Positions 1 through 64,000 are shown, counted from the stretch's first letter. The stretch is 64,000 bases of DNA from Thermoproteaceae archaeon (GCA_015521775.1 WANN01000034.1:1-64000), one strand, 5' to 3'. Numbers and translations are program-made. The notes: generated by a model not told the origin, from the letters alone.

Positions 1-162
1 GCAGCACAACTCATAGCCCAATTCCTACAAGACCCACCCAACTACGCCCCCACAATGAAAGCCCAAATCAACACATACAAACAAACCTACCCAGACTGGC
101 CAGACAAAGTCAAAGCCATAACAGAAATGCTCAAATGGGCAGCAGCCAGCGCCCCCGAGTAG
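1..162 (+). CDS. 3' end of an unidentified gene with atypical codon use (partial)
   Basis: This open frame enters from the left edge and ends at a TAG at 160-162, giving the last 53 residues of a protein. The tail is polar and helical-looking and ends WAAASAPE. No family is recognised. The codons are striking: every Lys is AAA, every Gln is CAA, and third positions are almost all A or C. G makes up only about 14 percent of this strand here, whereas the following genes are G-rich and prefer AAG and CAG. This suggests a different origin or a special composition class, but the fragment is too short to say more. Confidence 0.5.
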   Translation, partial: AAQLIAQFLQDPPNYAPTMKAQINTYKQTYPDWPDKVKAITEMLKWAAASAPE

Positions 163-328
163 GACCCCATACATATAAGAACAATATAAGAAAATAATCT
201 CTGTATTATCCGTGGAAAAACGTCTCTGTTAAATTTGTGGGAACTATTATGGTCGCCGTCCGGGGTAGACCTCCGCCGCCTCCAAGCGACCCTTGGGGGC
301 GGGGAGGCAACTACCTCGGGCGGCCGTT

Positions 329-1102
329 CTACTGAGCGTTGTTATATGTGCCCAAATATGCGTTTTGTGTTCCTATGGGTCCCCGGACCGGCTCAATGGC
401 GACCTCTATTTCCCAGTTCTCCCTTGGTACCACTACGGCCATCAGCGGCTCCATTCCCACCATCCTGAGCACCCTGTCCCTGCTCCTCAGAACCATCTTC
501 TTTTTCTCGACTCTTTCGGGCAGGGACTTGAGCGTGGTCTTGACCTCCACATGGTATATCTTGCCGTCCTCCCAGTAGAGCAGGTCCACCTGGTGTATCG
601 TGTCGAGGACTGCCTTGACCAGGGAGGGATCGGCGTCGCGCAGCATGGCGCCTATCCGGACCCCTAGCTCGAGTTCAGGGGGCCTCAGGTACTCGAGGCC
701 GCGTATCCCACCGGCGTCGCCCGCCTCGAAGAACAATCTGAGCGAGGCCAGGAGGACGCTGGCCAGGTAGCGTCCCACCTCAGCCCGCTCGTCCCTGTGT
801 AGGAGCTTCTTTGGGGGGTTCAGGAACACGCCGGACCAGTCCCCACAATATGCCGGCACGACCCATGAACGGTGTATGGGCCAGAACGTGGGGAGGGGGG
901 CAGTGACGCATTTGCCGAGGGGGGGCTCTACGTCGGGTTGGCCAGCCGGCGGTCCCGCCTCGACGTGTACATGCGTGAGGTATGCCTCGGCCACTACGGC
1001 GGTCCACCTCCCCCTGGCCGCGCCTGGGAGCAGCTCGGCAAGCGCCAGTTCGCCGAGGTGGCCGATGTCGGCCCCTAGTAGTTCCAGCAGATTGGCCCTC
1101 AC
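329..1102 (-). CDS. Uncharacterised protein with a PD-(D/E)XK-like C-terminal motif
   Basis: A 257-residue protein. The GTG start at 1102 is chosen because a TATA-like box (ctaaatttatg, about 1123-1133 on the minus strand) lies about 26 bases upstream, as for other leaderless genes here. No full-length family is recognised. Around residues 168-188 an Asp in VDLLYWEDGK is followed by EVKT, the D...(E)xK spacing of PD-(D/E)XK nuclease folds, followed by a basic stretch (RVEKKK). DNA or RNA cleavage is therefore possible but inferred from this motif alone. It is transcribed divergently from the ECF transporter genes and has no same-strand partner. Confidence 0.5.
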   Translation of the reverse strand: MRANLLELLGADIGHLGELALAELLPGAARGRWTAVVAEAYLTHVHVEAGPPAGQPDVEPPLGKCVTAPLPTFWPIHRSWVVPAYCGDWSGVFLNPPKKLLHRDERAEVGRYLASVLLASLRLFFEAGDAGGIRGLEYLRPPELELGVRIGAMLRDADPSLVKAVLDTIHQVDLLYWEDGKIYHVEVKTTLKSLPERVEKKKMVLRSRDRVLRMVGMEPLMAVVVPRENWEIEVAIEPVRGPIGTQNAYLGTYNNAQ

Positions 1103-1212
1103 CGTCCTCCATGGGACTACGCATAAATTTAGTAGACGTTTATTTTTCCCGTTCCAATAACATACTTATTGGTCCTCTGGAAATCTTTTTATTTGCGAGG
1201 GATCGTGGGGAC

Positions 1213-1773
1213 ATGGCCTTGAGTGGGACAATGGGGGCCAGGCACATAGCCTACATAGCGGTCTTCTCGGTGGTTGCGGGCATCATATTTACAGTTACCT
1301 CCCATGTCCTTGTGGCGCTGGTGGCCCCCTTTGGGCACCTCGGCATTGCGGCGATATATGGGTTCTGGTTCGTGGGGGGGACCCTGGTGGGGTACATAGT
1401 GAGGAGGCCCGGCGCGGCGTTTTTGGGCGAGACCCTGGGGGCCATAGTGGAGCTGCTCATGCTCAGCCAATACTCCTGGATGCTGTTCTACTATGGGCCG
1501 GCGCAGGGGGCCATGAGCGAGCTCGCCTTCGCGTTGCGCAGGTACAGGAACTGGGGGTACGGCACCATGGCGCTTGCGGGAGCACTGCCCGTGCTCGCCG
1601 CGTATCCATGGGACTGCCTGGTGTCCCCCTTCTACCCGGCATGTAGGGACCCGGGCTACCCCCTGGAGCTGCACCTTGCCATAATCGCCACCATGGTTGC
1701 CAGCGGGATAACGGTGGCCGGCCTGCTTGTCAAGTATGTCGTCGACAGGGCGAGACTTGCGGGAGCCCTGTGA
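1213..1773 (+). CDS. ECF transporter S component (YkoE-like, probable thiamine-precursor binding)
   Basis: A 186-residue integral membrane protein with about five hydrophobic segments, the size and pattern of substrate-binding S components of energy-coupling-factor transporters. It best resembles the YkoE type, which in bacteria takes up hydroxymethylpyrimidine or thiamine. The ATG at 1213 lies about 26 bases after a TATA-like cttttattt, so the message should be leaderless; the open frame upstream is ignored. The tandem ATPase gene overlaps its 3' end and the T component follows, giving S-A-T order as in ykoEDC. The substrate is inferred from gene order and family resemblance; no riboswitch was seen. 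Confidence 0.7.
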   Translation: MALSGTMGARHIAYIAVFSVVAGIIFTVTSHVLVALVAPFGHLGIAAIYGFWFVGGTLVGYIVRRPGAAFLGETLGAIVELLMLSQYSWMLFYYGPAQGAMSELAFALRRYRNWGYGTMALAGALPVLAAYPWDCLVSPFYPACRDPGYPLELHLAIIATMVASGITVAGLLVKYVVDRARLAGAL

Positions 1774-2881
1774 GGGGGAACCCATAGCGATCTTCGGGCC
1801 CAACGGGAGCGGGAAGACGGCCCTGCTCCGCCAGCTGGCCTCCCGACGCGCGTTGCTGGTCCCCGAAAACCCCGACGACTTCTTCGTGAGGTTCACCGTG
1901 GCCGACGAGGTGGCGTACATGCTGGAGGAGGAGGGCGTCGCGCCCCAGGAGATACGGGACCGCGTGTTCGACGCCCTGAGGACGGTCGGGCTTTCGGACA
2001 GGGCCTGGGACCCCGTACACTCCCTTAGCGGGGGCCAGAAAAGGCGGCTGGCGCTGGCCGTCGCCCTGGCCGCCGGGACGCCGCGCGTGTTGCTGGACAT
2101 GCCCTACATGGACCTCGACCCGGAAATCAGGGGACAGCTGAGGACCATCCTCAGCGCGATGATCGAAAGCTGTAGGACCGTCGTCTACACCACGCCCAAA
2201 AGGCGGTACGCGGCCAACAACGCTGTGACGCTTGGCTCTCCCCAGGACCACGTGGAGCTGCCGGAGCCCAGGACGGTTGAGGGCGAGGTGAGGGCGCGGG
2301 GCCTCGCGCTGGCGTACGGCGACAGGAACGTGCTCAGCGGGGTCGACCTCGAGGTGGGGAGCGGGGAGGTGGTGTGCGTGGTTGGGCCCAACGGCTCCGG
2401 CAAAACTACCCTGGGAAAGGCGCTGGCGGGCCTCGTCAAGCCGCGGAGGGGCACCGTCGTTTCCAGGGGGCCGCGCGCGTACGTCCCGCAGACCCCTGAC
2501 CTGGCGTTCATAGGCACCACCATTAGGGAGGAAGCCAAGGCGCTTGGGGTGCCCCGCCTGGCACAGGCCTTCGAGAAGCACGCCGATACGCCCATATACG
2601 CGCTGAACAGGGGCCTCAGGAGGCTGGCCGCAGTAACCGCCATCATGGCCTCCGGCCTCGGCGTCGTGGTGCTGGACGAGCCCACGAACGATCTGGACGA
2701 CCGCTACACGTCGCTTATGGCGAGCCTCATCAGGGAGGCCGCGGGCAGGGGCACCGCGATTGTCGTGGTGACCCACGACCCCGACCTGGCCGCGGAGGCT
2801 TGCAGCCGCTTCACCAGGGTGGACGGGGGCGCGTTGGCGGAGGTGAATGCCGGCGACGCCATGCGCTACCTTTCCCAGTAG
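1736..2881 (+). CDS. ECF transporter tandem ATPase (two fused, asymmetrically degenerate ABC domains)
   Basis: About 381 residues with two ABC ATPase domains, the YkoD-like energy unit. Domain 1 has Walker A GPNGSGKT near residue 21 and a normal LSGGQ signature near 97. Its Walker B reads VLLDMP, with Met for the catalytic Glu; the H-loop His is replaced (YTTPKRR) and the Q-loop Gln is Glu. Domain 2 has intact Walker A, Q-loop, Walker B (VVVLDEP) and H-loop (THD), but its signature is LNRGL. Only the site formed by Walker motifs of domain 2 and the signature of domain 1 should hydrolyse ATP. The N terminus is short: the strand and aromatic A-loop that normally precede Walker A are missing. 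The start is uncertain; ATG 1736 overlaps the S component by 38 bases. Confidence 0.85.
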   Translation: MSSTGRDLREPCEGEPIAIFGPNGSGKTALLRQLASRRALLVPENPDDFFVRFTVADEVAYMLEEEGVAPQEIRDRVFDALRTVGLSDRAWDPVHSLSGGQKRRLALAVALAAGTPRVLLDMPYMDLDPEIRGQLRTILSAMIESCRTVVYTTPKRRYAANNAVTLGSPQDHVELPEPRTVEGEVRARGLALAYGDRNVLSGVDLEVGSGEVVCVVGPNGSGKTTLGKALAGLVKPRRGTVVSRGPRAYVPQTPDLAFIGTTIREEAKALGVPRLAQAFEKHADTPIYALNRGLRRLAAVTAIMASGLGVVVLDEPTNDLDDRYTSLMASLIREAAGRGTAIVVVTHDPDLAAEACSRFTRVDGGALAEVNAGDAMRYLSQ

Positions 2882-2883
2882 CC

Positions 2884-3570
2884 ATGAGGGGATTCCTGCT
2901 AAAGTCGACCCCCCTGGGCAAGCTTGCGGTGTTGATGAGCATCGCGGTGACCACAACTATGATCCGCGACGTGTACTTCTCGGCGCTGGTGCTTCTGTAC
3001 GTTGCGTCTGTGGACGCGTTGGGGGGCGTTCCCCGCAGAGCCCTACGCGACGTGGCGCCCCTAGCCCCACTGCTGGTGGGGCTGCCCACGACAAACGCGC
3101 TCGTGGCGTGGATAAGGGGAGGGGAGCCCGTGGCCGTGTTCGCATACACGCTCACGATGCTCGTGCTCCTCCTATCGCTTTCCGCCATGGTCGCGTACAC
3201 GACTAACCCGGACGACGTAGTGTACTCGCTGTACAGGGTGTCGCCCGCCTTTGCGCTTATGGCGGGCCTAGCGTACAACACGCTGTACTACCTCCTTTAC
3301 AGGGCCAGGGACGTCGTGGACGCGTACAGGGCCAGGGGACTTGTGAGGGGGTGGGCCGACTACCTGAGGCGGCTGCACCTAGTGGCTGTGTCGCTGCTTA
3401 GGCTGGGGGCGCTGAGGGCCGAGACCCTCGCCTTCGTCCTCGAGATGAGGGGCTTCAACAGTCCCCACAGGACCTACTGGCGTGAGGTCAGGGCTGGCAG
3501 GACGGACGCCGTGTTCGTGGGGGCCACCCTGGCATACCTAGCGGCCGCGGCCCTGGCCGTGGGGGCCTAG
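2884..3570 (+). CDS. ECF transporter T component (EcfT/CbiQ family)
   Basis: A 228-residue membrane protein starting at ATG 2884, two bases after the ATPase stop codon. It has about five hydrophobic helices. It carries the two short Arg-Gly coupling motifs of T components: DAYRARG near residue 145 and the EMRGF segment near 190, which contact the ATPase. It completes the S-A-T operon and should link ATP hydrolysis to the S component. Its stop codon overlaps the end of the convergent metallo-hydrolase gene. Confidence 0.8.
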   Translation: MRGFLLKSTPLGKLAVLMSIAVTTTMIRDVYFSALVLLYVASVDALGGVPRRALRDVAPLAPLLVGLPTTNALVAWIRGGEPVAVFAYTLTMLVLLLSLSAMVAYTTNPDDVVYSLYRVSPAFALMAGLAYNTLYYLLYRARDVVDAYRARGLVRGWADYLRRLHLVAVSLLRLGALRAETLAFVLEMRGFNSPHRTYWREVRAGRTDAVFVGATLAYLAAAALAVGA

Positions 3571-4526
3571 GCCCTCCTCCAGTACATCACGCCGCGGTCA
3601 GTCCGCGACCGGGCCAGCCCCATCTCCTCCAGGTGGGTCAAGTGGGCAAGAGTCTCGCCTATGGCGAAGAACTGGTTGACGGGGCCCATGAGCTCGAAGG
3701 GCACGTCGACGCTCCACCTGATCCTCCTCGCGACCTCCACAACGGTTGCCCAGTCCCCAATAGCGCCCAGCACCTCGGCCATCCTCTCCCTGTGGTGGGC
3801 GAGTAGCTCTGCTATCCTCGCGCCGGGCGAAACTATGTCGTCCCCATGGGCGGGATATATAACGTCCAGCCCCATCCCCGCCAGCCTTTCCAGGCTCGCA
3901 AGGTAGCTGCCAAGGGCGTTGTACCCGGGCAGGGGATACTGGAACACGTTGGGGGTTATGCGTGGGAGGACGTGGTCCCCGGAATACAGCGCCTTGCCCC
4001 CCAGAAGGGCTACGTGGCCGGGGGTGTGCCCCGGGACCTCCAGGGCCGTGAGCCGCGTCCCCCCGACCTTCACGGCATCGCCGTCCCGGAGGGGCCTCCA
4101 CGGCATCTCGGACAGCTCCCTGTAGTGCTCGAGGGCCCTCATGAGGGGGTGCCTCGACGCTATGCCGTCCACGAGCTCCCTCTGCGCGCCGCATGCCCTC
4201 AGCAGGTCCAGCAGGCCGCGGAAGAAGTCCTCTATGCCGTGCAGTATCTTCAAGTCCCTTTCCCCCATGTAGAGGTCCGGGGAAGCCATGTCGTTGATGG
4301 CCACGGCCATGGTTATGTGGTCGACGTGGAAATGCGTAACAACGACGCTCTCGATGGAGCCCGGCGAGACCCCCACCGATTTGAGGGCCCTGAGGAGGAG
4401 CCTCACGTTCCTGAAATCCGCCATGCCGGCGTCCACCATTCCCACGCCGTCCTCCCCCCTCACCATGTACACGTTCACGTGGCCCAGCTCTATGCCGGGC
4501 AGCTCCATGACCACCTTCACGTGCAT
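3567..4526 (-). CDS. Metallo-beta-lactamase-fold hydrolase
   Basis: A 319-residue cytoplasmic protein. It has the metal-binding THFHVDH motif near residue 85, the later His in GHTPGH and the Asp in YSGDH, the ligand set for a two-metal site in this fold. The C-terminal 80 residues look helical, with a winged-helix-like stretch (HLTHLEEMGLARSR), as in glyoxalase II-like and LACTB2-like members. The substrate cannot be told from the sequence; thioester, lactone or phosphodiester hydrolysis are all known in the family. It is a single gene, convergent with the ECF operon. Confidence 0.8.
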   Translation of the reverse strand: MHVKVVMELPGIELGHVNVYMVRGEDGVGMVDAGMADFRNVRLLLRALKSVGVSPGSIESVVVTHFHVDHITMAVAINDMASPDLYMGERDLKILHGIEDFFRGLLDLLRACGAQRELVDGIASRHPLMRALEHYRELSEMPWRPLRDGDAVKVGGTRLTALEVPGHTPGHVALLGGKALYSGDHVLPRITPNVFQYPLPGYNALGSYLASLERLAGMGLDVIYPAHGDDIVSPGARIAELLAHHRERMAEVLGAIGDWATVVEVARRIRWSVDVPFELMGPVNQFFAIGETLAHLTHLEEMGLARSRTDRGVMYWRRA

Positions 4527-4629
4527 GCGGCTGGGAGGCGCGGGTACTATTACCTTTACGGCCGCAGAGAGCGCTATATAACTTCGATATAGAAATAAAA
4601 ACTGTCTCTATTTATTAACCACGTTAACA

Positions 4630-4643
4630 AACGCCGAGGCGTT
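4630..4643. repeat. Perfect inverted repeat upstream of manganese catalase
   Basis: AACGCC-GA-GGCGTT is a perfect 6-bp inverted repeat with a 2-base spacer in the 234-bp space between the divergent hydrolase and catalase genes. It lies about 118 bp before the catalase start. It could be an operator half-site pair or a short hairpin; no function is established. Confidence 0.35.
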
Positions 4644-4734
4644 CCGAGACGTAGGGGGCGTTGCACTTAGCTGGAAAACGAGGGACCCGCAACACGTGTG
4701 GCCTTTAGGGTTAGCCATTTAACAAAGTTAATGG

Positions 4735-4742
4735 TTATAAAG
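4735..4742 (+). promoter_or_regulatory. TATA box of manganese catalase
   Basis: The sequence ttataaag starts about 26 bases before the ATG at 4761, the spacing expected for a leaderless archaeal transcript. Confidence 0.6.
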
Positions 4743-4760
4743 GGGAAAAAAGGTAGGGCC

Positions 4761-5657
4761 ATGTACCTGCGGATAGACAGGCTCCAGGTACAGCTGCCGT
4801 ACCCCAAGGAGCCCGATCCCAACTCCGCCGCTGCGCTCCAGGAGCTGCTAGGGGGAAGGTTCGGCGAGATGAGCACGCTCATGACGTACACCTACCAGTC
4901 CTTCAACTTCCGCATGTACAAGAACCCGGTGATAAAGCCCTTCAGGGACCTGGTGGCCAACATAGCCACAGAGGAGCTCGGCCACATAGAGCTGATTTCG
5001 GCGGCGGTCAACGCCCTGTACACAGGCTCCACGAAGAACGTGCCGCCTGAGCAGACCCCCCTCAAGCCCCTCAAGGACGCAAGGAACACGTACCACGCGA
5101 TCAACACGGGGCTGGGCGCGTACCCCATGGACTCCCACGGCGCGTCGTGGCGCGGGGACTACATATTCGCCAGCGGCAACCTGGTCCTCGACATGCTCCA
5201 CAACTTCTTCTTGGAGGTGGGGGCGCGCCTCGCCAAGATAAGGGTGTACGAGATGGTGGACCACCCGACGGCCAGGGAGGCCGTTGGGTACCTTCTGACT
5301 AGGGGCGGGGTACACGCCTTGGCGTACGGGAAGGCGCTCGAGGAGCTCACCGGCGTCGAGGTTTGGCGCATGCTGCCCATACCCAACATAGAGGACTCCA
5401 AGTTCCCTGAGGCGGCCAAGTACATGAAGATGGGGTCGCACCGCACGTTGTACCGGTTCAGCCCCAACGACTATAAGGACCTGGAGAGGATTTGGCGCGG
5501 CACGCATCCGGCCGACGGCCAGCCCCTGACCGTACACGAGGGACCGCCCGAGGGAGGCGAGTACCTGGACCTCCCCGAGATACCAGAGGAGTACGCGCCG
5601 GGCCTATCTGGGGACGACCTAAGGAGGGTCGCCAAGAGGCTTGGAATAGAGTTGTAA
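4761..5657 (+). CDS. Manganese catalase
   Basis: A 298-residue non-heme catalase that converts hydrogen peroxide to water and oxygen at a dimanganese centre inside a four-helix bundle. The expected ligands are visible in order: Glu in RFGEMST, Glu and His in ATEELGHIE, Glu in FFLEVGA and His in GGVHALAY. The length matches the family. ATG 4761 is preferred over the open frame to its left because of the TATA spacing. It is a single-gene unit; the short palindrome upstream may be involved in control. Confidence 0.95.
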   Translation: MYLRIDRLQVQLPYPKEPDPNSAAALQELLGGRFGEMSTLMTYTYQSFNFRMYKNPVIKPFRDLVANIATEELGHIELISAAVNALYTGSTKNVPPEQTPLKPLKDARNTYHAINTGLGAYPMDSHGASWRGDYIFASGNLVLDMLHNFFLEVGARLAKIRVYEMVDHPTAREAVGYLLTRGGVHALAYGKALEELTGVEVWRMLPIPNIEDSKFPEAAKYMKMGSHRTLYRFSPNDYKDLERIWRGTHPADGQPLTVHEGPPEGGEYLDLPEIPEEYAPGLSGDDLRRVAKRLGIEL

Positions 5658-5690
5658 GGGGCCTAAATAAACCGCGCCTTTTTTCCCCAC

Positions 5691-5700
5691 ATTTTATAAT
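5691..5700 (+). promoter_or_regulatory. TATA box of the PaREP1 gene
   Basis: The sequence attttataat lies 21-30 bases before the GTG start at 5721, just after the catalase stop. This supports a leaderless transcript that begins at the GTG. Confidence 0.5.
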
Positions 5701-5720
5701 TTTCTTCCCGGACATCTCAA

Positions 5721-6233
5721 GTGGAGACGGGCCTTGTCCCCCCTTGGCGTGACCTGAAACGTTACGTGGAGCTGAGGCTCGAGGAGGCGGTAAAGGAGGC
5801 CGAGCTGGCCGAACGGTTCCTAGAGGAGGGCCTCCTCAGGAACGCGGCTGGGAAGGCCTTCCAGGCATGGAAGGCGGTGGTGGCTGCGGCGGCCGGCCTC
5901 AATAGGGGGCTCGTCGATACGCGTTTCCCCGGCAGGGTGGTTGATAGGCTTGGGAAAAGGCGTAGCAGGGCTGACTGGATAATCGCTGTGATGCCCACGG
6001 GAAGACTGCGCTCTGTGGCTGAGGCGCTTGTCGACGTATACGGGTGGGAGGTCATATACCTCACTGACATGGCCCTCAACCTCCATGAGTTCCAGTACAA
6101 TGGCCTGGACGCGGAGGGGGTTGTAAGCAGGTACGCCGAGTTGAGGGACGTAGAACGCGACGTGCGGCACATCTCCGCGAAGGTAAGAGAGTGGGCCCAG
6201 CGACTCGGATCCGCTGGGGGTAGGACTACTTGA
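5721..6233 (+). CDS. PaREP1 family protein
   Basis: A 170-residue helical protein starting at GTG 5721. The N-terminal pattern of a helix rich in Glu and Leu followed by RNAAGKAFQAWKAV is the signature of the PaREP1 family, first seen as a paralogous repeat family in Pyrobaculum aerophilum. These proteins have a HEPN-like helical bundle and often occur in many copies in Thermoproteales. The biochemical role is unknown; toxin or nucleotide-related roles have been suggested for HEPN folds but nothing here tests this. The gene end overlaps the end of the convergent stress-protein remnant. Confidence 0.75.
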   Translation: METGLVPPWRDLKRYVELRLEEAVKEAELAERFLEEGLLRNAAGKAFQAWKAVVAAAAGLNRGLVDTRFPGRVVDRLGKRRSRADWIIAVMPTGRLRSVAEALVDVYGWEVIYLTDMALNLHEFQYNGLDAEGVVSRYAELRDVERDVRHISAKVREWAQRLGSAGGRTT

Positions 6234-6596
6234 CTATTAGCACGGGCCTCTTACTAAGTGTGGCTATGCCCATGGAGACGCTGCCCAGGAACGCCCTCTT
6301 CAACGTTGAGAGGCCCCTGCTACCGGTGACAATGAGGCCCGCGTCAATCTTGTCGGCGTACTCCACTATGGCGTGGGCAAGGTCACCTTCAAGTATCTCC
6401 GAGCGCGCGGCTACCCCCTCGGCCCTCGCCTTGGAGAGGGCCGCCGCGACGTCACCCTCGGCCTTTTTCCTGAGGTGCGCCACAACATCGCCGTGCACCG
6501 CTGCCCCCTTTATCCCTAGGGCGGTCACCGTGTCCACCACCTCAACTATTATGCTGATATGATTGAAGCCGCGCTAACGATCAGTCCAACGACCAT
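6226..6596 (-). pseudogene. Universal stress protein (UspA), frameshifted
   Basis: The C-terminal 104 residues are a clear USP domain, including the ATP-loop pattern GSRGLSTLKRAFLGS and the final strand PVLIVK. The N-terminal strand and nucleotide loop are not in this frame. A plausible counterpart, MVVGLIVSAAS, lies in another frame starting at 6596, where a working USP would read roughly VVGLDGSAAS. The two pieces can be joined only by small frame changes near 6565-6585. I read this as a recently broken gene; a short expressed protein starting at GTG 6540 cannot be excluded, but it would lack the first beta strand. Confidence 0.65.
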
Positions 6597-6682
6597 GGTC
6601 ACGGGGGTCCCAAAGGTCAGGGCCATCGAGTACATTTCGAGGCTTCTTTCTACATGTATTACTTCGGTCCAAGTAACAGGGG

Positions 6683-8107
6683 CTACTCTAAGGCTATCTC
6701 CATCACAGCGCCTGGATCCAGCTCGGTCAAGCGGAACGACACTATGCCGCTGTAGGCCTTCAGGTCTATCACGGTCCTGCCGGCGGGGAGCCTGTGCCTG
6801 TCCCGCGCGGCCTCATCAGGCGACAGGGAGTACTCGTACGTCTCAAGCACGTTGTCCCTGGTCAGACGGGCCACCAGGACGGCCCTCCTCTGGCCAGCCA
6901 CGGGAATGCCGCCCCATGCCGCATCGCCGACGTCGCTCCCCCTCACCACGAAGTGGGCCCGTGCAACGCCGTTGAGGAGCTCCCACTGTCCCACCGCCAC
7001 TATGGACCGGTACCCGTTGTCCATATAGCACGCCTCGTCCCCCTCCAGGTTGCTGGCCGTGTTGGTTGCGAGGAGCACGTGGGGGCCAGCCGCATCGCCG
7101 CTGGTCACCCTGGCCCCAAAGGCGGCCACCAGCCTGACCATGGGCGGCGCTATGAAGGCCAGCGCCGTGGGGCCCGGCGGGGAGGGGTCCGCCAGGCTTG
7201 CCTCGGGGGCCGCGTTGAACGGGGCCAGCACGCCGCCGGCAAGGGGGATGGCCCTCGTCCGTATTGGGCCGTACCTGGCCCTCCCGAAGTCCATGAGGCG
7301 CACGGTATAGGCTCCATGGGGCCCCAGGACGGCCACGCCGCCCCTCATGAAGGCCAGCGCCCTGTTGTGAGTCGTGGCCAGGGGACCCGCCCTCGGGGCC
7401 GCTATGGGGTGCCCGTCCACGGCGCTGCTGGGTAGCGGATAGGACAACCACCTACCGTCATGCATATCCATGCATGCCAGTTCCACGGCCTCCAACCCAT
7501 CGTTAAGCACGTTGAAGCATGCCATATCGGAGAGTGTGGTCCCCTTGAGAACGCGCCGCTCCATGAGCCGCTCGGCCCTGCCCTCAAGGTCGACGCGGTA
7601 CACGCCCAGCCCCGCATGTCCGTCTCCCCGCGCCACCAGGAGCGCGTTGTCCACGGGATTGTACAGGATCTCGCTCACCTCGCCGGCCCACCTCTCCTCG
7701 TCGCCGAGGCCTTCGGCCCATACCAACCTTACCTCGTCCCTATACACGTCGTACACGTGGACGTGGCTGTACTTGTTCCTAAAGGACACCCGCCCCCTGT
7801 AGGGGCCCGTCCTGGCGTACGCGTAGGGCGCGTGCACCCAGCCCCCAAAGAAAATCTGCCCGTCGACAGTCGTAGCCGCGTCGTATGTGTCGCCCCCAGA
7901 GCGGGGAGGGTCCCCGACGTGGTCGAAGGCGTACGTCATGTCCACGTCGTAGTTATATATGTGTACCTCGGCCTCGAAGGCGAGGGTGAACAGGAGCGCG
8001 TCCTTGTGGTATCTCAGCCCGTATATTCCCCCGGAACCCCACTCGGGGCCCCGCCCCGGCGGAAATACGTATAGTCTCTCTAGGGGAAGCGCCCTCCTGG
8101 GGACCAT
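6683..8107 (-). CDS. Conserved Thermoproteales protein, beta-propeller-like (possibly DUF2139)
   Basis: A 474-residue soluble protein from ATG 8107. It consists almost wholly of short strands with recurring Gly, Trp and Tyr-Asp patterns such as VHVYDVYRDEVRLVW and GVYRVDLEG, as in six- or seven-bladed propellers. There is no signal peptide or membrane helix. I associate it with the archaeal family of unknown function DUF2139, but this is from memory of its composition and not certain. No catalytic motif is evident. It stands alone between the stress-protein remnant and the thiolase. Confidence 0.55.
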   Translation of the reverse strand: MVPRRALPLERLYVFPPGRGPEWGSGGIYGLRYHKDALLFTLAFEAEVHIYNYDVDMTYAFDHVGDPPRSGGDTYDAATTVDGQIFFGGWVHAPYAYARTGPYRGRVSFRNKYSHVHVYDVYRDEVRLVWAEGLGDEERWAGEVSEILYNPVDNALLVARGDGHAGLGVYRVDLEGRAERLMERRVLKGTTLSDMACFNVLNDGLEAVELACMDMHDGRWLSYPLPSSAVDGHPIAAPRAGPLATTHNRALAFMRGGVAVLGPHGAYTVRLMDFGRARYGPIRTRAIPLAGGVLAPFNAAPEASLADPSPPGPTALAFIAPPMVRLVAAFGARVTSGDAAGPHVLLATNTASNLEGDEACYMDNGYRSIVAVGQWELLNGVARAHFVVRGSDVGDAAWGGIPVAGQRRAVLVARLTRDNVLETYEYSLSPDEAARDRHRLPAGRTVIDLKAYSGIVSFRLTELDPGAVMEIALE

Positions 8108-8154
8108 GACGGGTCACGTAGTACGAGTCGACGTTGATGGGGCATACGGCCGCC

Positions 8155-9363
8155 TCATCTCTTGGGCTTCGGCGTCGGCCTTGCGTCCCTGTCAAGGGAG
8201 TACGCCGTCACGTAGGCGTAGTGGCCGGTGCCCCCCACGTTGTGTGCGAGGGCCCACCCCACGTGTATGTCCGCTTGTCTGGCCCCCTCGGCGCGTTGTT
8301 GCAGCTGCTTCACGGCCTCCACGGCCATGCCCACTCCCGTGGCCCCAATTGGGTGCCCCTTGGCCTTCAGTCCTCCGTCAAGGTTGACGGGGATCCTTCC
8401 CCCCTTGTACGTCTGCTCCTCCCTTATCAGTTGGACGCCTTGGCCCCTCCCCGCGAAGCCGAGGTCCTCGTAGGCCATGACCTCGGCTATGGTGAAGCAG
8501 TCGTGTACGTCGGCAACGTCGAAGTACCTCCAGGCCTCCCCATGCTCTATGCCCAGCCTACCATACGCGCGGGCCGCCGCCACGTACGCCGCCTCCAGGC
8601 CGACGAAGTCGGGCCTCCTGCTGAGGTTGGCCGTCCCGCTCGCCGCGCCTACGGCCCTTACCCATACCGGCGTGTCCGTCAACTTGCGTGCATGTTCCTC
8701 CGAGGCCAGCACGACTGCCGCCGCGCCGTCGGTTATGGGCGAACTGTCCAGCAGCTTGACCGGCCTGGCCACGTACCTCGACGACATGCACTCCTCCACC
8801 GTAATCCTGTTCTGGAACTGGGCCTTGGGGTTCGCAGACCCGTAGTAGTGGTTCTTCACGGCCACCGCACATAGGTCCTCCTCGGTGGCCCCGTACCTCT
8901 CCATGTATGCTGTGGCGTACAGGGCGTAGTACCCCGGAAAGGTCAGCCCGAAGTTCTCGAACTCCCAGAAGTAGTTGCCGGCCCTCCCAATGAGCTCCAC
9001 CACGAGCGGCGTGGGCAGCTCGTTCATCTTCTCTATGCCGATGACCAAGGCCGTGTCCGCCTGGCCCGATGCAATGGCCATGTACGCGTTGTATATCCCC
9101 GCGCTGCCGGAGGCGCAGGCGGCCTCTACGCGCATCGTGCCCCTTGGATTGAGGCCGCAGTACTCCCCGACCACCACCGCCGGGAGGGGCTCGGCGCTGC
9201 CTATACCGGCACTGGACACAACGAAGAAGTCCACGTCGTTCTGGCCTATGCGCGCGTCGTCCAGGGCCTCCTTCACGGCCTCCCAGGCAAGCTCGGGGAA
9301 CGACACGTCCGACCGCTTGCCGAACCTCGAGATGCCCACGCCCACAATTGCTACCCCACGCAT
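8155..9363 (-). CDS. Thiolase-fold acetyl-CoA acetyltransferase (archaeal SCP2-thiolase type)
   Basis: A 402-residue thiolase-like protein from ATG 9363, with a TATA-like gtaattaag about 26 bases upstream. The nucleophile Cys lies in EAACASGS near residue 82, a His in the DVHDCF segment, and the C-terminal GHPIGATG and NVGGTG loops complete the active site. Archaeal members usually condense acetyl-CoA to acetoacetyl-CoA and work with HMG-CoA synthase and a zinc-ribbon OB-fold (DUF35) protein in one operon. Those partners are not beside this copy, so a role in the mevalonate pathway is only possible; beta-oxidation-type cleavage is an alternative. Confidence 0.8.
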   Translation of the reverse strand: MRGVAIVGVGISRFGKRSDVSFPELAWEAVKEALDDARIGQNDVDFFVVSSAGIGSAEPLPAVVVGEYCGLNPRGTMRVEAACASGSAGIYNAYMAIASGQADTALVIGIEKMNELPTPLVVELIGRAGNYFWEFENFGLTFPGYYALYATAYMERYGATEEDLCAVAVKNHYYGSANPKAQFQNRITVEECMSSRYVARPVKLLDSSPITDGAAAVVLASEEHARKLTDTPVWVRAVGAASGTANLSRRPDFVGLEAAYVAAARAYGRLGIEHGEAWRYFDVADVHDCFTIAEVMAYEDLGFAGRGQGVQLIREEQTYKGGRIPVNLDGGLKAKGHPIGATGVGMAVEAVKQLQQRAEGARQADIHVGWALAHNVGGTGHYAYVTAYSLDRDARPTPKPKR

Positions 9364-9512
9364 GTACGATAGTGAAGAACCACTTAATTACTTTGTTGGA
9401 TTGGCGGTGGGCCCCAAAACCTTCAGGAACAGACCGCCCAGCGTGCCAACTGCCGCTTTGCAGGATCCCATCTCCACCGGACCATAGAGGCGGCTTGGCG
9501 TAAAGCGGTTGG

Positions 9513-9932
9513 ATGATAGACAACACACAGCCACCATTGCATGAGCTCCTCGACGTGACGCGTTTCGGTAAGTGGGAACGCCTTAAGGCGGTGGCCGAGC
9601 CTATACATTACACCGAGGCCCCAGCCATAGTGGTGGACGGGTACAGGTGGGGTCTCCACCTGCATGGCAATGGCCTGCGCGCTGAGACCCGCGTGGCTGG
9701 GGCTGCTGAGGCTGTTAGGGGGCTCGGCCTTTCTCCGCGTGTGCGTGGCAGGGACCGGCGCATATATCTGTCTAACACAGACACGCGGAGGCTCGTAGGG
9801 TGGGCCGCCCAGCGGGACCCCGGACTACTGGATCGGGTCGAGGAATACCTAAGGCGCTGGCTAGGCACCGGTAAGGCCAGGGCCGCGGAAAGAGAATTAA
9901 GGAAACTGGCCCGTATAAGGGAACGACAGTAA
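9513..9932 (+). pseudogene. PaREP2b-like C-terminal remnant
   Basis: This 139-codon open frame is homologous to the far end of the PaREP2b-like gene at 62950-64000. Shared segments include F-KW-RL-AVAEP and AP-IVVDGYRWGLHLH-NGLRA. Homology starts at GWM(I/V)(D/E)N, just before the ATG at 9513; a TAA at 9501 interrupts the frame immediately upstream, so the large N-terminal part is gone. It may still be translated, but is best read as a remnant of a multi-copy family. Its C terminus (RRLVGWAAQRDPGLLDRVEEYLRRWLG) shows what the truncated copy at the right edge probably ends with. Confidence 0.65.
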
Positions 9933-9975
9933 CCCCCATTTTTTCGCCGGCCCATCGACGTGACATTACGAGAAA

Positions 9976-10099
9976 TGGAGCCCCGGCCGGGATTTGAATT
10001 CCCGGGCATTCCCCTCCCGGGACGTCCGCGGCTCCAGCCCCTACGGGTACCCACGATTCCACTGCAGCCCGCCGCTCTGCCGGACTGAGCTACCGGGGC
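9976..10099 (-). tRNA. tRNA-Cys (GCA) with three introns
   Basis: Acceptor GCCCCGG pairs with CCGGGGC; U73 fits Cys; CCA is encoded. Anticodon GCA is at 10065-10063. To obtain a normal tRNA three introns must be removed: 10049-10061 (13 nt, canonical 37/38), 10024-10040 (17 nt, 45/46) and 9999-10015 (17 nt, 53/54 in the T arm). The second shows a textbook bulge-helix-bulge: central pairs CCGT/GCGG and inner GGC/GCC with 3-nt bulges. The third has central CCCG/CGGG. Without these cuts the anticodon stem and T loop cannot form. A TATA-like aatattaaatc lies about 26 bases upstream. Confidence 0.85.
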
Positions 10100-10242
10100 C
10101 AATTGCAATACTGCCCAAAGATTTAATATTTTGTGGCGCGGCGCTGGGCCCGCCACAGACAGGCGCCAGCGGTGCCCCTTAGGGGCACATCCCCTTTGTG
10201 GTGGTGCCGGGCCCCCTTCGCGGGCCCTGTCCACGCCGCCCT

Positions 10243-11598
10243 TCAGACGCCGCGCCTCCTGCGCCTGGAGATGTCCATCTCGGCGGTTCCCCGCGTCACC
10301 ACCTCGTATATTTTTGCCCTATCGGCCTTCAGCCTAAGTGCCCTCCCCATTCGCTGGACGAACTGTCTGCTGGTGGACGTGCCCCCCAATATTATGACTA
10401 GGCCCACATCCGGTACGTCTATCCCCTCGTCCAGCACCTTGCCCGTCACTATGGCCTTGACCTCGCCCCTCCTGAACATGGCGAGGACCAGCTCCCTTTC
10501 CTGTTTCGGCGTGTCATACGTGACCTCTGGAATGAGGTACCTACGCGAGACTTGGCGGGCCAGGGACGCGTACTCGGTGAATATTATGGCCTTCTCCCCG
10601 GGATGGGACGCCAATATGCGGCCTACCGCGTCGACCTTGGCCAGGCTCTCCATCATTATGCGCCGCGCTTCCCTCCACGCGTCCAGGGCCCTCCGAGCCT
10701 CGGGGTCCCTCCCAGACATGAGGACCAGCCTCTCGAAGTCCGCGGGCGAGGACAACCGTATTCCCCTCTTCCTGATGTAGTCCCGGTACGTCGCCATCAG
10801 CTCCCTGTACCTACGCCGCTCCTCGTCTGTTAGGTCCACCTTGACCACGTCTATGTCGTACTCTGCGAGGTACCTTCCCGCCGCCTCGGACACCGACATC
10901 CTGTACACAGTGGGGCCCACCAGCACGGCCAGGTCCACGTGCCTCCCGTCGGACCTCTCCGGAGTAGCGGTTAGGCCAAGCCTATAGTATGCGGGGGACA
11001 GCTCGGCTATCTGCCTATAGCCGGGGCTGGGAAGGTGATGCACCTCGTCGAACACTAGAAACGGGTACCTGTCCCCAATGGACTCTATGGCAAGGTAGGC
11101 GGAGTCGTACGTGATCACGGTGACGCAGCCCTCCTCCTTTTCGTCCCCGTAATACGCGCCCACACGCACGTTCAGGTGCCTCGTCAGCCTGGCCCTCCAC
11201 TGCCCCACGAGCTCCACCGTGGGGACCACCACAAGCGTCGGCATGCCAACCTCGATTATCGCCGCTATGGCCAACACGGTCTTGCCGGCGCCAGTGGGGA
11301 GCACGACGACGCCCCTACCCTTCTCGGCCCACCTGGAAAGGGCCTCCTCCTGGTACGGCCTCAACTGGGGCCTGGCCCCGGCAGGCCTACAACGGGGCAC
11401 GCGCTCCCACACCCTGTCGACGTACCTAGCCCCGGCAGCGTCCAGGACGGCCCGGATCCTGTGGTAATTGTATCCGTGGGCCCTGTACGCACCCACCCTT
11501 CCATCGTACCTCACAAGCGAGGAGCCCGCCAACTGTGGGGGGACCTTGCCCCTAACAAGCACCGTGCCCCTGTCCCACAGCAGCTCGAGGTCCGCCAT
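10243..11598 (-). CDS. xpb: XPB/Rad25 family DNA helicase
   Basis: A 451-residue SF2 helicase. After an N-terminal damage-recognition-like region (about 75 residues) come Walker A PTGAGKT, motif II DEVHH, motif III LTATP and a second RecA domain with the motif VI element QFVQRMGRALR. Archaeal XPB unwinds DNA 3' to 5' and pairs with the nuclease Bax1. ATG 11598 is used because a TATA-like aattataaag lies about 26 bases upstream. In many archaea bax1 is the next gene; here it is at 59765-60895, about 48 kb away. Confidence 0.9.
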   Translation of the reverse strand: MADLELLWDRGTVLVRGKVPPQLAGSSLVRYDGRVGAYRAHGYNYHRIRAVLDAAGARYVDRVWERVPRCRPAGARPQLRPYQEEALSRWAEKGRGVVVLPTGAGKTVLAIAAIIEVGMPTLVVVPTVELVGQWRARLTRHLNVRVGAYYGDEKEEGCVTVITYDSAYLAIESIGDRYPFLVFDEVHHLPSPGYRQIAELSPAYYRLGLTATPERSDGRHVDLAVLVGPTVYRMSVSEAAGRYLAEYDIDVVKVDLTDEERRRYRELMATYRDYIRKRGIRLSSPADFERLVLMSGRDPEARRALDAWREARRIMMESLAKVDAVGRILASHPGEKAIIFTEYASLARQVSRRYLIPEVTYDTPKQERELVLAMFRRGEVKAIVTGKVLDEGIDVPDVGLVIILGGTSTSRQFVQRMGRALRLKADRAKIYEVVTRGTAEMDISRRRRRGV

Positions 11599-11621
11599 CA
11601 CGGGCAAATATGCCGCAGCAA

Positions 11622-11632
11622 CTTTATAATTA
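11622..11632 (-). promoter_or_regulatory. TATA box of xpb
   Basis: On the minus strand aattataaagt sits about 26 bases before the ATG at 11598, between the end of cbf5 and xpb. It separates xpb from the ribosomal operon upstream. Confidence 0.45.
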
Positions 11633-11640
11633 ACGTCGCC

Positions 11641-12633
11641 CTAGGCCCGGGCCGACCTCTTTTTCCAGTACGCAGGATACGTGCCCGGCCTCATCAGAAC
11701 CCTTGTGGTCTTGACCGCTATTCCCCTGGACACATTCAACATGGCCTGTGTGTCCATGAGCGCCCTGCCCAGGGCCACCAGCTCCCCCTTCAAGGACATG
11801 ATGGCTACCAGCGCGTCGCGCGTGATCCCCTCCTCGACCTTGGCTATGCCGGGCGCAGCAAGGGGGGCCCCATGGCAGACGGCGTCCACTGAAGTGTCCC
11901 TTATCCAGACCTTTGGCAGGTGGCGCGTGATCTCCTCTATGGGCCTCACCACCGACCTCAGGAGGGACTCGTCGTCGTAGTTCCTCCAGATGTACAGGGC
12001 ATCGTTGACGTCGTGCAACGTGACCGACTCCTCCTCGTCGAAGCACGCGACCCTTACCCTCCTGAGCTCCCTCATGTTGGCCCCCACGCCGAGGACCTCC
12101 CCAATGTCGTGGACCAGCTTCCTGATGTACGTGCCGGACTCCACGTGGGCACGCATAAGGACGTACTTGCCGGACTTCTCGAGCAGCTCAAGCGAGTACA
12201 CGTGCTTCTCCCTGAGCTGCCTCTTGACGGCGCTCCTCATGGGCGGCCTCTGGTAAATCCTGCCCGTGAACTCCGCGAAGACCTCCCTGATCCTATCCTC
12301 GGCCACGTCCTCGTGAAGCTTCATGACGGCCACATAGACCTTGTCGGCCCTCGTAATCGCCTGAAGCACCTTGGTCCCCTCCCCCAAGGCCACGGGAAGC
12401 ACGCCGGAGACGCCGGGATCCAACGTGCCTGCATGGCCCGCCCTTTCTAGGCCCACAAGCCTCTTGAGCCAGGCCACCGTCTCGTGGCTCGTGGGGCCCC
12501 TGGGCTTGTCGAGTATCACGAATCCGTACCTTACATATGTCTCTATGGGCCTCTTGTCGGGGGCCGTCCCCCACTCGGGATTAGTCCCCTCGTCTATCCT
12601 TACAAATGTCCTTCGCTGGCCGCAGAAGCTCAC
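11641..12633 (-). CDS. cbf5: Cbf5 (archaeal TruB-family pseudouridine synthase)
   Basis: A 330-residue catalytic subunit of H/ACA ribonucleoproteins, also able to modify tRNA position 55. The catalytic Asp lies in [11 protein letters not shown] near residue 72, and the C terminus (from about 245) is a PUA domain that binds the guide RNA or tRNA. The GTG start at 12633 overlaps the L14e stop by four bases (GTGA), indicating translational coupling. L34e-Cmk-L14e-Cbf5 is a conserved archaeal gene order. Confidence 0.95.
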
Positions 12634-12944
12634 GGACTCAGGTGCTCCCTGGTCACCAGAAGGAGGCGGGGCCTTACCTTCTCCCTCATGTAGTCCTCGA
12701 GGCCGGCCCTCCTTATGGCCTCCTCGACCTCCTCATCGCTTGCCCCCCTCGAGACGTCCAGCCTATGTTCCGTCGGCTCTATGTGGCCCACGTTCACCCT
12801 CCTCCTCTTGACCCCAGTAACCGATTTGGGCCCGGTTATGAGGACGAAATTGCCGTCTATTATGTCCACTATCACAGCCTTCCTGCCCGCTTCCCTCCCC
12901 AGGGTCTTGACCACGACGCGACCAATGTCAAGAACCTTGGGCAT
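12630..12944 (-). CDS. rpl14e: Ribosomal protein L14e
   Basis: A 104-residue large-subunit protein starting at ATG 12944 ([11 protein letters not shown]). It has the KOW-like N-terminal barrel with the typical [15 protein letters not shown] stretch and [14 protein letters not shown]. The open frame reaches further upstream into the intergenic region, but the family begins at this ATG. It overlaps cbf5 by four bases. Confidence 0.93.
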
Positions 12945-12967
12945 AGAAGGTCTTCCCCAGGCCCTTT

Positions 12968-13534
12968 TTAAAGATTGTAGCGCCCGCGTAGGAGGCCCCT
13001 CCCCCTCAGGACCCCCTCGACGTACGTTAGGGCCACGCTGCACGCCGTATCCGCGTCTATGTACGTGGTGTCTATGACGAGGTCAAAGACGTGGAGGTCC
13101 CTCTCAACGTCCACACGGTACAATTCATAGTACCGCTTCTTGTTGGAGCTCTCCCTCTCCACTATCTCGCGGAGCGCAACGTCCACGGGCTTTCCGTCGC
13201 GCAGCGCCACGCGTCTGGCCCTTTCGGACACGTCGGCCTTAAGGTAGAGCGCCACATCGGCCACGTCCCGCACAATCCATGCAGCCACGTGCCCCTCGAC
13301 CACCACGTCCCCCGCGACAGCCTCGTCCCTGACCAGCCCATCGAGCCTCCTATCTATATCGAGGTCCTTCTCCGCAAGCGTGTGGAAGTCCACCAGCCCC
13401 ATCCCCCTCTCCTCGGCCAACCGCCTGAAGAGGCGTCCAGCCGACACCAGCTTGAGGCCGAGCCTCTCCGCTATGGCCTTGGCGACCGTGGTCTTGCCGC
13501 TGCCCGCCTGCCCCGATATGGCGATGACCGGCAC
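12968..13534 (-). CDS. cmk: Cytidylate kinase
   Basis: A 188-residue archaeal-type (d)CMP kinase. The P-loop GQAGSGKTT is at residues 8-16, and VVVEGHVAAW and RVALRDGK match nucleotide-binding and lid segments of the family. It makes (d)CDP from (d)CMP and ATP. The GTG start at 13534 lies two bases after the L34e stop, inside the L34e-Cmk-L14e-Cbf5 operon. Confidence 0.92.
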   Translation of the reverse strand: MPVIAISGQAGSGKTTVAKAIAERLGLKLVSAGRLFRRLAEERGMGLVDFHTLAEKDLDIDRRLDGLVRDEAVAGDVVVEGHVAAWIVRDVADVALYLKADVSERARRVALRDGKPVDVALREIVERESSNKKRYYELYRVDVERDLHVFDLVIDTTYIDADTACSVALTYVEGVLRGRGLLRGRYNL

Positions 13535-13536
13535 GA

Positions 13537-13797
13537 TTAACCGAGGCGGACCGCCAGCTTGATAGCCCTAGAAAGGACCCTATGCGATATGTATCCACCA
13601 TAGGGCCTCGACACGGGCCTTATGCGGGCGTGCCTCGTCTTTACGCGCCTCTGGTCCATTCCCTGGAGGATGGCTCCGCTCAACGCGCAGCGGGGAACAC
13701 CAGCAAACCTCTTCCAGTAGTGCGTGTGGACGTCGCCGCCCGGCGTACGTACCTTCGCCCTCCTGAGGCTCCGCGACCTGTACGCTGGCCTGACCAT
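13537..13797 (-). CDS. rpl34e: Ribosomal protein L34e
   Basis: An 86-residue, very basic protein from ATG 13797 (MVRPAYRSRSLRR). It has the family features RVKTPGG-like (KVRTPGGDVHTHYWK) and the C-terminal RPYGGYISHRVLSRAI. It heads the ribosomal/pseudouridine operon and is divergent from EF-1 alpha, with about 70 bp between the start codons. Confidence 0.93.
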   Translation of the reverse strand: MVRPAYRSRSLRRAKVRTPGGDVHTHYWKRFAGVPRCALSGAILQGMDQRRVKTRHARIRPVSRPYGGYISHRVLSRAIKLAVRLG

Positions 13798-13820
13798 GGT
13801 GGGACCCAAAAGCGCAATAT

Positions 13821-13830
13821 TAAAATTTAA
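13821..13830 (-). promoter_or_regulatory. TATA box of the L34e operon
   Basis: Read on the minus strand, ttaaatttta lies about 26 bases before the L34e ATG. It faces the EF-1 alpha promoter in the same short divergent region. Confidence 0.5.
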
Positions 13831-13840
13831 GTCCCGAATA

Positions 13841-13850
13841 ATTTAAAAAT
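13841..13850 (+). promoter_or_regulatory. TATA box of EF-1 alpha
   Basis: The sequence atttaaaaat lies about 26 bases before the ATG at 13869. Confidence 0.55.
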
Positions 13851-13868
13851 AGTACCATAAGGGAGCTT

Positions 13869-15206
13869 ATGCCGTCGATAGTCCTTCCACCAAAGCAGTC
13901 GGCGCTTCAGAAGCCTCACATAAACCTAGCCGTTATCGGCCACGTGGACCATGGCAAATCCACGCTGGTTGGGCGACTGCTATACGAAACGGGATACGTC
14001 GACGAGAAGCAATTCAAGGAGATCGAGGAGATGGCCAAGAAGATGGGCAAGGAGGACTTCGCCTTCGCGTGGATCCTCGACCGCTTCAAGGAGGAGAGGG
14101 AAAGGGGCGTCACCATCGAGGCGACGCACGTCGGCTTCGAGACGCAGAAGTACTTCGTAACCATTATAGACCTGCCGGGGCACAGAGACTTCGTCAAGAA
14201 CATGATAGTGGGCGCGTCCCAGGCCGATGCAGCCCTCTTCGTGGTATCTGCAAGGCCGGGCGAGTTCGAGACCGGGATAGGGCCGCAGGGACAGGGCAGG
14301 GAGCACCTGTTCCTCGTGAGGACCCTGGGTGTCCAGCAGGTGGTGGTGGCAGTAAACAAGATGGACGTCGTGAACTATGACCAGAAGCGGTTCGAACAGA
14401 TAAAGGCCGAGGTGTCTAAGCTGCTCAAGTTGCTCGGCTACGACCCCACCAAAATACCGTTTATCCCCGTGTCGGCCGCCAAGGGAGACAACGTGAGGGT
14501 GAGGAGCCAGAACATGGCGTGGTACAACGGCCCCACAGTCCTAGAGGCGTTGGACGCGGTGGAGCCGCCTCCGAGACCGGTAGACAAGCCGCTCCGCATG
14601 CCCATACAGGACGTGTTCTCGGTCACAGGCGCCGGTACAGTTGTTGTCGGCAGGGTCGAGACCGGGGTCCTCAAGGCCGGCGACAAGATAGTGATACTCC
14701 CGCCCACCAAGGTCGGCGACGTGAGGAGCATAGAGACGCACCACATGAAGCTCGAGGAGGCGAAGCCGGGCGACAACGTGGGCGTCAACATTAGGGGCAT
14801 TTCCAAGGACGACGTGAAGAGGGGCGACGTGCTTGGACACGTCCAGAACCCGCCGACCGTGGCCGAGGAAATGGTGGCACGCGTGATTGTCCTGTGGCAC
14901 CCCACCGCCATAGGGCCCGGATACACGCCGGTCATGCACATACACACGGCGACCGTGCCCGTACAGATGACAGAGCTCATATCCCGCCTCGACCCTAGGA
15001 CGGGCCAGGTCGTAGAGCAGAAGCCGCAGTTCCTGAAGCAGGGCGACGCCGCCGTAGTGAGGCTTAAGCCCCTTAAGCCGGTGGTCGCTGAGAAGTTCTC
15101 CGATTTCCCGGCGCTCGGCCGCTTCGCGCTGAGGGACATGGGACGCACTATAGCGGCTGGACAAATAGTGGAGGTAAAGGCTAGGAAGATAGAGCTCAAG
15201 CTCTAG
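13869..15206 (+). CDS. tuf: Translation elongation factor EF-1 alpha (EF-Tu)
   Basis: A 445-residue GTPase that delivers aminoacyl-tRNA to the ribosome. G1 GHVDHGKST is near residue 24, the switch regions include RGVTIE, G3 is DLPGHRDF, G4 is NKMD and G5 is SAAKGDN; the two beta-barrel domains follow at about 235-445. Length and motifs are canonical for crenarchaea. S10 follows six bases later, the usual archaeal pair. Confidence 0.98.
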   Translation: MPSIVLPPKQSALQKPHINLAVIGHVDHGKSTLVGRLLYETGYVDEKQFKEIEEMAKKMGKEDFAFAWILDRFKEERERGVTIEATHVGFETQKYFVTIIDLPGHRDFVKNMIVGASQADAALFVVSARPGEFETGIGPQGQGREHLFLVRTLGVQQVVVAVNKMDVVNYDQKRFEQIKAEVSKLLKLLGYDPTKIPFIPVSAAKGDNVRVRSQNMAWYNGPTVLEALDAVEPPPRPVDKPLRMPIQDVFSVTGAGTVVVGRVETGVLKAGDKIVILPPTKVGDVRSIETHHMKLEEAKPGDNVGVNIRGISKDDVKRGDVLGHVQNPPTVAEEMVARVIVLWHPTAIGPGYTPVMHIHTATVPVQMTELISRLDPRTGQVVEQKPQFLKQGDAAVVRLKPLKPVVAEKFSDFPALGRFALRDMGRTIAAGQIVEVKARKIELKL

Positions 15207-15212
15207 GCCTAG

Positions 15213-15530
15213 ATGAGCATCGGCACGCGTAAGGCCCGTATACGTTTATACGGGACGAACCCCCAGGACCTGGAGCAGGTGGCAAGGGAAATAGTCGACA
15301 TCGCCAAGAAGAATGGGGTCCGCGTGAGGGGGCCGATACCCCTGCCAACCAAGAAGCTGGCGGTCACGGTGAGGAGGGCGCCCTCGGGCCAAGGATACCA
15401 CACGTTCGACCACTGGGAGATGCGCATACATAAGAGGCTCATAGACGTAGAGGCAAACGAGAGGGTTATCAGGAGGCTCATGACGATCAAGATACCCGAA
15501 ACGATCAAGATAGAGATCCAGCTTACATAA
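15213..15530 (+). CDS. rps10: Ribosomal protein S10
   Basis: A 105-residue small-subunit protein with the family core RIRLYGTNPQDLEQV and the C-terminal strand ETIKIEIQL. It begins six bases after the EF-1 alpha stop and is co-transcribed with it. Confidence 0.96.
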   Translation: MSIGTRKARIRLYGTNPQDLEQVAREIVDIAKKNGVRVRGPIPLPTKKLAVTVRRAPSGQGYHTFDHWEMRIHKRLIDVEANERVIRRLMTIKIPETIKIEIQLT

Positions 15531-15567
15531 CCGAAAACCCTAAAAAGCTCGGTATGGTCGAATAGTC

Positions 15568-15668
15568 GCCGGGGTAGTCTAGCGGCCAGGATGCGGGGCT
15601 GTGGCCCCCGTGACCCGGACAGCGCCGACGCGGCGCTGGGGGAAGTTCAAATCCCGGCCCCGGCCCCA
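15568..15668 (+). tRNA. tRNA-His (GTG) with a T-arm intron
   Basis: Acceptor GCCGGGG pairs with CCCCGGC; C73 and an encoded CCA follow. The anticodon arm CGGGG-CTGTGGC-CCCCG gives anticodon GTG at 15601-15603. The T stem is CCGG at 15615-15618 and is completed only by the G at 15645, so a 26-nt intron at 15619-15644 interrupts it between positions 52 and 53. The intron contains a perfect 7-bp hairpin (CAGCGCC/GGCGCTG). A TATA-like taaaaag is about 27 bases upstream. Confidence 0.88.
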
Positions 15669-15809
15669 CCTACAGCCCCTTTATGGTTTTGACGCCGCGA
15701 AGGAAATGGGGCCTGGCACATGGCGACGCCACATGTATAGGGGTTTGAAGCGCGTTGCTGTGGCAGGCCCGTTGCGACAGGCAAATATACTGTATGGGGA
15801 TGGGTGGCC

Positions 15810-16274
15810 ATGCCCTACATAATGGGGATATTTGTGCCCATTAGGCTTGAGATTGGGCCCATAGAGGGGCTCGTGCCCGAGAGGGTGCCCCACATCACTC
15901 TGCTGTACCTGGGGGAAAGGGCCCCCACATTGGGGCCCGTACCCCTGAAGTGCTTTGTTGTCCGTGTGACGCGTAGGCTGGCGGCCCTCCCCCCACACAG
16001 GCCGAGGGCCATAGCGCAGCTAGTTGAGGGGAGGGAAATATATGCGTTGAGGGAGTACCTCGTCTCCCGATACGGCGGGCGGGAACGGTGGGGCGACTTC
16101 GTGCCTCATGTAACCGTTGCTAGGATCAGGGCCAAGCATCCCGACATAGGCGCATACTTGGAGTATGTGCGTCCGCATGTGGCCGAGGTGGAGGTGGACG
16201 TGGACTCGGTGTCGCTGATCGACGTGAAGGGGGGCTCCTACGTAGAGGTCGATAGGGCTCCCCTGGACTGTTAG
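15810..16274 (+). CDS. 2H phosphoesterase (LigT/ThpR-like RNA 2',3'-cyclic phosphodiesterase)
   Basis: About 154 residues with the two catalytic H-x-T motifs of the 2H superfamily: HITLLYLG near residue 28 and HVTVARI near 103. Such enzymes open 2',3'-cyclic phosphates and some ligate tRNA halves in vitro. ATG 15810 is chosen over GTG 15804 because a TATA-like aatatact lies 26 bases before it. It follows an intron-containing tRNA gene and could act on splicing products, which carry such ends, but that link is inference. Confidence 0.8.
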   Translation: MPYIMGIFVPIRLEIGPIEGLVPERVPHITLLYLGERAPTLGPVPLKCFVVRVTRRLAALPPHRPRAIAQLVEGREIYALREYLVSRYGGRERWGDFVPHVTVARIRAKHPDIGAYLEYVRPHVAEVEVDVDSVSLIDVKGGSYVEVDRAPLDC

Positions 16275-16322
16275 GGGCCCAGATTTCTGGACAAATAAAA
16301 AGTCCATGTGGTTCTCCCCGTG

Positions 16323-17006
16323 ATGTGGGTCGAGCTCAACCAGCTCATCGAGGCAGTGGCGTATTATGGGGTCGCCATAGCGGTGCTGCGCCTTCTATGG
16401 GCTAGGTGGAGGCACGTAGTGGTCCCCGCCGGGCTGTACGTGGCCAGCTACGTCATTGCCCAGTACGTGAGCCCAAAGCTCACCACGTACATATTCTGGA
16501 CAGTCCCAAGCGGAAACATACCCTTCGTGGCCACCCTGGCGCTCATGGACATCATAGTGGTGAAGTGGGGCCTCTCTGTGGGGAGGGCCGTGGTGTTCAC
16601 GGGGTTCGCGGCGCAGGTCCTACTTATAACTGCTAACCAGCTCGCCATACTTGCCCCACCCGCACCTCACTTCGAGCTCCAGGAGGCATACGCCCAGCTC
16701 CTCGGCGCCACTGTACGCATAGCCATCGCGTCTCCCCTTGCCTACCTGGCCGCCGAATTGATCAACGTCCAGCTCACGTGGCTCTACAGGCGGGTGCCAT
16801 GGCAGAGGACGCTGTTCAGCGATCCCATAGGGCTCGTCATTGACACGCTGGTGTTTGTACCCGTGGCGTTCTACGGCGAGGTCCCCAACCAGGTGTTGAT
16901 CGACATGGTCGTGGGCCTCACAGCCATCAAGCTAAGCTTAATACCTTTCAACATACTCGTTATCTACGCCACGAGACGTGTAATCGGTGATGAGCAGGCT
17001 GGTTAG
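16323..17006 (+). CDS. VUT/YhhQ-family transporter (queuosine-precursor type)
   Basis: A 227-residue membrane protein with about six helices. The stretches WTVPSGNIPFVATL and SDPIGLVIDTLVF match the VUT_1 family, whose studied members import 7-cyano-7-deazaguanine or a related precursor. Archaea use such precursors for archaeosine in tRNA, so salvage for tRNA modification is plausible. ATG 16323 lies about 26 bases after a TATA-like acaaataaaa; the longer frame starting at GTG 16308 is less likely. Confidence 0.78.
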   Translation: MWVELNQLIEAVAYYGVAIAVLRLLWARWRHVVVPAGLYVASYVIAQYVSPKLTTYIFWTVPSGNIPFVATLALMDIIVVKWGLSVGRAVVFTGFAAQVLLITANQLAILAPPAPHFELQEAYAQLLGATVRIAIASPLAYLAAELINVQLTWLYRRVPWQRTLFSDPIGLVIDTLVFVPVAFYGEVPNQVLIDMVVGLTAIKLSLIPFNILVIYATRRVIGDEQAG

Positions 17007-17041
17007 GGGGAAGGGTGACGTACAGGACCTACGCTGAACGT
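16983..17041 (+). ncRNA. Possible C/D box guide RNA overlapping a 3' gene end
   Basis: A C box GTGATGA (16987-16993) and a D box CTGA (17034-17037) are spaced about 40 nt apart. An imperfect C' box GTGACG (17015-17020) is followed by 13 nt and the D box. D' is not convincing. Thermoproteales are rich in C/D RNAs overlapping 3' ends of genes; this one would overlap the stop codon of the transporter. The target of the guide next to D was not determined. Confidence 0.35.
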
Positions 17042-17139
17042 CCACGTACTGCGCAATGCGCGGCGCCCCAGTAACTGCCTAAATCCCTTTTCGTCTTTCG
17101 AACCATAAGTTTAAATGTGGCGCTGTATCTCCCCCGCAT

Positions 17140-17901
17140 ATGGGAGAACAAGGCCAAACACGCGGCGCTAACCCCCACTCCCTGGACCCGCGCGGCGTTG
17201 CACTTACTGTGGCCGTGGCGCTTGCGGCGGCCGTGGCCCTCCTTGCGGCTTTCCCTCCGCAGGCCGCCGAGCCGCGGTTCAAGCCGTACTGGGTAGACAT
17301 AAACTATACCGAGTACGTGGCTGAGGCTGAGCGCATAGGCATAACGCTCGGCGATGGCGAGGGCAGGACCATGGTGGTGGGCTTTCTGGACACTGAGAAC
17401 AACGTGGTGAATAGGTCCGTCGTGACCAGCATCGTGGAGATGGGGCTCAAGAGGGGATACAAGGTGGTGTTTGTCCCCATGACCAACGATAACCGTACGG
17501 CCAAAACCTACGCACACATAAAATGCGATCCCCAGCTGTTGCTGGGGTTCCTCAGGGGAGCGAACATAAGCGGTGACCTGTGCCCTGAATATGCCGGGTA
17601 CTTCAACGCGACGCCGCAGGGGGAGGCCTTTAGGCTGAGCCTCGAACTGAGACGCGACTACGAACGGTACTCGATTGCCTGTCCCCCAGGCGTGGCGTGC
17701 GTGCCCGCCACGTACAACGTGCCCGACGTGTTGTACGTCTATATTGTCGACGAAAAGGCGTTGGAGGTGCTGGCGTCGAAGTACCCAGAGGAGGTGGCGC
17801 TTGCGCGCAGCGTCCTGTACGAGCCCTATAGGCCCACGGACACCGCGGAGAATTACCTTAGGAAGATTGGAAGCATACTGGACAATCTATCCGCCCAGTA
17901 G
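17140..17901 (+). CDS. Membrane-anchored exported protein of unknown function
   Basis: A 253-residue protein with a charged N terminus and one hydrophobic helix at about residues 20-42, then a soluble domain outside the membrane. It has several N-x-S/T sequons (NYT, NRS, NIS, NAT) and six cysteines placed in pairs, suggesting disulfides in an extracellular domain. ATG 17140 lies about 26 bases after a TATA-like gtttaaat. The alternating strands (RTMVVGFLD, KVVFVPM) suggest an alpha/beta domain, but no family is recognised. It is convergent with the next gene. Confidence 0.6.
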   Translation: MGEQGQTRGANPHSLDPRGVALTVAVALAAAVALLAAFPPQAAEPRFKPYWVDINYTEYVAEAERIGITLGDGEGRTMVVGFLDTENNVVNRSVVTSIVEMGLKRGYKVVFVPMTNDNRTAKTYAHIKCDPQLLLGFLRGANISGDLCPEYAGYFNATPQGEAFRLSLELRRDYERYSIACPPGVACVPATYNVPDVLYVYIVDEKALEVLASKYPEEVALARSVLYEPYRPTDTAENYLRKIGSILDNLSAQ

Positions 17902-18339
17902 GTCGCCTTTGTCCTCGGCGTACGCCCGCTCCATCTTACTGCCCAACACCCTTTCCTCGGCCCTCCAGTACTCGTCCCCAAAGCGCTCCATCGTGCTTGC
18001 GAACGTCTCCACGCCGAAGGGCCGCCCATCGAACAGCCTTATACGCGTCCCCTCTATTATCCAGCCCTCCGCGATGCCGCCGCCGCTCCAATCGTATCTG
18101 GCCACAACCACGTACTTCTTTTCCCCGTCCCCAAACCTCAGCCTCACGAGGACCGCCGCGACGCCGAACTCCTGGAACATCCTCGCCACAAGGTCCCTGT
18201 ACCTCTCGTTGCCCCGGGGATGAGGATAGCGCTCCAGCCACATCAGGTCCGGCCGGGAGAGGTCCGATGAAAGTTCTTCCAGAAGAGCGTCAACCGGTTT
18301 GCCTACCCTGACCACCTCCATGGGTGTAGACAACGCCAT
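17887..18339 (-). CDS. Uncharacterised small soluble protein
   Basis: A 150-residue protein with a mixed alpha/beta pattern, including AAVLVRLRFGDGEKKYVVV and WIIEGTRIRLFDG. No membrane segment, metal motif or known family is evident. The start may be ATG 18339 or ATG 18321. Its 3' end overlaps the end of the convergent exported-protein gene by 15 bases. It is divergent from the metallopeptidase gene. Confidence 0.5.
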   Translation of the reverse strand: MALSTPMEVVRVGKPVDALLEELSSDLSRPDLMWLERYPHPRGNERYRDLVARMFQEFGVAAVLVRLRFGDGEKKYVVVARYDWSGGGIAEGWIIEGTRIRLFDGRPFGVETFASTMERFGDEYWRAEERVLGSKMERAYAEDKGDLLGG

Positions 18340-18409
18340 GTTAATAAGCGTTGGCGTGGGGGGAGCGACATGGCGAAAAGAGATTTATAGTGGTGATTGT
18401 CGGCAAGGG

Positions 18410-19660
18410 ATGGCCAACCCAAAAACCTCGACTGTTCTAACCGTGATCCTTGCAGCGGTCCTGGCACTGGTGATGGGGCTCTACGTCCAGCTCAACGGGG
18501 AGTACAGCGCTGCGGTCTCGCGGTATGAAGCCCTGTACGAGGACTATTCGCAGCTCCAGTCCAGGTACGGCGAGCTCGAGCGGAGCTATTCGAGGCTGGC
18601 CGAGGACTATGACCAGTTAAGGGGCAGGTATGAGGACCTCAAGAAGGACTACGAGGACCTAAGGTACAGGTATGGGGAGCTGAGGCAGAGGTACCTCAAC
18701 CTGTCGCTCAAGCTCAACAGCACGTTAGTGGAGTTGAAGGAGCTGAACTACGTGTATGGGCTACTGGAGCGCAACTATAGCCGCGTGAGGGCCGAGCTGG
18801 ACAGGCTGAGGGCCGAGTACGGGGACTTGGCGAGACGGTATACATCGCTCTCCAGGGACTACGAGACGCTTTCCGCATCGCTTGAAAGGGCCAAGGCCCT
18901 CATAGATGAGCTGTCCAGCCTAGTGGACCTTGCGTGGCCACTGTACGACGAGGAGCTCATAACCGGGGGATTCAACCTCGCGTACCTGTCCCCGAGTTCC
19001 CGGGACCTTTACCCCTTCTACGAGTGGCTGTCGGACATAGGGTGGTACGACGCATACGTGTCGGTCCTTAACTCCACGCTCAAGGTACCGTATAGGGTAG
19101 GCGTACTGTTCGCGGAGTGCGGCGTCGAGAACGCGTTCTACAGCGCCGAATACAGGGCCATAATAATGTGCTACGATCTCGCACGTAGGTTCTATGGGCT
19201 CTTCGTCGACGGCGCTGGACTGAGCGAGGAGGACGTCGCTGAGGCTGTCCTCGGATCCCTCGACTTCGTATTTTTCCATGAGTTGGCCCATGCGCTGATA
19301 GACATATACGACCTGCCGATAACCGGCAGGGAGGAGGACGCCGCTGACCAGTTCGCCACGCTCATACTACTTGAGGCCGAACGCGTCGACGCGCTGATCT
19401 ACACCTCGCTGTGGTTCCTCCTGGAGGGCGACAGGTACCTCTCCGACCTGTACGAAATACCGTTCTGGGACGAGCACTCGTTGGAGCCGCAGCGCTACTA
19501 CAATATAGTGTGTTGGATATATGGGAGCGACCCCGGCTCGTACGAGTGGATAGCGGACGCGCTGGGCCTTCCGGGCGAGAGGGCGGGGAGATGCAGCGAC
19601 GAGTACGGCCAGTTCTACGAGTCGTGGAACGTGCTCATAGCGCCCTACGTTGTAGGATAG
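18410..19660 (+). CDS. Membrane-anchored coiled-coil metallopeptidase (DUF4344-like)
   Basis: A 416-residue protein. One N-terminal membrane helix (about residues 8-25) is followed by a long coiled coil (about 30-170) built from heptad-like repeats such as RYEDLKKDYEDL and RYGELRQRYLNL. The C-terminal domain has HELAHALID near residue 288, followed by the GREEDAADQF motif that supplies a further acidic ligand. This HExxH plus DAAD arrangement is that of the DUF4344 putative zinc peptidases. It should face outside, held at a distance from the membrane by the coiled coil. ATG 18410 is set by a TATA-like atttatag 26 bases upstream. Confidence 0.75.
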   Translation: MANPKTSTVLTVILAAVLALVMGLYVQLNGEYSAAVSRYEALYEDYSQLQSRYGELERSYSRLAEDYDQLRGRYEDLKKDYEDLRYRYGELRQRYLNLSLKLNSTLVELKELNYVYGLLERNYSRVRAELDRLRAEYGDLARRYTSLSRDYETLSASLERAKALIDELSSLVDLAWPLYDEELITGGFNLAYLSPSSRDLYPFYEWLSDIGWYDAYVSVLNSTLKVPYRVGVLFAECGVENAFYSAEYRAIIMCYDLARRFYGLFVDGAGLSEEDVAEAVLGSLDFVFFHELAHALIDIYDLPITGREEDAADQFATLILLEAERVDALIYTSLWFLLEGDRYLSDLYEIPFWDEHSLEPQRYYNIVCWIYGSDPGSYEWIADALGLPGERAGRCSDEYGQFYESWNVLIAPYVVG

Positions 19661-19735
19661 TAGGCCCATAGCTATAGGCCCATCGGCCTCCCACGTGGAA
19701 CCCAATGCGTATATTCCCACCTCTACGACCCATAA

Positions 19736-20542
19736 ATGCATGAGGGCAACCCATGGTTCGCGTTTATTGCCGGCGTAGTTGGCGGCCTCGTCGGCCCCAT
19801 GATTGGGGTGGGCGGAGGCGTGATAGTCGTGCCCATGCTCACGCTTGTTGGCGGTGAGGACTTTCGCGTGGCCGTTGCCGCAAGCCTCTTCTCGGTGCTC
19901 GTGGCCTCGATTACGGCCACCGTGAACTACATGAGGCAGCGGGTGCTGGTGCCGCGCCTTGCCGCGATGCTCGTGCCGCTTCCAGTGGCAGCGGCCGTGT
20001 TGACTCCCCTGGCGGTCGTAAGGGTGCAGAGCGGCCTGGTTGAGCTTGCGTTCGCCGGGTACCTGTACCTTGTCGCCTACATCATGGGGACTGGGCGGGC
20101 AGGGGGGAGGCGGTGCCCGGGCGACTACGCGTACCTCGAGCCGGACATCGGCGGCATGGCCAGGTTCGGGGTCTGCTGGGGCCTGGCCCCCATGGCGCTC
20201 ATGGCAGTCAGCGGGGCAGCGTCCGCGGCCTTCGGCGTGGGGGGAGGGGTGCTCTTCATGCCGGTAATGGTCATGCTCATGGGGATTCCCTTCAGGGTCG
20301 CCGCTGCCACAAGCATGATGGCGGTGCTGCCCACCGCGGCAATGGGAACTGCGGCTTACGCAGCGCTGGGCCTGCTGGACATCGTGCTGGCCCTCCAGAT
20401 AGCGGCGGGCTCCCTTCTCGGCTCGTACGTGTCTACACGGTACATCGCGAGGAGGCTGAGGGCTGGGGCCCTCAGGAACGTATTCCGCATATACATGGCG
20501 CTGGCCGGCACAGCCTACATAGTACGCAACGTGGCCATATGA
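19736..20542 (+). CDS. TauE/SafE family sulfite exporter-like transporter
   Basis: A 268-residue, eight-helix membrane protein. The two internally repeated glycine motifs GPMIGVGGGVIVVP and AAFGVGGGVLFMP, each at the start of a half, define the TauE/SafE fold. Members move organosulfur anions, sulfite or sulfoacetate. ATG 19736 lies about 26 bases after a TATA-like gtatattc. The substrate here is not known. Confidence 0.85.
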   Translation: MHEGNPWFAFIAGVVGGLVGPMIGVGGGVIVVPMLTLVGGEDFRVAVAASLFSVLVASITATVNYMRQRVLVPRLAAMLVPLPVAAAVLTPLAVVRVQSGLVELAFAGYLYLVAYIMGTGRAGGRRCPGDYAYLEPDIGGMARFGVCWGLAPMALMAVSGAASAAFGVGGGVLFMPVMVMLMGIPFRVAAATSMMAVLPTAAMGTAAYAALGLLDIVLALQIAAGSLLGSYVSTRYIARRLRAGALRNVFRIYMALAGTAYIVRNVAI

Positions 20543-20543
20543 G

Positions 20544-20756
20544 CTATCCCTGCGTTTCTGGGGCGCACCGTTTCGGGTACATGCCCATGGCGAGGAGCAT
20601 GAGGCCGACGGGGCCCACGACGTCCCATGGAATCTCAACGCCGCACAGCATGAGGGCGCCCAGGACACGAAAAGGGCCCAAGGCCCAGCATGAATACATG
20701 ACGCAGTGCTTGGGGCGGCCAACCTGCGTCTGGCAGTCCCCGGCCCTTCCCCCCAT
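20544..20756 (-). CDS. Small two-helix membrane protein (DUF2892-like), doubtful
   Basis: A possible 70-residue protein convergent with the TauE gene. Its second half has two short hydrophobic helices (PFRVLGALMLCG and VGPVGLMLLAMG) ending in a Tyr-Pro-Lys-Arg-Cys tail, which resembles the short DUF2892/YgaP membrane domain often found near sulfur-handling genes. The first 25 residues look random, so the true start may be internal. Support is limited to the hydrophobic pattern and position. Confidence 0.35.
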   Translation of the reverse strand: MGGRAGDCQTQVGRPKHCVMYSCWALGPFRVLGALMLCGVEIPWDVVGPVGLMLLAMGMYPKRCAPETQG

Positions 20757-20880
20757 CAGCGTCAGCTATGAAGCCCACGCCCATGCCTATTATGACCCCA
20801 GCCCCCGGCTAGTCGAGGAGCGTGCCCATGCCGAGCCCGAGGAACATGAAGGCTATGAAAAACTTCCCGCTGTCGGCCAT
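20752..20880 (-). pseudogene. Small membrane protein gene with an in-frame stop
   Basis: From ATG 20880 the minus strand encodes a hydrophobic helix ending GLGMGTLLD, then a TAG at 20811-20809. The same frame continues with PGAGVIIGMGVGFIADA, a second Gly-rich helix of the sort found in short archaeal membrane proteins. The two helices look like one protein split by a nonsense mutation. A 23-residue product or readthrough cannot be ruled out. Confidence 0.4.
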
Positions 20881-20950
20881 ACACATATGGCGGTATAAAA
20901 TGTGAAGACGCGGCCTCGATATGGTTATATGTAACTGGGCCTCCTAGATA

Positions 20951-21661
20951 ATGGCCATCAACGTGGTGGGACTCCACAAGCGCATCGGCGGCAGGGAAGT
21001 GCTGAGGGACATCACCTTCAGCGTTGGGGCTGGCCAGATATATGGACTTGTGGGGCCCAACGGCGCTGGGAAGACCACCACGTTGAGGGCCGTGGTGGGC
21101 CTCGTGAGGCCAGATGGGGGTAAGGTTGAGGTGCTCGGCGTCGACGTGACCGATAGGCGGTTCGACCATGTGAGGCGCGACGTCGCCTACCTACCTGAGG
21201 AGGTTATGCCGTACGATAACCTGACGGGCCGCGAGTTCGTGGAGTTCATTCACGGGCTGTACGGCAGGGACAACGTGGAGGAGGCCCTCGAGATCTCGGG
21301 CCTCGGCGGGAGGGCTGGGGACAAGGTCAAGACGTATAGCAGGGGCATGAAGAGGAGGCTCCTCGTAGCCACGCTGCTGGCCCTGAGGACGAGGGTGCTC
21401 GTGCTCGACGAGCCTACCGCCGGCGTGGATGTGAGCCACGCCGTGGCGTTGAGGGAGGCCATACGCAGCCATGTGGAGGCCTACCGCGTCGCCGTGCTGC
21501 TTTCCAGCCACAACATGCTCGAGGTCGGTTATCTGTGCGATTCCGTCGGCATGGTCTCCGACGGCAGGATCATAGTGGAGGGTGCCCCCAGCGACCTGGA
21601 GGCCAGGTTCGGCGCACGTAACCTCGAGGAGGCCTTCGTCAAGGCGCTGCGATGGGCCTGA
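20951..21661 (+). CDS. ABC transporter ATPase (ABC-2 exporter type)
   Basis: A 236-residue ATPase with Walker A GPNGAGKTT near residue 36, signature YSRGMKRR near 132, Walker B VLVLDEP and the H-loop His in SSHN. It is the energy subunit for the permease encoded next, whose start overlaps its end by ten bases. ATG 20951 lies about 26 bases after a TATA-like gttatatg. Confidence 0.9.
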   Translation: MAINVVGLHKRIGGREVLRDITFSVGAGQIYGLVGPNGAGKTTTLRAVVGLVRPDGGKVEVLGVDVTDRRFDHVRRDVAYLPEEVMPYDNLTGREFVEFIHGLYGRDNVEEALEISGLGGRAGDKVKTYSRGMKRRLLVATLLALRTRVLVLDEPTAGVDVSHAVALREAIRSHVEAYRVAVLLSSHNMLEVGYLCDSVGMVSDGRIIVEGAPSDLEARFGARNLEEAFVKALRWA

Positions 21662-22869
21662 CCGCCATTCTAGTGCTAAAGGACGTCAGGGAGGCGCTGA
21701 GGGACAGGAGGGTGCTTGGAAGCATACTTATACCGGCCGTCATACTCCCCGTCATAGCGCTGGGCATTTCGGCCGGCGGGGGCCCATTAAACAACGTGGA
21801 GGGGGCCGCCATCGCCGTCGTCAACATGGACGCCGGCGCGTTGGGAAGCGAGGTCGAGCGGAGCCTCGCCCGGCGCGGGGCCGACCCGGCTAGGGGCGAC
21901 CCGTTAAGGCTGCTGGAAAGGTACGGCGCCGTGATATACATCCCGCGGAACTTCACCGAGGGCATCATTAGGGGCGAGGGGGCCGCCATACGCCTCTACG
22001 TGAAGTACCGGGGGGTCCTTGCGGCCGGGAGGTACAGGGACGTGGAGGGCCTCATAAGAGGCGTAACGTCCACGGTGCTTTCGGAGCGCGTGGGCGCCGT
22101 TTCCCTGGAGGACGCCCTTAGGATCGAGGTGGGGATACTCCTGGAGGACAGGGTGCTCGGGGAGGACGAAGTGGGCGCCTTGATAGGCGCCTCAGCGCTG
22201 GGCTTCTTCATAGTGCTCTTCGCGTCCGTGGCCCTCTCGGCGAGCATAGCCGTTGCTGTGGGCACCGAGAAGGAGAAGAGGATGCTCGAGCTTCTCCTCG
22301 CCGCCCCAGTGTCCTTCGGCCGCCTCATAGTGGCCAAGACGGCGAGCTCCATAATTCTCGCCGCCATGCAGCTGGGAGCCATTGGGGCCGGCTTCGGGAT
22401 ATATGTGGTCACCCTCCTGCCAGCCCTCGCAGGCGGCTCCACGGGGGGTGTGCCGGAAGTCGCAGACGGCCTCCAGGGCATCGTGGGGGCGCTGGTCCAC
22501 GTGGTCGTCGTGACCGTGCCGCTGGTGTTGTTGACGGTCGCCATATCGCTCCTAGTGGCACTACGCGCGGAGGACCTGAGGACCGCGCAGATGACGGTCC
22601 CAAACACGGTCTTCCTCCTGGTCTTCCCCGCGTTCCTCCTATATTTCGCCCCGCCCGAGGCGTTGGGCAATGCGGCGTACCTGTACCCGTACGCCCACCC
22701 GTTTCTAGTACCCCTAAAGGTCTTCGGCGGCGACCCTAACTTCACGGCCCTTGCGCTCGCCCTAGACTCCGCGCTGGCAGTACTGGCGTTCGTGGGGCTG
22801 GGCAGATACATGAACGCCGAGAGGATAATAATAGGCGTGCGGCGCGGCAGACGTAGGGAGGGGGCGTGA
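21652..22869 (+). CDS. ABC-2 type permease (NatB-like)
   Basis: A 405-residue membrane protein. One N-terminal helix (residues 24-42), an extracytoplasmic domain of about 130 residues and then five to six helices from about 178 are the layout of NatB-like ABC-2 permeases. The motif GTEKEKRMLELLLAAPVS is typical of this family and precedes the helix bundle. It forms an exporter with the preceding ATPase. Substrates known for relatives include sodium ions, drugs and peptides; none can be assigned here. Confidence 0.85.
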   Translation: MGLTAILVLKDVREALRDRRVLGSILIPAVILPVIALGISAGGGPLNNVEGAAIAVVNMDAGALGSEVERSLARRGADPARGDPLRLLERYGAVIYIPRNFTEGIIRGEGAAIRLYVKYRGVLAAGRYRDVEGLIRGVTSTVLSERVGAVSLEDALRIEVGILLEDRVLGEDEVGALIGASALGFFIVLFASVALSASIAVAVGTEKEKRMLELLLAAPVSFGRLIVAKTASSIILAAMQLGAIGAGFGIYVVTLLPALAGGSTGGVPEVADGLQGIVGALVHVVVVTVPLVLLTVAISLLVALRAEDLRTAQMTVPNTVFLLVFPAFLLYFAPPEALGNAAYLYPYAHPFLVPLKVFGGDPNFTALALALDSALAVLAFVGLGRYMNAERIIIGVRRGRRREGA

Positions 22870-22933
22870 CGGAGCGGCGAACGCGCAATAGTAGAGGCGT
22901 ATTACGTTTGGCCCAAAACCCGAAGAATCTGGG

Positions 22934-23039
22934 TGGTCGGGCCGCCGGGATTTGAACCCGGGACCTGCCGGTGACTGTCGCCGCTGTACGAGCGGCGGCT
23001 GACTACAGCCGGCCGCTCTGACCGCTGAGCTACGGCCCG
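22934..23039 (-). tRNA. tRNA-Tyr (GTA) with a canonical intron
   Basis: Acceptor CGGGCCG pairs with CGGCCCG, with C1-G72 as in tRNA-Tyr; A73 and CCA are encoded. The anticodon stem GCCGG/CCGGC closes only if a 30-nt intron at 22973-23002 is removed between positions 37 and 38; the anticodon GTA is at 23006-23004. The T arm CCGGG-TTCAAAT-CCCGG is uninterrupted. A TATA-like tttttaagg lies about 27 bases upstream on the minus strand. Confidence 0.93.
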
Positions 23040-23062
23040 CCCCGGAATAGGTCCTCAACGCC

Positions 23063-24190
23063 TTAAAAATTTTGTCTGTCCCTTATCGCCGTCAGCGGGG
23101 CCAACGCGGCTAGCGGCATAGCCAGCGACACGGCCAGAGCCGTGCTGGGGCCCACCTCGAGCATGAGCACCGCGGTCATGTAGGGGGATGCCAGCCCGCT
23201 GAGTTGCCATGCGGTGTTGGCTATTGCCGTAGCCGTGGCGAGCACCCTCCCGTCGAACAGCCTTGTGAGGGCCGTGGATATGAGCGGGGTGGACGCGAAG
23301 CGGGCCAGCCCGAGACATGCGGCAAGCGGGTAGGAGTACGGCTCTACGGGGAGGAACGCTATGAGCATGCCGGCCGCCGCATATGCCACCATGTCTAGGC
23401 GGAGCAGCCGGATGGGGTCCCGCCGGGACGCGGCAAGCCCGGCCAGCGGCATGACCGCGAGCCCGGCCGCCGTGAATATGGCCATGGCCAGGGCCGCGTT
23501 TGTCCCATTGACGTCGAGGTGGTAGTACAGCCAGTACACTATGGCCCAGTTGGCGTACAGCACGAAAAAGCCGGCCAGCGAGACCAGTAGGATGTTGCGC
23601 TCTGTAAGGAGCCTCTTCAGGTCGGCCATGCCGAGCCCCGCGTTGCCCCCTCCGTGCCTGAGGAGCGCCAGATCGGCCAAGCCTATCGCGCTGGTGAAGG
23701 CCCCAACCGCGTAGAAGGGCACGTCCAGCCCGGCTTCGGCCAGAGGCGGGACCAGCAGTGCGGCCAGCCCGAAGGGGATGGCCCACGCCGTGCCGAATAT
23801 GCCCATGGCTAGGCCGACCTCCCCTCCATACGCCATGCGCAGTAGCTTGACCGAGGGGCCATACACAAATCCGGAGAAGAATCCCACTGACGCCGAGAGT
23901 GTGGGCCACCAGGCCGTGTCGATAAGTGGGAAAAGGGCGTTGAGGAGCCCCGCCAACGCGAGGCCGAGCCCCATTGGGACCCGCGGCGAGTAGCGGTCCG
24001 CGGCTATGCCGCCCACCACCTGCGCGGCGACATACCCGGCGAAGTACAGGGAGCCCACAGCCCCCACTACCTCCTCGCCGATGCCCGCATCGACGAGGAA
24101 GGGCACTAGGGGGCCCCAGAAGACGCGCAGCATGAGCGATGCGGTGAAGGAGGCCGTGGAGAGGGCCAGTGCAGTTGCCTTGCCAGTCAC
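23063..24190 (-). CDS. Major facilitator superfamily transporter
   Basis: A 375-residue, twelve-helix carrier. The loop 2-3 motif appears as GGIAADRYSPRVPM and similar spacing recurs in the second half. GTG 24190 is used because a TATA-like gatataaat lies about 26 bases upstream; the open frame runs to TTG 24205. The ligand is unknown. It is divergent from a 69-residue gene that shares the promoter region. Confidence 0.82.
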   Translation of the reverse strand: MTGKATALALSTASFTASLMLRVFWGPLVPFLVDAGIGEEVVGAVGSLYFAGYVAAQVVGGIAADRYSPRVPMGLGLALAGLLNALFPLIDTAWWPTLSASVGFFSGFVYGPSVKLLRMAYGGEVGLAMGIFGTAWAIPFGLAALLVPPLAEAGLDVPFYAVGAFTSAIGLADLALLRHGGGNAGLGMADLKRLLTERNILLVSLAGFFVLYANWAIVYWLYYHLDVNGTNAALAMAIFTAAGLAVMPLAGLAASRRDPIRLLRLDMVAYAAAGMLIAFLPVEPYSYPLAACLGLARFASTPLISTALTRLFDGRVLATATAIANTAWQLSGLASPYMTAVLMLEVGPSTALAVSLAMPLAALAPLTAIRDRQNF

Positions 24191-24206
24191 TTGCCCCAGA
24201 CCCAAC

Positions 24207-24220
24207 CAATTTATATCCGT
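24207..24220. promoter_or_regulatory. Shared TATA region of divergent MFS and small-protein genes
   Basis: The AT-rich element ccaatttatatccg lies about 26 bases from the GTG starts on both strands (24190 minus and 24236 plus). It can therefore serve as TATA box in both directions. Confidence 0.45.
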
Positions 24221-24235
24221 GGCACTGGTCCAGAC

Positions 24236-24445
24236 GTGAGGATCGGCGAGAGGGAGGTCCGCACAGGGCGCCGCAGGGACCCCACGGGCAGCTACGTAGT
24301 GGTCATGGGGAGGACAGCATGGAGGGCCCTAAGCGTTGAGGCTGAGGCGGCTGGGGACGTGTACGTCTACAGGGCCAAGTCCTGGAGAGACGTGCAACGA
24401 CTGCTCAGGCGTGCCCGGGCGCTTGGCCTGGACGTGGTAGAGTAA
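24236..24445 (+). CDS. Small basic protein of unknown function
   Basis: A 69-residue protein from GTG 24236, placed by the shared TATA element. It contains a strand-helix-strand-helix pattern (SYVVVMGRTAWRAL, DVYVYRAKSWRDVQRLLRRARALGLDVVE) with many Arg. No family is recognised. It is followed at 23 bases by the copper-chaperone-like gene and may be in its operon. Confidence 0.5.
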   Translation: MRIGEREVRTGRRRDPTGSYVVVMGRTAWRALSVEAEAAGDVYVYRAKSWRDVQRLLRRARALGLDVVE

Positions 24446-24468
24446 AGCATTAAGCCTAATGGGGTCCC

Positions 24469-24885
24469 ATGGCCATGCGTTGGCTCGTCGCGGTCCTCGC
24501 AATAGCCGCCACTGCGGTCCTGATATACCTCTTCGCGGCCTTCCCCTACGTGACGGACGCGGAGGTGATCGTAACGGCGCCTGACGTCGGGATGCTGTCC
24601 TTCACGCTGGTCAACCCGTCCATACGTACGGTGTGCCTTACGGAGGTCGAGGTGATGGAGCCGACTGGGGTCAAGGCGGAGCTCCACGTGACTGAGATCC
24701 GCGACGGCGTGGTCACCATGAAGCCCGTCGATAAGGTATGCGCGCCGCCGCTGGGCAGGGTGAGGCTGGGCCACATGGGGTACCACGTCATGTTGATGGG
24801 GCCCCTAAACAGTAGCAGGTACGCCTTCCTGTTGAGACTCGACTCGACCACGCTGACCATCACTGTGGAGACACAGAGGCGGTGA
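24469..24885 (+). CDS. Membrane-anchored PCu(A)C-like copper chaperone
   Basis: A 138-residue protein with one N-terminal membrane helix (about 5-27) and a single beta-sandwich domain outside. The pattern ELHVTEIRDG-VTMKPVDKV and GYHVMLMG matches the H(M)x10Mx21HxM copper(I)-binding motif of PCu(A)C proteins: His and Met early, then His and Met in YHVMLM. Such proteins carry copper to cytochrome oxidase and other sites. Two Cys (in VCLTE and KVCAPP) could form a disulfide. It is about 14 kb from the copper ATPase and YHS genes of this window. Confidence 0.7.
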   Translation: MAMRWLVAVLAIAATAVLIYLFAAFPYVTDAEVIVTAPDVGMLSFTLVNPSIRTVCLTEVEVMEPTGVKAELHVTEIRDGVVTMKPVDKVCAPPLGRVRLGHMGYHVMLMGPLNSSRYAFLLRLDSTTLTITVETQRR

Positions 24886-24950
24886 AGGCCGAGCCGCGTC
24901 AATACGCGGCCCAAAGACTATACGGCAGGTCCGCCATAACAATTATTTAC

Positions 24951-25670
24951 ATGTGGCCCAGAGGGCTTGTGGGGCTGAGAGACGAGTTTCTGCGCCTTTT
25001 GAGGGAGGACGAGGAGTTTAGGCTGGCCGTAGCGGGCCTGCTAGGCCTCAGCGAAATTCTGCAGGAGCTGAGGAAGCTGAGGGAAGACCTCAGCCGCAGC
25101 CTGAGACTAGAGGAGCGGCGGTTGAAGAGGCACGAGCGGCGGTGGCGCGAAGAAGAGGAAAGGTGGAAAACGTGGTACGAGACATGGCGCAAGTTCCTCG
25201 AGGAGCACGAGCGGCGGTGGCGCGAAGAAGAGGAAAGGTGGAAAACGTGGTACGAGACATGGCGCAAGTTCCTCGAGGATTATTTTGCCTTTAGGGAGGA
25301 CGTGTTGAGGAGGCTCTCGAGGCTCGAGGAGAGCCATGGCGCCGCCGTGGAGGCGCAGTTCTCAAGGTACGTATGGGAAGATATACGCGATGCTGTTTTG
25401 GCGTCCGGGGAAACAGTGGTTAGGCGTATGAGGAACGCAGACTTCGACGGTGTGGACATAGACCTTCTTGTGGAGACGGAGAACAGGGCGTTCGTAGTAG
25501 AGGTTAAGACCAAGCCACGCGTAGATGACGTCGGGACGCTTCTCGTGAAGGCCGAGATAGTGAGGGAGAAGCTGGGCAAGCCCGTGGTACCCGTACTCAC
25601 AGGCGCCCTAATCGGGAAGGAGGTCGAGGCATTTGCACGCGGCAAGGGCGTCCTCGTATATTCCTACTAG
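24951..25670 (+). CDS. Coiled-coil protein with PD-(D/E)XK nuclease-like domain (DUF3782-like)
   Basis: A 239-residue protein from ATG 24951. The first 125 residues are highly charged helix, including two identical 25-residue units (HERRWREEEERW...RKFLE). The C-terminal domain has Asp in DGVDIDLLV followed by VVEVKTK, the D...ExK motif of the PD-(D/E)XK fold. Proteins of this build, often called DUF3782, are common in Crenarchaeota; their substrate is unknown. It ends about 90 bp before the tRNA-Leu locus. Confidence 0.65.
   Translation: MWPRGLVGLRDEFLRLLREDEEFRLAVAGLLGLSEILQELRKLREDLSRSLRLEERRLKRHERRWREEEERWKTWYETWRKFLEEHERRWREEEERWKTWYETWRKFLEDYFAFREDVLRRLSRLEESHGAAVEAQFSRYVWEDIRDAVLASGETVVRRMRNADFDGVDIDLLVETENRAFVVEVKTKPRVDDVGTLLVKAEIVREKLGKPVVPVLTGALIGKEVEAFARGKGVLVYSY
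25131..25280 (+). repeat. 75-bp tandem duplication inside the coiled-coil gene
   Basis: Two adjacent copies, 25131-25205 and 25206-25280, match at 74 of 75 positions. Each adds 25 residues in frame. The near-identity points to a recent slippage or unequal crossover that lengthened the coiled coil. Confidence 0.95.
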
Positions 25671-25730
25671 TAGCGAGCCCGACATTTCCAGCCAAACCCA
25701 CAGGATAGGTGACGGACGTGTCGGCGCAAA

Positions 25731-25740
25731 GCTTATATTG
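25731..25740 (+). promoter_or_regulatory. TATA box of the tRNA-Leu(TAG) locus
   Basis: The element gcttatattg is identical to that of the second Leu locus. With the spacing of other tRNA genes here, transcription should start near 25758-25762, that is, just before the D arm. Confidence 0.5.
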
Positions 25741-25762
25741 TGCGTGGCATTGTACTGTCGCC

Positions 25763-25857
25763 GCCCGCCCGGCAAGAGGGGCAAGACGCAGGTCCCCCAA
25801 GGGTTTAGGTCCCTGTGGCGTAGGCCTGCGTGGGTTCAAATCCCACCCCCCGCACCA
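25763..25857 (+). tRNA. tRNA-Leu (TAG) locus lacking a visible 5' acceptor strand, with an intron
   Basis: From the D arm (GCCCGCCCGGCAAG-GGGG) onward this is a class II tRNA: anticodon stem CAGGG/CCCTG with anticodon TAG (25806-25808), long variable arm, T arm GTGGG-TTCAAAT-CCCAC, 3' acceptor strand CCCCCGC, A73 and CCA. A 17-nt intron at 25784-25800 splits the anticodon stem between 28 and 29; it has central pairs GGGG/CCCC and inner GAC/GTC. The matching 5' strand GCGGGGG and U8 are not found upstream in at least several hundred bases. Whether a 5' piece is supplied in trans is open. Confidence 0.7.
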
Positions 25858-25896
25858 GGTGCCTCGCCACTACCTCCCCATCAGTTTAGCGCCGCA

Positions 25897-27075
25897 CTAT
25901 GGGGCACGTAGAGCAGCGGACGCTGTAAACCCTCCTACATGTTGGAGCTGGCCGAAACCGGGCTGGTGCGGGTCATCGCCGTTGTAGGCGGCCAAGTGCA
26001 GCCCAGCGACTGCGTCCCAGCCCGTGAGCTCGGCGTACCTGAACAGCTCCTGCACGCTCTCCAACACGTATTTGTAGTCCTCCACTGCCATCCTCAGCCT
26101 CCGGTAAAGCGACATGGGATCCCCGGCCCTGAACGTCAGTTGTGGGGCCCTCTCGACACATTCCACGAGCCTTGGCACGCGGGAGCATATGGGAGGCCGC
26201 CTCGCGCCCATGGCCACGTGTAGGGCCCCGCTCACACCTATGTCGCAACCGTTGTCGACATAAGGAAGTATCACCGCGTGGGCCGAGGCATACAGGGCCC
26301 CTATCTCCCTACGCGTAAGGAAGCCGTTTATGAAGTGGACTCCGCGTGGGGGAACGCCTAACGCCTCCAACGCCTTCCCCGAGTTGAAGTTGTATGTATT
26401 CTGAGGCTGACCCGCCACTAACAGACGCGCGTCAACGCCCTCCGACATCAGCCTGCCGAATGCCTTGAACAGTACGTCGAGCCCCTTGTCCGCCCTAATG
26501 AAGCCCTGGACGAGGAACGTCATCTGCCCGCTGTTGGGGTCAGGCGCCTCGATGGGGCGCGTCCCATGCGGTATCTGCACCACCTTGCCTGGGTCCACTC
26601 CCTGAAAGGTCAGCTCAGCCTCCTGGAGATAGCTGTGCACCACGATCAGGTCCGCTATCTCGGACACGGCACGCTGAAAATCCGCGTACCCACATGAGTG
26701 ATGTTTCACTGTGTGCATGGTCAGGACCAGCCTATCCCCATGCCTCTTGAGGGCCCTCAGAAAGGCCAGGAACCTAGTGTTGGACGGAAAAACCGAGTAC
26801 TCGTGCTGTACGTGTATTACGTCGTAGTGGCCTTCCACGACGTCGAGTATCTTGGAGAGGTCCAGCGTGCTGCTGCCCGCCAGAGTGTCCACGTCAACTA
26901 TGTTGAAGCCTGCAAAGTCGTACTCGCCGTTCTTCACCACGTCGCCGTTACTGAGCCTGTAAACCGTTATGTCCACGTGTCCACGGATGTTCCTCATGGC
27001 GTTGACAAGGTCGTAGGTGTACTCTGCGATCCCGCACTTGGTTGGAGGGAAAGTAGAAATGTACGCCACCCTCAT
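25897..27075 (-). CDS. Glycosyltransferase, family GT4-like
   Basis: A 392-residue GT-B fold enzyme. The N-terminal acceptor domain starts YISTFPPTKCGIAEYT, the typical glycine-rich opening of GT4 enzymes, and has HVQHEYSVFP near residue 95. The donor domain has VQGFIRADKGLDVLFKA, while the usual EGFG-like donor loop is replaced by GCDIGVSGALHVAMG. It transfers sugars from a nucleotide donor to an unknown acceptor. The tail of about 25 residues after WDAVAGLHL looks unrelated to the fold. ATG 27075 follows AT-rich promoter-like sequence. Confidence 0.85.
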   Translation of the reverse strand: MRVAYISTFPPTKCGIAEYTYDLVNAMRNIRGHVDITVYRLSNGDVVKNGEYDFAGFNIVDVDTLAGSSTLDLSKILDVVEGHYDVIHVQHEYSVFPSNTRFLAFLRALKRHGDRLVLTMHTVKHHSCGYADFQRAVSEIADLIVVHSYLQEAELTFQGVDPGKVVQIPHGTRPIEAPDPNSGQMTFLVQGFIRADKGLDVLFKAFGRLMSEGVDARLLVAGQPQNTYNFNSGKALEALGVPPRGVHFINGFLTRREIGALYASAHAVILPYVDNGCDIGVSGALHVAMGARRPPICSRVPRLVECVERAPQLTFRAGDPMSLYRRLRMAVEDYKYVLESVQELFRYAELTGWDAVAGLHLAAYNGDDPHQPGFGQLQHVGGFTASAALRAP

Positions 27076-27184
27076 GTGGAATATATTACATTATAACAAG
27101 TTAAAGTTTGCTGCATGGTCCAGCCCCCGCAGCCTAAACTCTGTATAAATACGTCGGTTTTATTGTTCTAATGTGCTTAGACTT

Positions 27185-27937
27185 CTATTTGATTTTCATG
27201 CGCATTGAAGAAAAGAAGTCCATACGTATACGTTCGGTCAGTTTCTCGCAGTGATAGACGCTGCAGTACTTGGTGTGTCCGCACAGCCTACACTCAGCCG
27301 CCAGCACCTTGGGTTCGCCCGCGTTCAGCGCCACAGCGGCAAGGTACCCGTCGCCGTTTGTCAGGGCCATCTCACCTCCTACCCGGTACATCTTCTTGAG
27401 AATGGAGATTATCGAGTACCCCACTATCTTCATTGCGGCCACCATCTCCTCTACACTGTCGGTAACCTCGCTCAGACATTCAGGAGCCTCCAAAATACAG
27501 TCGAAATGCGTAAGTATGTAGAGGCCCATCAGCTCTATCCTCTCAAGGGGAGCGCCCTGGCGGTACACCTTCATGTACAGGTCTATAAACGCGCGCACCT
27601 CGCTGGCCGTCATGAATTCGGTGACTCCCCATTCCCTGGCCAGCCTGTGGAGAAGGTAATCCTCTTCCAGACAGTCGTATGAAAGGCACGCTATTTGGCC
27701 CAACGGCGTCGACACGTAGTACGATACCTTGCCATTACCCTTTACCTGTTTTATAGCGCCGCTTATTTCCAGCTTACGCGCCTTGCGGTACGCATAGGAA
27801 AAGTACAGCCCCTCTTCCTTGGCTATTCTATAAACCGTGCAGGGACCGTGCAGTATTATGTATCGCAGTATGCTTAGAGAAGTATCGTCAAGGTTTACCT
27901 GAAGCTTCTCAGCCCAATGCTTTAAGGTTAATGACAT
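27185..27937 (-). CDS. Winged-helix regulator with a C-terminal cysteine cluster
   Basis: About 250 residues from ATG 27937; the open frame extends upstream without a TATA match. Residues 1-85 form a winged helix (TVYRIAKEEGLYFSYAYRKARKLEISGAIKQV). The C terminus has CRLCGHTKYCSVYHC, four Cys that could bind an iron-sulfur cluster or zinc. It is divergent from dsrE and, with 71 bp between starts, probably controls the dsrE-dsrM-dsrK genes in response to redox or metal state; this is inferred from position and the cluster. Confidence 0.65.
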   Translation of the reverse strand: MSLTLKHWAEKLQVNLDDTSLSILRYIILHGPCTVYRIAKEEGLYFSYAYRKARKLEISGAIKQVKGNGKVSYYVSTPLGQIACLSYDCLEEDYLLHRLAREWGVTEFMTASEVRAFIDLYMKVYRQGAPLERIELMGLYILTHFDCILEAPECLSEVTDSVEEMVAAMKIVGYSIISILKKMYRVGGEMALTNGDGYLAAVALNAGEPKVLAAECRLCGHTKYCSVYHCEKLTERIRMDFFSSMRMKIK

Positions 27938-27979
27938 ATATTGATGCCTATATCCAATTTTTAACCATTTGGTAATAAA

Positions 27980-27989
27980 TCTTAAATAT
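27980..27989 (+). promoter_or_regulatory. TATA box of dsrE
   Basis: The element tcttaaatat lies about 26 bases before ATG 28009, in the divergent region with the regulator gene. Confidence 0.5.
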
Positions 27990-28008
27990 GGCCGCGTAGC
28001 CCTCTGCA

Positions 28009-28371
28009 ATGGCCGAGACAAAGCAAGACAAGGTCGTGTTCCTAGTAGCCTCGCCGCCCGCGGACGCGCCGCGCATGCAGACGATGTTGGGATACGCCTT
28101 AGCAGCCGCGTCAATGGGATTTGAGGTCATAATCTTCTTCACGCTTGACGGAATACATACACTGAAGAAAAAGGTTTTCGAGAAGCTCGACAAGACCATA
28201 CAGGAAAGGCTACAGGAATGCATCAAAATAGGATGCAAGGTGTGGGGTTGCTCGTCGGCCGCGGCGACGTTCAACATAAAGCCCGAGGACGTCATTGAGG
28301 GCGCACAGATAATGGGCATAGCCAGCTTCTACAACGAGGCTGCCAACGCCAAGGTGGTCCTTACGTGGTAG
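28009..28371 (+). CDS. DsrE-family sulfur-carrier-like protein
   Basis: A 120-residue protein of the DsrE/F fold. It opens with a strand and the ASPPADAPRMQTML nucleotide-like loop, and has conserved Cys in IKIGCKVWGCS, the position where relatives carry a persulfide. DsrE proteins pass sulfane sulfur between enzymes in the cytoplasm. It is the first gene before the DsrMK-like pair, which fits sulfur oxidation or reduction linked to a membrane complex. Confidence 0.78.
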   Translation: MAETKQDKVVFLVASPPADAPRMQTMLGYALAAASMGFEVIIFFTLDGIHTLKKKVFEKLDKTIQERLQECIKIGCKVWGCSSAAATFNIKPEDVIEGAQIMGIASFYNEAANAKVVLTW

Positions 28372-28472
28372 TTGCAGAGCGGCCGTAGGCGCAGTCCGAG
28401 GGATCCGCCGCTAAGCCTCGATTACCCTTAACAGTGTAATAAGCCTTTTTATGTCAGAGGAGGAGCAGGCGT

Positions 28473-29249
28473 ATGTCGTTGATCGACATAGCAATTTTCG
28501 GCATAGGCCTCTACGCGTCGCTCCTGGTACTGATAGCGGGCCTAGTGGCTAGAACGGCCAGGTGGATAAACGCCAAGAGGCTGACAGGGCTCTACAGCGT
28601 GTCGATACCCTCGGGCCAATATGGGTCGTCCTCGGCCTTGAAGGAAATCGTGAAACGCATATTCACGTTCTATACGTTGAACCTGTCGGACAAACCTCTC
28701 CTCGTGGGCTCACTGATGTTCCATTGGGGCATCTGGATAGCCCTCCTGGGACACCTCTCCATGGTGATACCGCCCGAGACTGTGGGCATCTCCAAAGAGC
28801 TTCAGAAGACCTTGGCCCTATACGTTGGGGGGACCTCGGGAATACTTGCGTTTATAGGTCTGCTAATACTATTCGCCAGGAGGCTTGGCAGGAGGGACGT
28901 GAGGGCCATCAGCACAGCTGACGACTACTTCGCCTTGCTACTGTTACTGGTCCTCGTGGGCCTAGGCCTTGCGCTCACCTTCGTGATAAAGCCAGACTAC
29001 ATGTCCACGGTATCCAAGTGGCTGAGGGGCGTTCTAGCCGGCGATTTGAGCGCTGTCAGCTACATCTCCGTTGAGGGCCCACTGGTGAAGCTGCACGTTG
29101 CACTGGCCATGCTGTTCGCAGCCTACGTCCCCTGGGGCAAAATGGTCCATCCCCTTGGGCTCTTCCTCATGCCTACAGTGGCCGGCAGAAGCATCGGCAG
29201 CTTCATGTATTCCCACGCAGCCAACCTCATCCGGAGAATAACACGTTAA
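28473..29249 (+). CDS. DsrM/NarI-like membrane heme b subunit
   Basis: A 258-residue membrane protein with five to six helices. His residues in FHWGIW, GHLSMV, KLHVALAM and MVHPLG have the spacing of axial ligands for two b-type hemes, as in NarI, HdrE and DsrM. It should exchange electrons between the quinone pool and the iron-sulfur subunit encoded next. A purine-rich GAGGAGGAG lies just before ATG 28473, so this internal gene may use a ribosome-binding site. Confidence 0.8.
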   Translation: MSLIDIAIFGIGLYASLLVLIAGLVARTARWINAKRLTGLYSVSIPSGQYGSSSALKEIVKRIFTFYTLNLSDKPLLVGSLMFHWGIWIALLGHLSMVIPPETVGISKELQKTLALYVGGTSGILAFIGLLILFARRLGRRDVRAISTADDYFALLLLLVLVGLGLALTFVIKPDYMSTVSKWLRGVLAGDLSAVSYISVEGPLVKLHVALAMLFAAYVPWGKMVHPLGLFLMPTVAGRSIGSFMYSHAANLIRRITR

Positions 29250-29288
29250 ATGGCAATAACGTTTTTTACGTGATGTCGAAATAGGCAC

Positions 29289-30680
29289 ATGGAACACGGC
29301 AAGGCCGAGCTCGTTTTAGGCGATACTTCCCACATAAAGCCCCACTGGGCGTCGCCAAGCCTCATACAGAAGTTGCATGAGAGGGTCGGCCTCAAGCTGC
29401 CGGAGGACCAGAAGGCGCACTTCTACAAGCGGCTCCTCGAGGAAGCGGCACGTAATAGGAACGTGGCCATGGCGCTGGACGTGTGCGTGCACTGCGGCGC
29501 GTGTCTAGACGCATGCCATACCTACCAAACCACTAGGGACATATACAACTCGCCGGTGGGCCGCGCCGAACTGGTGAGACGACTCGTCAAGTCGAGCAGG
29601 GTGAGCGGCAAGCTGCTGGGCAGGCTAGTGGGCGCCGAGAGGCCCACGGACGAGTACATTGAGAGGATAGCGACGTACTACTACCAGTGTAACGAGTGTA
29701 GGCGGTGCGGCGAGGTGTGTCCCTTCGGCATAGACCAGGCGGACCTCACTCGGACTGTGCGAATGGTGCTATACGAGTCCGGCATAGCGGCCAAGTACAT
29801 AGCAACGGTTATAGACAACGTTGAGAGGACCGGCAACAATCTGGGCCTTCCCCCCAAGGCCATCGCGAAGACCCTCGAATTTGCCAAGGACAGCATACGC
29901 GAGGAGAAGGGGATCGACGTCAAGGTGAAGCTGGACGAGCCGGCATACGCCCTGCTGCTCCCCCCATCCGCAGACCTCTTCACAAACATAGACACCTTGA
30001 AGGGGTACATACTCTTCCTTAACCTCGTCGGGGTGGACTTCACGTTCAGCACAAAGATGATAGAGCTGGCCAACTTCGGCCTCTTCATGGACGAGAGGCA
30101 CATGAAGTACATCGGCGACATGGTGGTCAAGACCGCCGCAGAGCTAGGCGTCAAGGTCGTCATAGCGGGGGAGTGCGGCCACGGGTGGCGCGCCTTCAAG
30201 AACTACACCGCAGTGGAGCTCGAGAAGCGCGGAATAGCGACGCTGCACATATTCCACCTGGTCGTAGAGGCGATTAGGAGCGGCGCGGTCAAGCTGGACC
30301 CCGAACGTAACGGCGACGTGGTGTACACATTCCAGGACAGCTGCAACTATGCCAGGGGAGGCGACTTAACGGAGGAGCCTAGGTTCATCATGAGGCACGT
30401 GGTCAAGAACTTCGTGGAGTCCCCCAACAATAGGGAGAGGACCTGGTGCTGTGGCGGTGGGGGCGGCCTGCTGACCGACGAGCTGCTCAAGCTGAGGATA
30501 GAATACGCAAGGAAATGGTACGAGGACGTCGTGGCTGTGGGGGCCGGCCACGTAGTGAGGGCATGCGCCATATGCAAGGCCCAGCTCAGCCACACCATAC
30601 CGCACCTCAACAAGGAGTACAACAGGCAGGTCACATATAGCGGCCTTATGGACCTGGTCTACAGGGCTCTAGTGCCGTAG
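29289..30680 (+). CDS. DsrK/HdrD-like iron-sulfur subunit
   Basis: A 463-residue cytoplasmic subunit. Two [4Fe-4S] motifs, CVHCGACLDAC near residue 65 and CNECRRCGEVCP near 137, are followed by a CCG domain with DSCNYARG, CCGGGGG and CAIC, which in HdrB/D-type proteins binds the special [4Fe-4S] cluster for disulfide chemistry. With the DsrM-like subunit it would reduce or oxidise a disulfide or protein persulfide. DsrE upstream suggests the sulfur carrier as partner. No dsrAB or dsrC is in the window. Confidence 0.85.
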   Translation: MEHGKAELVLGDTSHIKPHWASPSLIQKLHERVGLKLPEDQKAHFYKRLLEEAARNRNVAMALDVCVHCGACLDACHTYQTTRDIYNSPVGRAELVRRLVKSSRVSGKLLGRLVGAERPTDEYIERIATYYYQCNECRRCGEVCPFGIDQADLTRTVRMVLYESGIAAKYIATVIDNVERTGNNLGLPPKAIAKTLEFAKDSIREEKGIDVKVKLDEPAYALLLPPSADLFTNIDTLKGYILFLNLVGVDFTFSTKMIELANFGLFMDERHMKYIGDMVVKTAAELGVKVVIAGECGHGWRAFKNYTAVELEKRGIATLHIFHLVVEAIRSGAVKLDPERNGDVVYTFQDSCNYARGGDLTEEPRFIMRHVVKNFVESPNNRERTWCCGGGGGLLTDELLKLRIEYARKWYEDVVAVGAGHVVRACAICKAQLSHTIPHLNKEYNRQVTYSGLMDLVYRALVP

Positions 30681-30778
30681 TTTCACGCATAGCCGTCCGC
30701 CATTTCAAGGGTCACGCCCAAAAACACGCGCCGTCGACGCGTAAACGCCCCATGCAACGAGCGCACTGCCGGCGCAAA

Positions 30779-30788
30779 GCTTATATTG
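30779..30788 (+). promoter_or_regulatory. TATA box of the tRNA-Leu(TAA) locus
   Basis: The element gcttatattg is identical in sequence and placement to that of the TAG locus, so both should start transcription just before the D arm. Confidence 0.5.
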
Positions 30789-30810
30789 TGCGTGGCATTG
30801 TACTGTCGCC

Positions 30811-30905
30811 GCCCGCCCGGCAAGAGGGGCGAGACGCAGGTCCCCCAAAGGCTTAAGACCTCGTGGCGTAGGCCTGCGTGGGTTCAAATCCCACCCCCCG
30901 CACCA
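30811..30905 (+). tRNA. tRNA-Leu (TAA) locus lacking a visible 5' acceptor strand, with an intron
   Basis: Same architecture as the TAG locus: D arm, a 17-nt intron at 30832-30848, anticodon stem CGAGG/CCTCG with anticodon TAA (30854-30856), class II variable arm, T arm, 3' acceptor strand CCCCCGC, A73 and CCA. The 5' strand GCGGGGG is not seen upstream. The compensatory base-pair changes relative to the TAG copy argue that both are functional, so the missing 5' end needs an explanation. Confidence 0.7.
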
Positions 30906-30916
30906 GGTGCCTCAAG

Positions 30917-31615
30917 TCATTCCAGCTGTATGCCAAGTGGGTCCACGGCCCTTATGTGTAGGTCCAGGCGCATCGCCACTATGTTCCCCTTGGGACGCGG
31001 CAGCGGCCAGCTGTTGAAGGCAAGGTGGTGGTGGTAGTCCCCCCACGCCATGAATACCGCGCCCATCCATCTGCCGGTCACCCTGAACCCGAGCCTCCCG
31101 TAGAAGCTCTCGGCGGTCCTGACGTGTGGCGTCCTCAGGTGTACATGGCCCACGGATATGTCGCTGGGGAGGGGACGCGGCTTTGAGGACAGGGAAAGCA
31201 CCCGCTTGAGGTCCAGAGGCCTTGTGTCCATGATGTATGTGTCCTCCCTCCTAGGCCATAGCGCCCGCGGCCTGTCGACATATATTTCGATTCCTATACC
31301 GTTTGGGTCCCTGAGGTATATGGACTCGCTTACCAGGTGGTCGGCTAAGCCCTCCACGTCACACCTCTCCATAGCCCACCTGACGAAGTCGGCGAACCGC
31401 CTCTCGTCGTCAAGCCTAAGCGCCACGTGGAATATATAGCTGTCTCCGTGGGGGGTTGGGTCAGGCGCCTCGACAAGCCTTAACGCACATGTGTCGGACG
31501 GCACACAAGCCGCGTCCCCCCTCATCCGCACGTCGAGGCCCAACACGTCGCTGTAGAACGCTGCGGTACCTTCAAGGTCCGCGACTGACAGCGTCACGGA
31601 CCTGATCACGTCCAT
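30917..31615 (-). CDS. VOC-family protein, ring-cleaving dioxygenase-like, shortened
   Basis: A 232-residue protein with two vicinal-oxygen-chelate modules, like the catechol-2,3-dioxygenase (CatE) group. Module 1 runs from SVTLSVADLEGTAAFYSDVLGL to LRDPNGIGIEIY. Module 2 has the metal-site residues VGHVHL and YHHHLAFN but then jumps from about GNIVAM to DPLGIQLE, lacking about 45 residues that normally lie between. The last residue is Glu at the position of the third ligand. It may be a naturally shortened or decaying enzyme; its start is ATG 31615. Confidence 0.7.
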   Translation of the reverse strand: MDVIRSVTLSVADLEGTAAFYSDVLGLDVRMRGDAACVPSDTCALRLVEAPDPTPHGDSYIFHVALRLDDERRFADFVRWAMERCDVEGLADHLVSESIYLRDPNGIGIEIYVDRPRALWPRREDTYIMDTRPLDLKRVLSLSSKPRPLPSDISVGHVHLRTPHVRTAESFYGRLGFRVTGRWMGAVFMAWGDYHHHLAFNSWPLPRPKGNIVAMRLDLHIRAVDPLGIQLE

Positions 31616-31712
31616 TTACATATGGCGTCCCCTATTTAAGTGATTGCGTGTCCCGCGGGATATGCCCAGTTGGCCTGGGGTTAGATTAATATGCTCCCAG
31701 CGCCCTTATCTG

Positions 31713-32681
31713 ATGGCACTCCTGGAGTTGAGGGATGTAAAGGTCTATTTTTCCATTAGGAAGGGCCTATTCAGCAGGCCCATGTACGTAAGGGCCGTGG
31801 ACGGCGTCTCCCTCTCCCTCGACAGGGGCGAGACGGTCGCCGTCATAGGCGAGTCAGGGTCAGGGAAGACCACCCTGGGACGGGCAGCGCTGAGGCTTGT
31901 GAACCTTCATGAGGGCAAAGTGATATTTGACGGGAGGGATATAACTGGCCTTGACGAAGGGGAACTGAAGTGGTTCAGGAGGAGGGCCCAGATGATTTTC
32001 CAGGACCCCTTCTCTGCGCTCAACCCATTTCACACAATTAAGTACATACTCGAGGAGCCCCTCATACTTCACAGGGTCGGCGATGAGGAGGAGAGGAAAG
32101 AGAGGGTTGTGAGGGCTCTCGAGGACGTCAAGCTGAGCCCTCCCGAGGACTTCCTGAGGAAGTATCCCCACATGTTGTCCGGGGGGCAACGCCAGCGCGT
32201 TGTCATTGCCAGGGCACTCATACTGAAGCCGGACCTCATAGTGGCTGACGAGCCCGTGTCCATGCTAGACGTGTCCATCAGGGTGGAGGTGCTCACGATG
32301 ATGAGGGAGCTTCAACGCAGGTACAACATAGCGTTCATGTACATAACGCACGACATCTCCACGGCCAAGTACTTTTCCGACAAGGTCCTAATAATGTACG
32401 CGGGAAAACCCGTTGAGTACGGAAGGTTTTCCGAGATAGTCAAGGAGCCGTTGCATCCCTATACGCAGGCGCTCATAGAGGCCGTGCCGGATCCCGACCC
32501 CGACAACCGTTTCCGCGAGAGGAGGGTGCCCCATGGCGAGCCGCCCAGCCTAGTCAGTCCCCCAAAGGGCTGCAGATTCCACCCGAGGTGTCCCCTACGC
32601 ATGGATGTATGTGAGCAGGACCCGCCGCTGATCCGCGTCGGGGACAGGACAGTGGCGTGCTGGCTATATGCAGGAAAGTGA
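31713..32681 (+). CDS. Oligopeptide/dipeptide-type ABC ATPase (OppF/DppF family), orphan
   Basis: A 322-residue ATPase with Walker A GESGSGKTT, signature LSGGQRQR, Walker B LIVADEP and the C-terminal extension of the family, including CRFHPRCPLRMDVC with Cys that may hold an iron-sulfur cluster. Such proteins power peptide or sugar uptake together with OppD, two permeases and a binding protein. None of these is beside it, so it probably serves a transporter encoded elsewhere. ATG 31713 lies about 26 bases after gattaatat. Confidence 0.85.
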   Translation: MALLELRDVKVYFSIRKGLFSRPMYVRAVDGVSLSLDRGETVAVIGESGSGKTTLGRAALRLVNLHEGKVIFDGRDITGLDEGELKWFRRRAQMIFQDPFSALNPFHTIKYILEEPLILHRVGDEEERKERVVRALEDVKLSPPEDFLRKYPHMLSGGQRQRVVIARALILKPDLIVADEPVSMLDVSIRVEVLTMMRELQRRYNIAFMYITHDISTAKYFSDKVLIMYAGKPVEYGRFSEIVKEPLHPYTQALIEAVPDPDPDNRFRERRVPHGEPPSLVSPPKGCRFHPRCPLRMDVCEQDPPLIRVGDRTVACWLYAGK

Positions 32682-32708
32682 TTTTAAGTTGTAATTCCCC
32701 AAGTAGCC

Positions 32709-32999
32709 ATGTCCGCAGACAGGGTGGAAAGGTTCTTCAGGAGGCTGCGCGAGGAAATAGGCAACGTGGATGAGTTCACTGTGGAGGTGAGGCGTAACGA
32801 GGCCCTCGGCCAGGTAAGGCTCGGGGAGGACTTCTACGTCTTCATCACAGTGCCATGGTCAGACGACGAGTACTACATAGAGTTCATGATGGGCGACGAG
32901 AACGCAGTGATACAGCCCCGCCACATGGGGCTGCTCGACAGGGCTGTCGAGATAGTTAAGAGGGCATATGCCCTTTCCAGGGAGGAGCTGGGGGTATAA
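32709..32999 (+). CDS. Small acidic protein of unknown function
   Basis: A 96-residue soluble protein with a helix, three strands (FTVEVRR, LGQVRLGEDFYVFITV, YYIEFMMGD) and a C-terminal helix. No family is recognised. ATG 32709 lies about 26 bases after attttaagt. It sits between the orphan ATPase and the MscS-like gene in the same direction. Confidence 0.55.
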   Translation: MSADRVERFFRRLREEIGNVDEFTVEVRRNEALGQVRLGEDFYVFITVPWSDDEYYIEFMMGDENAVIQPRHMGLLDRAVEIVKRAYALSREELGV

Positions 33000-33000
33000 G

Positions 33001-33010
33001 ATTTATATTT
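33001..33010 (+). promoter_or_regulatory. TATA box of the MscS-like gene
   Basis: The element atttatattt lies about 26 bases before GTG 33030 and excludes the longer frame beginning at TTG 33009. Confidence 0.5.
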
Positions 33011-33029
33011 GGGCGGGGACGCAGGGCAC

Positions 33030-33743
33030 GTGATAGACGTGCTTGCAATTGGCGCCGCCCTATTGGGCTACGTCGCGTTCCGCACCGCCATGCGCCGCAT
33101 ACTTTCCTTCGTCGTGAGCGACAGAGTTGTGAGCGGCCTCATAGAGGCCATGTCGGGGCTCATCTCCCTGTCACTAGCCTTTGCCGTGCTAAGCGTGTCA
33201 AACCTAGGCTTCATAGCGCCGTTCCTCCTCACCTTCGCGCTGCTCCTCATCTTCACGCTCATGATCGTGACCAGCGTCAGGAGCATACTCGAGGAGTATC
33301 TGATAGGCAAGGTGCTTCAGTCGGGGGGGCCAATATACAAGATCGGGGACCACCTGGAGGTCGACGGCGTGCGCGGCTACATCACTAGGATAGACACGCT
33401 GGGGATACACATACGCGACACGAGGAGGGGCATAGTGTTCGTACCCTTCACGCGACTTGTGAACAACGTTGTGCGGAGGTTCTCGACTGAGCGGGGATAC
33501 GAGATACATGTGAGGTTCAGCACGAGGCTCTCGCCACATGTCGAAAGACTCAGGGACGAGGTGGAGAGGTACATGGAGCATCTGGGGCTCGAGGACCCCT
33601 CAGTGGAGATAGACCACGTGGAGATAGACAGGGTGGACCTGGTGGCCAGGGGAGCGCTCAGGGACATCAGACAGGCCCCCGAAGTACGGTATGCGATACT
33701 CGAAAAGGTACTGAAACTGGTGCTGGAAAACGAGGTGAGGTGA
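33030..33743 (+). CDS. MscS-family mechanosensitive channel-like protein
   Basis: A 237-residue protein with three hydrophobic helices in the first 90 residues and an MscS beta domain (YKIGDHLEVDGVRGYITRIDTLGIHIRDTRRG) followed by an alpha/beta C-terminal domain. This is the short channel layout of the family, which opens under membrane tension to release osmolytes. The TM3 helix is less glycine-rich than in E. coli MscS. Confidence 0.72.
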   Translation: MIDVLAIGAALLGYVAFRTAMRRILSFVVSDRVVSGLIEAMSGLISLSLAFAVLSVSNLGFIAPFLLTFALLLIFTLMIVTSVRSILEEYLIGKVLQSGGPIYKIGDHLEVDGVRGYITRIDTLGIHIRDTRRGIVFVPFTRLVNNVVRRFSTERGYEIHVRFSTRLSPHVERLRDEVERYMEHLGLEDPSVEIDHVEIDRVDLVARGALRDIRQAPEVRYAILEKVLKLVLENEVR

Positions 33744-33764
33744 CGTCAGTTAGCCGCCACACCA

Positions 33765-34448
33765 TCACCGGTCTTTGGGGGACAAAATCGTCATCCTGAA
33801 CCCCCGGTAGCCCCCCCTAATATACGTTTTCCTAAACGTGTGGGGGTCCAGGCAGGTCGAGGCGCCGTGGAGCACAGCGTCGATGCAGCCTATGAGCCTG
33901 GCCAGCCTCAGCTTGGCATAGAGCAGCACCTCGTTCGCCACGTCGACCGCGGTCCCCAATGCGGCTACCTCCTCGCCGTCCAACACTAGCGGCATGTCCA
34001 GCCTGTCGTCCCCCACAACCTCGATAACCGTCCCATGTCTCCCCCTGGACACCACGCACGTCCTCTTGAACCCGCTGTCCCTAGCGGCCCTAATTATGGC
34101 CGCGGCCCACTCCTCGTCGCGCGCCACGAAGTGCAGTATGGGGCCCCTGACGAGCAGCCACACGTTGCGGAGACCGGATGCCGCGCGGGCCACTTCGGAC
34201 CGCGTCACCGGCCTATGCCACTTGGCCACGAACCTGAACCTTCCGGGTCCCTTGGAATAGCTAAGGGAATGGGCCTCGGCGAGGGCTATGCGCCCACTGC
34301 AGCTGGACGTCGTATATATGTGCTCGTGCCCGTTGACCTGTTGAAGGAATTCTACTAGGTCCCAGTCCACACGTCCGTGGGCCGCCTCACGTGTCAGTCT
34401 CTCCAGGAAGGACCTCTTCCGCGCATCGAAGTCCATGGGGGGACTCAT
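33765..34448 (-). CDS. taw3: tRNA wyosine-derivative synthesis protein Taw3/Tyw3
   Basis: About 227 residues from ATG 34448 (ATG 34436 is also possible). The motif YTTSSCSGR near residue 45 is the fingerprint of TYW3/Taw3, the methyltransferase-like protein of the wybutosine pathway at G37 of tRNA-Phe. The remaining part (RFRFVAKWH, LWLLVRGPILHF) agrees with the family. It is a single gene, convergent with the MscS-like gene. Confidence 0.88.
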   Translation of the reverse strand: MSPPMDFDARKRSFLERLTREAAHGRVDWDLVEFLQQVNGHEHIYTTSSCSGRIALAEAHSLSYSKGPGRFRFVAKWHRPVTRSEVARAASGLRNVWLLVRGPILHFVARDEEWAAAIIRAARDSGFKRTCVVSRGRHGTVIEVVGDDRLDMPLVLDGEEVAALGTAVDVANEVLLYAKLRLARLIGCIDAVLHGASTCLDPHTFRKTYIRGGYRGFRMTILSPKDR

Positions 34449-34639
34449 TCCGCGCAGTGTTCCACGGCGGACTTGTTCCCGACGTTCCAGGCCATCCCCA
34501 CCGAGGCAGGCCACACCACTGGGCATTGGGAAAACCGGCTAATATGCGTTGCCAGTAGGAGTCGACGCAACGGGCTCCGGGCCGCTGCCCAAGGAGGGCA
34601 GGCCAACAATGTTTTAATATATATTATGTACTTGTACGG

Positions 34640-35329
34640 GTGCCCAAGGTCAATGTTAAGGTCGTGTCTTGGGACGAGGTCGTTTCATGGACGCGTGAAC
34701 TGTCTGAACGCATATCCGTAAGCGGCTGGACGCCCGACGTTATAGTGGCGATTGCCCGGGGCGGCTACGTGCCCGCCAGGCTGCTGTGCGACTTCCTAGG
34801 AGTGAGCGACATGGTCAGCGTTCAGGTGGTGCACTGGCCTACCGCGGCCCAGGCTGCCGAGAAGGCGTACGTGAAGTACGGCGTGAATGTGGACCTCTCG
34901 GGGAAAAAAGCGCTGATAATGGACGACATAATAGATACCGGCGACTCCGCGGCCTTGGCAAAGGAGTACATACAGGGCTGTTGTAGGCCAGCCGAGGTGA
35001 GGACGGCAGCGCTACAAGTGATAACCAGCGTCGCCAAGTTCATTCCCGACTACTACGTGGTCGAGGTCAGGGAGTGGGCGTGGTTCCAATATCCCTGGAC
35101 GGCCGTGGAAGACCTCTCCCAGTTCGTGTTACGTGTCCTCCGCGAAACCGGCAGGAGGAGGCTCTCGTTGGGCGACCTGGTAAGCCTCTTCGACGAGTGG
35201 TACGGCCCGGAGCTCGTCGAGAAGAGGTTCCCCCAGTTGAGGAGGGCGATACAAAACCTAGTTGCTCAGGGATACATAGATGTGGCCAGCTGCGGGGACG
35301 TGGAGTGCATTGAGGTGAGGAGGGCCTAG
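34640..35329 (+). CDS. Phosphoribosyltransferase with C-terminal extension
   Basis: A 229-residue type I phosphoribosyltransferase. The PRPP-binding motif ALIMDDIIDTGDSA is near residue 90, and DVIVAIARGGYVPARLL is the typical N-terminal loop. Residues beyond about 150 form an extra helical, winged-helix-like tail. The family converts hypoxanthine, guanine or xanthine to nucleotides; the base cannot be told here. The GTG start at 34640 lies about 26 bases after ttttaatat. Confidence 0.8.
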   Translation: MPKVNVKVVSWDEVVSWTRELSERISVSGWTPDVIVAIARGGYVPARLLCDFLGVSDMVSVQVVHWPTAAQAAEKAYVKYGVNVDLSGKKALIMDDIIDTGDSAALAKEYIQGCCRPAEVRTAALQVITSVAKFIPDYYVVEVREWAWFQYPWTAVEDLSQFVLRVLRETGRRRLSLGDLVSLFDEWYGPELVEKRFPQLRRAIQNLVAQGYIDVASCGDVECIEVRRA

Positions 35330-35350
35330 CCCACGCATCGGCATACCCAA

Positions 35351-35360
35351 ACAGTTATAT
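35351..35360 (+). promoter_or_regulatory. TATA-like box before an intergenic transcript
   Basis: The element acagttatat would direct a start near 35380, but the next coding start is at 35529 and has its own TATA element (tttatatt near 35500). A noncoding transcript in 35380-35500 is thus suggested. Confidence 0.35.
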
Positions 35361-35420
35361 CTCGGCCCGACACATAGTGGACGTTTGGGGCACCACCTGC
35401 GTGGGCCCCCGGCTGGCCGC

Positions 35421-35470
35421 ATGCTGAGGCTTGCAAGGTCTGACGGGTGATCTGCCGGGCTGGTTGCTGA
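35421..35470 (+). ncRNA. Possible C/D box guide RNA
   Basis: ATGCTGA (35421-35427) is one base from a C box. It is followed by 12 nt and a perfect D' CTGA (35440-35443), a C'-like GTGATCT (35447-35453), 13 nt and a D box CTGA (35467-35470). These spacings are those of archaeal C/D guide RNAs. The terminal stem is weak and no rRNA or tRNA target was identified, so this is tentative. Confidence 0.35.
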
Positions 35471-35528
35471 GGAGCACCGTGGGTCTGGGCCCCGGGATGT
35501 TTATATTGTGCATCACGACGCTTCCAAC

Positions 35529-35846
35529 ATGCCGTGGTACATAACCGGGTACCTGGTCATGCTGCTGGCGAGGCGCGACGGCGCTGCCTCGCTGAGCGAC
35601 CTGATACGCATAGCCAAAGAGGTGGGCAGCAGCGTCGGCAACGTGTACGAGGATGCGGACGCCGAGGTCCGAAACGACGTTTCTGTGCTGGAGAAGGACA
35701 GGGATGTCAGGTTAGAGGGCGACAGGGTGATTCCCACAGATAAATTAGGCTACCTGGCCAGGGAGGTGGAGGAAGTAGCTTCACTCTCGCCTATAGTGGC
35801 CCAGCTGGTCGACGCCATTGTGAAGGCCGTGGATTCGCCCAGGTGA
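35529..35846 (+). CDS. Small winged-helix-like protein of unknown function
   Basis: A 105-residue protein from ATG 35529, 26 bases after tttatatt. The region ITGYLVMLLARRDGAASLSDL...NDVSVLEKDRDVRLEGDRVIPT has the helix-helix-wing shape of a winged helix; a short acidic helix follows. The stop codon is one base before the lysS start, so the two are co-transcribed. It could be a regulator or an RNA-binding accessory; there is no direct evidence. Confidence 0.5.
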   Translation: MPWYITGYLVMLLARRDGAASLSDLIRIAKEVGSSVGNVYEDADAEVRNDVSVLEKDRDVRLEGDRVIPTDKLGYLAREVEEVASLSPIVAQLVDAIVKAVDSPR

Positions 35847-35847
35847 C

Positions 35848-37287
35848 ATGTACGAGGGGGACGTAGCGGAGTGGGCCAAGACCATCAGCGGGTTGAGGGA
35901 AAGAGGCGTCGAGCCGTATCCCCATAAGTTCCCCGTAACACACACAGTGTCCTTTCTAGGCGAGCTGAGGAGGAGGGCGCTGCTGGACTCTTACCTGGGA
36001 CTCGAGGTGAGGACTGCGGGCAGGGTCACCGATATACGTAGGCACCCCAACGTGGTGTTCCTGGACCTCTACGAGGAGGGGGGCAGGTTCCAGGCAATGG
36101 TGGACCCGGGGCACCCCACCTTGGGCAGCATCTGGAGGGGAGACTACGTTGGGGTTACTGGGCAGCTGGTCAAGACGCAGAGGGGGGACTACGCGGTGAG
36201 GGCAAACGACCTCGTCCTGTTGGCCAAGTCCGTGAGGCCGCTCCCTGAATGGGGGCAGGTGGACAGGGAGTCCCCCTTCTACATGAGGAGGAGGGCCATA
36301 GCCATGGTCCTGGACAACTCGCTGAGGTGGAGGATATACGTGAGGGCCCGCATAATATGGGAGGCGAGGCGCTTCCTGTGGGAGAGGGGCTACGTGGAGA
36401 TCCCGACGCCTGTCCTCCAGCCGGTGTACGGCGGCGCCGCGGCGAGGCCCTTCACGACGAGGGTCTGGGCCATAGACGAGGAGTGGTACCTGCGCATCTC
36501 GCCGGAGCTCTACCTGAAGCGGTACGTCATCGCGGGGTTCCCCCGCGTGTTCGAGATAGGCCCCCAGTTCAGGAACGAGGACATAGACGCGTTGCACAAC
36601 CCCGAGTTCTGGAGCCTAGAGGTCTACGAGGCCTACGCGGACTACCGCGACATCATGAGGCTGACAGAGGAGCTCGTGTACGAGGTGGTGAGGAGGGCCT
36701 TGGGAACCGCTACCGTGAGGTTCAGGGAGGGCAAGGTGGACCTCTCCCCGCCGTGGCGACGTGTGTCGTTGGAGGAGGCGTTGAGGGAGTTCGCTGGGGT
36801 GGACGTGTCGGGGCTGAGCGATGATAGGATTAGGGACATGTTGAGGGAGCTCAACGTGCCCCTCCGCACGTATAATAGGGGCGTGGCCATAGTCAAGCTG
36901 TTCGAGAAGCTCGTGGAGAGGCAGCTCGTAGAGCCCACAATAGTGTACGACTACCCGGCTGAGTCCACGCCCCTCTGCAAGCCCCACAGGTCGAGGGAAG
37001 GCATGGTGGAGAGGTTCGAGGCGTTCGTGGGCGGCCTCGAGATAGCGAACGCCTACACGGAGCTCAACGACCCGGTCCTCCAGTACCAGTTCTTCAAGCG
37101 GGAACAGGAGCTGTTCCAGGGCGAGGAGGCGCATCCGCTGGACTGGGACTTCGTCGAGGACATGGCCTACGGGATGCCCCCCATGGGGGGCCTAGGCGTG
37201 GGCATCGACAGGCTGGCCATGATAGTGACCAACGCAGAGTCCATAAAAGACGTGGTGCCGTTCCCAATTGTAAGGCGTAGCCACTAG
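35848..37287 (+). CDS. lysS: Lysyl-tRNA synthetase, class II
   Basis: A 479-residue class II enzyme. An OB-fold anticodon-binding domain (about 50-130) precedes the catalytic domain with motif 2 FRNEDIDALHNPEF and motif 3 GLGVGIDRLAM. It charges tRNA-Lys. The class II form is usual in crenarchaea, while many euryarchaea use a class I enzyme. The 3' end overlaps the convergent thioredoxin-CcdA gene by four bases. Confidence 0.95.
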   Translation: MYEGDVAEWAKTISGLRERGVEPYPHKFPVTHTVSFLGELRRRALLDSYLGLEVRTAGRVTDIRRHPNVVFLDLYEEGGRFQAMVDPGHPTLGSIWRGDYVGVTGQLVKTQRGDYAVRANDLVLLAKSVRPLPEWGQVDRESPFYMRRRAIAMVLDNSLRWRIYVRARIIWEARRFLWERGYVEIPTPVLQPVYGGAAARPFTTRVWAIDEEWYLRISPELYLKRYVIAGFPRVFEIGPQFRNEDIDALHNPEFWSLEVYEAYADYRDIMRLTEELVYEVVRRALGTATVRFREGKVDLSPPWRRVSLEEALREFAGVDVSGLSDDRIRDMLRELNVPLRTYNRGVAIVKLFEKLVERQLVEPTIVYDYPAESTPLCKPHRSREGMVERFEAFVGGLEIANAYTELNDPVLQYQFFKREQELFQGEEAHPLDWDFVEDMAYGMPPMGGLGVGIDRLAMIVTNAESIKDVVPFPIVRRSH

Positions 37288-38483
37288 CCCGCCAGGGAGA
37301 CCCCTAGGAGGCCGAGGAATGCGCTCCAGAGGCCGAGGCCGGCGGCTTCGCCGAGCAGCATAACGCCTATGGCTATGAGGGTAATTCCTGCGGCCAACTC
37401 CAACCTGCGCCCCAAGGCCCCCATGCCGGACACATGTTTAATGCGTCTAATGAGCTTCAGGAGCACGTACAGCGTGACTGCAAGGCCCAGCCCATATGCG
37501 AGGTACGTCCCAAAGGCTACCGCGAAGTCGCCGCTTAGAAGCGCAGAAACCGAGACGAGGCCCACGAAGGGGGCCATACAGGGAACCCAGACAGCGCCGA
37601 GGGACATCCCTAGGACCATGTCGCTGGCCCTGTTGGCAGTCCTAAAGGCCGCGCTCTGCAGCGCCGACACCTTCTCCATGAAGGCCCTGTTGAGGCGCTC
37701 CACCAGTATCATTAGGCTTAGCGCCACGGACACGGCGCCGGCAACGCCGAACAGGACGGGGCGTAGATTCGCCAGGAACTGCCCCAGGAACGCCGCTATG
37801 ATCCCAACCGTTGAAAATGCCGCCACCAGGCCCAACAACACTAGGCCTAAACGGCGGCGGGCAAACGTAGCTGCGGAGCCTATTGCAAGTACTGGGAAGA
37901 CGCAGGGGGACAGGATGCTGATGGACCCCAATGCGAAGGCTATGGGCAGTGCCATGAACACAGGGGGGAGCCCGGTTCCCTCGTCCCCCGCCTGGAACGA
38001 CATGTCTATGAACCTCAGGAACTCGTCGCTGGGAACCGCGCCGAAGAGGTAGCCCCTAAGCACGAAGCCCTCCGGCGTGCCCTCGCCGATCAGTATCGTA
38101 GGCGTTCCCTGGACGAACAGCGTCTGTTTTCCGCCCCCATCGACGAAGGCGTATCCGTCGGGGCCCATGACGAGGACCTTGCGCCACAGTATCACGGGCA
38201 CCGACACGAGCTCCGTGTCGGACGACACGTCTATGGCTATCAGGCGCCAGCCCTGGAGCCTCTCCACGACGCGCGGATCCGTGAAGACGTAGGTTTCGAG
38301 GTACTTACAGCCCTTACAGGGCGGCTGCCAGAAGTACACCATCACATAGCCGTCTGACGCAAGCGAGGAGAACTCGTCAAGTTTCTTGGCCTCGGAGAAC
38401 TCGAGGTTGCCCTTCAATAGGGCCGCCGAGGCGAAGAGGGCGCTCAGCGATGCCAGTAGTAGCACGGCCAAGATAGGCCGCAT
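37284..38483 (-). CDS. Thioredoxin-CcdA fusion (DsbD-like thiol-disulfide carrier)
   Basis: A 399-residue protein with a signal-like N-terminal helix, a thioredoxin-fold domain with WQPPCKGCKYLE (CxxC, about residue 55) and, from about 170, a six-helix CcdA domain with Cys in LSPCVFPV and WVPCMAPF. The pair of membrane Cys carries reducing power from the cytoplasm to the outside. Fusing it to an outer thioredoxin makes a short DsbD-like relay. It is divergent from copA by 38 bp. Confidence 0.85.
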   Translation of the reverse strand: MRPILAVLLLASLSALFASAALLKGNLEFSEAKKLDEFSSLASDGYVMVYFWQPPCKGCKYLETYVFTDPRVVERLQGWRLIAIDVSSDTELVSVPVILWRKVLVMGPDGYAFVDGGGKQTLFVQGTPTILIGEGTPEGFVLRGYLFGAVPSDEFLRFIDMSFQAGDEGTGLPPVFMALPIAFALGSISILSPCVFPVLAIGSAATFARRRLGLVLLGLVAAFSTVGIIAAFLGQFLANLRPVLFGVAGAVSVALSLMILVERLNRAFMEKVSALQSAAFRTANRASDMVLGMSLGAVWVPCMAPFVGLVSVSALLSGDFAVAFGTYLAYGLGLAVTLYVLLKLIRRIKHVSGMGALGRRLELAAGITLIAIGVMLLGEAAGLGLWSAFLGLLGVSLAG

Positions 38484-38521
38484 GGAACACTAAACGTTTT
38501 TAATATTAAAAAGTTATTGAC

Positions 38522-40918
38522 ATGGAACGCATAAACGTAGGCGTCAGGATAAGCGGGCGGGAAATCACGCTTAAGATCATAGGCATGCACTGCGCGACTT
38601 GCAGCATCACAGTGCAACGCGCACTGCAGTCCGTTCGGGGCGTGAAACACGCCAGCGTCAGCCTGGCCAGCGACGAGGCACGCCTCGTGGTCGACGACGA
38701 CGTGGACTACCCAGGCCTCTTAAAGGCGGTAAGGGAAGCTGGGTACGACATATATGCCGAGGAGCTCACGGTGCAGCTCAAGGACCTCGACGTCGAGGAC
38801 GAGAGGGTAATTTCCAGGGGCCTCAGGATGCTGGGCGTGTTCTCTGTAGGGGTCAACGTGGCCGCCAAGGCCGTCCACGTCACATACAATCCCCTCGACG
38901 TTGACCCCGACGCCATTGTGGGCAGGCTAAGGGAGATGGGCTATGAGCCGGTCGGCGTGGTGAAGGGGGAGGCCGAGACCGATGTGGATAGGCGGGCAGC
39001 GGAGAGGGACCTCGCGGACATCAGGAAGAGGGTCCTCGTGGCTCTCCCGGCCGCAGCGGTGCTCATGGCGCTGATGCCCCTCTGGTTCGCCGGCTACATA
39101 GATTCCCTGACCTACGGCCTGCTCGGCATAGCGCTCGCAACCCCGGCCCAGTTCTATTCCGGCATGAGGTTCATGCGTGGCGCTATACGGGCCCTCCGCA
39201 ACGGGACGGCCAACATGGACACGCTCGTTACCCTGGGCACGCTCAGCGCATATATATACAGCGTGATCGTGCTGGCCGGCCTCCTCCCCGGCGAGACCTT
39301 CTTCGAGGCGAGCGCCGCGATAATTGGCTTCGTGCTGCTGGGCCGTTACTTGGAGGCCAGGATGAGGATCAGGGCCGGCGACGCTGTTAGGAAGCTCATG
39401 GAGCTGCAGCCCAAGATGGCCAGGGTCCTCGTCGACGGGAGGGAAGTGGAGACCCCCACAGACCAATTGGAGCCGGGCACCAAGGTGTCCATTAGGCAGG
39501 GGGAGCGCATACCGGCCGACGGCATAGTGGACAGCGGACGCGGCTACGTAGACGAGTCCGCGATCACCGGGGAGCCGGAGCCCAGGGAAAAGGCGCCCGG
39601 GGACCTCGTGGTGGCGGGGACCTTCCTCGTCCGGGGACACCTGGTGATCCGCGTCACGAGGACTGGGAGGCATACGCTTCTGGCCCAGATAGCGAGGCTC
39701 GTAAGGCAGGCGCAGGCGTCGCGCCTCCCGATACAGTCCCTCGTGGACAGGATATCGGGCATGTTCACGTGGATAGTGATCGGCGTCGCCGCACTGACCT
39801 TCACGGCCTGGCTCTACATGGGGGTCCCCCTCAGCAGGGCCATCATGCACATGGCCTCGGTGCTCGTGGTGGCGTGTCCATGCGCGCTGGGCCTCGCGAC
39901 GCCCCTGAGCATAGTCACGGGGGTGGGCAGGAGCGCCGAGAAGGGGATACTGGTCCGGAACCCGGAGGCGTTGGAACGCTTGAAACGCGTGAACGTCATG
40001 GCCTTCGACAAGACTGGGACCCTCACTGTGGGGAGGCCCAGAGTGGTCGAGGTCGTGGGCGGCAGGGAGGCCATCGAGGCCGCCGCAGTGGCCGAGGCCA
40101 GGTCCGAGCACCCCCTGGCAATTGCGATCCTTGAAAAGGCGAGGGAGCTGGGCATACAGGTGGCCGAGCCGGACACGTTCGACTCTATTCCAGGGGCCGG
40201 CGTCGTCGCTACCGCGAACGGGACCACTATAGCGGTAGGCAACGAGGAAATAGTCAAGGGCATGGGGGCCGAAGTGCCGAACGAGTACTCCGAAAAGGCG
40301 GCGGAGCTCCGCTCAATGGGTTACACGTCGCTCTACGTAGTCGTCAACGGGCGCGTCGTGGGGCTCATAGCTGTTGGGGACGAGGTGAGGCCCGAGTCCT
40401 TCAAGGTCGTGGAGTGGCTTAGGTCGCGGGGCATAAGGACCGCGATGCTGACCGGCGATAACGAGGTCACCGCAAAGGCCGTCGCCGCGAGGCTCAACAT
40501 GGATGATGTGTACGCCGGCCTGAAACCGGACGACAAGGCCAAGATAATTAAGGGGCTCCGGGAGAGCGGGCAGCGTGTGGCAATGGTGGGGGACGGCATA
40601 AACGATGCCCCCGCCCTTTCCTCGGCCGATGTGGGCATCGCGGTGGGCACGGGCACCGACATAGCCAAGGAGAGCGGGGACGTGGTCCTCACCGGTGGAA
40701 GCATAGACAAGATAATAGACATGTACCTGTTGGCCGAGAAAATCCTGAGGAACGTCAAGTTCAACCTCTTCTGGGCATTCATATATAACATACTGCTTAT
40801 ACCCCTTGCAGCGGGCGTGTTCTACCCGATCTACCTCAGGCCGGAAATGGCGGGCGCCGCAATGGCGCTGAGCAGCATCTCAGTGACCCTAAACTCGCTT
40901 AGACTGAAGAAAGCCTAA
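38522..40918 (+). CDS. copA: Copper-transporting P1B-type ATPase
   Basis: A 798-residue ATPase. An N-terminal heavy-metal domain has MHCATC (residues 21-26); a second similar domain at about 80-145 lacks the CxxC. The membrane CPC lies in VACPCALGLATP, followed by DKTGTLT (phosphorylated Asp), SEHPLA and GDGINDAP. The sequence pattern is that of Cu(I) exporters. The YHS gene just downstream and the copper-chaperone-like gene at 24.5 kb fit a copper role. Confidence 0.95.
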   Translation: MERINVGVRISGREITLKIIGMHCATCSITVQRALQSVRGVKHASVSLASDEARLVVDDDVDYPGLLKAVREAGYDIYAEELTVQLKDLDVEDERVISRGLRMLGVFSVGVNVAAKAVHVTYNPLDVDPDAIVGRLREMGYEPVGVVKGEAETDVDRRAAERDLADIRKRVLVALPAAAVLMALMPLWFAGYIDSLTYGLLGIALATPAQFYSGMRFMRGAIRALRNGTANMDTLVTLGTLSAYIYSVIVLAGLLPGETFFEASAAIIGFVLLGRYLEARMRIRAGDAVRKLMELQPKMARVLVDGREVETPTDQLEPGTKVSIRQGERIPADGIVDSGRGYVDESAITGEPEPREKAPGDLVVAGTFLVRGHLVIRVTRTGRHTLLAQIARLVRQAQASRLPIQSLVDRISGMFTWIVIGVAALTFTAWLYMGVPLSRAIMHMASVLVVACPCALGLATPLSIVTGVGRSAEKGILVRNPEALERLKRVNVMAFDKTGTLTVGRPRVVEVVGGREAIEAAAVAEARSEHPLAIAILEKARELGIQVAEPDTFDSIPGAGVVATANGTTIAVGNEEIVKGMGAEVPNEYSEKAAELRSMGYTSLYVVVNGRVVGLIAVGDEVRPESFKVVEWLRSRGIRTAMLTGDNEVTAKAVAARLNMDDVYAGLKPDDKAKIIKGLRESGQRVAMVGDGINDAPALSSADVGIAVGTGTDIAKESGDVVLTGGSIDKIIDMYLLAEKILRNVKFNLFWAFIYNILLIPLAAGVFYPIYLRPEMAGAAMALSSISVTLNSLRLKKA

Positions 40919-40948
40919 ACACTTTTATAATGAAATGAGGATTCCCCC

Positions 40949-41131
40949 ATGAGCAGGGCGGTGGACCCAGTATGCGGCATGGAGGTGGATACCGGCACAG
41001 CCAAGTACAAGACGCTGTACAAGGGCAAGGTATACTATTTCTGCTCACCCATGTGTAAGGACGAGTTCGAGAAGAACCCCGAGCACTACCTGACACACGG
41101 CCCCAGCGGCATGCCGGGGCACAGCCACTAG
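40949..41131 (+). CDS. YHS-domain metal-binding protein
   Basis: A 60-residue protein consisting of one YHS domain: DPVCGMEV at the start, YYFCSPMC in the middle and a His/Met-rich tail. The Cys residues and the tail suit copper or another soft metal. It is preceded by its own TATA-like cttttataat about 26 bases upstream, so it is co-regulated with or independent of copA. Its end overlaps the end of leuD by four bases. Confidence 0.85.
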
Positions 41132-41625
41132 ACCCCCCTAACGTATTCTAGGAGTCCCCCCTTTTTCAGGATCTCCAACGGTAGACCCCTCAGAGGATTT
41201 GTCCGGATCGTCACGCCTCTTGTCAGATTCCTCACCTCGCCGTCCTCAATACGCACCTCAAGTTCGTCGCCCTCTGCAACCGCTTCGCGTATCCCCCCCA
41301 CCTGCAGCACGGGGAGCCCCACATTGATGGCATTGCGGTAAAATATACGTGCGAACGACTCTGCTATGACCGCCCTGACGCCGGCCCCCTTGAGGGCTAT
41401 CGCCGCCTGTTCCCTGCTGGACCCTATTCCGAAGGCCTTCCCAGCCACCAACACGACGCCTGGGGACGCCTTCTTGGGGAACTCAGGGTCTATCCCCTCC
41501 ATGGCGTGCTCGCCGAGCAGCTTTGGGTCCGTATACACGAGGTACTTTGCCGGGATGATCACATCGGTGTCTATCTTGTCCCCATAGACCAGGGCCCTGC
41601 CCCTAACCACAAGGGACATGCACAT
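41128..41625 (-). CDS. leuD: 3-isopropylmalate dehydratase small subunit
   Basis: A 165-residue swivelling domain of the aconitase superfamily. [15 protein letters not shown] at the start and GSSREQAA in the middle are its signatures. With the large subunit LeuC it isomerises 2- to 3-isopropylmalate; relatives act on homoaconitate. LeuC is not in the window. The start is ATG 41625 or 41619; the TATA spacing falls between them. Confidence 0.88.
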
Positions 41626-41903
41626 GGGTCTGCTTGCCCCTTAAAAATATTCTGGGCAGGCCCCTTTGGGCCCGCCATGGGCTTGGGCCAGGCAGGCCGA
41701 TGCGCTACGCCTCAGCAACGGCGATGGGGCCGCCGGAGACCCACAAAGGCGTGTGGAGCGGCTAGGCCAAAGAGCGTTAAGTTAAATAATGCCATAATAC
41801 GTGACTAACGTGGTATCTACGTGTCCATCGCGATGGGCAGACCTACGAGGTTGCCTGCCTGTGCATACTGCCTTGGTGGCAATAGTGTCCTTGTCTATGG
41901 GCT

Positions 41904-43058
41904 ATGCGTAAGGGGACAGCCTCGGTGCATGGGCATGAGTTCGACGACCAGTATGGTTCCCCCATCCCCCCCATTTACCAGACGGCCATTTTCCGCCAGG
42001 TAGGTGAGCCCATCAAGACTCGGAGGGGCACCGACCTCAAGTATTCCAGGGAGGAGAACCCGACGGTACAGGCATTTGAGAACGTGGTGGCCAAGTTGGA
42101 GGGGGGCGTGGATGCGCTGGCCTTCAACAGCGGCATGGCCGCCCTCTCCACGCTTCTGCTCAACCTCCTACGGAGGGACATGGACGTGCTCATCACTATG
42201 GAGCTCTATGGGGTCACCGTGAAGCTGGTGTATGAGCTCCAGGAGAAGCTCGGCTTCCACGTGTGCAAGGCATACCCAAGCACCGAGGACGTGCTCGGCA
42301 AGATGCCGAGGAACGGCGTCGTGCTCCTGGAGACGATCACGAACCCCACCCTACACGTGGTCAACCTGGAGACGGTCATAGAGGAGGCGCTGGCGAACAA
42401 TAACGTGGTTATAGTGGACAACACGTTCGCCTCCCCCGTGCTTTTCAACCCGCTGCGGTACGGGGCCCACTACGCGGTCCACTCCACCACTAAGTACATC
42501 GCTGGCCACAACGACTCGGTCGGTGGGGTGATCGTGCTCAAAAGGAGGAGGGACATGGAGGGGCTGTCGCTCTACAGGGCAATGCTTGGAACCATAATGC
42601 AGCCCATGGACGCATACCTCAACCTCAGGGGCGTCAAGACGCTCTACCTCAGGGTGCCGAAGCAGTGCGCCAATGCCAGGGCCGTGGCGGAGTTCCTGAG
42701 CGACCACACCAAGGTCCGCGACGTGATATACCCGGGCCTCCCCACGCATCCGGACCACGACGTGGCGCGCAAACTGTTCGGCGACATGTTCGGCGGGGTC
42801 GTCTCCTTCAGGATAAGGGGTGGAAGGGAGGAGGCGGTGAAGTTCCTTAAGTCTCTACGCGTGGTGGTGCCGAGCCCCAGCCTTGGGGGAACGGAGAGCA
42901 TAGCGTCATACCCAATCCTGAGCGCCTCCCTCCAGATGCCGCAAGAGGACAGGGAGTTGCTTGGGATAGATGACAGCCTCATAAGGCTTTCCCTGGGCAT
43001 AGAGGACGTTGAGGACCTCATAGAGGACATCGGCGGGGCGTTGCGGGAACTGCCGTAG
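41904..43058 (+). CDS. Cystathionine gamma-synthase/lyase family PLP enzyme
   Basis: A 384-residue fold-type I PLP enzyme. The Schiff-base Lys lies in HSTTKYIAGHND near residue 197, and YSREENPTVQAFE, FNSGMAAL and DNTFASP match the gamma family. Members make or split cystathionine, or cleave methionine. The reaction here cannot be fixed. A TATA-like gttaaataat lies about 120 bases before ATG 41904, giving an unusually long leader of about 95 nt with a Cys-rich small open frame (41821-42003) overlapping the start. Confidence 0.88.
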   Translation: MRKGTASVHGHEFDDQYGSPIPPIYQTAIFRQVGEPIKTRRGTDLKYSREENPTVQAFENVVAKLEGGVDALAFNSGMAALSTLLLNLLRRDMDVLITMELYGVTVKLVYELQEKLGFHVCKAYPSTEDVLGKMPRNGVVLLETITNPTLHVVNLETVIEEALANNNVVIVDNTFASPVLFNPLRYGAHYAVHSTTKYIAGHNDSVGGVIVLKRRRDMEGLSLYRAMLGTIMQPMDAYLNLRGVKTLYLRVPKQCANARAVAEFLSDHTKVRDVIYPGLPTHPDHDVARKLFGDMFGGVVSFRIRGGREEAVKFLKSLRVVVPSPSLGGTESIASYPILSASLQMPQEDRELLGIDDSLIRLSLGIEDVEDLIEDIGGALRELP

Positions 43059-43154
43059 CGCCGCGTTTGGGGACATACATTAACCATCATGATACTTTAT
43101 GATTATATATACTGGCTCGTTTACATGGATTTACTTATATAGGTGGCCGCAAAG

Positions 43155-43164
43155 GTTTTTAAGC
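43155..43164 (+). promoter_or_regulatory. TATA box of the glutamate synthase genes
   Basis: The element gtttttaagc lies about 27 bases before the GTG at 43182, after a very AT-rich stretch (43080-43150). Confidence 0.5.
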
Positions 43165-43181
43165 AATATTGATATTGTGTA

Positions 43182-45236
43182 GTGCTCGTTGCTTCATATA
43201 TTAGGCCAGCGATACACCGGATACCCGAGTTCTGGTCATCGGAAAGGATAGAATATGTGAGGCACTGCGCCATGCATGGCGTACCCCCATACGCGCTTGA
43301 GGACGGGCCGAGCAGGTACGGCCGGATACTCGACAGGCTGGTGTTCAGGGATGTGAGGAAGGGAGACGTTGAAGAGGGCCTAAGAAAGGCGGACGTGCTG
43401 GACATTGACCTATCCGTGAAGTTCGGCGAGTACTACATCAACGTGCCGATATACATAGGCGACATGTCCTTCGGGGCCCTGAGCGGCAACCCGAACATAG
43501 CCATTGCCAGGGCCGTCGACATTGTGGGCGCCGTGGCCGGCATAGGCGAGGGGGGGCTCCATCCCGAGGTGGCCAAACAGCGCAACATAGTGATACAATG
43601 GGCCTCCGCCAGGTTCGGCATAGACGTGGACATGCTGCGCAGCGGTATAGGGGTCAGCATAAAGATCGGGCAGGGCGCCAAGCCCGGCATAGGCGGCCAC
43701 CTGCCCGGCCGCAAGGTAGTCCCGCTGATAGCGCAGCTGAGGAAGATACCGCCGGGCTCCGAGGCCATTTCCCCGGCCCCCCACCACGACATATACTCGA
43801 TAGAGGACCTTGCGCAGAGGGTAAAGGCGCTGAGGCTGATAACGGGCAGGCCGGTCCTCGTCAAGGTGGCCGCCGTGAACAAGATAAGCTTCATAGCCCT
43901 AGGCGTGGCCAGGTCCACCGCGGCGGGCATAGTGATAGACGGCGCTGGGGCCGGCACAGGGGCCACCCCCATAGCGGCCAGGGACAACCTTGGGATACCC
44001 ATAGACTACGCCACCCCTGTCGTCGACCAGTGGCTGAGGTCCGATGGGGCCAGGGATGGGTTCCTCATAATCAGCGGCGGCATGCTCTACAGCGCCTCCG
44101 ACATAGCCAAAATGCTGGCGCTCGGCGCCAACATGGTGAACCTAGGCACGGCGGCGCTTCTGGCCATGGGCTGCATAATGTGCCACACGTGCCACGTAGG
44201 GAACTGCCCGACCGCGCTGACCAACATGATAGGCTTCAACAAGATACTGGACATAGAGTGGGGCACACATCACCTGGTCAATTACATACAGGCCCTCACC
44301 AGGGGCCTCAAGGCCATACTCTACGCCCTTGGGATGACCAGCATTAGGGAGCTGGTGGGCAGGAGGGACCTTCTCGAGGCCCACCACATAGACGGCAAGG
44401 TCGGGGAGGTGCTTGGTGTGGACGTAGCAGAGGAGGGCGAGACCGCGTGGATTGACAGCGGCGTGCACGCTCCGTACACATCGGAGCTGATCAAGGGCGA
44501 GCCTCCCATTATAGGCATGGGAGGCGTGCTGCCCGGCTTGACGAGGCCGGCCCGCCGCATGCTCGACGTGCTGCGCATAGAGGCGGCCCAGGTCACCCAC
44601 CCGTCGGTGGACCCCTATCGCGAGGATGTGGCCGTGTACGCCCGCATCAACGGCACATATCTGGACGTGCCTATAGTGGTTCCGCCCATAGACAGAGCGG
44701 CGGCCACCGCTGGGTTCGGCCTAGGCGCCCTCATAGATGGAGACGACTGCACGTTCGGCGAGTACTGCCTAAACAGGTACTCGCCTATCCGGGTATCCCC
44801 GGGCTCTACAGCCTTGACGTACGGGGGGGTCATAGTGATCGACGAGAGGATGGGCGGCTCGATGGCTTTAGAGGAGGCCGTCAGTAGGCTGGACATGGAG
44901 CTCAGGCGCGTGGGTACGCGCGACAGGGTGGTCATAATAGCCGCCGGCAGCTTCTACACGGGCGCCGACATATATAGGCTGGCCGCGCTTGGGGCGGACC
45001 TCGTCGAGCCCTACGGCGCATTCGAGGACACGTACATGAAGGTCAAGGGCCTCGACCACGTTCAGAGGAGGGACAAGTACGAGAAGCTCATGCTCGCCCT
45101 AGTAAAGGAATTGAAGCTGTTGATGGGGGCCGGCGGCATCACGGACTTCTACCACATGGTGGGCAACAGGGACCTGTTGAGGTCGCTGAGCGGCAACGTG
45201 GCCAGCATGCTGGGCGTCAAGGTGGCCGGCGAGTAG
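43182..45236 (+). CDS. Glutamate synthase FMN/iron-sulfur domain protein (GltB central-domain type)
   Basis: A 684-residue protein related to the FMN-binding central domain of glutamate synthase. KPGIGGHLPG, DGAGAGTGATP and GAFEDT-like flavin-site elements occur, and CIMCHTCHVGNCP near residue 327 is the [3Fe-4S] cluster motif. It would make glutamate from 2-oxoglutarate with ammonia delivered by the glutaminase subunit. The N-terminal ferredoxin domain found in many archaeal homologues is absent, while about 180 extra residues follow the core. The GTG start at 43182 is set by TATA spacing. Confidence 0.85.
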   Translation: MLVASYIRPAIHRIPEFWSSERIEYVRHCAMHGVPPYALEDGPSRYGRILDRLVFRDVRKGDVEEGLRKADVLDIDLSVKFGEYYINVPIYIGDMSFGALSGNPNIAIARAVDIVGAVAGIGEGGLHPEVAKQRNIVIQWASARFGIDVDMLRSGIGVSIKIGQGAKPGIGGHLPGRKVVPLIAQLRKIPPGSEAISPAPHHDIYSIEDLAQRVKALRLITGRPVLVKVAAVNKISFIALGVARSTAAGIVIDGAGAGTGATPIAARDNLGIPIDYATPVVDQWLRSDGARDGFLIISGGMLYSASDIAKMLALGANMVNLGTAALLAMGCIMCHTCHVGNCPTALTNMIGFNKILDIEWGTHHLVNYIQALTRGLKAILYALGMTSIRELVGRRDLLEAHHIDGKVGEVLGVDVAEEGETAWIDSGVHAPYTSELIKGEPPIIGMGGVLPGLTRPARRMLDVLRIEAAQVTHPSVDPYREDVAVYARINGTYLDVPIVVPPIDRAAATAGFGLGALIDGDDCTFGEYCLNRYSPIRVSPGSTALTYGGVIVIDERMGGSMALEEAVSRLDMELRRVGTRDRVVIIAAGSFYTGADIYRLAALGADLVEPYGAFEDTYMKVKGLDHVQRRDKYEKLMLALVKELKLLMGAGGITDFYHMVGNRDLLRSLSGNVASMLGVKVAGE

Positions 45237-45238
45237 CC

Positions 45239-47023
45239 ATGTGCGGCATACTCGGCGTCATATCGCTGAGGGGCGACGGGATACCCTTCAGCACGGTGTT
45301 CCGCGGCCTCGACATAATGCGGGAGCGGGGCTCGGGGCACGGCGCTGGATACGCTATGGTGGATCCCTCCCCCTACGTAAGGGTGAAGGCCTACTTCGAG
45401 TCCGAGGGCGACCTGGAGGAGGCGCGTCAGGCCCTCAAGCCAGTCAAGGAGGAGGTGTACCGTCTCCCTGGGGGGATAATAGACTATGTGGCCTATGTGG
45501 AGGATGGGGCCCCCATGCCGCGCAGGGGCGTCGTGTACTCGCTGAGCAGGTGGCTCAACGTGTTCAAGGGCGCGACCTGGCACACAGAGGTGGCCAAGCT
45601 GTACGGCATGTGGGAGAGGAGGAGCAGTGCATGGGTGGCCCACATAAGGTACCCCACAAACAGCCCCGGAAAGAAGCCCTACTTCTCGCACCCCTTTTCG
45701 TCAGGCGACGTGGTCATAGTCCACAATGGCGACCTGAGCTCATATGGTTCCAACGTGAACCTACTCATGTACAGGTACATGCAGAGCAGTTTCACGGGCA
45801 ATGACAGCGAGGCCATAGCGTTCCTCCTCAACGCGCTGTCCAGAGACTACGACGTTGAGGAGGCCGTCGTGGAGCTCATAGAGGGGTCCCGCGTCAGGTG
45901 GGCCCGCCTAGACGGGCCGTACGCCGTGGCGTTCATAGTGGGCGGGGAGAAGCCGGTGCTCGGGGCCTTCGTGGACAAGCAGCACTTCAGGCCCTTGTAC
46001 ATGGGCATGGACGGAGACAACCTCTACGTGGCCAGCGAGGCCGCCGCGATTAGGGCCATGTCCCCCCAGGCCGAGGTGTGGGTTATGAGGGGCGGCGAAT
46101 ACGTCATAGCTGGGAATGGCCAGGTACGGGGCAACTTCAGGAAGAGGCCGGTGTCCTTCGTCCATCCCCCCATACCCGGCAACGCCATAGACGCGGCCGC
46201 CTACGACACAGAGAGCCTCTACCACGTGGTTTCCCGCATGGTCGAGGAGGTGGGCGAGGCAAATATATACAATGTCTATGGGCATCGCTACATAGCCAGT
46301 GGACTCAAGAGGGGCATCGTCAGGGCATGGGGCGTCGTGGGCAACGCCTCTGCAAACGTCATGTCGGGGGGCCAGTTCTACATATATGGCGATGCGCAGG
46401 ACGATCTGGGCGACGCCATGAACGGGGGTATCATAGCGGTATACGGCAACGTGGGGGACACGGTGGGGCAGGCCAAGAGAGGGGGAGAGCTGTACGTATA
46501 TGGGAGCGCCGGGACCAGGGCAGCCATACAACACAGGGACGGGGTGCTGGTGATAGGCGGCTCCGCCGGCGACTACCTGGGGGAGTACATGGGCGGCGGC
46601 ACGGTGCTCGTGCTGAGGCACACAAACGACGAGGAGGTGGGAGACCACGTGGCGGCTGGAATGGTCGGTGGGACCATATACATCAGGGGCAGGGTCCCCA
46701 TGGGCAAGGTGGGCCTCATACCCCGCTGGGACTCGGTGAGGAGGTACCTCATGTCGCTGATGCTCGACGGGATAATAGACGAGGCAACGTACAGCCGGGC
46801 CCTGAATTCGAACGATATAGGCGAGGTGCTGAGGCACGTCAAGTGGGACAACATGTACAGGCTCTTCAACATGCCTCCCCACGTGGAGTACCGCCAGCTG
46901 AGCCAGGAAGAGCTGGAGCGCCTGGGGCCCTACATAGCCCGGTTCAACGACCTGTTCAACACGCGCGTCTCGATCGAGGACGAGGAGTTCACAGTGGTCA
47001 AGCCCCCGCCCCAGCACCATTAG
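45239..47023 (+). CDS. Glutamate synthase glutaminase + GXGXG fusion (GltB N- and C-terminal domains)
   Basis: A 594-residue protein beginning MCGILGV, with Cys2 as the class II amidotransferase nucleophile. The first 300 residues form the glutaminase domain. From about 320 a right-handed beta-helix has regular Gly repeats such as GQFYIYGDA, GIIAVYGN and GGELYVYGSAG, the GXGXG (alpha-subunit C-terminal) domain. In many archaea these are separate genes; here they are fused and the FMN domain is the separate gene two bases upstream. No small subunit (GltD) is nearby. Confidence 0.87.
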   Translation: MCGILGVISLRGDGIPFSTVFRGLDIMRERGSGHGAGYAMVDPSPYVRVKAYFESEGDLEEARQALKPVKEEVYRLPGGIIDYVAYVEDGAPMPRRGVVYSLSRWLNVFKGATWHTEVAKLYGMWERRSSAWVAHIRYPTNSPGKKPYFSHPFSSGDVVIVHNGDLSSYGSNVNLLMYRYMQSSFTGNDSEAIAFLLNALSRDYDVEEAVVELIEGSRVRWARLDGPYAVAFIVGGEKPVLGAFVDKQHFRPLYMGMDGDNLYVASEAAAIRAMSPQAEVWVMRGGEYVIAGNGQVRGNFRKRPVSFVHPPIPGNAIDAAAYDTESLYHVVSRMVEEVGEANIYNVYGHRYIASGLKRGIVRAWGVVGNASANVMSGGQFYIYGDAQDDLGDAMNGGIIAVYGNVGDTVGQAKRGGELYVYGSAGTRAAIQHRDGVLVIGGSAGDYLGEYMGGGTVLVLRHTNDEEVGDHVAAGMVGGTIYIRGRVPMGKVGLIPRWDSVRRYLMSLMLDGIIDEATYSRALNSNDIGEVLRHVKWDNMYRLFNMPPHVEYRQLSQEELERLGPYIARFNDLFNTRVSIEDEEFTVVKPPPQHH

Positions 47024-47061
47024 GCACCACAAAAGTAAAAAATTGGGGGCTACGGTTCAAG

Positions 47062-47200
47062 GGGGCCGTAGTCTAGCTTGGCTAGGATGGGTCGTGGACC
47101 CCTGAGGCGGGCCTGGGGCGCACGCCCCGTCGCGATGGACGGCCCAGCCGTGGGCCCGGGAGGCAGAGGCCCGGGAATTCAAATCCCGGCGGCCCCACCA
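47062..47200 (+). tRNA. tRNA-Pro (GGG) with three introns
   Basis: Acceptor GGGGCCG pairs with CGGCCCC; A73 and CCA are encoded. Removing 47089-47106 (18 nt, 25/26), 47122-47147 (26 nt, in the 3' anticodon stem, about 40/41) and 47161-47177 (17 nt, 53/54) leaves a 75-nt tRNA with anticodon arm CGGGC-CTGGGGC-GCCCG, anticodon GGG at 47115-47117. The first intron has an ideal bulge-helix-bulge: TAGG/CCTG central and GGTC/GACC inner pairs. The third has CCCG/CGGG and GGC/GCC. The second is the least certain. TATA-like sequence lies about 26 bases upstream. Confidence 0.82.
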
Positions 47201-47274
47201 GCCCTTCCCTTCACGGCGCCGACAACATGTCCGGCCACTGGGACCCGGGCGATATGTATATATTGTCTAGGATT

Positions 47275-48087
47275 ATGTGGGCTGTGCGCAATACTGGGGA
47301 ACTGCGGAGGCTTGCATGTAGGGCCAGGAGACTCGTCCTACTCATGGCCGCCTACGATCCCGGCATACACCTAGGCTCGTCCCTTTCCGTCCTCGAGATA
47401 CTCACTGTGCTCTACGGGACCGGCAGGGCCAAGTTCCTAGATGGGTCCTCGACCAAGAACTGGCTTATACTGAGCAAGGGCCACGCGGTGCACGCTATAT
47501 ACGCCTTGGCCGCTATATCGGGCATAGTTTCCATTGACGAGCTCAGGGAGACCGGGTCGCTCGGCTCCATGCTCCAGAACCACCCCGAGCTGGGGGTCAA
47601 CTGGATCGACGTAGCCACAAGCGGCTCCCTTGGCCAGGGCATAAGCATAGGGGTCGGGATAGCGCTCGGCTTGAAGCGTAGGGGCAGCAATGGCCGGGTG
47701 TACGTGGTTGTGGGCGATGGGGAGCTGGACGAGGGGCAGACCTACGAGGCGCTCGCCACGGCGGCCCACTATAGGCTGGGCAACTTCGTCCCCATAATAG
47801 ACTACAATAGGGTCCAGCTGGATGGACATGTGGACGCCGTGAGGTCCAAGGGGGACCTACAGCGGATATTGTCCGGCATGGGGTACACTGTGCACACCGT
47901 GGACGGACACAACGTGGAGCAATTGGCAGAGGTGCTGGACGAGGTGGACTCGTCGGACGCGCTCAACGCAATTATAGCGTACACGAGGCGGGGCAAGGGC
48001 GTCCCACAGATAGAGGACACGCCGATCCAGAGGATACCCAGGGACCTGGCCCTCCAATTGGTGTCCCAGGTGACGTGCGATGAGTGA
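47275..48087 (+). CDS. Transketolase, N-terminal (TPP-binding) subunit
   Basis: A 270-residue subunit. The thiamine-diphosphate motif starts GDGELDEGQTYEAL near residue 144 and ends at the Asn in IIDYNRVQ; KGHAVHA is the N-terminal substrate loop. ATG 47275 is taken from the TATA-like gatatgtata about 26 bases before it rather than the longer frame. In archaea transketolase is usually split into two genes, as here; the next gene overlaps by eight bases. Confidence 0.92.
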   Translation: MWAVRNTGELRRLACRARRLVLLMAAYDPGIHLGSSLSVLEILTVLYGTGRAKFLDGSSTKNWLILSKGHAVHAIYALAAISGIVSIDELRETGSLGSMLQNHPELGVNWIDVATSGSLGQGISIGVGIALGLKRRGSNGRVYVVVGDGELDEGQTYEALATAAHYRLGNFVPIIDYNRVQLDGHVDAVRSKGDLQRILSGMGYTVHTVDGHNVEQLAEVLDEVDSSDALNAIIAYTRRGKGVPQIEDTPIQRIPRDLALQLVSQVTCDE

Positions 48088-49030
48088 GCTCGTTGCCCTC
48101 AGCCCGAGGGAGGCGCTTGGGAGGGCCCTCGTCGATGCCGGGGAGGCCGACAGGGACGTCGTAGTGGTGACGGCGGACGTGGGGGACGCCACTAGGGCCA
48201 GGTACTTCGGGGAGAGGTTCCCAGACAGGTACTTCAACGTGGGCATATCGGAACAGAACATGGTCGGGGTGGCGACGGGGCTCGCCCTTGCAGGGTACAA
48301 GCCCTATGCCGTTGCCTTCTCCATGTTCCTAATGAGGGCATGGGAACAGATAAGGAACAGTCCGTGCCGGCTGGGCATACCGGTACGCCTCGTGGGGACC
48401 CATTCCGGGTTCTCCGACGCCTATGACGGGGCCTCCCACCAGTCGCTTGAGGACCTGGCACTAATGAGGGTACTACCCGGCATGGTGGTCATAGCGCCCT
48501 CGGACTCCTGCGAGACGTACGAGGCGGTCCTACAGACCGTCGACTCGAGGGCCCCCGTCTACATAAGGGTGGGGAGGGAGCTGCACCTGCCCACGTCATG
48601 TACCCTGGGCATGAAGTTCGAGGTGGGCAAGGGGTACGTCGTGAGGGACGGGGGCGACGTAGCCATAATATCGACCGGAATAATGCTGCATTTCGCCCTT
48701 GAGGCGGGAAGGATACTCGAGGAGAGGGGGATAGACGCCCTTGTGGCACACTTCCCAACAGTGCAGCCCCTGGACACGGTGCTGGTGGAGCGCATAGCGC
48801 GCCGCACTGGGGCCATAGTGACCGTAGAGGAGCATTCCGTGAGGGGCGGCCTTGGCTCGGCCATAGCCGAAACCCTCTCGCAGGCCTACCCGGTCCCAAT
48901 GGCCATCATGGGGACCAAGACCCTGGGCAAGTCCGCCAAGTCGCCCATGGAGCTGCTCGAGTATTACGGTCTCACGGCGGAGAACATCGCGCATCGCGCC
49001 GAGGAGCTTGTAAAGACGGCCAGGCGCTAG
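48080..49030 (+). CDS. Transketolase, C-terminal subunit
   Basis: A 316-residue subunit with the pyrimidine-binding domain (GISEQNMVGVATGLALAGYKP, where Glu activates TPP) and the C-terminal domain ending in IMGTKTLGKSAKSPMELLEYYGL. With the N-terminal subunit it moves two-carbon units between sugar phosphates, the source of pentoses and erythrose-4-phosphate. Its end overlaps the end of icd by four bases. Confidence 0.93.
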   Translation: MSELVALSPREALGRALVDAGEADRDVVVVTADVGDATRARYFGERFPDRYFNVGISEQNMVGVATGLALAGYKPYAVAFSMFLMRAWEQIRNSPCRLGIPVRLVGTHSGFSDAYDGASHQSLEDLALMRVLPGMVVIAPSDSCETYEAVLQTVDSRAPVYIRVGRELHLPTSCTLGMKFEVGKGYVVRDGGDVAIISTGIMLHFALEAGRILEERGIDALVAHFPTVQPLDTVLVERIARRTGAIVTVEEHSVRGGLGSAIAETLSQAYPVPMAIMGTKTLGKSAKSPMELLEYYGLTAENIAHRAEELVKTARR

Positions 49031-50340
49031 AGGGACTCCACGAACTCGACCACCCTGTCGGCGAACTCCTGCGTGCCGAGCACCGCCCTTACCCGGGCCC
49101 TCTCCGACTCGTCCATCTGCCTCACGAGGTCCCCCGTGAAGTACCCCGCAGCGAACGTGGCCTCCACGCCCCTCACAAGCATGTCAGCCGCCTCGCGCCA
49201 CCCGATGAACCTGAGGAGGAGCCCCATGGCCAGTATGGACGCGGTTGGGTTCACGTAGTTCTTGCCAGCGTACTTGGGCGCCGTGCCGTGGACTGGCTCG
49301 GCCATCATGTGGAAGTCCCCGACGTCTATGCCCGGGGCTACCCCCAGACCGCCGACAAGGCCCGCGGCCTCGTCGCTCACGTAGTCCCCGTTGAGGTTGG
49401 GCGACAGGATGACGTCGTATTCGCTGGTCCTCGTCAGCAGCTGCTGGAGCATGTTGTCTGCTATGCGGTCGTTGACCAGTATGCGCCCCTCCGGTACCTG
49501 GCCCCCGTACTGCGGGAGTTCGGACTCCAGGACCACGTGGTCCCTGAACTCCTCGACGGCGACCTCGTAGGCCCAGTCCCTGAAGGCGCCCTCCGTGTAC
49601 TTCATTATGTTGCCCTTGTGCATAATCGTCACGACCCTGCGCCTGTTCTCCACGGCGAACTTAAGGGCAAGGCGTGCTATGCGCCTCGTCCCGAACCTGC
49701 TTATCGGCTTGAGCCCTATCCCCGCGTCGTCGCGGAGGGACACGCCCAGCTCCTCCCTGAGGAAGCGCCTCACCTTGCGGGCCTCCTCGCTGTCCCACTG
49801 CCACTCGATGCCCATGTATACGTCCTCTGTGTTCTCCCTAAATATGACGAGGTCCACCGCCTCAGGTCGCTTTATGGGCGACGGCAGGCCCGGGAAGTAC
49901 TTGACCGGCCTGATATTTGCGTACAGGTCGAACATCTGTCTGAGCGCCACGTTGACGCTCCTCCAGCCCCCGCCTATGGGCGTTTCCAGGGGAGCCTTGA
50001 AGAAGACCTTGTACCTGCGGAGCAACTCTATGGTCTGTTGGGGCAGCCTCTCCCCCAGCAACTTCTCGGCCTTGTTGCCCGCAAGCGCCTCGTACCACAC
50101 GATCCTCCGGGCCCCCCCGTAGGCCCTCCTCACCGCGGCGTTGACCACCCTGATGGCCGCATAGGTGACCTCGGGCCCTATCCCATCGCCCTCGATGAAT
50201 GGTATGACTGGCACGTCCGGCACCGACGGGTCTATGGGTCCCCTAAACTCTATGGGCCTTCCCTCGGGGGGATCCACGTATCGCCCCTCGAACCAGCACA
50301 CTCCCTCTAGCCTTTTCCTTACAGACTCTAGGACCTCCAT
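49027..50340 (-). CDS. icd: Isocitrate dehydrogenase
   Basis: A 437-residue beta-decarboxylating dehydrogenase. The isocitrate-binding loop reads SVNVALRQMFDLYANIRPV and the cofactor-site region EPVHGTAPKYAGKN follows late in the protein, as in archaeal NADP-type enzymes. It makes 2-oxoglutarate, the acceptor for glutamate synthase encoded nearby. ATG 50340 lies about 26 bases after a TATA-like gtacataaag and is preferred to ATG 50349. Confidence 0.95.
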   Translation of the reverse strand: MEVLESVRKRLEGVCWFEGRYVDPPEGRPIEFRGPIDPSVPDVPVIPFIEGDGIGPEVTYAAIRVVNAAVRRAYGGARRIVWYEALAGNKAEKLLGERLPQQTIELLRRYKVFFKAPLETPIGGGWRSVNVALRQMFDLYANIRPVKYFPGLPSPIKRPEAVDLVIFRENTEDVYMGIEWQWDSEEARKVRRFLREELGVSLRDDAGIGLKPISRFGTRRIARLALKFAVENRRRVVTIMHKGNIMKYTEGAFRDWAYEVAVEEFRDHVVLESELPQYGGQVPEGRILVNDRIADNMLQQLLTRTSEYDVILSPNLNGDYVSDEAAGLVGGLGVAPGIDVGDFHMMAEPVHGTAPKYAGKNYVNPTASILAMGLLLRFIGWREAADMLVRGVEATFAAGYFTGDLVRQMDESERARVRAVLGTQEFADRVVEFVESL

Positions 50341-50395
50341 ATGGGGCACTATGACGGCCTTTATGTACTTAACCTCGTCAATGGGCTAACACGGT

Positions 50396-50794
50396 TTATG
50401 TCAAGGTAGAAGCAGCGGCGAAGCCGGACTCCCCAGACGCCGAGGCGCACCTGATCAGCGATGGGGCCACGCGCTTCCAGTCGTTGAAGTCGCTTAGGGC
50501 GCCGACCAGCTCGTCGGGGGACAGACGGCAGCCCATCCTAGCCAGGGCGCCGACCAGCGAGCCCACGACGAGGCGCGCCTTGAAGGGGTCCCCAAGCACC
50601 TCCATTAGATGCCTATAGAAGTTCCACGGCTCCTCTGCCAGGTAGTAGTCGGGCGTGCGTAGCCCCCTCCGCACGAACCATACGTGTAGAAGGGTCCTCA
50701 CGGAGAAGTCCACCTTGCCGTACCACTGCACTGCGAAGTTTCTCCAGGATGACAGAAGCCTTTCTAGAGTTAACATTTCTGTCATCGCTACCAT
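50396..50794 (-). CDS. Uncharacterised helical protein
   Basis: A 132-residue, mostly helical protein with many aromatic residues in the middle (WRNFAVQWYGKVDFSVRTLLHVWF, YYLAEEPWNFYRHLMEVLG). The length and helical pattern recall small crenarchaeal NitrOD5-like domains, but I cannot confirm this. ATG 50794 is about 26 bases after gtttaaatat. It is divergent from the KaiC-like gene, with 244 AT-rich bases between them. Confidence 0.5.
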   Translation of the reverse strand: MVAMTEMLTLERLLSSWRNFAVQWYGKVDFSVRTLLHVWFVRRGLRTPDYYLAEEPWNFYRHLMEVLGDPFKARLVVGSLVGALARMGCRLSPDELVGALSDFNDWKRVAPSLIRCASASGESGFAAASTLT

Positions 50795-51010
50795 AAAGAG
50801 GTCGGCTCATATTTAAACCATTCCCCAAAAATATCCCATATCTTCTAAGAAAAGCTTCCAAACTACAGGTGCAATAACGGGCTCCACGCGTCACTCCCTT
50901 TAATAAATTACTGTAATTATGTTTCCAATTGGTATCGAACATTATAAATTGTAGGACCGTGGTATGGGGAGCCAACTTATATATTGCTGTTCCCGATGTC
51001 CGGCATAAGC

Positions 51011-51020
51011 CTTATAATAT
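51011..51020 (+). promoter_or_regulatory. TATA box of the KaiC-like gene
   Basis: The element cttataatat lies about 26 bases before ATG 51039. Confidence 0.5.
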
Positions 51021-51038
51021 GTTCCACCAATTCCAATC

Positions 51039-52280
51039 ATGACTTTTATAGATTATCTTTCCGGCGTGCTGTCGAGAGGCGTGTCGCTGATATACGGCGA
51101 GCCGGGTAGCGGGAAGACCAGCATAGCCATGTGGTACGCCCATAGGAGGCTGCTGGAGGGCCACAGGGTGCTGTGGATCTCCGCATATGAGACCGCCAGG
51201 AAGCTACACGAGATCTTCAGTTACAGAGGCATCGACGTGTCGTCCCGCAGGGAGCTGCTGGCCGTGGTGGACGTGCCGAGCATGTCGCCCAAGAATATCG
51301 AGGACCTCATAAACCACGTAATCGAAATGGTCGAGGGCATGAAGCCCTCCGTGACCATCATAGACGGGGTGAACGCAGTGGCATCCCTGGAGAGGCACTA
51401 CTACCACCTGCTCTACCATCTGTACGATGGCCCCCTTATAATGATCGGCGAAAGCAACTTGAAGGAGTCGCCGGCGGCCTACATAGCCGACAACATAATC
51501 GAGGTGACCCAGAACATAGACAGGCATGGGTCCAGGTACAGGGCCATTAAGATAATTAAGAGCCGCTTCACTTCGCCCCCCAGAACCCTAATAGAGTTCG
51601 TAATGACGAGGCGGGGACCGCTGTTCCTGGAATCCTACGTGTGTCCCGGCGGCGACATGACTACGGACGCCAGGTTCAGGGTCGCCAAGAGCGAGCAGGA
51701 CGCGGACCTGCCCATTGTGAGGGGCGGACTGAGGCTGCATCCCGGCACGTTCAACGTGATTGTGAATGATGGTGGGCAGAGGGGGGTCGAGGTGGCGGTG
51801 CTGCTCGCCTACACGCTTGCCGAGACGGGCAAACGCGTGGTCATGGACGTACACACCCACGCGGAGGGCTACTGGGGCGTGCTTGGCAAGTACAGGCTCA
51901 GGGAGCTGGCCACGCTTGAGCTCGTGAAGCACCAGGTCGATGACCATAAGGAGGAGCACTTCGAGGAGGAGCTGGCCGAGAGGGCCAACAACATAGACGC
52001 CTACTTCCTACTGGATGGGGACATGACGCTGGCCCACATAGGCGAGAGGAGGATCATGCACAACATAGGCGTGCTGCGCTCCGCCAACTGCGGCGCCACG
52101 ACGATACTCCTGGTCGAGCCGCTGTACTGGAAGATGTACGGCAAGAGGCTCTACCCATACGTCGACCTGCTCGTCGAGGTGACCCCAGAGGAACTGCGGA
52201 TACTGAGGAAGGGGGGGATATCGCTGCCCCGGGCATACACATACTACATTTCCCCGGACGGCTTCATCATAATGGAGTAG
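51039..52280 (+). CDS. KaiC-like RecA-superfamily ATPase with a degenerate second half
   Basis: A 413-residue protein. Half 1 (about 1-200) has Walker A GEPGSGKTS near residue 20 and Walker B VTIIDG near 104, as in KaiC/RadA-like ATPases. Half 2 (about 230-413) seems to repeat the fold, but its P-loop position reads NDGGQRGVEV, without the GxxxxGK[ST] signature. Such proteins in archaea act in signalling or regulation, e.g. GvpD and circadian-like switches. The partner is unknown; the divergent 132-residue gene is a candidate. Confidence 0.7.
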   Translation: MTFIDYLSGVLSRGVSLIYGEPGSGKTSIAMWYAHRRLLEGHRVLWISAYETARKLHEIFSYRGIDVSSRRELLAVVDVPSMSPKNIEDLINHVIEMVEGMKPSVTIIDGVNAVASLERHYYHLLYHLYDGPLIMIGESNLKESPAAYIADNIIEVTQNIDRHGSRYRAIKIIKSRFTSPPRTLIEFVMTRRGPLFLESYVCPGGDMTTDARFRVAKSEQDADLPIVRGGLRLHPGTFNVIVNDGGQRGVEVAVLLAYTLAETGKRVVMDVHTHAEGYWGVLGKYRLRELATLELVKHQVDDHKEEHFEEELAERANNIDAYFLLDGDMTLAHIGERRIMHNIGVLRSANCGATTILLVEPLYWKMYGKRLYPYVDLLVEVTPEELRILRKGGISLPRAYTYYISPDGFIIME

Positions 52281-52283
52281 CCC

Positions 52284-54860
52284 TCAGGCGTTCCAGGGCC
52301 ACCAGTTCCATTTCCTCAGCAGCACTAGCACCGCGGGGACCAGGAACGTCCTCATGACGAAGGCATCTATGAGCACTGCGGCGACCACGGCCACCCCCAC
52401 TTCCTGGAGTATCAGTATCTTGGAGAGCCCTAGGGTGGCGAAGGCGGAGGCGAGCACTGCGGCGGCCCCCGTTATTATGGGCCCCGTCGTCCTCACGGCC
52501 GACTCCACGGCCTCGCCTATGTCGGCGCCGCGCTGGACCTCCTCCCTGATCCTGGCCACGAGGAAGATGTCGTAGTCGGTGCCGACGCTTATGAGGAGAC
52601 TGAAGAGTATTATGGGGAGTAGCCAGTACGTCGGCTTGCCCAGCACCCCCTGAAACACGAGCACGGTGAGGGCCAGGGCCCACACCACCGACATGAGCAC
52701 CGTGGCGACCAGCCTAAGGGGTATGGTCACGCTGCGCAACATCGCCACGAGAACGGCCATCACTGCGCCTACAATGACGAACGACTGGAAGCTCCAGAAC
52801 CCCACGAATATGTTGTTGTATATCACGTTCTTCCAGGAGGCCGACCCCCCAATGTACATGTCGAGGGACAGCTCCCTCCTCGCGTCGTCCAGGGCGCGGT
52901 ACACGTCCAGCTGTTGGTCCGCCAACTCGTCCAGCCTAAGCCTCACAGTTATCAGCGTGTGTGTCGCGTTGACCCTCTCCACGTCGTGCTCAAGGTAATA
53001 GGGCAGCGACTCGACGGCATCTATGAGGGGGCCCGGCGGGTCGCCCCTCAGCAGTATGTAGGTCTCCGAGAGCCCCATGCCCTCGAACTCCTCAAGTATC
53101 ACTTCGAGCCCCCTCTTCACGTCGCCCTCCGGCAACGCCACAACGGGGTTCGTGGTCACGTGCGTCTCGGCAAGTACGAAGGCCAGGGACAGCGCTGTCA
53201 CGGCCGCGGATATGGCCATGACCACGTATGGGCGCCTCATGGCGACCCGGGCCATGGAGACGAGGAGGCGTGCCCTCCCCCCATGCACGGACACGTCCGT
53301 GGGCCTCACCGGCCAGAACGCCCTGTCGCCGATTACGGCCAGCAGCGAGGGCAAGGCCACGAGGACCGTGCCCATGGTGAGGGCCACCGCGTAGACGTAT
53401 GCCGCCCCTATGGACTGCATGAACTCGAGGGGGGACAGGGCGAAGCTGCCCAGCGCCACGAGGACCACGGCGCCGCACGACAGGACGGTCCTGCGGGTGA
53501 GCCTTGCCGCGCGTACAGCGGCGTTTTTCGGGGGCTCCCCGTTCGCCCTTTCCTCAAGGTACCTACCTATGACGAGGAGGGAGTAGTCCACGCCTATGCC
53601 GAACACTATTGGGGCGGCCATGTACGCCGATAGGTAGTAGGGCCTCAGCAAGCCGCTTGTTAGATACATGAGGCCGAGGAGGGCCATGTACGTGGTGCCT
53701 ATCAACGCTATGACCAGCACGGGGGCCAGCAGGGTGCCCATGACCAGCACGAGGATGGCCAGGAGGGCCAGCGCCGTGGTCCTGTCGATCTTGGATATGT
53801 CCTCGGTGGTGACGCTGCGCAGTTCCGCGAGCAGCGCCTCGGTCGTGATGGCCCTGGCGTATCCGCTGTCGAAGTACAGCGTCCCATCGGTGGACGCCAG
53901 GACGAGGCCGTACCTGGCCGTGAGGAGGCCGCTCCTTAGGCCCACCTCCCAGAACGTGGGTGGGGGAAACTCCTCGAGGACCTCGGCGCGCACCTCAGCG
54001 CCAACGAGCTCCAGGCCGCGCCTCAACGTGGCGTTGTCCGGGCACACGAAGTACGCCAGGTACGGCCTCAACTCGTCGCCGACTGCGCCGAGGGACTCCA
54101 GGTAAACGTACCTACGCACAGCCTCCCAAGTCGGGGCCCCTATGCCCTCCACAACGTCCAACAGCGACGCATTAGCAAGCTCCCCCATGACGCGCCTCGC
54201 TATGGCCCTCACAGTGGCGTTACTGGCCCAATTGTACCATGTGGCCCCCTCTAACAGGGCTGCCGCATCGCCGTACACATCCCTTGCGGCCGCCCTCACG
54301 GCGGAGTCCGGGTCCATGCGCGCCAGGTACTTCCGGTATGCCTCGAGGAAGGCGCGGGCCCTCTCGGACCCGTTTGGGGCCCTTCCCGCCGCGGCCAGGC
54401 CGTACGTTGCCCTGAGGATGGACCTCACGCGGCTCTCTACCTCCGCATAGGTCAACGACAGGTTGAGGAGGTCCCTACACGTCCTGTTCGTCCCCTCTGC
54501 CACCCCCACAAGCACTTTAGTGAGGTTCCCAGTGATGTTGGCCACGATGCTTTCCACGGCATTCCGGTGCTCCTCCACGGCCTTACTGTATATGGTCCAC
54601 GCGCTGATGACGCTGTACCCGCTGCCCGCCAGGCGCATGGTCACGTTTCTGACCCTGTTAAGGAGGTCCGGCCCCTCCACTATTATGGGCACTGTGATGT
54701 TCCTTTCCGGCACCGCACGCTCAACTACGAGGGGCTCGAGGTCCCTCGGCACGAGCTTCGACTCGTCGTACACGAGTACGTCCATGACCTTTGGTCCCTG
54801 AAGGGCAAGGTATGCGTATACGGCGGCCCACAGTACCAGCAGCAGCGTTACCCGCTCCAC
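52284..54860 (-). CDS. MMPL/RND-family transporter
   Basis: An 858-residue protein with two repeats, each of one helix, a large extracytoplasmic domain (about 30-350 and 575-700) and five helices. The conserved GVDYSLLVIGRYLEE and GTDYDIFLVARI motifs are present at equal places in the two halves, with the Asp that carries protons. MMPL proteins export lipids and hydrophobic compounds. The GTG start at 54860 is 26 bases after aaatttata. It is divergent from the permease/ATPase pair. Confidence 0.9.
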   Translation of the reverse strand: MERVTLLLVLWAAVYAYLALQGPKVMDVLVYDESKLVPRDLEPLVVERAVPERNITVPIIVEGPDLLNRVRNVTMRLAGSGYSVISAWTIYSKAVEEHRNAVESIVANITGNLTKVLVGVAEGTNRTCRDLLNLSLTYAEVESRVRSILRATYGLAAAGRAPNGSERARAFLEAYRKYLARMDPDSAVRAAARDVYGDAAALLEGATWYNWASNATVRAIARRVMGELANASLLDVVEGIGAPTWEAVRRYVYLESLGAVGDELRPYLAYFVCPDNATLRRGLELVGAEVRAEVLEEFPPPTFWEVGLRSGLLTARYGLVLASTDGTLYFDSGYARAITTEALLAELRSVTTEDISKIDRTTALALLAILVLVMGTLLAPVLVIALIGTTYMALLGLMYLTSGLLRPYYLSAYMAAPIVFGIGVDYSLLVIGRYLEERANGEPPKNAAVRAARLTRRTVLSCGAVVLVALGSFALSPLEFMQSIGAAYVYAVALTMGTVLVALPSLLAVIGDRAFWPVRPTDVSVHGGRARLLVSMARVAMRRPYVVMAISAAVTALSLAFVLAETHVTTNPVVALPEGDVKRGLEVILEEFEGMGLSETYILLRGDPPGPLIDAVESLPYYLEHDVERVNATHTLITVRLRLDELADQQLDVYRALDDARRELSLDMYIGGSASWKNVIYNNIFVGFWSFQSFVIVGAVMAVLVAMLRSVTIPLRLVATVLMSVVWALALTVLVFQGVLGKPTYWLLPIILFSLLISVGTDYDIFLVARIREEVQRGADIGEAVESAVRTTGPIITGAAAVLASAFATLGLSKILILQEVGVAVVAAVLIDAFVMRTFLVPAVLVLLRKWNWWPWNA

Positions 54861-54927
54861 GTAGATCCGTGACCAGTATAAATTTGGGCCTACTGCCCAG
54901 AAACGCCAATATATTGGTCACCCGCAC

Positions 54928-56073
54928 ATGTATGTGCGCCACGTAGTGCTGGTAGCGGGCAGGGACCTAAGGGCCAGGAAGGGGAGGTACACGCTGGTGG
55001 CCCTGGCCATAGCGGCCGGCACTGCGCTGCTCGTCGCCCTGTCAACGGTCACCTTCGGCCTTAAGGTGTACGTGGAGGGGCAGATAAGGGAGCTCTACCC
55101 GGCCGACATAATGCTGTACAGCGATAGGATAGAGATACCTGTGGACATAGTGGAGGTCATAGGGTCCATTGAGGGCGTAGACGCCGTGGAGCCCCTCATA
55201 CTTGTGGGGGCCTCCCTGGGAGGCCGCGGGGCCACGCTGGTAGGCATACCGATAGACGACGTGGATTACTTCGCCATAAGCCTAGTGGAGGGGAGACTGC
55301 CCAGGAGTGGCGGGGAGGCCATAGTCGAGGAGTCCCTTGGGGACCTCTACGGCGACAAGGCCGCCGTGGAGTTGACCGAGAGCCTGCTGGGCCCCGCTAG
55401 GAGGATAGAGGTGGAGGTCGTGGGGGTGCTTGAGAGCCTGTTGAAGGGGTTCGTACAGACGTTCCAGGTAAACCTGGTCGTGGTTCCCCTCGGCTGGCTA
55501 CAAGAGGTGCTGGGGGCCGAGGGGTTCGTGAACGCGGTGCTCATCACGGTAAGCGACAAGACCTACGTTGAGCCCCTCGCCGACGCGCTCAAAGAGGCGT
55601 TCCCAAGCGCCCAGGTGTACACCCAGAGGTCCCTCATAAGGGCCGCAATACGCATAGTGGACCTGCTCGGCGTCTTCTTCAACGTGATAATCGCGGTCAC
55701 CCTTGCCATAAGCGGCATAGTGGTGTTCGCGGTGATGACCATAACGGCCAGAGAAAGGATGCGCGAGGTGGCCCTGTTGAAGGCCATAGGGGTCTCCGGC
55801 AGGGCGGTGGCGCTGTCCGTGCTCCTAGAGGTACTCGCCATATCTGTGGCGGGGGGCGCGGCCGGCATTGCGGCCGGATTCTACGGCGCCCACATGCTCA
55901 AGGCCCTACTGGGCTACATGGGCGTGAGCTTCGACCTCCCCATATTGGCCGTGCCCGAGGTCTTCGTGGGGGGTGCCGCCACTGCGCTGGCCGTGGCCGT
56001 GGCCAGCTCCACGCTCCCCATCGTGCGCCTTTCCCGCCTTAGGCCCCTGGAGATCCTGGCCCGGGGACAATAA
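54928..56073 (+). CDS. MacB/FtsX-type ABC permease
   Basis: A 381-residue permease: one N-terminal helix, an extracytoplasmic domain of about 210 residues and three helices from about 240, the FtsX layout. The loop RERMREVALLKAIGVSGRAV is typical of MacB and LolC/E proteins. It pairs with the ATPase that follows 12 bases later. It is a mechanotransmitter-type transporter, so the substrate may stay outside or in the membrane. Confidence 0.88.
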   Translation: MYVRHVVLVAGRDLRARKGRYTLVALAIAAGTALLVALSTVTFGLKVYVEGQIRELYPADIMLYSDRIEIPVDIVEVIGSIEGVDAVEPLILVGASLGGRGATLVGIPIDDVDYFAISLVEGRLPRSGGEAIVEESLGDLYGDKAAVELTESLLGPARRIEVEVVGVLESLLKGFVQTFQVNLVVVPLGWLQEVLGAEGFVNAVLITVSDKTYVEPLADALKEAFPSAQVYTQRSLIRAAIRIVDLLGVFFNVIIAVTLAISGIVVFAVMTITARERMREVALLKAIGVSGRAVALSVLLEVLAISVAGGAAGIAAGFYGAHMLKALLGYMGVSFDLPILAVPEVFVGGAATALAVAVASSTLPIVRLSRLRPLEILARGQ

Positions 56074-56085
56074 GGATATAACCAT

Positions 56086-56928
56086 GTGCGGGTACGCCCC
56101 CAGGTGGCCATCTCGCTGGTGGACGTGGACAAGGTATATAGGCCTTCCAGGGACGTGGAGGTAGTCGCGCTTAGGGGCGTCACCTTGACTGTGGAGAGGG
56201 GGGAAATAGTGGCCTTGATGGGGCCCAGCGGCAGCGGCAAGACCACGGCCCTCAACATCATGGGGACCCTGGACAGGCCCACGCGGGGCCGGGTATACGT
56301 GGCGGGGTTCGACGTGACCGAGGCGGACGAGGGGTTCCTCGAGGCGCTGCGGCTACACTACATAGGCTTCGTGTTCCAAAGCATCAACCTGGTGCCCTCT
56401 CTCACGGCCCTCGAGAACGTGGCGTTGCCCATGCTGGCCGCCGGCTATCCCAGGTACGAGGCCTATAGGAAGGCCCGCCTACTCCTCGACGCGGTGGGGC
56501 TCTCGGACCGTGCGGGCCATTACCCCCACCAGCTGTCGGGGGGCCAACAGCAGAGGGTGGCCATAGCACGTGCCCTGGCCAACATGCCCCTGATACTCAT
56601 ACTCGACGAGCCGACAAGCAACGTGGACGTGGCCACGACAAGGGCCCTCCTTACGCTGTTCAGGGAGATAAACGGCGTGTTGGGGACCACCATAGTCATG
56701 GCCACGCACGACCCCGAGGTGGCGTCCATTGCAGGCAGGGTGATATACATGAGGGGCGGCGTGGTGAGCAGGAGCGCCGTCAAGCTGGCCGAGGTGGCCG
56801 GGGAACCGGTGGACGTGGAGAGGGTCAGGGAAAGGATGCGCCACGTTTTTGAACTTGAAAAGGAGCTTGTGTCCGACATGGCCCACAGGAACGAGCTCGT
56901 AAGGAGGAAGGCCCAGCTCCTGCCATGA
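56086..56928 (+). CDS. MacB/LolD-type ABC ATPase
   Basis: A 280-residue ATPase with Walker [24 protein letters not shown], signature LSGGQQQR, Walker [12 protein letters not shown] and H-loop MATHDPE. The length beyond about 230 is a family-atypical helical tail. The GTG start at 56086 follows the permease by 12 bases; the exported coiled-coil gene overlaps its end by four bases, so all three are translationally linked. Confidence 0.92.
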
Positions 56929-58790
56929 GGCTGCTCGTGCTCCTCGCGCTCTCCCTGACCGTGGGGGCCGCACAGCTTCACATATACGTGTCGCAGGAGG
57001 TGCTTGGCGCGGAACATACCGTAAGGGCGGTCCTCGAGGAGACCGTGCTAAACAACAGCAGCACGCCGAAGGTCGTGGGCAACGTCACCGTGCCCCCATT
57101 CGACGTGGTGTCCATAGAGCGGGAGGTGTCCCCGCACTATCCCATACCCGTAATCGTCACGCATAGGGCAGTGCTGATCAATGGGACGCTGGTTGGGGGC
57201 AGGGTCGTCGGCGATCCGCCTATGGGCATAAAACTCACGATAGACATTACAAACCTGTTGCCCGTGGACCTCGTGTCCACGGTCACGGTGCAGGCCGACG
57301 GGCGCATCGCGTTGCTCTACGATGTGGAGCCGGCCAACGTGATCAGGGTGGGGACCCTCACCGTGTACAACTGGGCGCTTGTGTTGAGGGATAGGGCCAC
57401 GTTCAGCCTGCTTATACTGGTGCGGGACCTCGGCGACTGGGGGGCGCTGAGGCCGACCCCCATACGGATATCCGTGCGGATAGACTTCGACACGCTGATA
57501 TCCTACCAGAGGGAGAGGTTGGGGGGCCTCGAGGACGCCGCGGAAAGGGTGGAGGGGTTCCTAGTCGCCGTTGGCCAGGTCCGTGGGGCCATGACGAGCC
57601 TAGCGGGCAACCTGAGCCTGGCCGCTAGACTGCTGAACGCCTCATCGGCTCTGGCGGGCAACGCGTCCAGCGCCATCAACGTGAGCTTACTATTGGTGGA
57701 ATCGATGAGGCGCCAGCTCTCTGCGTTGGGCGCGGCGCTTCGCGGCATGGCAGCAGAAGCTGAGAGGATACGCGTACTCGCAGAGGAGCAGTACGCAGCC
57801 ATGAACGCCATGGCGGACCTGTTCCGGGTGCAGGCCGACGCTATACGGTCGTACAGGGCGACCCTCAACGAGACCGCGGAGATACTTGGGGACGCATCGC
57901 GCCGCGTCTACGCCTTGTCAACAACGTTGAGGGACGCATCGTATAGGCTAGGGGAGATAGCCGAGGAGCTGGCCGTCCTCAGGGACTCCGTGCTGAGGCT
58001 TGGGGAAAGCCTCAACCTCACCGGACCAGCCGGGGAGGCTGCCGCGCTCATAGGCAGCGCCATACGCATTGTAAAGAGCTCAGAGGAGGCGCTGATCGAC
58101 ATAGCCGAGGAGCTCCGGGACATCTCGACGCTTCTAAGGACGTACAGCAGGGACATGTCCAGCATGGAAGGCGCGTTGAGGGGGACCGAGGAAGACCTTA
58201 GAAGGGCCGCCGAGTCTGCAGAGTTGAACGCGACCGTAATAAGGAAAAACATAGCCAGCGCGGTCGACGACCTGCAGAGGGGGCTCAACGAGGCCGCGGG
58301 CGCCCTCGAGGACGCCGTACGCGAGGCCGAACAGCTCGCTGAGCCCGTCAAGGCCGCATCGCGCCAGCTGGTCCAACTGGCGGAGGTCGCCGGACAGTTG
58401 GCCGCCAACGCGTCGGCCCTGGCCCTCGACGTGAGGGGAGAACTCCCCCTGCTGGGCGCCGCCGAGTCGTCCATACTCGACGCCAAGTACAGCATAGAGG
58501 AGGAAACCGAGGAGATACTGAGGACCGTGGAGGAGCTGGACCGGTACAGAAGTTTCTACCCGGTGAACGCGGTGATAGTCACGTACATCCTTTCCCTGCC
58601 CATGTTCCTGAGCCCCAAGGCGGCCGAGCTCGGCCTGTCCGTCAGGCCGCGGGAAGCGGGCGCTGAGGCCCAGACTCCTGGCGGTTTGGCCCCCTACGCC
58701 GCTGGGGCCGCCACGTCCACAGCCCTCGCCTACCTGGCATACGCCATGTTTAGGCGTTCAAGGAGGCCGCGCGCCGCGGGAAACTTTTAA
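56925..58790 (+). CDS. Exported coiled-coil membrane-anchored protein of an ABC operon
   Basis: A 621-residue protein with a signal peptide ([17 protein letters not shown]), a beta-rich N-terminal domain (to about 190), a long series of helices with heptads and many Asn-x-Ser/Thr sequons (about 200-550) and hydrophobic helices near 550-565 and 580-600 at the C terminus. This layout places a long helical stalk outside the cell, anchored at its end. It is the third gene of the MacB-like operon, so it may act as its external partner, as adaptor proteins do for MacB. No known family matches. Confidence 0.7.
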
Positions 58791-58792
58791 CT
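58783..58792 (+). promoter_or_regulatory. TATA box of the small cysteine-rich gene
   Basis: The element acttttaact covers the stop codon of the preceding gene and lies about 26 bases before ATG 58813. Confidence 0.5.
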
Positions 58793-58812
58793 CTGCCATA
58801 GCACTTGGACAC

Positions 58813-58971
58813 ATGTTGAGGGAGCTTAAGGGCGACGTGGAGATATGCGTCGAGGACTGCGCAGAGGAGGTGGGGGACGACCGGGAAGCGCTGCTAGACT
58901 GCATATGTGCATGTGTGAGGGATGCCGTCGCAGGCTATGCCCAGGGACCTCGCGGAACCGGGAAGCGCTGA
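58813..58971 (+). CDS. 52-residue protein with twin Cys motifs
   Basis: A short frame from ATG 58813, 26 bases after a TATA-like element. The protein has two helices with CVEDC at residues 12-16 and CICAC at 30-34, so it has a twin CX3C pattern with one extra Cys, like helical-hairpin proteins held by disulfides. It could also bind a metal or sulfur. It ends six bases before the E1-like gene, in the same direction, so the two are probably co-transcribed. Confidence 0.6.
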   Translation: MLRELKGDVEICVEDCAEEVGDDREALLDCICACVRDAVAGYAQGPRGTGKR

Positions 58972-58977
58972 GGGGGC

Positions 58978-59712
58978 ATGGCCACCCTAATGGACAGGTA
59001 CTCAAGGCAATTGATGGTCATCGGCGAGGAGGGACAGAGGAAGGTGGGGCGCGCAACAGTGGCGGTGTTCGGCATGGGGGGGCTCGGGACGTTGGTGGCG
59101 TACTACCTTGCCGGTGCGGGCGTGGGCAGGCTCTACGTGGTGGACTTCGACACTGTGAACATAAGCGACCTACACAGGCAGGTTCTCTACGCCGTGCGTG
59201 ACGTGGGGAAGCCCAAGGTGGAGGCGGCCGCGGAGAGGCTGAGGGCCGTGAACCCCCACGTGGACGTAGTCCCGATAATGGAGAACGTGGAGCTGCCCCT
59301 CGCGGCGGAGCTGGCGGACAAGGCCGACGTGCTGGTCGACGCCTTCGATAACTGGGCCAGCCGCCACATACTCAACAAGGCTGCTGTGAGGGCCGGCAAG
59401 CCCCTGATACACGGCGCCGTGGACAACTGGTACGGCCACGTCACCGTGGTGCTCCCCGGGAAAACCCCGTGCCTCCACGACCTCTTCGGCAGGTTCGCGC
59501 GGGCCCCCATGTGCGTTGGCCAGTGCCCCGTGTTGGGCCCAGTCGTGGGGATAATAGCGTCCGTCATGGCGACGGAGACCCTAAAGCTGATACTAGGCAT
59601 GGGCGACGCCCTTGCAGGCAGGCTGCTCGTGGTCGACGCAAAGAGGATGTCGTTCGACGAGGTCAAGATCGCGAGGGATCCTTCGTGCCCGGTCTGCTCC
59701 CGCGCAACGTAG
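58978..59712 (+). CDS. E1-like adenylating enzyme (MoeB/ThiF family)
   Basis: A 244-residue protein with the nucleotide motif VFGMGGLGT near residue 28, DFDTVNISDLHRQ and the Asp-Asn in DAFDNWASR. Zinc-binding Cys pairs are in CVGQC and SCPVC. The family adenylates the C-terminal Gly-Gly of small sulfur carriers for molybdopterin, thiamine or tRNA thiolation, or activates SAMP. Its carrier is not encoded here; the small Cys-rich protein upstream lacks Gly-Gly and is not that carrier. Confidence 0.88.
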   Translation: MATLMDRYSRQLMVIGEEGQRKVGRATVAVFGMGGLGTLVAYYLAGAGVGRLYVVDFDTVNISDLHRQVLYAVRDVGKPKVEAAAERLRAVNPHVDVVPIMENVELPLAAELADKADVLVDAFDNWASRHILNKAAVRAGKPLIHGAVDNWYGHVTVVLPGKTPCLHDLFGRFARAPMCVGQCPVLGPVVGIIASVMATETLKLILGMGDALAGRLLVVDAKRMSFDEVKIARDPSCPVCSRAT

Positions 59713-59764
59713 GCGCGTCCCACACGCGGCCAACGCGGCGCGGGCACGTCGTTGCTCTAGGCGC

Positions 59765-60895
59765 TCAGCGGGCCCCCACGCAGTGGCCACGTATGTACTT
59801 ATACACGTCGCCTATTCGGGGCCTGTCCCTGTAGGCGACCACGTAGTGTGGCAGCTTGCTCCATCCCCTCACAGCAAGTCTCTCGTCCACCAGGACGAGG
59901 AGGGGTACCCCGCTCCCCATGAGCTTGCCGTACTTCTCCTCGAGGTACTGGGGGGTCCAGAAGCCCACCACCTCTATGTAGAGGTCCCCCACCTTGAAGT
60001 CCGGGATGAAGACCCGGTTGCCGACCACCACAGCGTCGGGCTCCCTCTCCACGCGGCACAGTCTGGCCAGTTGCCTGTAGAACTCCTCCTCGATCCTGCT
60101 GTCGAACGCCTCGTGGACCTCCTCGCGGGCCAATGGGGGAGCCGAGTCGCTCCGTTCCACATATGTGTATGTCCTCTCGTACAGCTTCACGTCCGCCCTA
60201 ATGGACCACTTCCCAGCGGACAGTATGACGGGCAGTACCTTGGCCATCCTTGTCCCGTAGCGTTCCGTCTGCCTCAACACGGAGGCGGGCCCGTCCACGG
60301 CCAGCCTCACGCCGCCGGGCAACTGCTCGGCCACGTACATCAGGCCCAGCCTCTTCACCCGCCTCAACACCTCCTTGACCAGGTAGCCTGGCCCGTACAC
60401 GTCAGCAGCCAGCCTCACGGCCCTGAAGAGCAGCGTCTGGGCCAGCGAGGTGTTGTACCGCGCGGCCAACTCGCCTGGCCCAATGTCGGGGACCGAGACT
60501 ATGCGGAGGTTGTCCTCGTGGGCCTTTGCCATGAGCTCCTCCACTGCGCTGGGGGTAAGGCCCAGCCTGGCGGCCACCGCGTCGACGACCGCCCTCCTGG
60601 CCCCCGGATCCACGACGGGATGTCTGCGGGCAGCCTCCCTGAAGAGCTCCAGGCGGACCCTCATCACGAGCCTCCTATCCACCTCCTCCACCACGAGCAT
60701 CCTCTCCAGGACATGCGCGAGGCCGCGCATCACCTTGTCGCCGCCCGTGGACCTCAGGGCGGCCCTCGCCTCCCCAAGCGTGGGGGACGACCTGTATATC
60801 CTTAGTACTGTCTCCGCCGGCGACGTGTCCAGCAGGTAGCGCGGCTTGACCTCGCTGCCCCTCCTAACCACGAGGAGGAGGTCCAGCGGCAGCAC
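59765..60895 (-). CDS. bax1: Bax1 nuclease (XPB partner, DUF790)
   Basis: A 376-residue protein of the DUF790/Bax1 family. It has the central region with conserved basic helices and a C-terminal PD-(D/E)XK domain with IPDFKVGDLYIEVVGFW, where Asp and Glu form the metal site. Bax1 binds archaeal XPB and cuts DNA near a bubble junction in a repair pathway. The GTG start at 60895 is one base after the Lrp-family gene ends. XPB is at 10243-11598, so the usual gene pair is broken up. Confidence 0.85.
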   Translation of the reverse strand: MLPLDLLLVVRRGSEVKPRYLLDTSPAETVLRIYRSSPTLGEARAALRSTGGDKVMRGLAHVLERMLVVEEVDRRLVMRVRLELFREAARRHPVVDPGARRAVVDAVAARLGLTPSAVEELMAKAHEDNLRIVSVPDIGPGELAARYNTSLAQTLLFRAVRLAADVYGPGYLVKEVLRRVKRLGLMYVAEQLPGGVRLAVDGPASVLRQTERYGTRMAKVLPVILSAGKWSIRADVKLYERTYTYVERSDSAPPLAREEVHEAFDSRIEEEFYRQLARLCRVEREPDAVVVGNRVFIPDFKVGDLYIEVVGFWTPQYLEEKYGKLMGSGVPLLVLVDERLAVRGWSKLPHYVVAYRDRPRIGDVYKYIRGHCVGAR

Positions 60896-60896
60896 G

Positions 60897-61385
60897 TCAG
60901 AGGGGTAGGCGCCTCTGCCTCCAGTCCGAGACTATCTCGAGCACTATCATGGTCTCCGTGCGCTGTATCTCGGGGAGCGAGGTGAGGTAGACGACGAGGA
61001 ATCGGGAGAGTTGACGTATGTCCCTTGCCCAGACCTTGAGCAGGACGTCGTACGCGCCCGTGATGATGTGCGCTTCCTCGACCCACGGAAGGTCCTTGCC
61101 GTCCGCGTCCCGCAGTATCTTCTCGGTGACCCGGTACTGTATGGACTTGTCCACCTCGGGGGCTCCCCTCTTCACGCTGAGCAGCACGTAGGAAAGCACG
61201 TTGAAGCCGAGGGCAAACGGGTTGAGGACGGCCTTGTAGCCCAGCACCACGCCGTCCTTCTCCAGCTTGGAGAGCCGGGCCGCAATGGTGGTCCTCGGCT
61301 TGCCCATCTCCGAGGCTATGTCCGCGAGCGCGGCCCTTGCGTCGTCCTGCAGGCGCCTCAATATTGCGATGTCCAGCTCGTCCAT
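60897..61385 (-). CDS. Lrp/AsnC-family transcription regulator
   Basis: A 162-residue regulator: an N-terminal helix-turn-helix (MDELDIAILRRLQDDARAAL...TTIAARLSKLEKDG) and a RAM/AsnC ligand domain with HIITGAYDVLLKV. The family regulates amino-acid and central-metabolism genes. ATG 61385 is 26 bases after tttttatatt. It precedes bax1 by one base and may be in one operon. Confidence 0.9.
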   Translation of the reverse strand: MDELDIAILRRLQDDARAALADIASEMGKPRTTIAARLSKLEKDGVVLGYKAVLNPFALGFNVLSYVLLSVKRGAPEVDKSIQYRVTEKILRDADGKDLPWVEEAHIITGAYDVLLKVWARDIRQLSRFLVVYLTSLPEIQRTETMIVLEIVSDWRQRRLPL

Positions 61386-61424
61386 GGCTTCACCTCGACC
61401 AATATAAAAATGGGCTCCCCACCG

Positions 61425-61964
61425 TTAGACCTCCACCACCTCGACTTTCCGGGTCGCCGTGTCGAGTAGGGCCACAGTGCTCTTACCGGTCACGCAGCCG
61501 CACGCCTCGCCGGGGTTGACCACGAGGACATCGCCCACCACGCGCACGTCGACCCTATGCGTGTGGCCGTACACAACCACGTCGAACATGCCCGACCTCA
61601 CCATGGCGTCCAGGAGGAGCTGTGAGGTGCCGTGGTACACGCCGACCCTCAGCCCGTCGAGGGCCATGCTGAAGGCGTCCCCCATCACCTCCACGCCGTG
61701 CTCAGCGGCCACCCTGACGAAGTGCACCCTCTCCCCCTCGTTGTTCCCCCACACGCCCACAATCCTCACCCCTTCCCCCACGGCGCGCCTCAGCCTAGCC
61801 GCCATGAAGGGGGCCACCCAGTCCCCGGCGTGTATCACGAGGCCGACGCCCCTCTCCCTGAACAGTGCGCCCGCCCTCCTCACCACCTCGACGTTGTCAT
61901 GCGTGTCGGATATTATGCCCACCAGCACTCCCGACGTAGAGGCGCCTATTTTAAGCCTTTCCAC
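61425..61964 (-). CDS. Calcineurin-like phosphodiesterase (YfcE/MJ0936 type)
   Basis: A 179-residue dimetal phosphoesterase. The motifs ISDTHDN, HAGDWV, GNNEG, YHGTS and YGHTHR are in the family order. Members cleave phosphodiester or cyclic nucleotide bonds. It is one base downstream of the truncated PadR-like gene in the same direction, which suggests an operon. Confidence 0.88.
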   Translation of the reverse strand: MERLKIGASTSGVLVGIISDTHDNVEVVRRAGALFRERGVGLVIHAGDWVAPFMAARLRRAVGEGVRIVGVWGNNEGERVHFVRVAAEHGVEVMGDAFSMALDGLRVGVYHGTSQLLLDAMVRSGMFDVVVYGHTHRVDVRVVGDVLVVNPGEACGCVTGKSTVALLDTATRKVEVVEV

Positions 61965-61965
61965 G

Positions 61966-62289
61966 CTAGGCCGACGCCAGCGAGGCCAGCTTCCTGGCCA
62001 CCTCGCCGATCCTGTCCCGCAGGGCCCTGACCCTCTCGGGTTCCACGGTCGCCATGTCCTCTAGGTAGAGGGCCAGGTTCTCCAGCTCGTTCACGGCGTC
62101 CTCCACCGTGGTGGGGCCGGCCCACGGAGGCTCCATGACCCTGGCAGTCGCACGGCCCGCCTCGGTCAACGCGTACCTCCCGTCCTCGCGCCTATATATG
62201 AGGCCCTCCTGTTCCAGCTGCTTAAGCATGGGGTACACGGATCCGGGGGAGGGGCGCCAGAAGCCCCTAGTCCTGGTGAATGCACCCAC
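61966..62289 (-). CDS. PadR-like transcription regulator, N-terminally truncated
   Basis: A 107-residue protein with the PadR wing region GFWRPSPGSVYPMLKQLEQEGLI and the C-terminal helix pair. The first recognition helix (usually ...GYEI) is not present: upstream of GTG 62289 the frame has a stop after five codons. The family signature GFWRPSPGSVYP is intact. A TATA-like cctaaattg lies about 22-28 bases upstream of the GTG, so a short protein may be made. A recent truncation is more likely. Confidence 0.55.
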   Translation of the reverse strand: MGAFTRTRGFWRPSPGSVYPMLKQLEQEGLIYRREDGRYALTEAGRATARVMEPPWAGPTTVEDAVNELENLALYLEDMATVEPERVRALRDRIGEVARKLASLASA

Positions 62290-62326
62290 AAACTTCCTAA
62301 CAATTTAGGAAGAAACAGAAAACCGG

Positions 62327-62857
62327 TTAGGTTCCGGCTATCCCCCTTATGGTCTCCCATTCACGTATCCTCAACGTGTCTAACAGTCGCGCAGCTGTTC
62401 CGGGATACGTGTCACGTACCTTGCCAGTGCCCTCACCGCCTCCGGCGGTATGGATCCATACGGCCTGTCCCAGTAACGACGTACCACCCGGCAGCACGGG
62501 TCCCCATAAATCCTCGGTGACCACGCCCCTGAACATTAGCCCGGCCAGCACCGACACGGGCGACACTCGCCTGTTACGGTTAGGCACGCTCCTCCCCACA
62601 TAGACGCGGCCGTCCTGGACGGCCTTCACGTGGGTGCCCGCTGCCCACGCCTAACCGCTCCACGGTGCCGGCAAAGAACTCGCCCCCGCCCCACGCCCAT
62701 TCCCCCGCGGCGCCGTCGGGCAGGCCAAGGACGTGCTTCGGCCTACCGTCTACCAGGACGTCCATGTAGGCGCGGCGGCACCCCCCGGCCCATTTCCTCG
62801 CCAGGTCAATAACCGTGCCGACATCCAGCCCCCCACGCGTGGGGCCATGGGGGTGTT
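62327..62857 (-). pseudogene. Frameshifted gene of unknown family
   Basis: Two adjacent frames look like one protein. The upstream part reads GLDVGTVIDLARKWAGGCRRAYMDVLVDGRP...AWGGGEFFAGTVERLG, and from near 62655 the sense continues in another frame: THVKAVQDGRVYVGRSVPNR...EDLWGPVLPGG...LLDTLRIREWETIRGI. A single one-base shift joins them. No start codon is seen for the first part. The family is not known; its position before a PaREP2b-like gene suggests the same repeat-rich region. It occupies most of the space from 62290 to 62949. Confidence 0.5.
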
Positions 62858-62949
62858 GTCCAAGCGTCCTCGGCGCGGTACCGCCGTGCTGGGAGTGGTG
62901 GCAGTGGTTTATAAGGCGCTGCACCATATTAGGTGTGGAGAGTGCAAAC

Positions 62950-64000
62950 ATGTCCGCGGTACCGGTCGAGGATAGGCTTTCCGACGCGCTGCCCCAGGTA
63001 CGGTACAGGCTGAGGCTGGCGGCGTCCCTGTGGGACGCGTACATGGCAGAGCTACGCCGACTAGTGGACAGGGTGGAGGCCTACGTGCGGGAGAGGGGAT
63101 GGGACTGGGAACTCGACCCCATACGCAGGTTGATAGGCAGGGTGGAGGAGAAGGGTAGGAGGCAGATACGCCTGGCATTGCAGCACTTCGACGAGCTGGA
63201 ACCGGTCAAGGTCAATGAGGCGAGCGTGTGGCTGGGGCGTGGAGACGAGGGACTACTATTGTTGACGTGGCCCGAGGATAGGCGGAGGAGCCCCACTATG
63301 CGACTTAAGCTAGGCGTCCCATCTGTCACGGTCGTGCTCGGCGGAGGCGTGCTGGGGCCGGGAGAGCGGCGCATGTACAGGTTGGGGTGGAGGGCCAGCG
63401 ACGCGGCTAAGACAAAGAAGTACCCCGCCATGTCCACTGCCGACCTCGCCCAGGTCTTGGCCTGGGCCCCCGCCGTGCCGGGAAGGATACGGGTACATGC
63501 AAAATACGTCAATCTAACGTTGGAGGGACCTCACGTGTACTGGTGGGTAAAGGCATTGGACCACGTGGAGAGGGTAAAAGACAAGGCGACTGTGCTTGAC
63601 AAGGCCTTCTCCAACCCGTTGTCGGCGTTGGGGTATGTGTTAGGAGACGGATCGCCGCGCGTGAGGAGGAATGGAGCCCGCGTGTTGAGGGTTGCGGCTG
63701 GGCTTGACGTGTTGGATGTCGTTGTTGCCGCCCTGAACGCGGCCATGGAGAGGCTGGGTATAGGGGGCAGGATATATGTCGATGGTGGGTACGCCGTTGT
63801 CGGGGGCATTACGGCCAGGCGTCTGGCCGGTTGGATGGTCGAGAATTTGCCTTTAACATTGAGCGGATTACTGGACGTGTTAGAATTTGACAAGTGGGTA
63901 CGGTTGAGGGCAGTAGCGGAGCCCCCGCGCGAGGCCCCGGCCATAGCTGTGGACGGGTACAGGTGGGGGCTACACCTGCATCCCAATGGCCTACGTGCTA
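62950..64000 (+). CDS. PaREP2b-like protein (partial, runs off the right edge)
   Basis: The frame from ATG 62950 (MSAVPVEDRLSDALPQV) is open to the end of the window, 350 codons. Helical regions with Arg and Glu precede DLAQVLAWAPAVPGRIRVHA, WWVKALDHVERVKDKATVLD, LSALGYVLGDGSPRV and GYAVVGGITARRLAG. I recognise this as the Pyrobaculum repeat family PaREP2b. The segment GYVLGDGSP resembles a LAGLIDADG motif, hinting at an endonuclease origin, but that is speculation. A remnant of the same family is at 9513-9932. Confidence 0.7.
   Translation, partial: MSAVPVEDRLSDALPQVRYRLRLAASLWDAYMAELRRLVDRVEAYVRERGWDWELDPIRRLIGRVEEKGRRQIRLALQHFDELEPVKVNEASVWLGRGDEGLLLLTWPEDRRRSPTMRLKLGVPSVTVVLGGGVLGPGERRMYRLGWRASDAAKTKKYPAMSTADLAQVLAWAPAVPGRIRVHAKYVNLTLEGPHVYWWVKALDHVERVKDKATVLDKAFSNPLSALGYVLGDGSPRVRRNGARVLRVAAGLDVLDVVVAALNAAMERLGIGGRIYVDGGYAVVGGITARRLAGWMVENLPLTLSGLLDVLEFDKWVRLRAVAEPPREAPAIAVDGYRWGLHLHPNGLRA

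What the first reader, a model, noticed from the sequence alone, without database searches (positions are those of the whole stretch)
25722..30913. Two tRNA-Leu loci identical over 144 bp except in the anticodon arm, both missing the 5' acceptor strand
The blocks 25722-25865 and 30770-30913 differ at only seven positions, all in the anticodon arm: two changed base pairs (28:42 and 29:41) are compensatory and the anticodon changes from TAG to TAA. Promoter, leader, 17-nt intron, variable arm, T arm and 3' flank are identical. The 3' acceptor strand CCCCCGC is present, but GCGGGGG and U8 are absent upstream. Such perfect preservation argues for function, so the first eight or nine nucleotides may come in trans (split tRNA) or by an unknown route. 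Against simple trans-splicing, the TATA spacing leaves only a few leader bases. Both loci also flank a 5-kb segment in direct orientation.
Basis: partly seen in the sequence, partly recalled or inferred. Interest (0 to 1): 0.8.

Follow-up and report, generated by a model that had tools for sequence, protein, structure and literature searches.

The report
Split leucine tRNAs sharing one 5' half
The two odd leucine-tRNA genes are 3' halves, and the missing first 24 bases come from one separate mini-gene elsewhere in the genome that appears to serve every leucine tRNA of this archaeal genus, a kind of split tRNA that a 2015 review said had not been seen for leucine.

Summary
The two loci are 3' halves of split (trans-spliced) tRNA-Leu genes. 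The missing part is not 8-9 nt but 24 nt (1 to about position 21). It is encoded on another contig, with its own TATA box, as GCGGGGGTGCCCGAGCCAGGTCAA followed by trailer A-GGGCGGGCGGC. The trailer is perfectly complementary over 11 bp to the leader GCCGCCCGCCC of the 3' halves. What looked like a D arm in the window is that leader. Joining at a bulge-helix-bulge-like junction gives an 88-nt tRNA-Leu(UAG) identical to intact genes in sister genera. G000 has one 5' half and four 3' halves; its congener G001 has one 5' half and 3' halves for all five isoacceptors. No intact tRNA-Leu was found in either MAG. Pyrobaculum-like relatives carry an intron at the same position, and one (G017) has four of five tRNA-Leu split with two 5' halves, so intron-to-split evolution is visible. 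The genus also splits tRNA-Gly (three isoacceptors, one 5' half) and tRNA-Thr(UGU). Split tRNAs are known, but a 2015 review states that none is class II (Leu/Ser). All evidence is sequence-based; expression and splicing are inferred.

The parts
25732..25737 (+). TATA box (CTTATA) of the tRNA-Leu(UAG) 3'-half gene
   Evidence: shared promoter with paralogues
25760..25770 (+). Leader segment GCCGCCCGCCC, 11-bp perfect complement of the 5'-half trailer GGGCGGGCGGC
25771..25776 (+). Leader GGCAAG: 3' strand of the bulge-helix-bulge-like junction; cut inferred after 25776
   Evidence: same junction as the tRNA-Leu introns of relatives, (inferred cut)
25777..25857 (+). 3' exon of tRNA-Leu(UAG), positions ~22-76 including encoded CCA, interrupted by the 17-nt intron
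25784..25800 (+). 17-nt noncanonical intron between positions 28 and 29
   Evidence: its removal gives an ARAGORN tRNA-Leu; the CAA gene lacks it
30780..30785 (+). TATA box of the tRNA-Leu(UAA) 3'-half gene
30808..30818 (+). Leader segment GCCGCCCGCCC complementary to the same 5'-half trailer
30819..30824 (+). Leader GGCAAG, 3' strand of the junction
30825..30905 (+). 3' exon of tRNA-Leu(UAA) with encoded CCA, interrupted by the 17-nt intron
30832..30848 (+). 17-nt noncanonical intron, identical to that of the UAG gene

Best explanation
The two loci are 3'-half genes of split tRNA-Leu(UAG) and tRNA-Leu(UAA). Each is transcribed from its own TATA box, starting at or near the 11-nt leader. A single 5'-half gene elsewhere (G000:C2, minus strand, around 104.1 kb) is transcribed from its own TATA box and starts at G1 of the tRNA. 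Its trailer pairs with the leader of any leucine 3' half, while the acceptor strands (GCGGGGG with CCCCCGC) pair as well. The tRNA-splicing endonuclease cuts the resulting bulge-helix-bulge-like junction (5' GUCAA^A, 3' AAG^A), the 17-nt intron is removed by the same enzyme, and a ligase (probably RtcB) joins the exons. One 24-nt 5' piece is thereby shared by all leucine isoacceptors: four are seen in this MAG and all five in its congener. Shown: both halves, their promoter-like sequences, the complementarity, the exact reconstruction of a known tRNA, and conservation in two species. Inferred: transcription, cleavage, ligation and use in translation.
For: Exactly one GCGGGGGTGCCCG per genome in G000 and G001, each behind a TTTAAAT box centred 26.5 nt upstream and followed by trailer AGGGCGGGCGGC. 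Nine 3' halves in the two species carry the leader GCCGCCCGCCCGGCAAG; the trans helix forms in cofolding. The joined tRNA-Leu(UAG) matches intact genes in other genera of the family at 88/88 bases, while own-genus loci match only from position 31 because no 5' part is in cis. All nine joined molecules are called tRNA-Leu with anticodons UAG, UAA, GAG, CAA, CAG. Relatives carry an intron at exactly this junction with near-identical ends (G013 ...GTCAA[AGGGGCGGGTGGTTGCCCGCCCGGCTAG]AGGGGC) and G017 has separate 5' and 3' halves. RtcB is present in both genomes and a clear splicing-endonuclease subunit in G001.
Against: No RNA data. The MAGs are 81% and 91% complete, so an intact tRNA-Leu in a gap cannot be fully excluded. 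The central helix of the junction is 3 of 4 pairs (GGUC with GGCA) and the thermodynamic optimum uses a competing GCC:GGC pairing 1.6 kcal/mol better, so the motif is relaxed. In this MAG only a weak endonuclease-subunit hit was found (21.8 bits, below cut-off).
Confidence: 0.94

Rival explanations
1. 5'-truncated tRNA pseudogenes left by recombination or element insertion, with intact tRNA-Leu genes elsewhere doing the work.
For: The loci lack the 5' acceptor strand, and the MAG is incomplete.
Against: All five isoacceptors are in this state in G001 and four in G000; none is intact. Promoters, leaders and compensatory anticodon-stem changes are maintained, and a matching 5' half with complementary trailer exists.
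Confidence: 0.03
2. The 5' strand is rebuilt by a Thg1-like 3'-to-5' polymerase using the 3' acceptor strand as template.
For: It would need only the 3' acceptor strand CCCCCGC as template (considered from general knowledge of tRNA 5' editing; not tested).
Against: A genomic 5' half exists and its trailer pairs with the leader. The missing stretch includes the whole D loop, which has no template in the 3' half.
Confidence: 0.01
3. One very long intron or a permuted gene: the 5' and 3' parts lie in one transcript.
For: In the relative G017 two 5' halves lie about 4.1 and 1.5 kb from 3' halves in the same orientation.
Against: In G000 and G001 the 5' half is on a different contig from the 3' halves, each 3' half has its own TATA box, and one 5' half faces four or five 3' halves.
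Confidence: 0.02

Closest known systems
Split tRNA-Ala(CGC/UGC), tRNA-Glu and tri-split tRNA-Gly of Caldivirga maquilingensis (PMC4033280, PMC4390854, PMC4090602)
   Same: Free-living member of the same order; separate promoters; complementary leader and trailer; BHB-type junction; one 5' half shared by synonymous tRNAs; noncanonical split positions (25/26, 29/30).
   Different: Class I tRNAs only, with at most three isoacceptors sharing pieces; here class II tRNA-Leu, split at about 21/22 in the D arm, one 5' half for all five isoacceptors of an amino acid.
Split tRNAs of Nanoarchaeum equitans (six tRNAs; PMC4390854, PMC3218864)
   Same: Two-piece trans-splicing; isoacceptors (Glu) share one half.
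   Different: There the 3' half is shared and 5' halves carry the anticodon; no tRNA-Leu; host is a reduced symbiont.
Split tRNA-Lys(CUU) of Staphylothermus and tRNA-Asp(GUC) of Aeropyrum/Thermosphaera (PMC3218864)
   Same: Recent crenarchaeal splits of single tRNAs, halves a few kb apart in some, as in relative G017 here.
   Different: Single tRNAs, class I, split at 30/31 or 37/38.
Noncanonical, translocatable tRNA introns of Thermoproteales
   Same: Same junction and almost the same end sequences as the leader and trailer (G013, G004).
   Different: In cis in one transcript; here the intron is opened into two genes.

Membership tests
Archaeal split (trans-spliced) tRNA | 5' and 3' parts of one tRNA encoded at separate loci | tested here: met
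   G000:C2:104109(-) versus C34, C26, C19; G001:C54 versus C167, C68, C145, C62
Archaeal split (trans-spliced) tRNA | Each half has its own promoter | tested here: met
   TATA-like boxes 26.5 nt before G1 of the 5' half and 24-25 nt before the leader helix of the 3' halves
Archaeal split (trans-spliced) tRNA | Trailer of the 5' half complementary to leader of the 3' half | tested here: met
   GGGCGGGCGGC / GCCGCCCGCCC, 11 bp perfect
Archaeal split (trans-spliced) tRNA | BHB or relaxed BHB at the exon junction | tested here: inconclusive
   3-nt bulges AAA and AGA around a 4-nt central helix with 3 pairs; the competing fold is 1.6 kcal/mol better
Archaeal split (trans-spliced) tRNA | Joined exons form a proper mature tRNA | tested here: met
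   ARAGORN tRNA-Leu for all nine; UAG product 88/88 identical to intact genes in relatives
Archaeal split (trans-spliced) tRNA | No intact gene for the same tRNA | tested here: met
   None found in either MAG; limited by 81% and 91% completeness
Archaeal split (trans-spliced) tRNA | Halves expressed and mature tRNA detected | not testable with these tools
   No RNA data
Permuted tRNA | 3' part upstream of 5' part in the same transcript | tested here: not met
   Halves on different contigs in both species
Class II tRNA-Leu | Long variable arm and Leu anticodon after joining | tested here: met
   Variable arm TGGCGTAGGCCTGC; anticodons UAG, UAA, GAG, CAA, CAG

The most novel reading that the evidence does not exclude
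In this uncultured genus the whole leucine part of the genetic code depends on one 24-nt RNA piece joined in trans to five different 3' halves. With tRNA-Gly (three) and tRNA-Thr(UGU) also split, at least nine tRNAs are trans-spliced. This would be the first split class II tRNA and the largest split set reported, reached by opening a transposed intron at one fixed site, with a partial, seemingly separate case in a Pyrobaculum relative.
Probability: 0.85. Interest if true: 0.75.

Novelty: new variant of a known kind. Interest (0 to 1): 0.73.

Why it matters
Split tRNAs are rare and central to the debate on whether tRNA halves are ancient or recent. A 2015 review (PMC4390854) states that no split tRNA is known in class II tRNAs (Leu, Ser) and uses that absence as an argument about tRNA evolution. 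This finding removes that premise. It also gives a within-family series (intact, intron at the site, four of five split with two 5' halves, all split with one 5' half), so the intron-to-split route can be studied directly. A single 5' half shared by all isoacceptors is a striking bottleneck for translation and for regulation. It also warns that standard tRNA finders can report no tRNA-Leu at all in such genomes.

Tried and rejected
An upstream 5' exon in the same transcript: none in the window. L061 (G000:C19:87769), a promoter-only match, looked like a candidate 5' half but has no tRNA sequence behind it. The 5-kb segment as a mobile element flanked by tRNA repeats: rejected, as it is collinear in G001 at 87% identity over 9 kb and codes for a glycosyltransferase, a DsrE-like protein, a nitrate-reductase-gamma-like subunit and a Cys-rich Fe-S protein. 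One-mismatch hits to the 5' half that I inspected (L072, L074) look like coding sequence and lack the tRNA context. Duplex-energy statistics discriminate poorly because everything is G/C-rich (3 of 6000 random window segments tie or beat the real pair), so the argument rests on exact in-register complementarity and conservation. ARAGORN on Gly joints was too permissive to fix the exact Gly intron ends. Fold prediction and structure search were not needed.

Full report
CHECK OF THE OBSERVATION. ARAGORN finds no tRNA in the window; Rfam sees only two unrelated tRNAs there and only the T arm of these two loci in the whole genome.

MORE LOCI. The window is contig C34 of a 1.40-Mb MAG (G000, 81% complete). 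Searching the block through the genome and 60 relatives shows four such loci in G000 (UAG, UAA, GAG, CAA) and five in the only other held member of the genus, G001, a "Thermoproteales archaeon" MAG JALWZH01 (91% complete; name): UAG, UAA, CAA, CAG and GAG, i.e. the full leucine set. All nine begin with the same leader, (G)(T/G)CGCCGCCCGCCCGGCAAG, followed by AGGGGC.

THE MISSING PIECE. The leucine acceptor/D sequence GCGGGGGTGCCCG occurs exactly once in each genome, on other contigs: G000:C2:104097-104109(-) and G001:C54:989-1001(-). In both it reads TTTAAAT-(23 nt)-GCGGGGGTGCCCGAGCCAGGTCAA-AGGGCGGGCGGCAGAC. The TATA box is centred 26.5 nt before G1, the spacing also found for the Gly and Thr 5' halves and an intact tRNA-Cys gene. 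The trailer GGGCGGGCGGC is the exact reverse complement of the 3'-half leader GCCGCCCGCCC. Around the 5' half the two species are 91% identical, while exon and trailer are unchanged.

JUNCTION AND PRODUCT. Cofolding pairs the acceptor strands, the 11-bp trans helix and the T arm. Read as a bulge-helix-bulge, the 5' strand is GGUC-AA^A-GGGCGGGCGGC and the 3' strand GCCGCCCGCCC-GGCA-AG^A-GGGG. It has two 3-nt bulges around a 4-nt central helix with three pairs. That is a relaxed motif; an alternative GCC:GGC pairing is 1.6 kcal/mol more stable. A cut one base later gives the same product, so the site is 21/22 or 22/23. Joining, with removal of the 17-nt intron between 28 and 29, gives 88-nt molecules that ARAGORN calls tRNA-Leu(tag, taa, gag, caa, cag). 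The UAG product is identical over 88/88 bases to intact tRNA-Leu genes in six genomes of the family (87/87 in three more), whereas in G000 and G001 the genomic match starts only at position 31. No intact tRNA-Leu was found in either MAG.

WHERE IT CAME FROM. In sister genera tRNA-Leu is usually intact. G013 has several tRNA-Leu genes with an intron at this very site, GTCAA[AGGGGCGGGTGGTTGCCCGCCCGGCTAG]AGGGGC, whose ends are nearly those of our trailer and leader; G004 has two other introns there. G017 has four 3' halves (UAG, GAG, CAG, CAA) and two 5' halves with different trailers, one complementary by eye mainly to the UAG/CAA leaders and the other to the GAG/CAG leaders, although duplex energies separate them cleanly only for GAG/CAG. 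Its UAA gene is intact with a canonical intron. Its four joined products are also tRNA-Leu. So the splits grew out of an intron at a fixed site, probably more than once.

THE REST OF THE GENUS'S tRNAs. A T-arm-based inventory finds the 5' acceptor strand in cis for nearly all other tRNAs. The exceptions form two more split sets. tRNA-Gly (CCC, UCC, GCC) has one shared 5' half (G000:C32:27810+, G001:C131:4643-), trailer GGCGGGTGCGGGGC against leaders such as GCTCCGCACCCGCC. tRNA-Thr(UGU) has its own 5' half (G000:C28:7755-, G001:C57:7178-) with a long trans helix. At least nine tRNAs are thus split in the genus, against six in N. equitans and six in C. maquilingensis (PMC4390854, PMC4033280). 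RtcB is present in G000 and G001; a splicing-endonuclease subunit is clear in G001 and weak in G000.

COMPARISON WITH WHAT IS KNOWN. The system meets every sequence-testable feature of archaeal split tRNAs except that the BHB is relaxed. It differs in tRNA class, in split position (D arm) and in serving every isoacceptor of an amino acid from one 5' half. Kanai 2015 (PMC4390854) states that no split tRNA or translocatable intron is known in class II tRNAs. Later open-access searches found no report of one, but subscription papers and tRNA databases could not be checked.

LIMITS. No transcript data; draft MAGs; exact cut positions inferred from the motif and from the identity of the product with intact relatives.

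Noticed in passing
G000:C32:27810+ (L159), G001:C131:4643- (L160); 3' halves G000 C13:28746-, C2:114417-; G001 C83, C131, C75: tRNA-Gly is also split: one 5' half (trailer GGCGGGTGCGGGGC) serves CCC, UCC and GCC 3' halves; split near 25/26, as in part of the Caldivirga tRNA-Gly set.
   Followed up: partly
G000:C28:7755- (L165) with C17:2874+ (L112); G001:C57:7178- with C138:8831+: tRNA-Thr(UGU) is split, with a long trans helix (cofold -116 kcal/mol); two other genes with the same acceptor (L161, L163) are intact in cis.
   Followed up: partly
G017:C89:44350+, 48502+, 53561-, 55038- and C34, C102 (L259, L217, L221, L246, L202): A Pyrobaculum-genus MAG with four of five tRNA-Leu split and two 5' halves carrying different trailers; a TnpB/Cas12f-like gene (L259:12544-13827-) lies directly upstream of one 5' half, a possible trace of the splitting event.
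   Followed up: partly
G000:C16:3746- (L111): A degenerate-looking extra tRNA-Gly(CCC) 3'-half copy with acceptor ...CCGCCAC, possibly a pseudogene or a second variant.
   Followed up: no
window 25722-25865 and 30770-30913; L151, L129, L156: Promoter plus gene of the UAG, UAA, CAA (and CAG) 3' halves are homogenised within each species and differ between species: concerted evolution of a dispersed small-RNA family.
   Followed up: partly
window 10085-10099 (-) (L167): tRNA-Cys(GCA) gene with several noncanonical introns, missed by ARAGORN; many tRNAs of this genome carry introns.
   Followed up: no
window 28009-30680 (+): DsrE-like, nitrate-reductase-gamma-like (DsrM-type) and Cys-rich Fe-S (DsrK/HdrD-type) genes in a row, suggesting sulfur or heterodisulfide electron transfer.
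   Followed up: no
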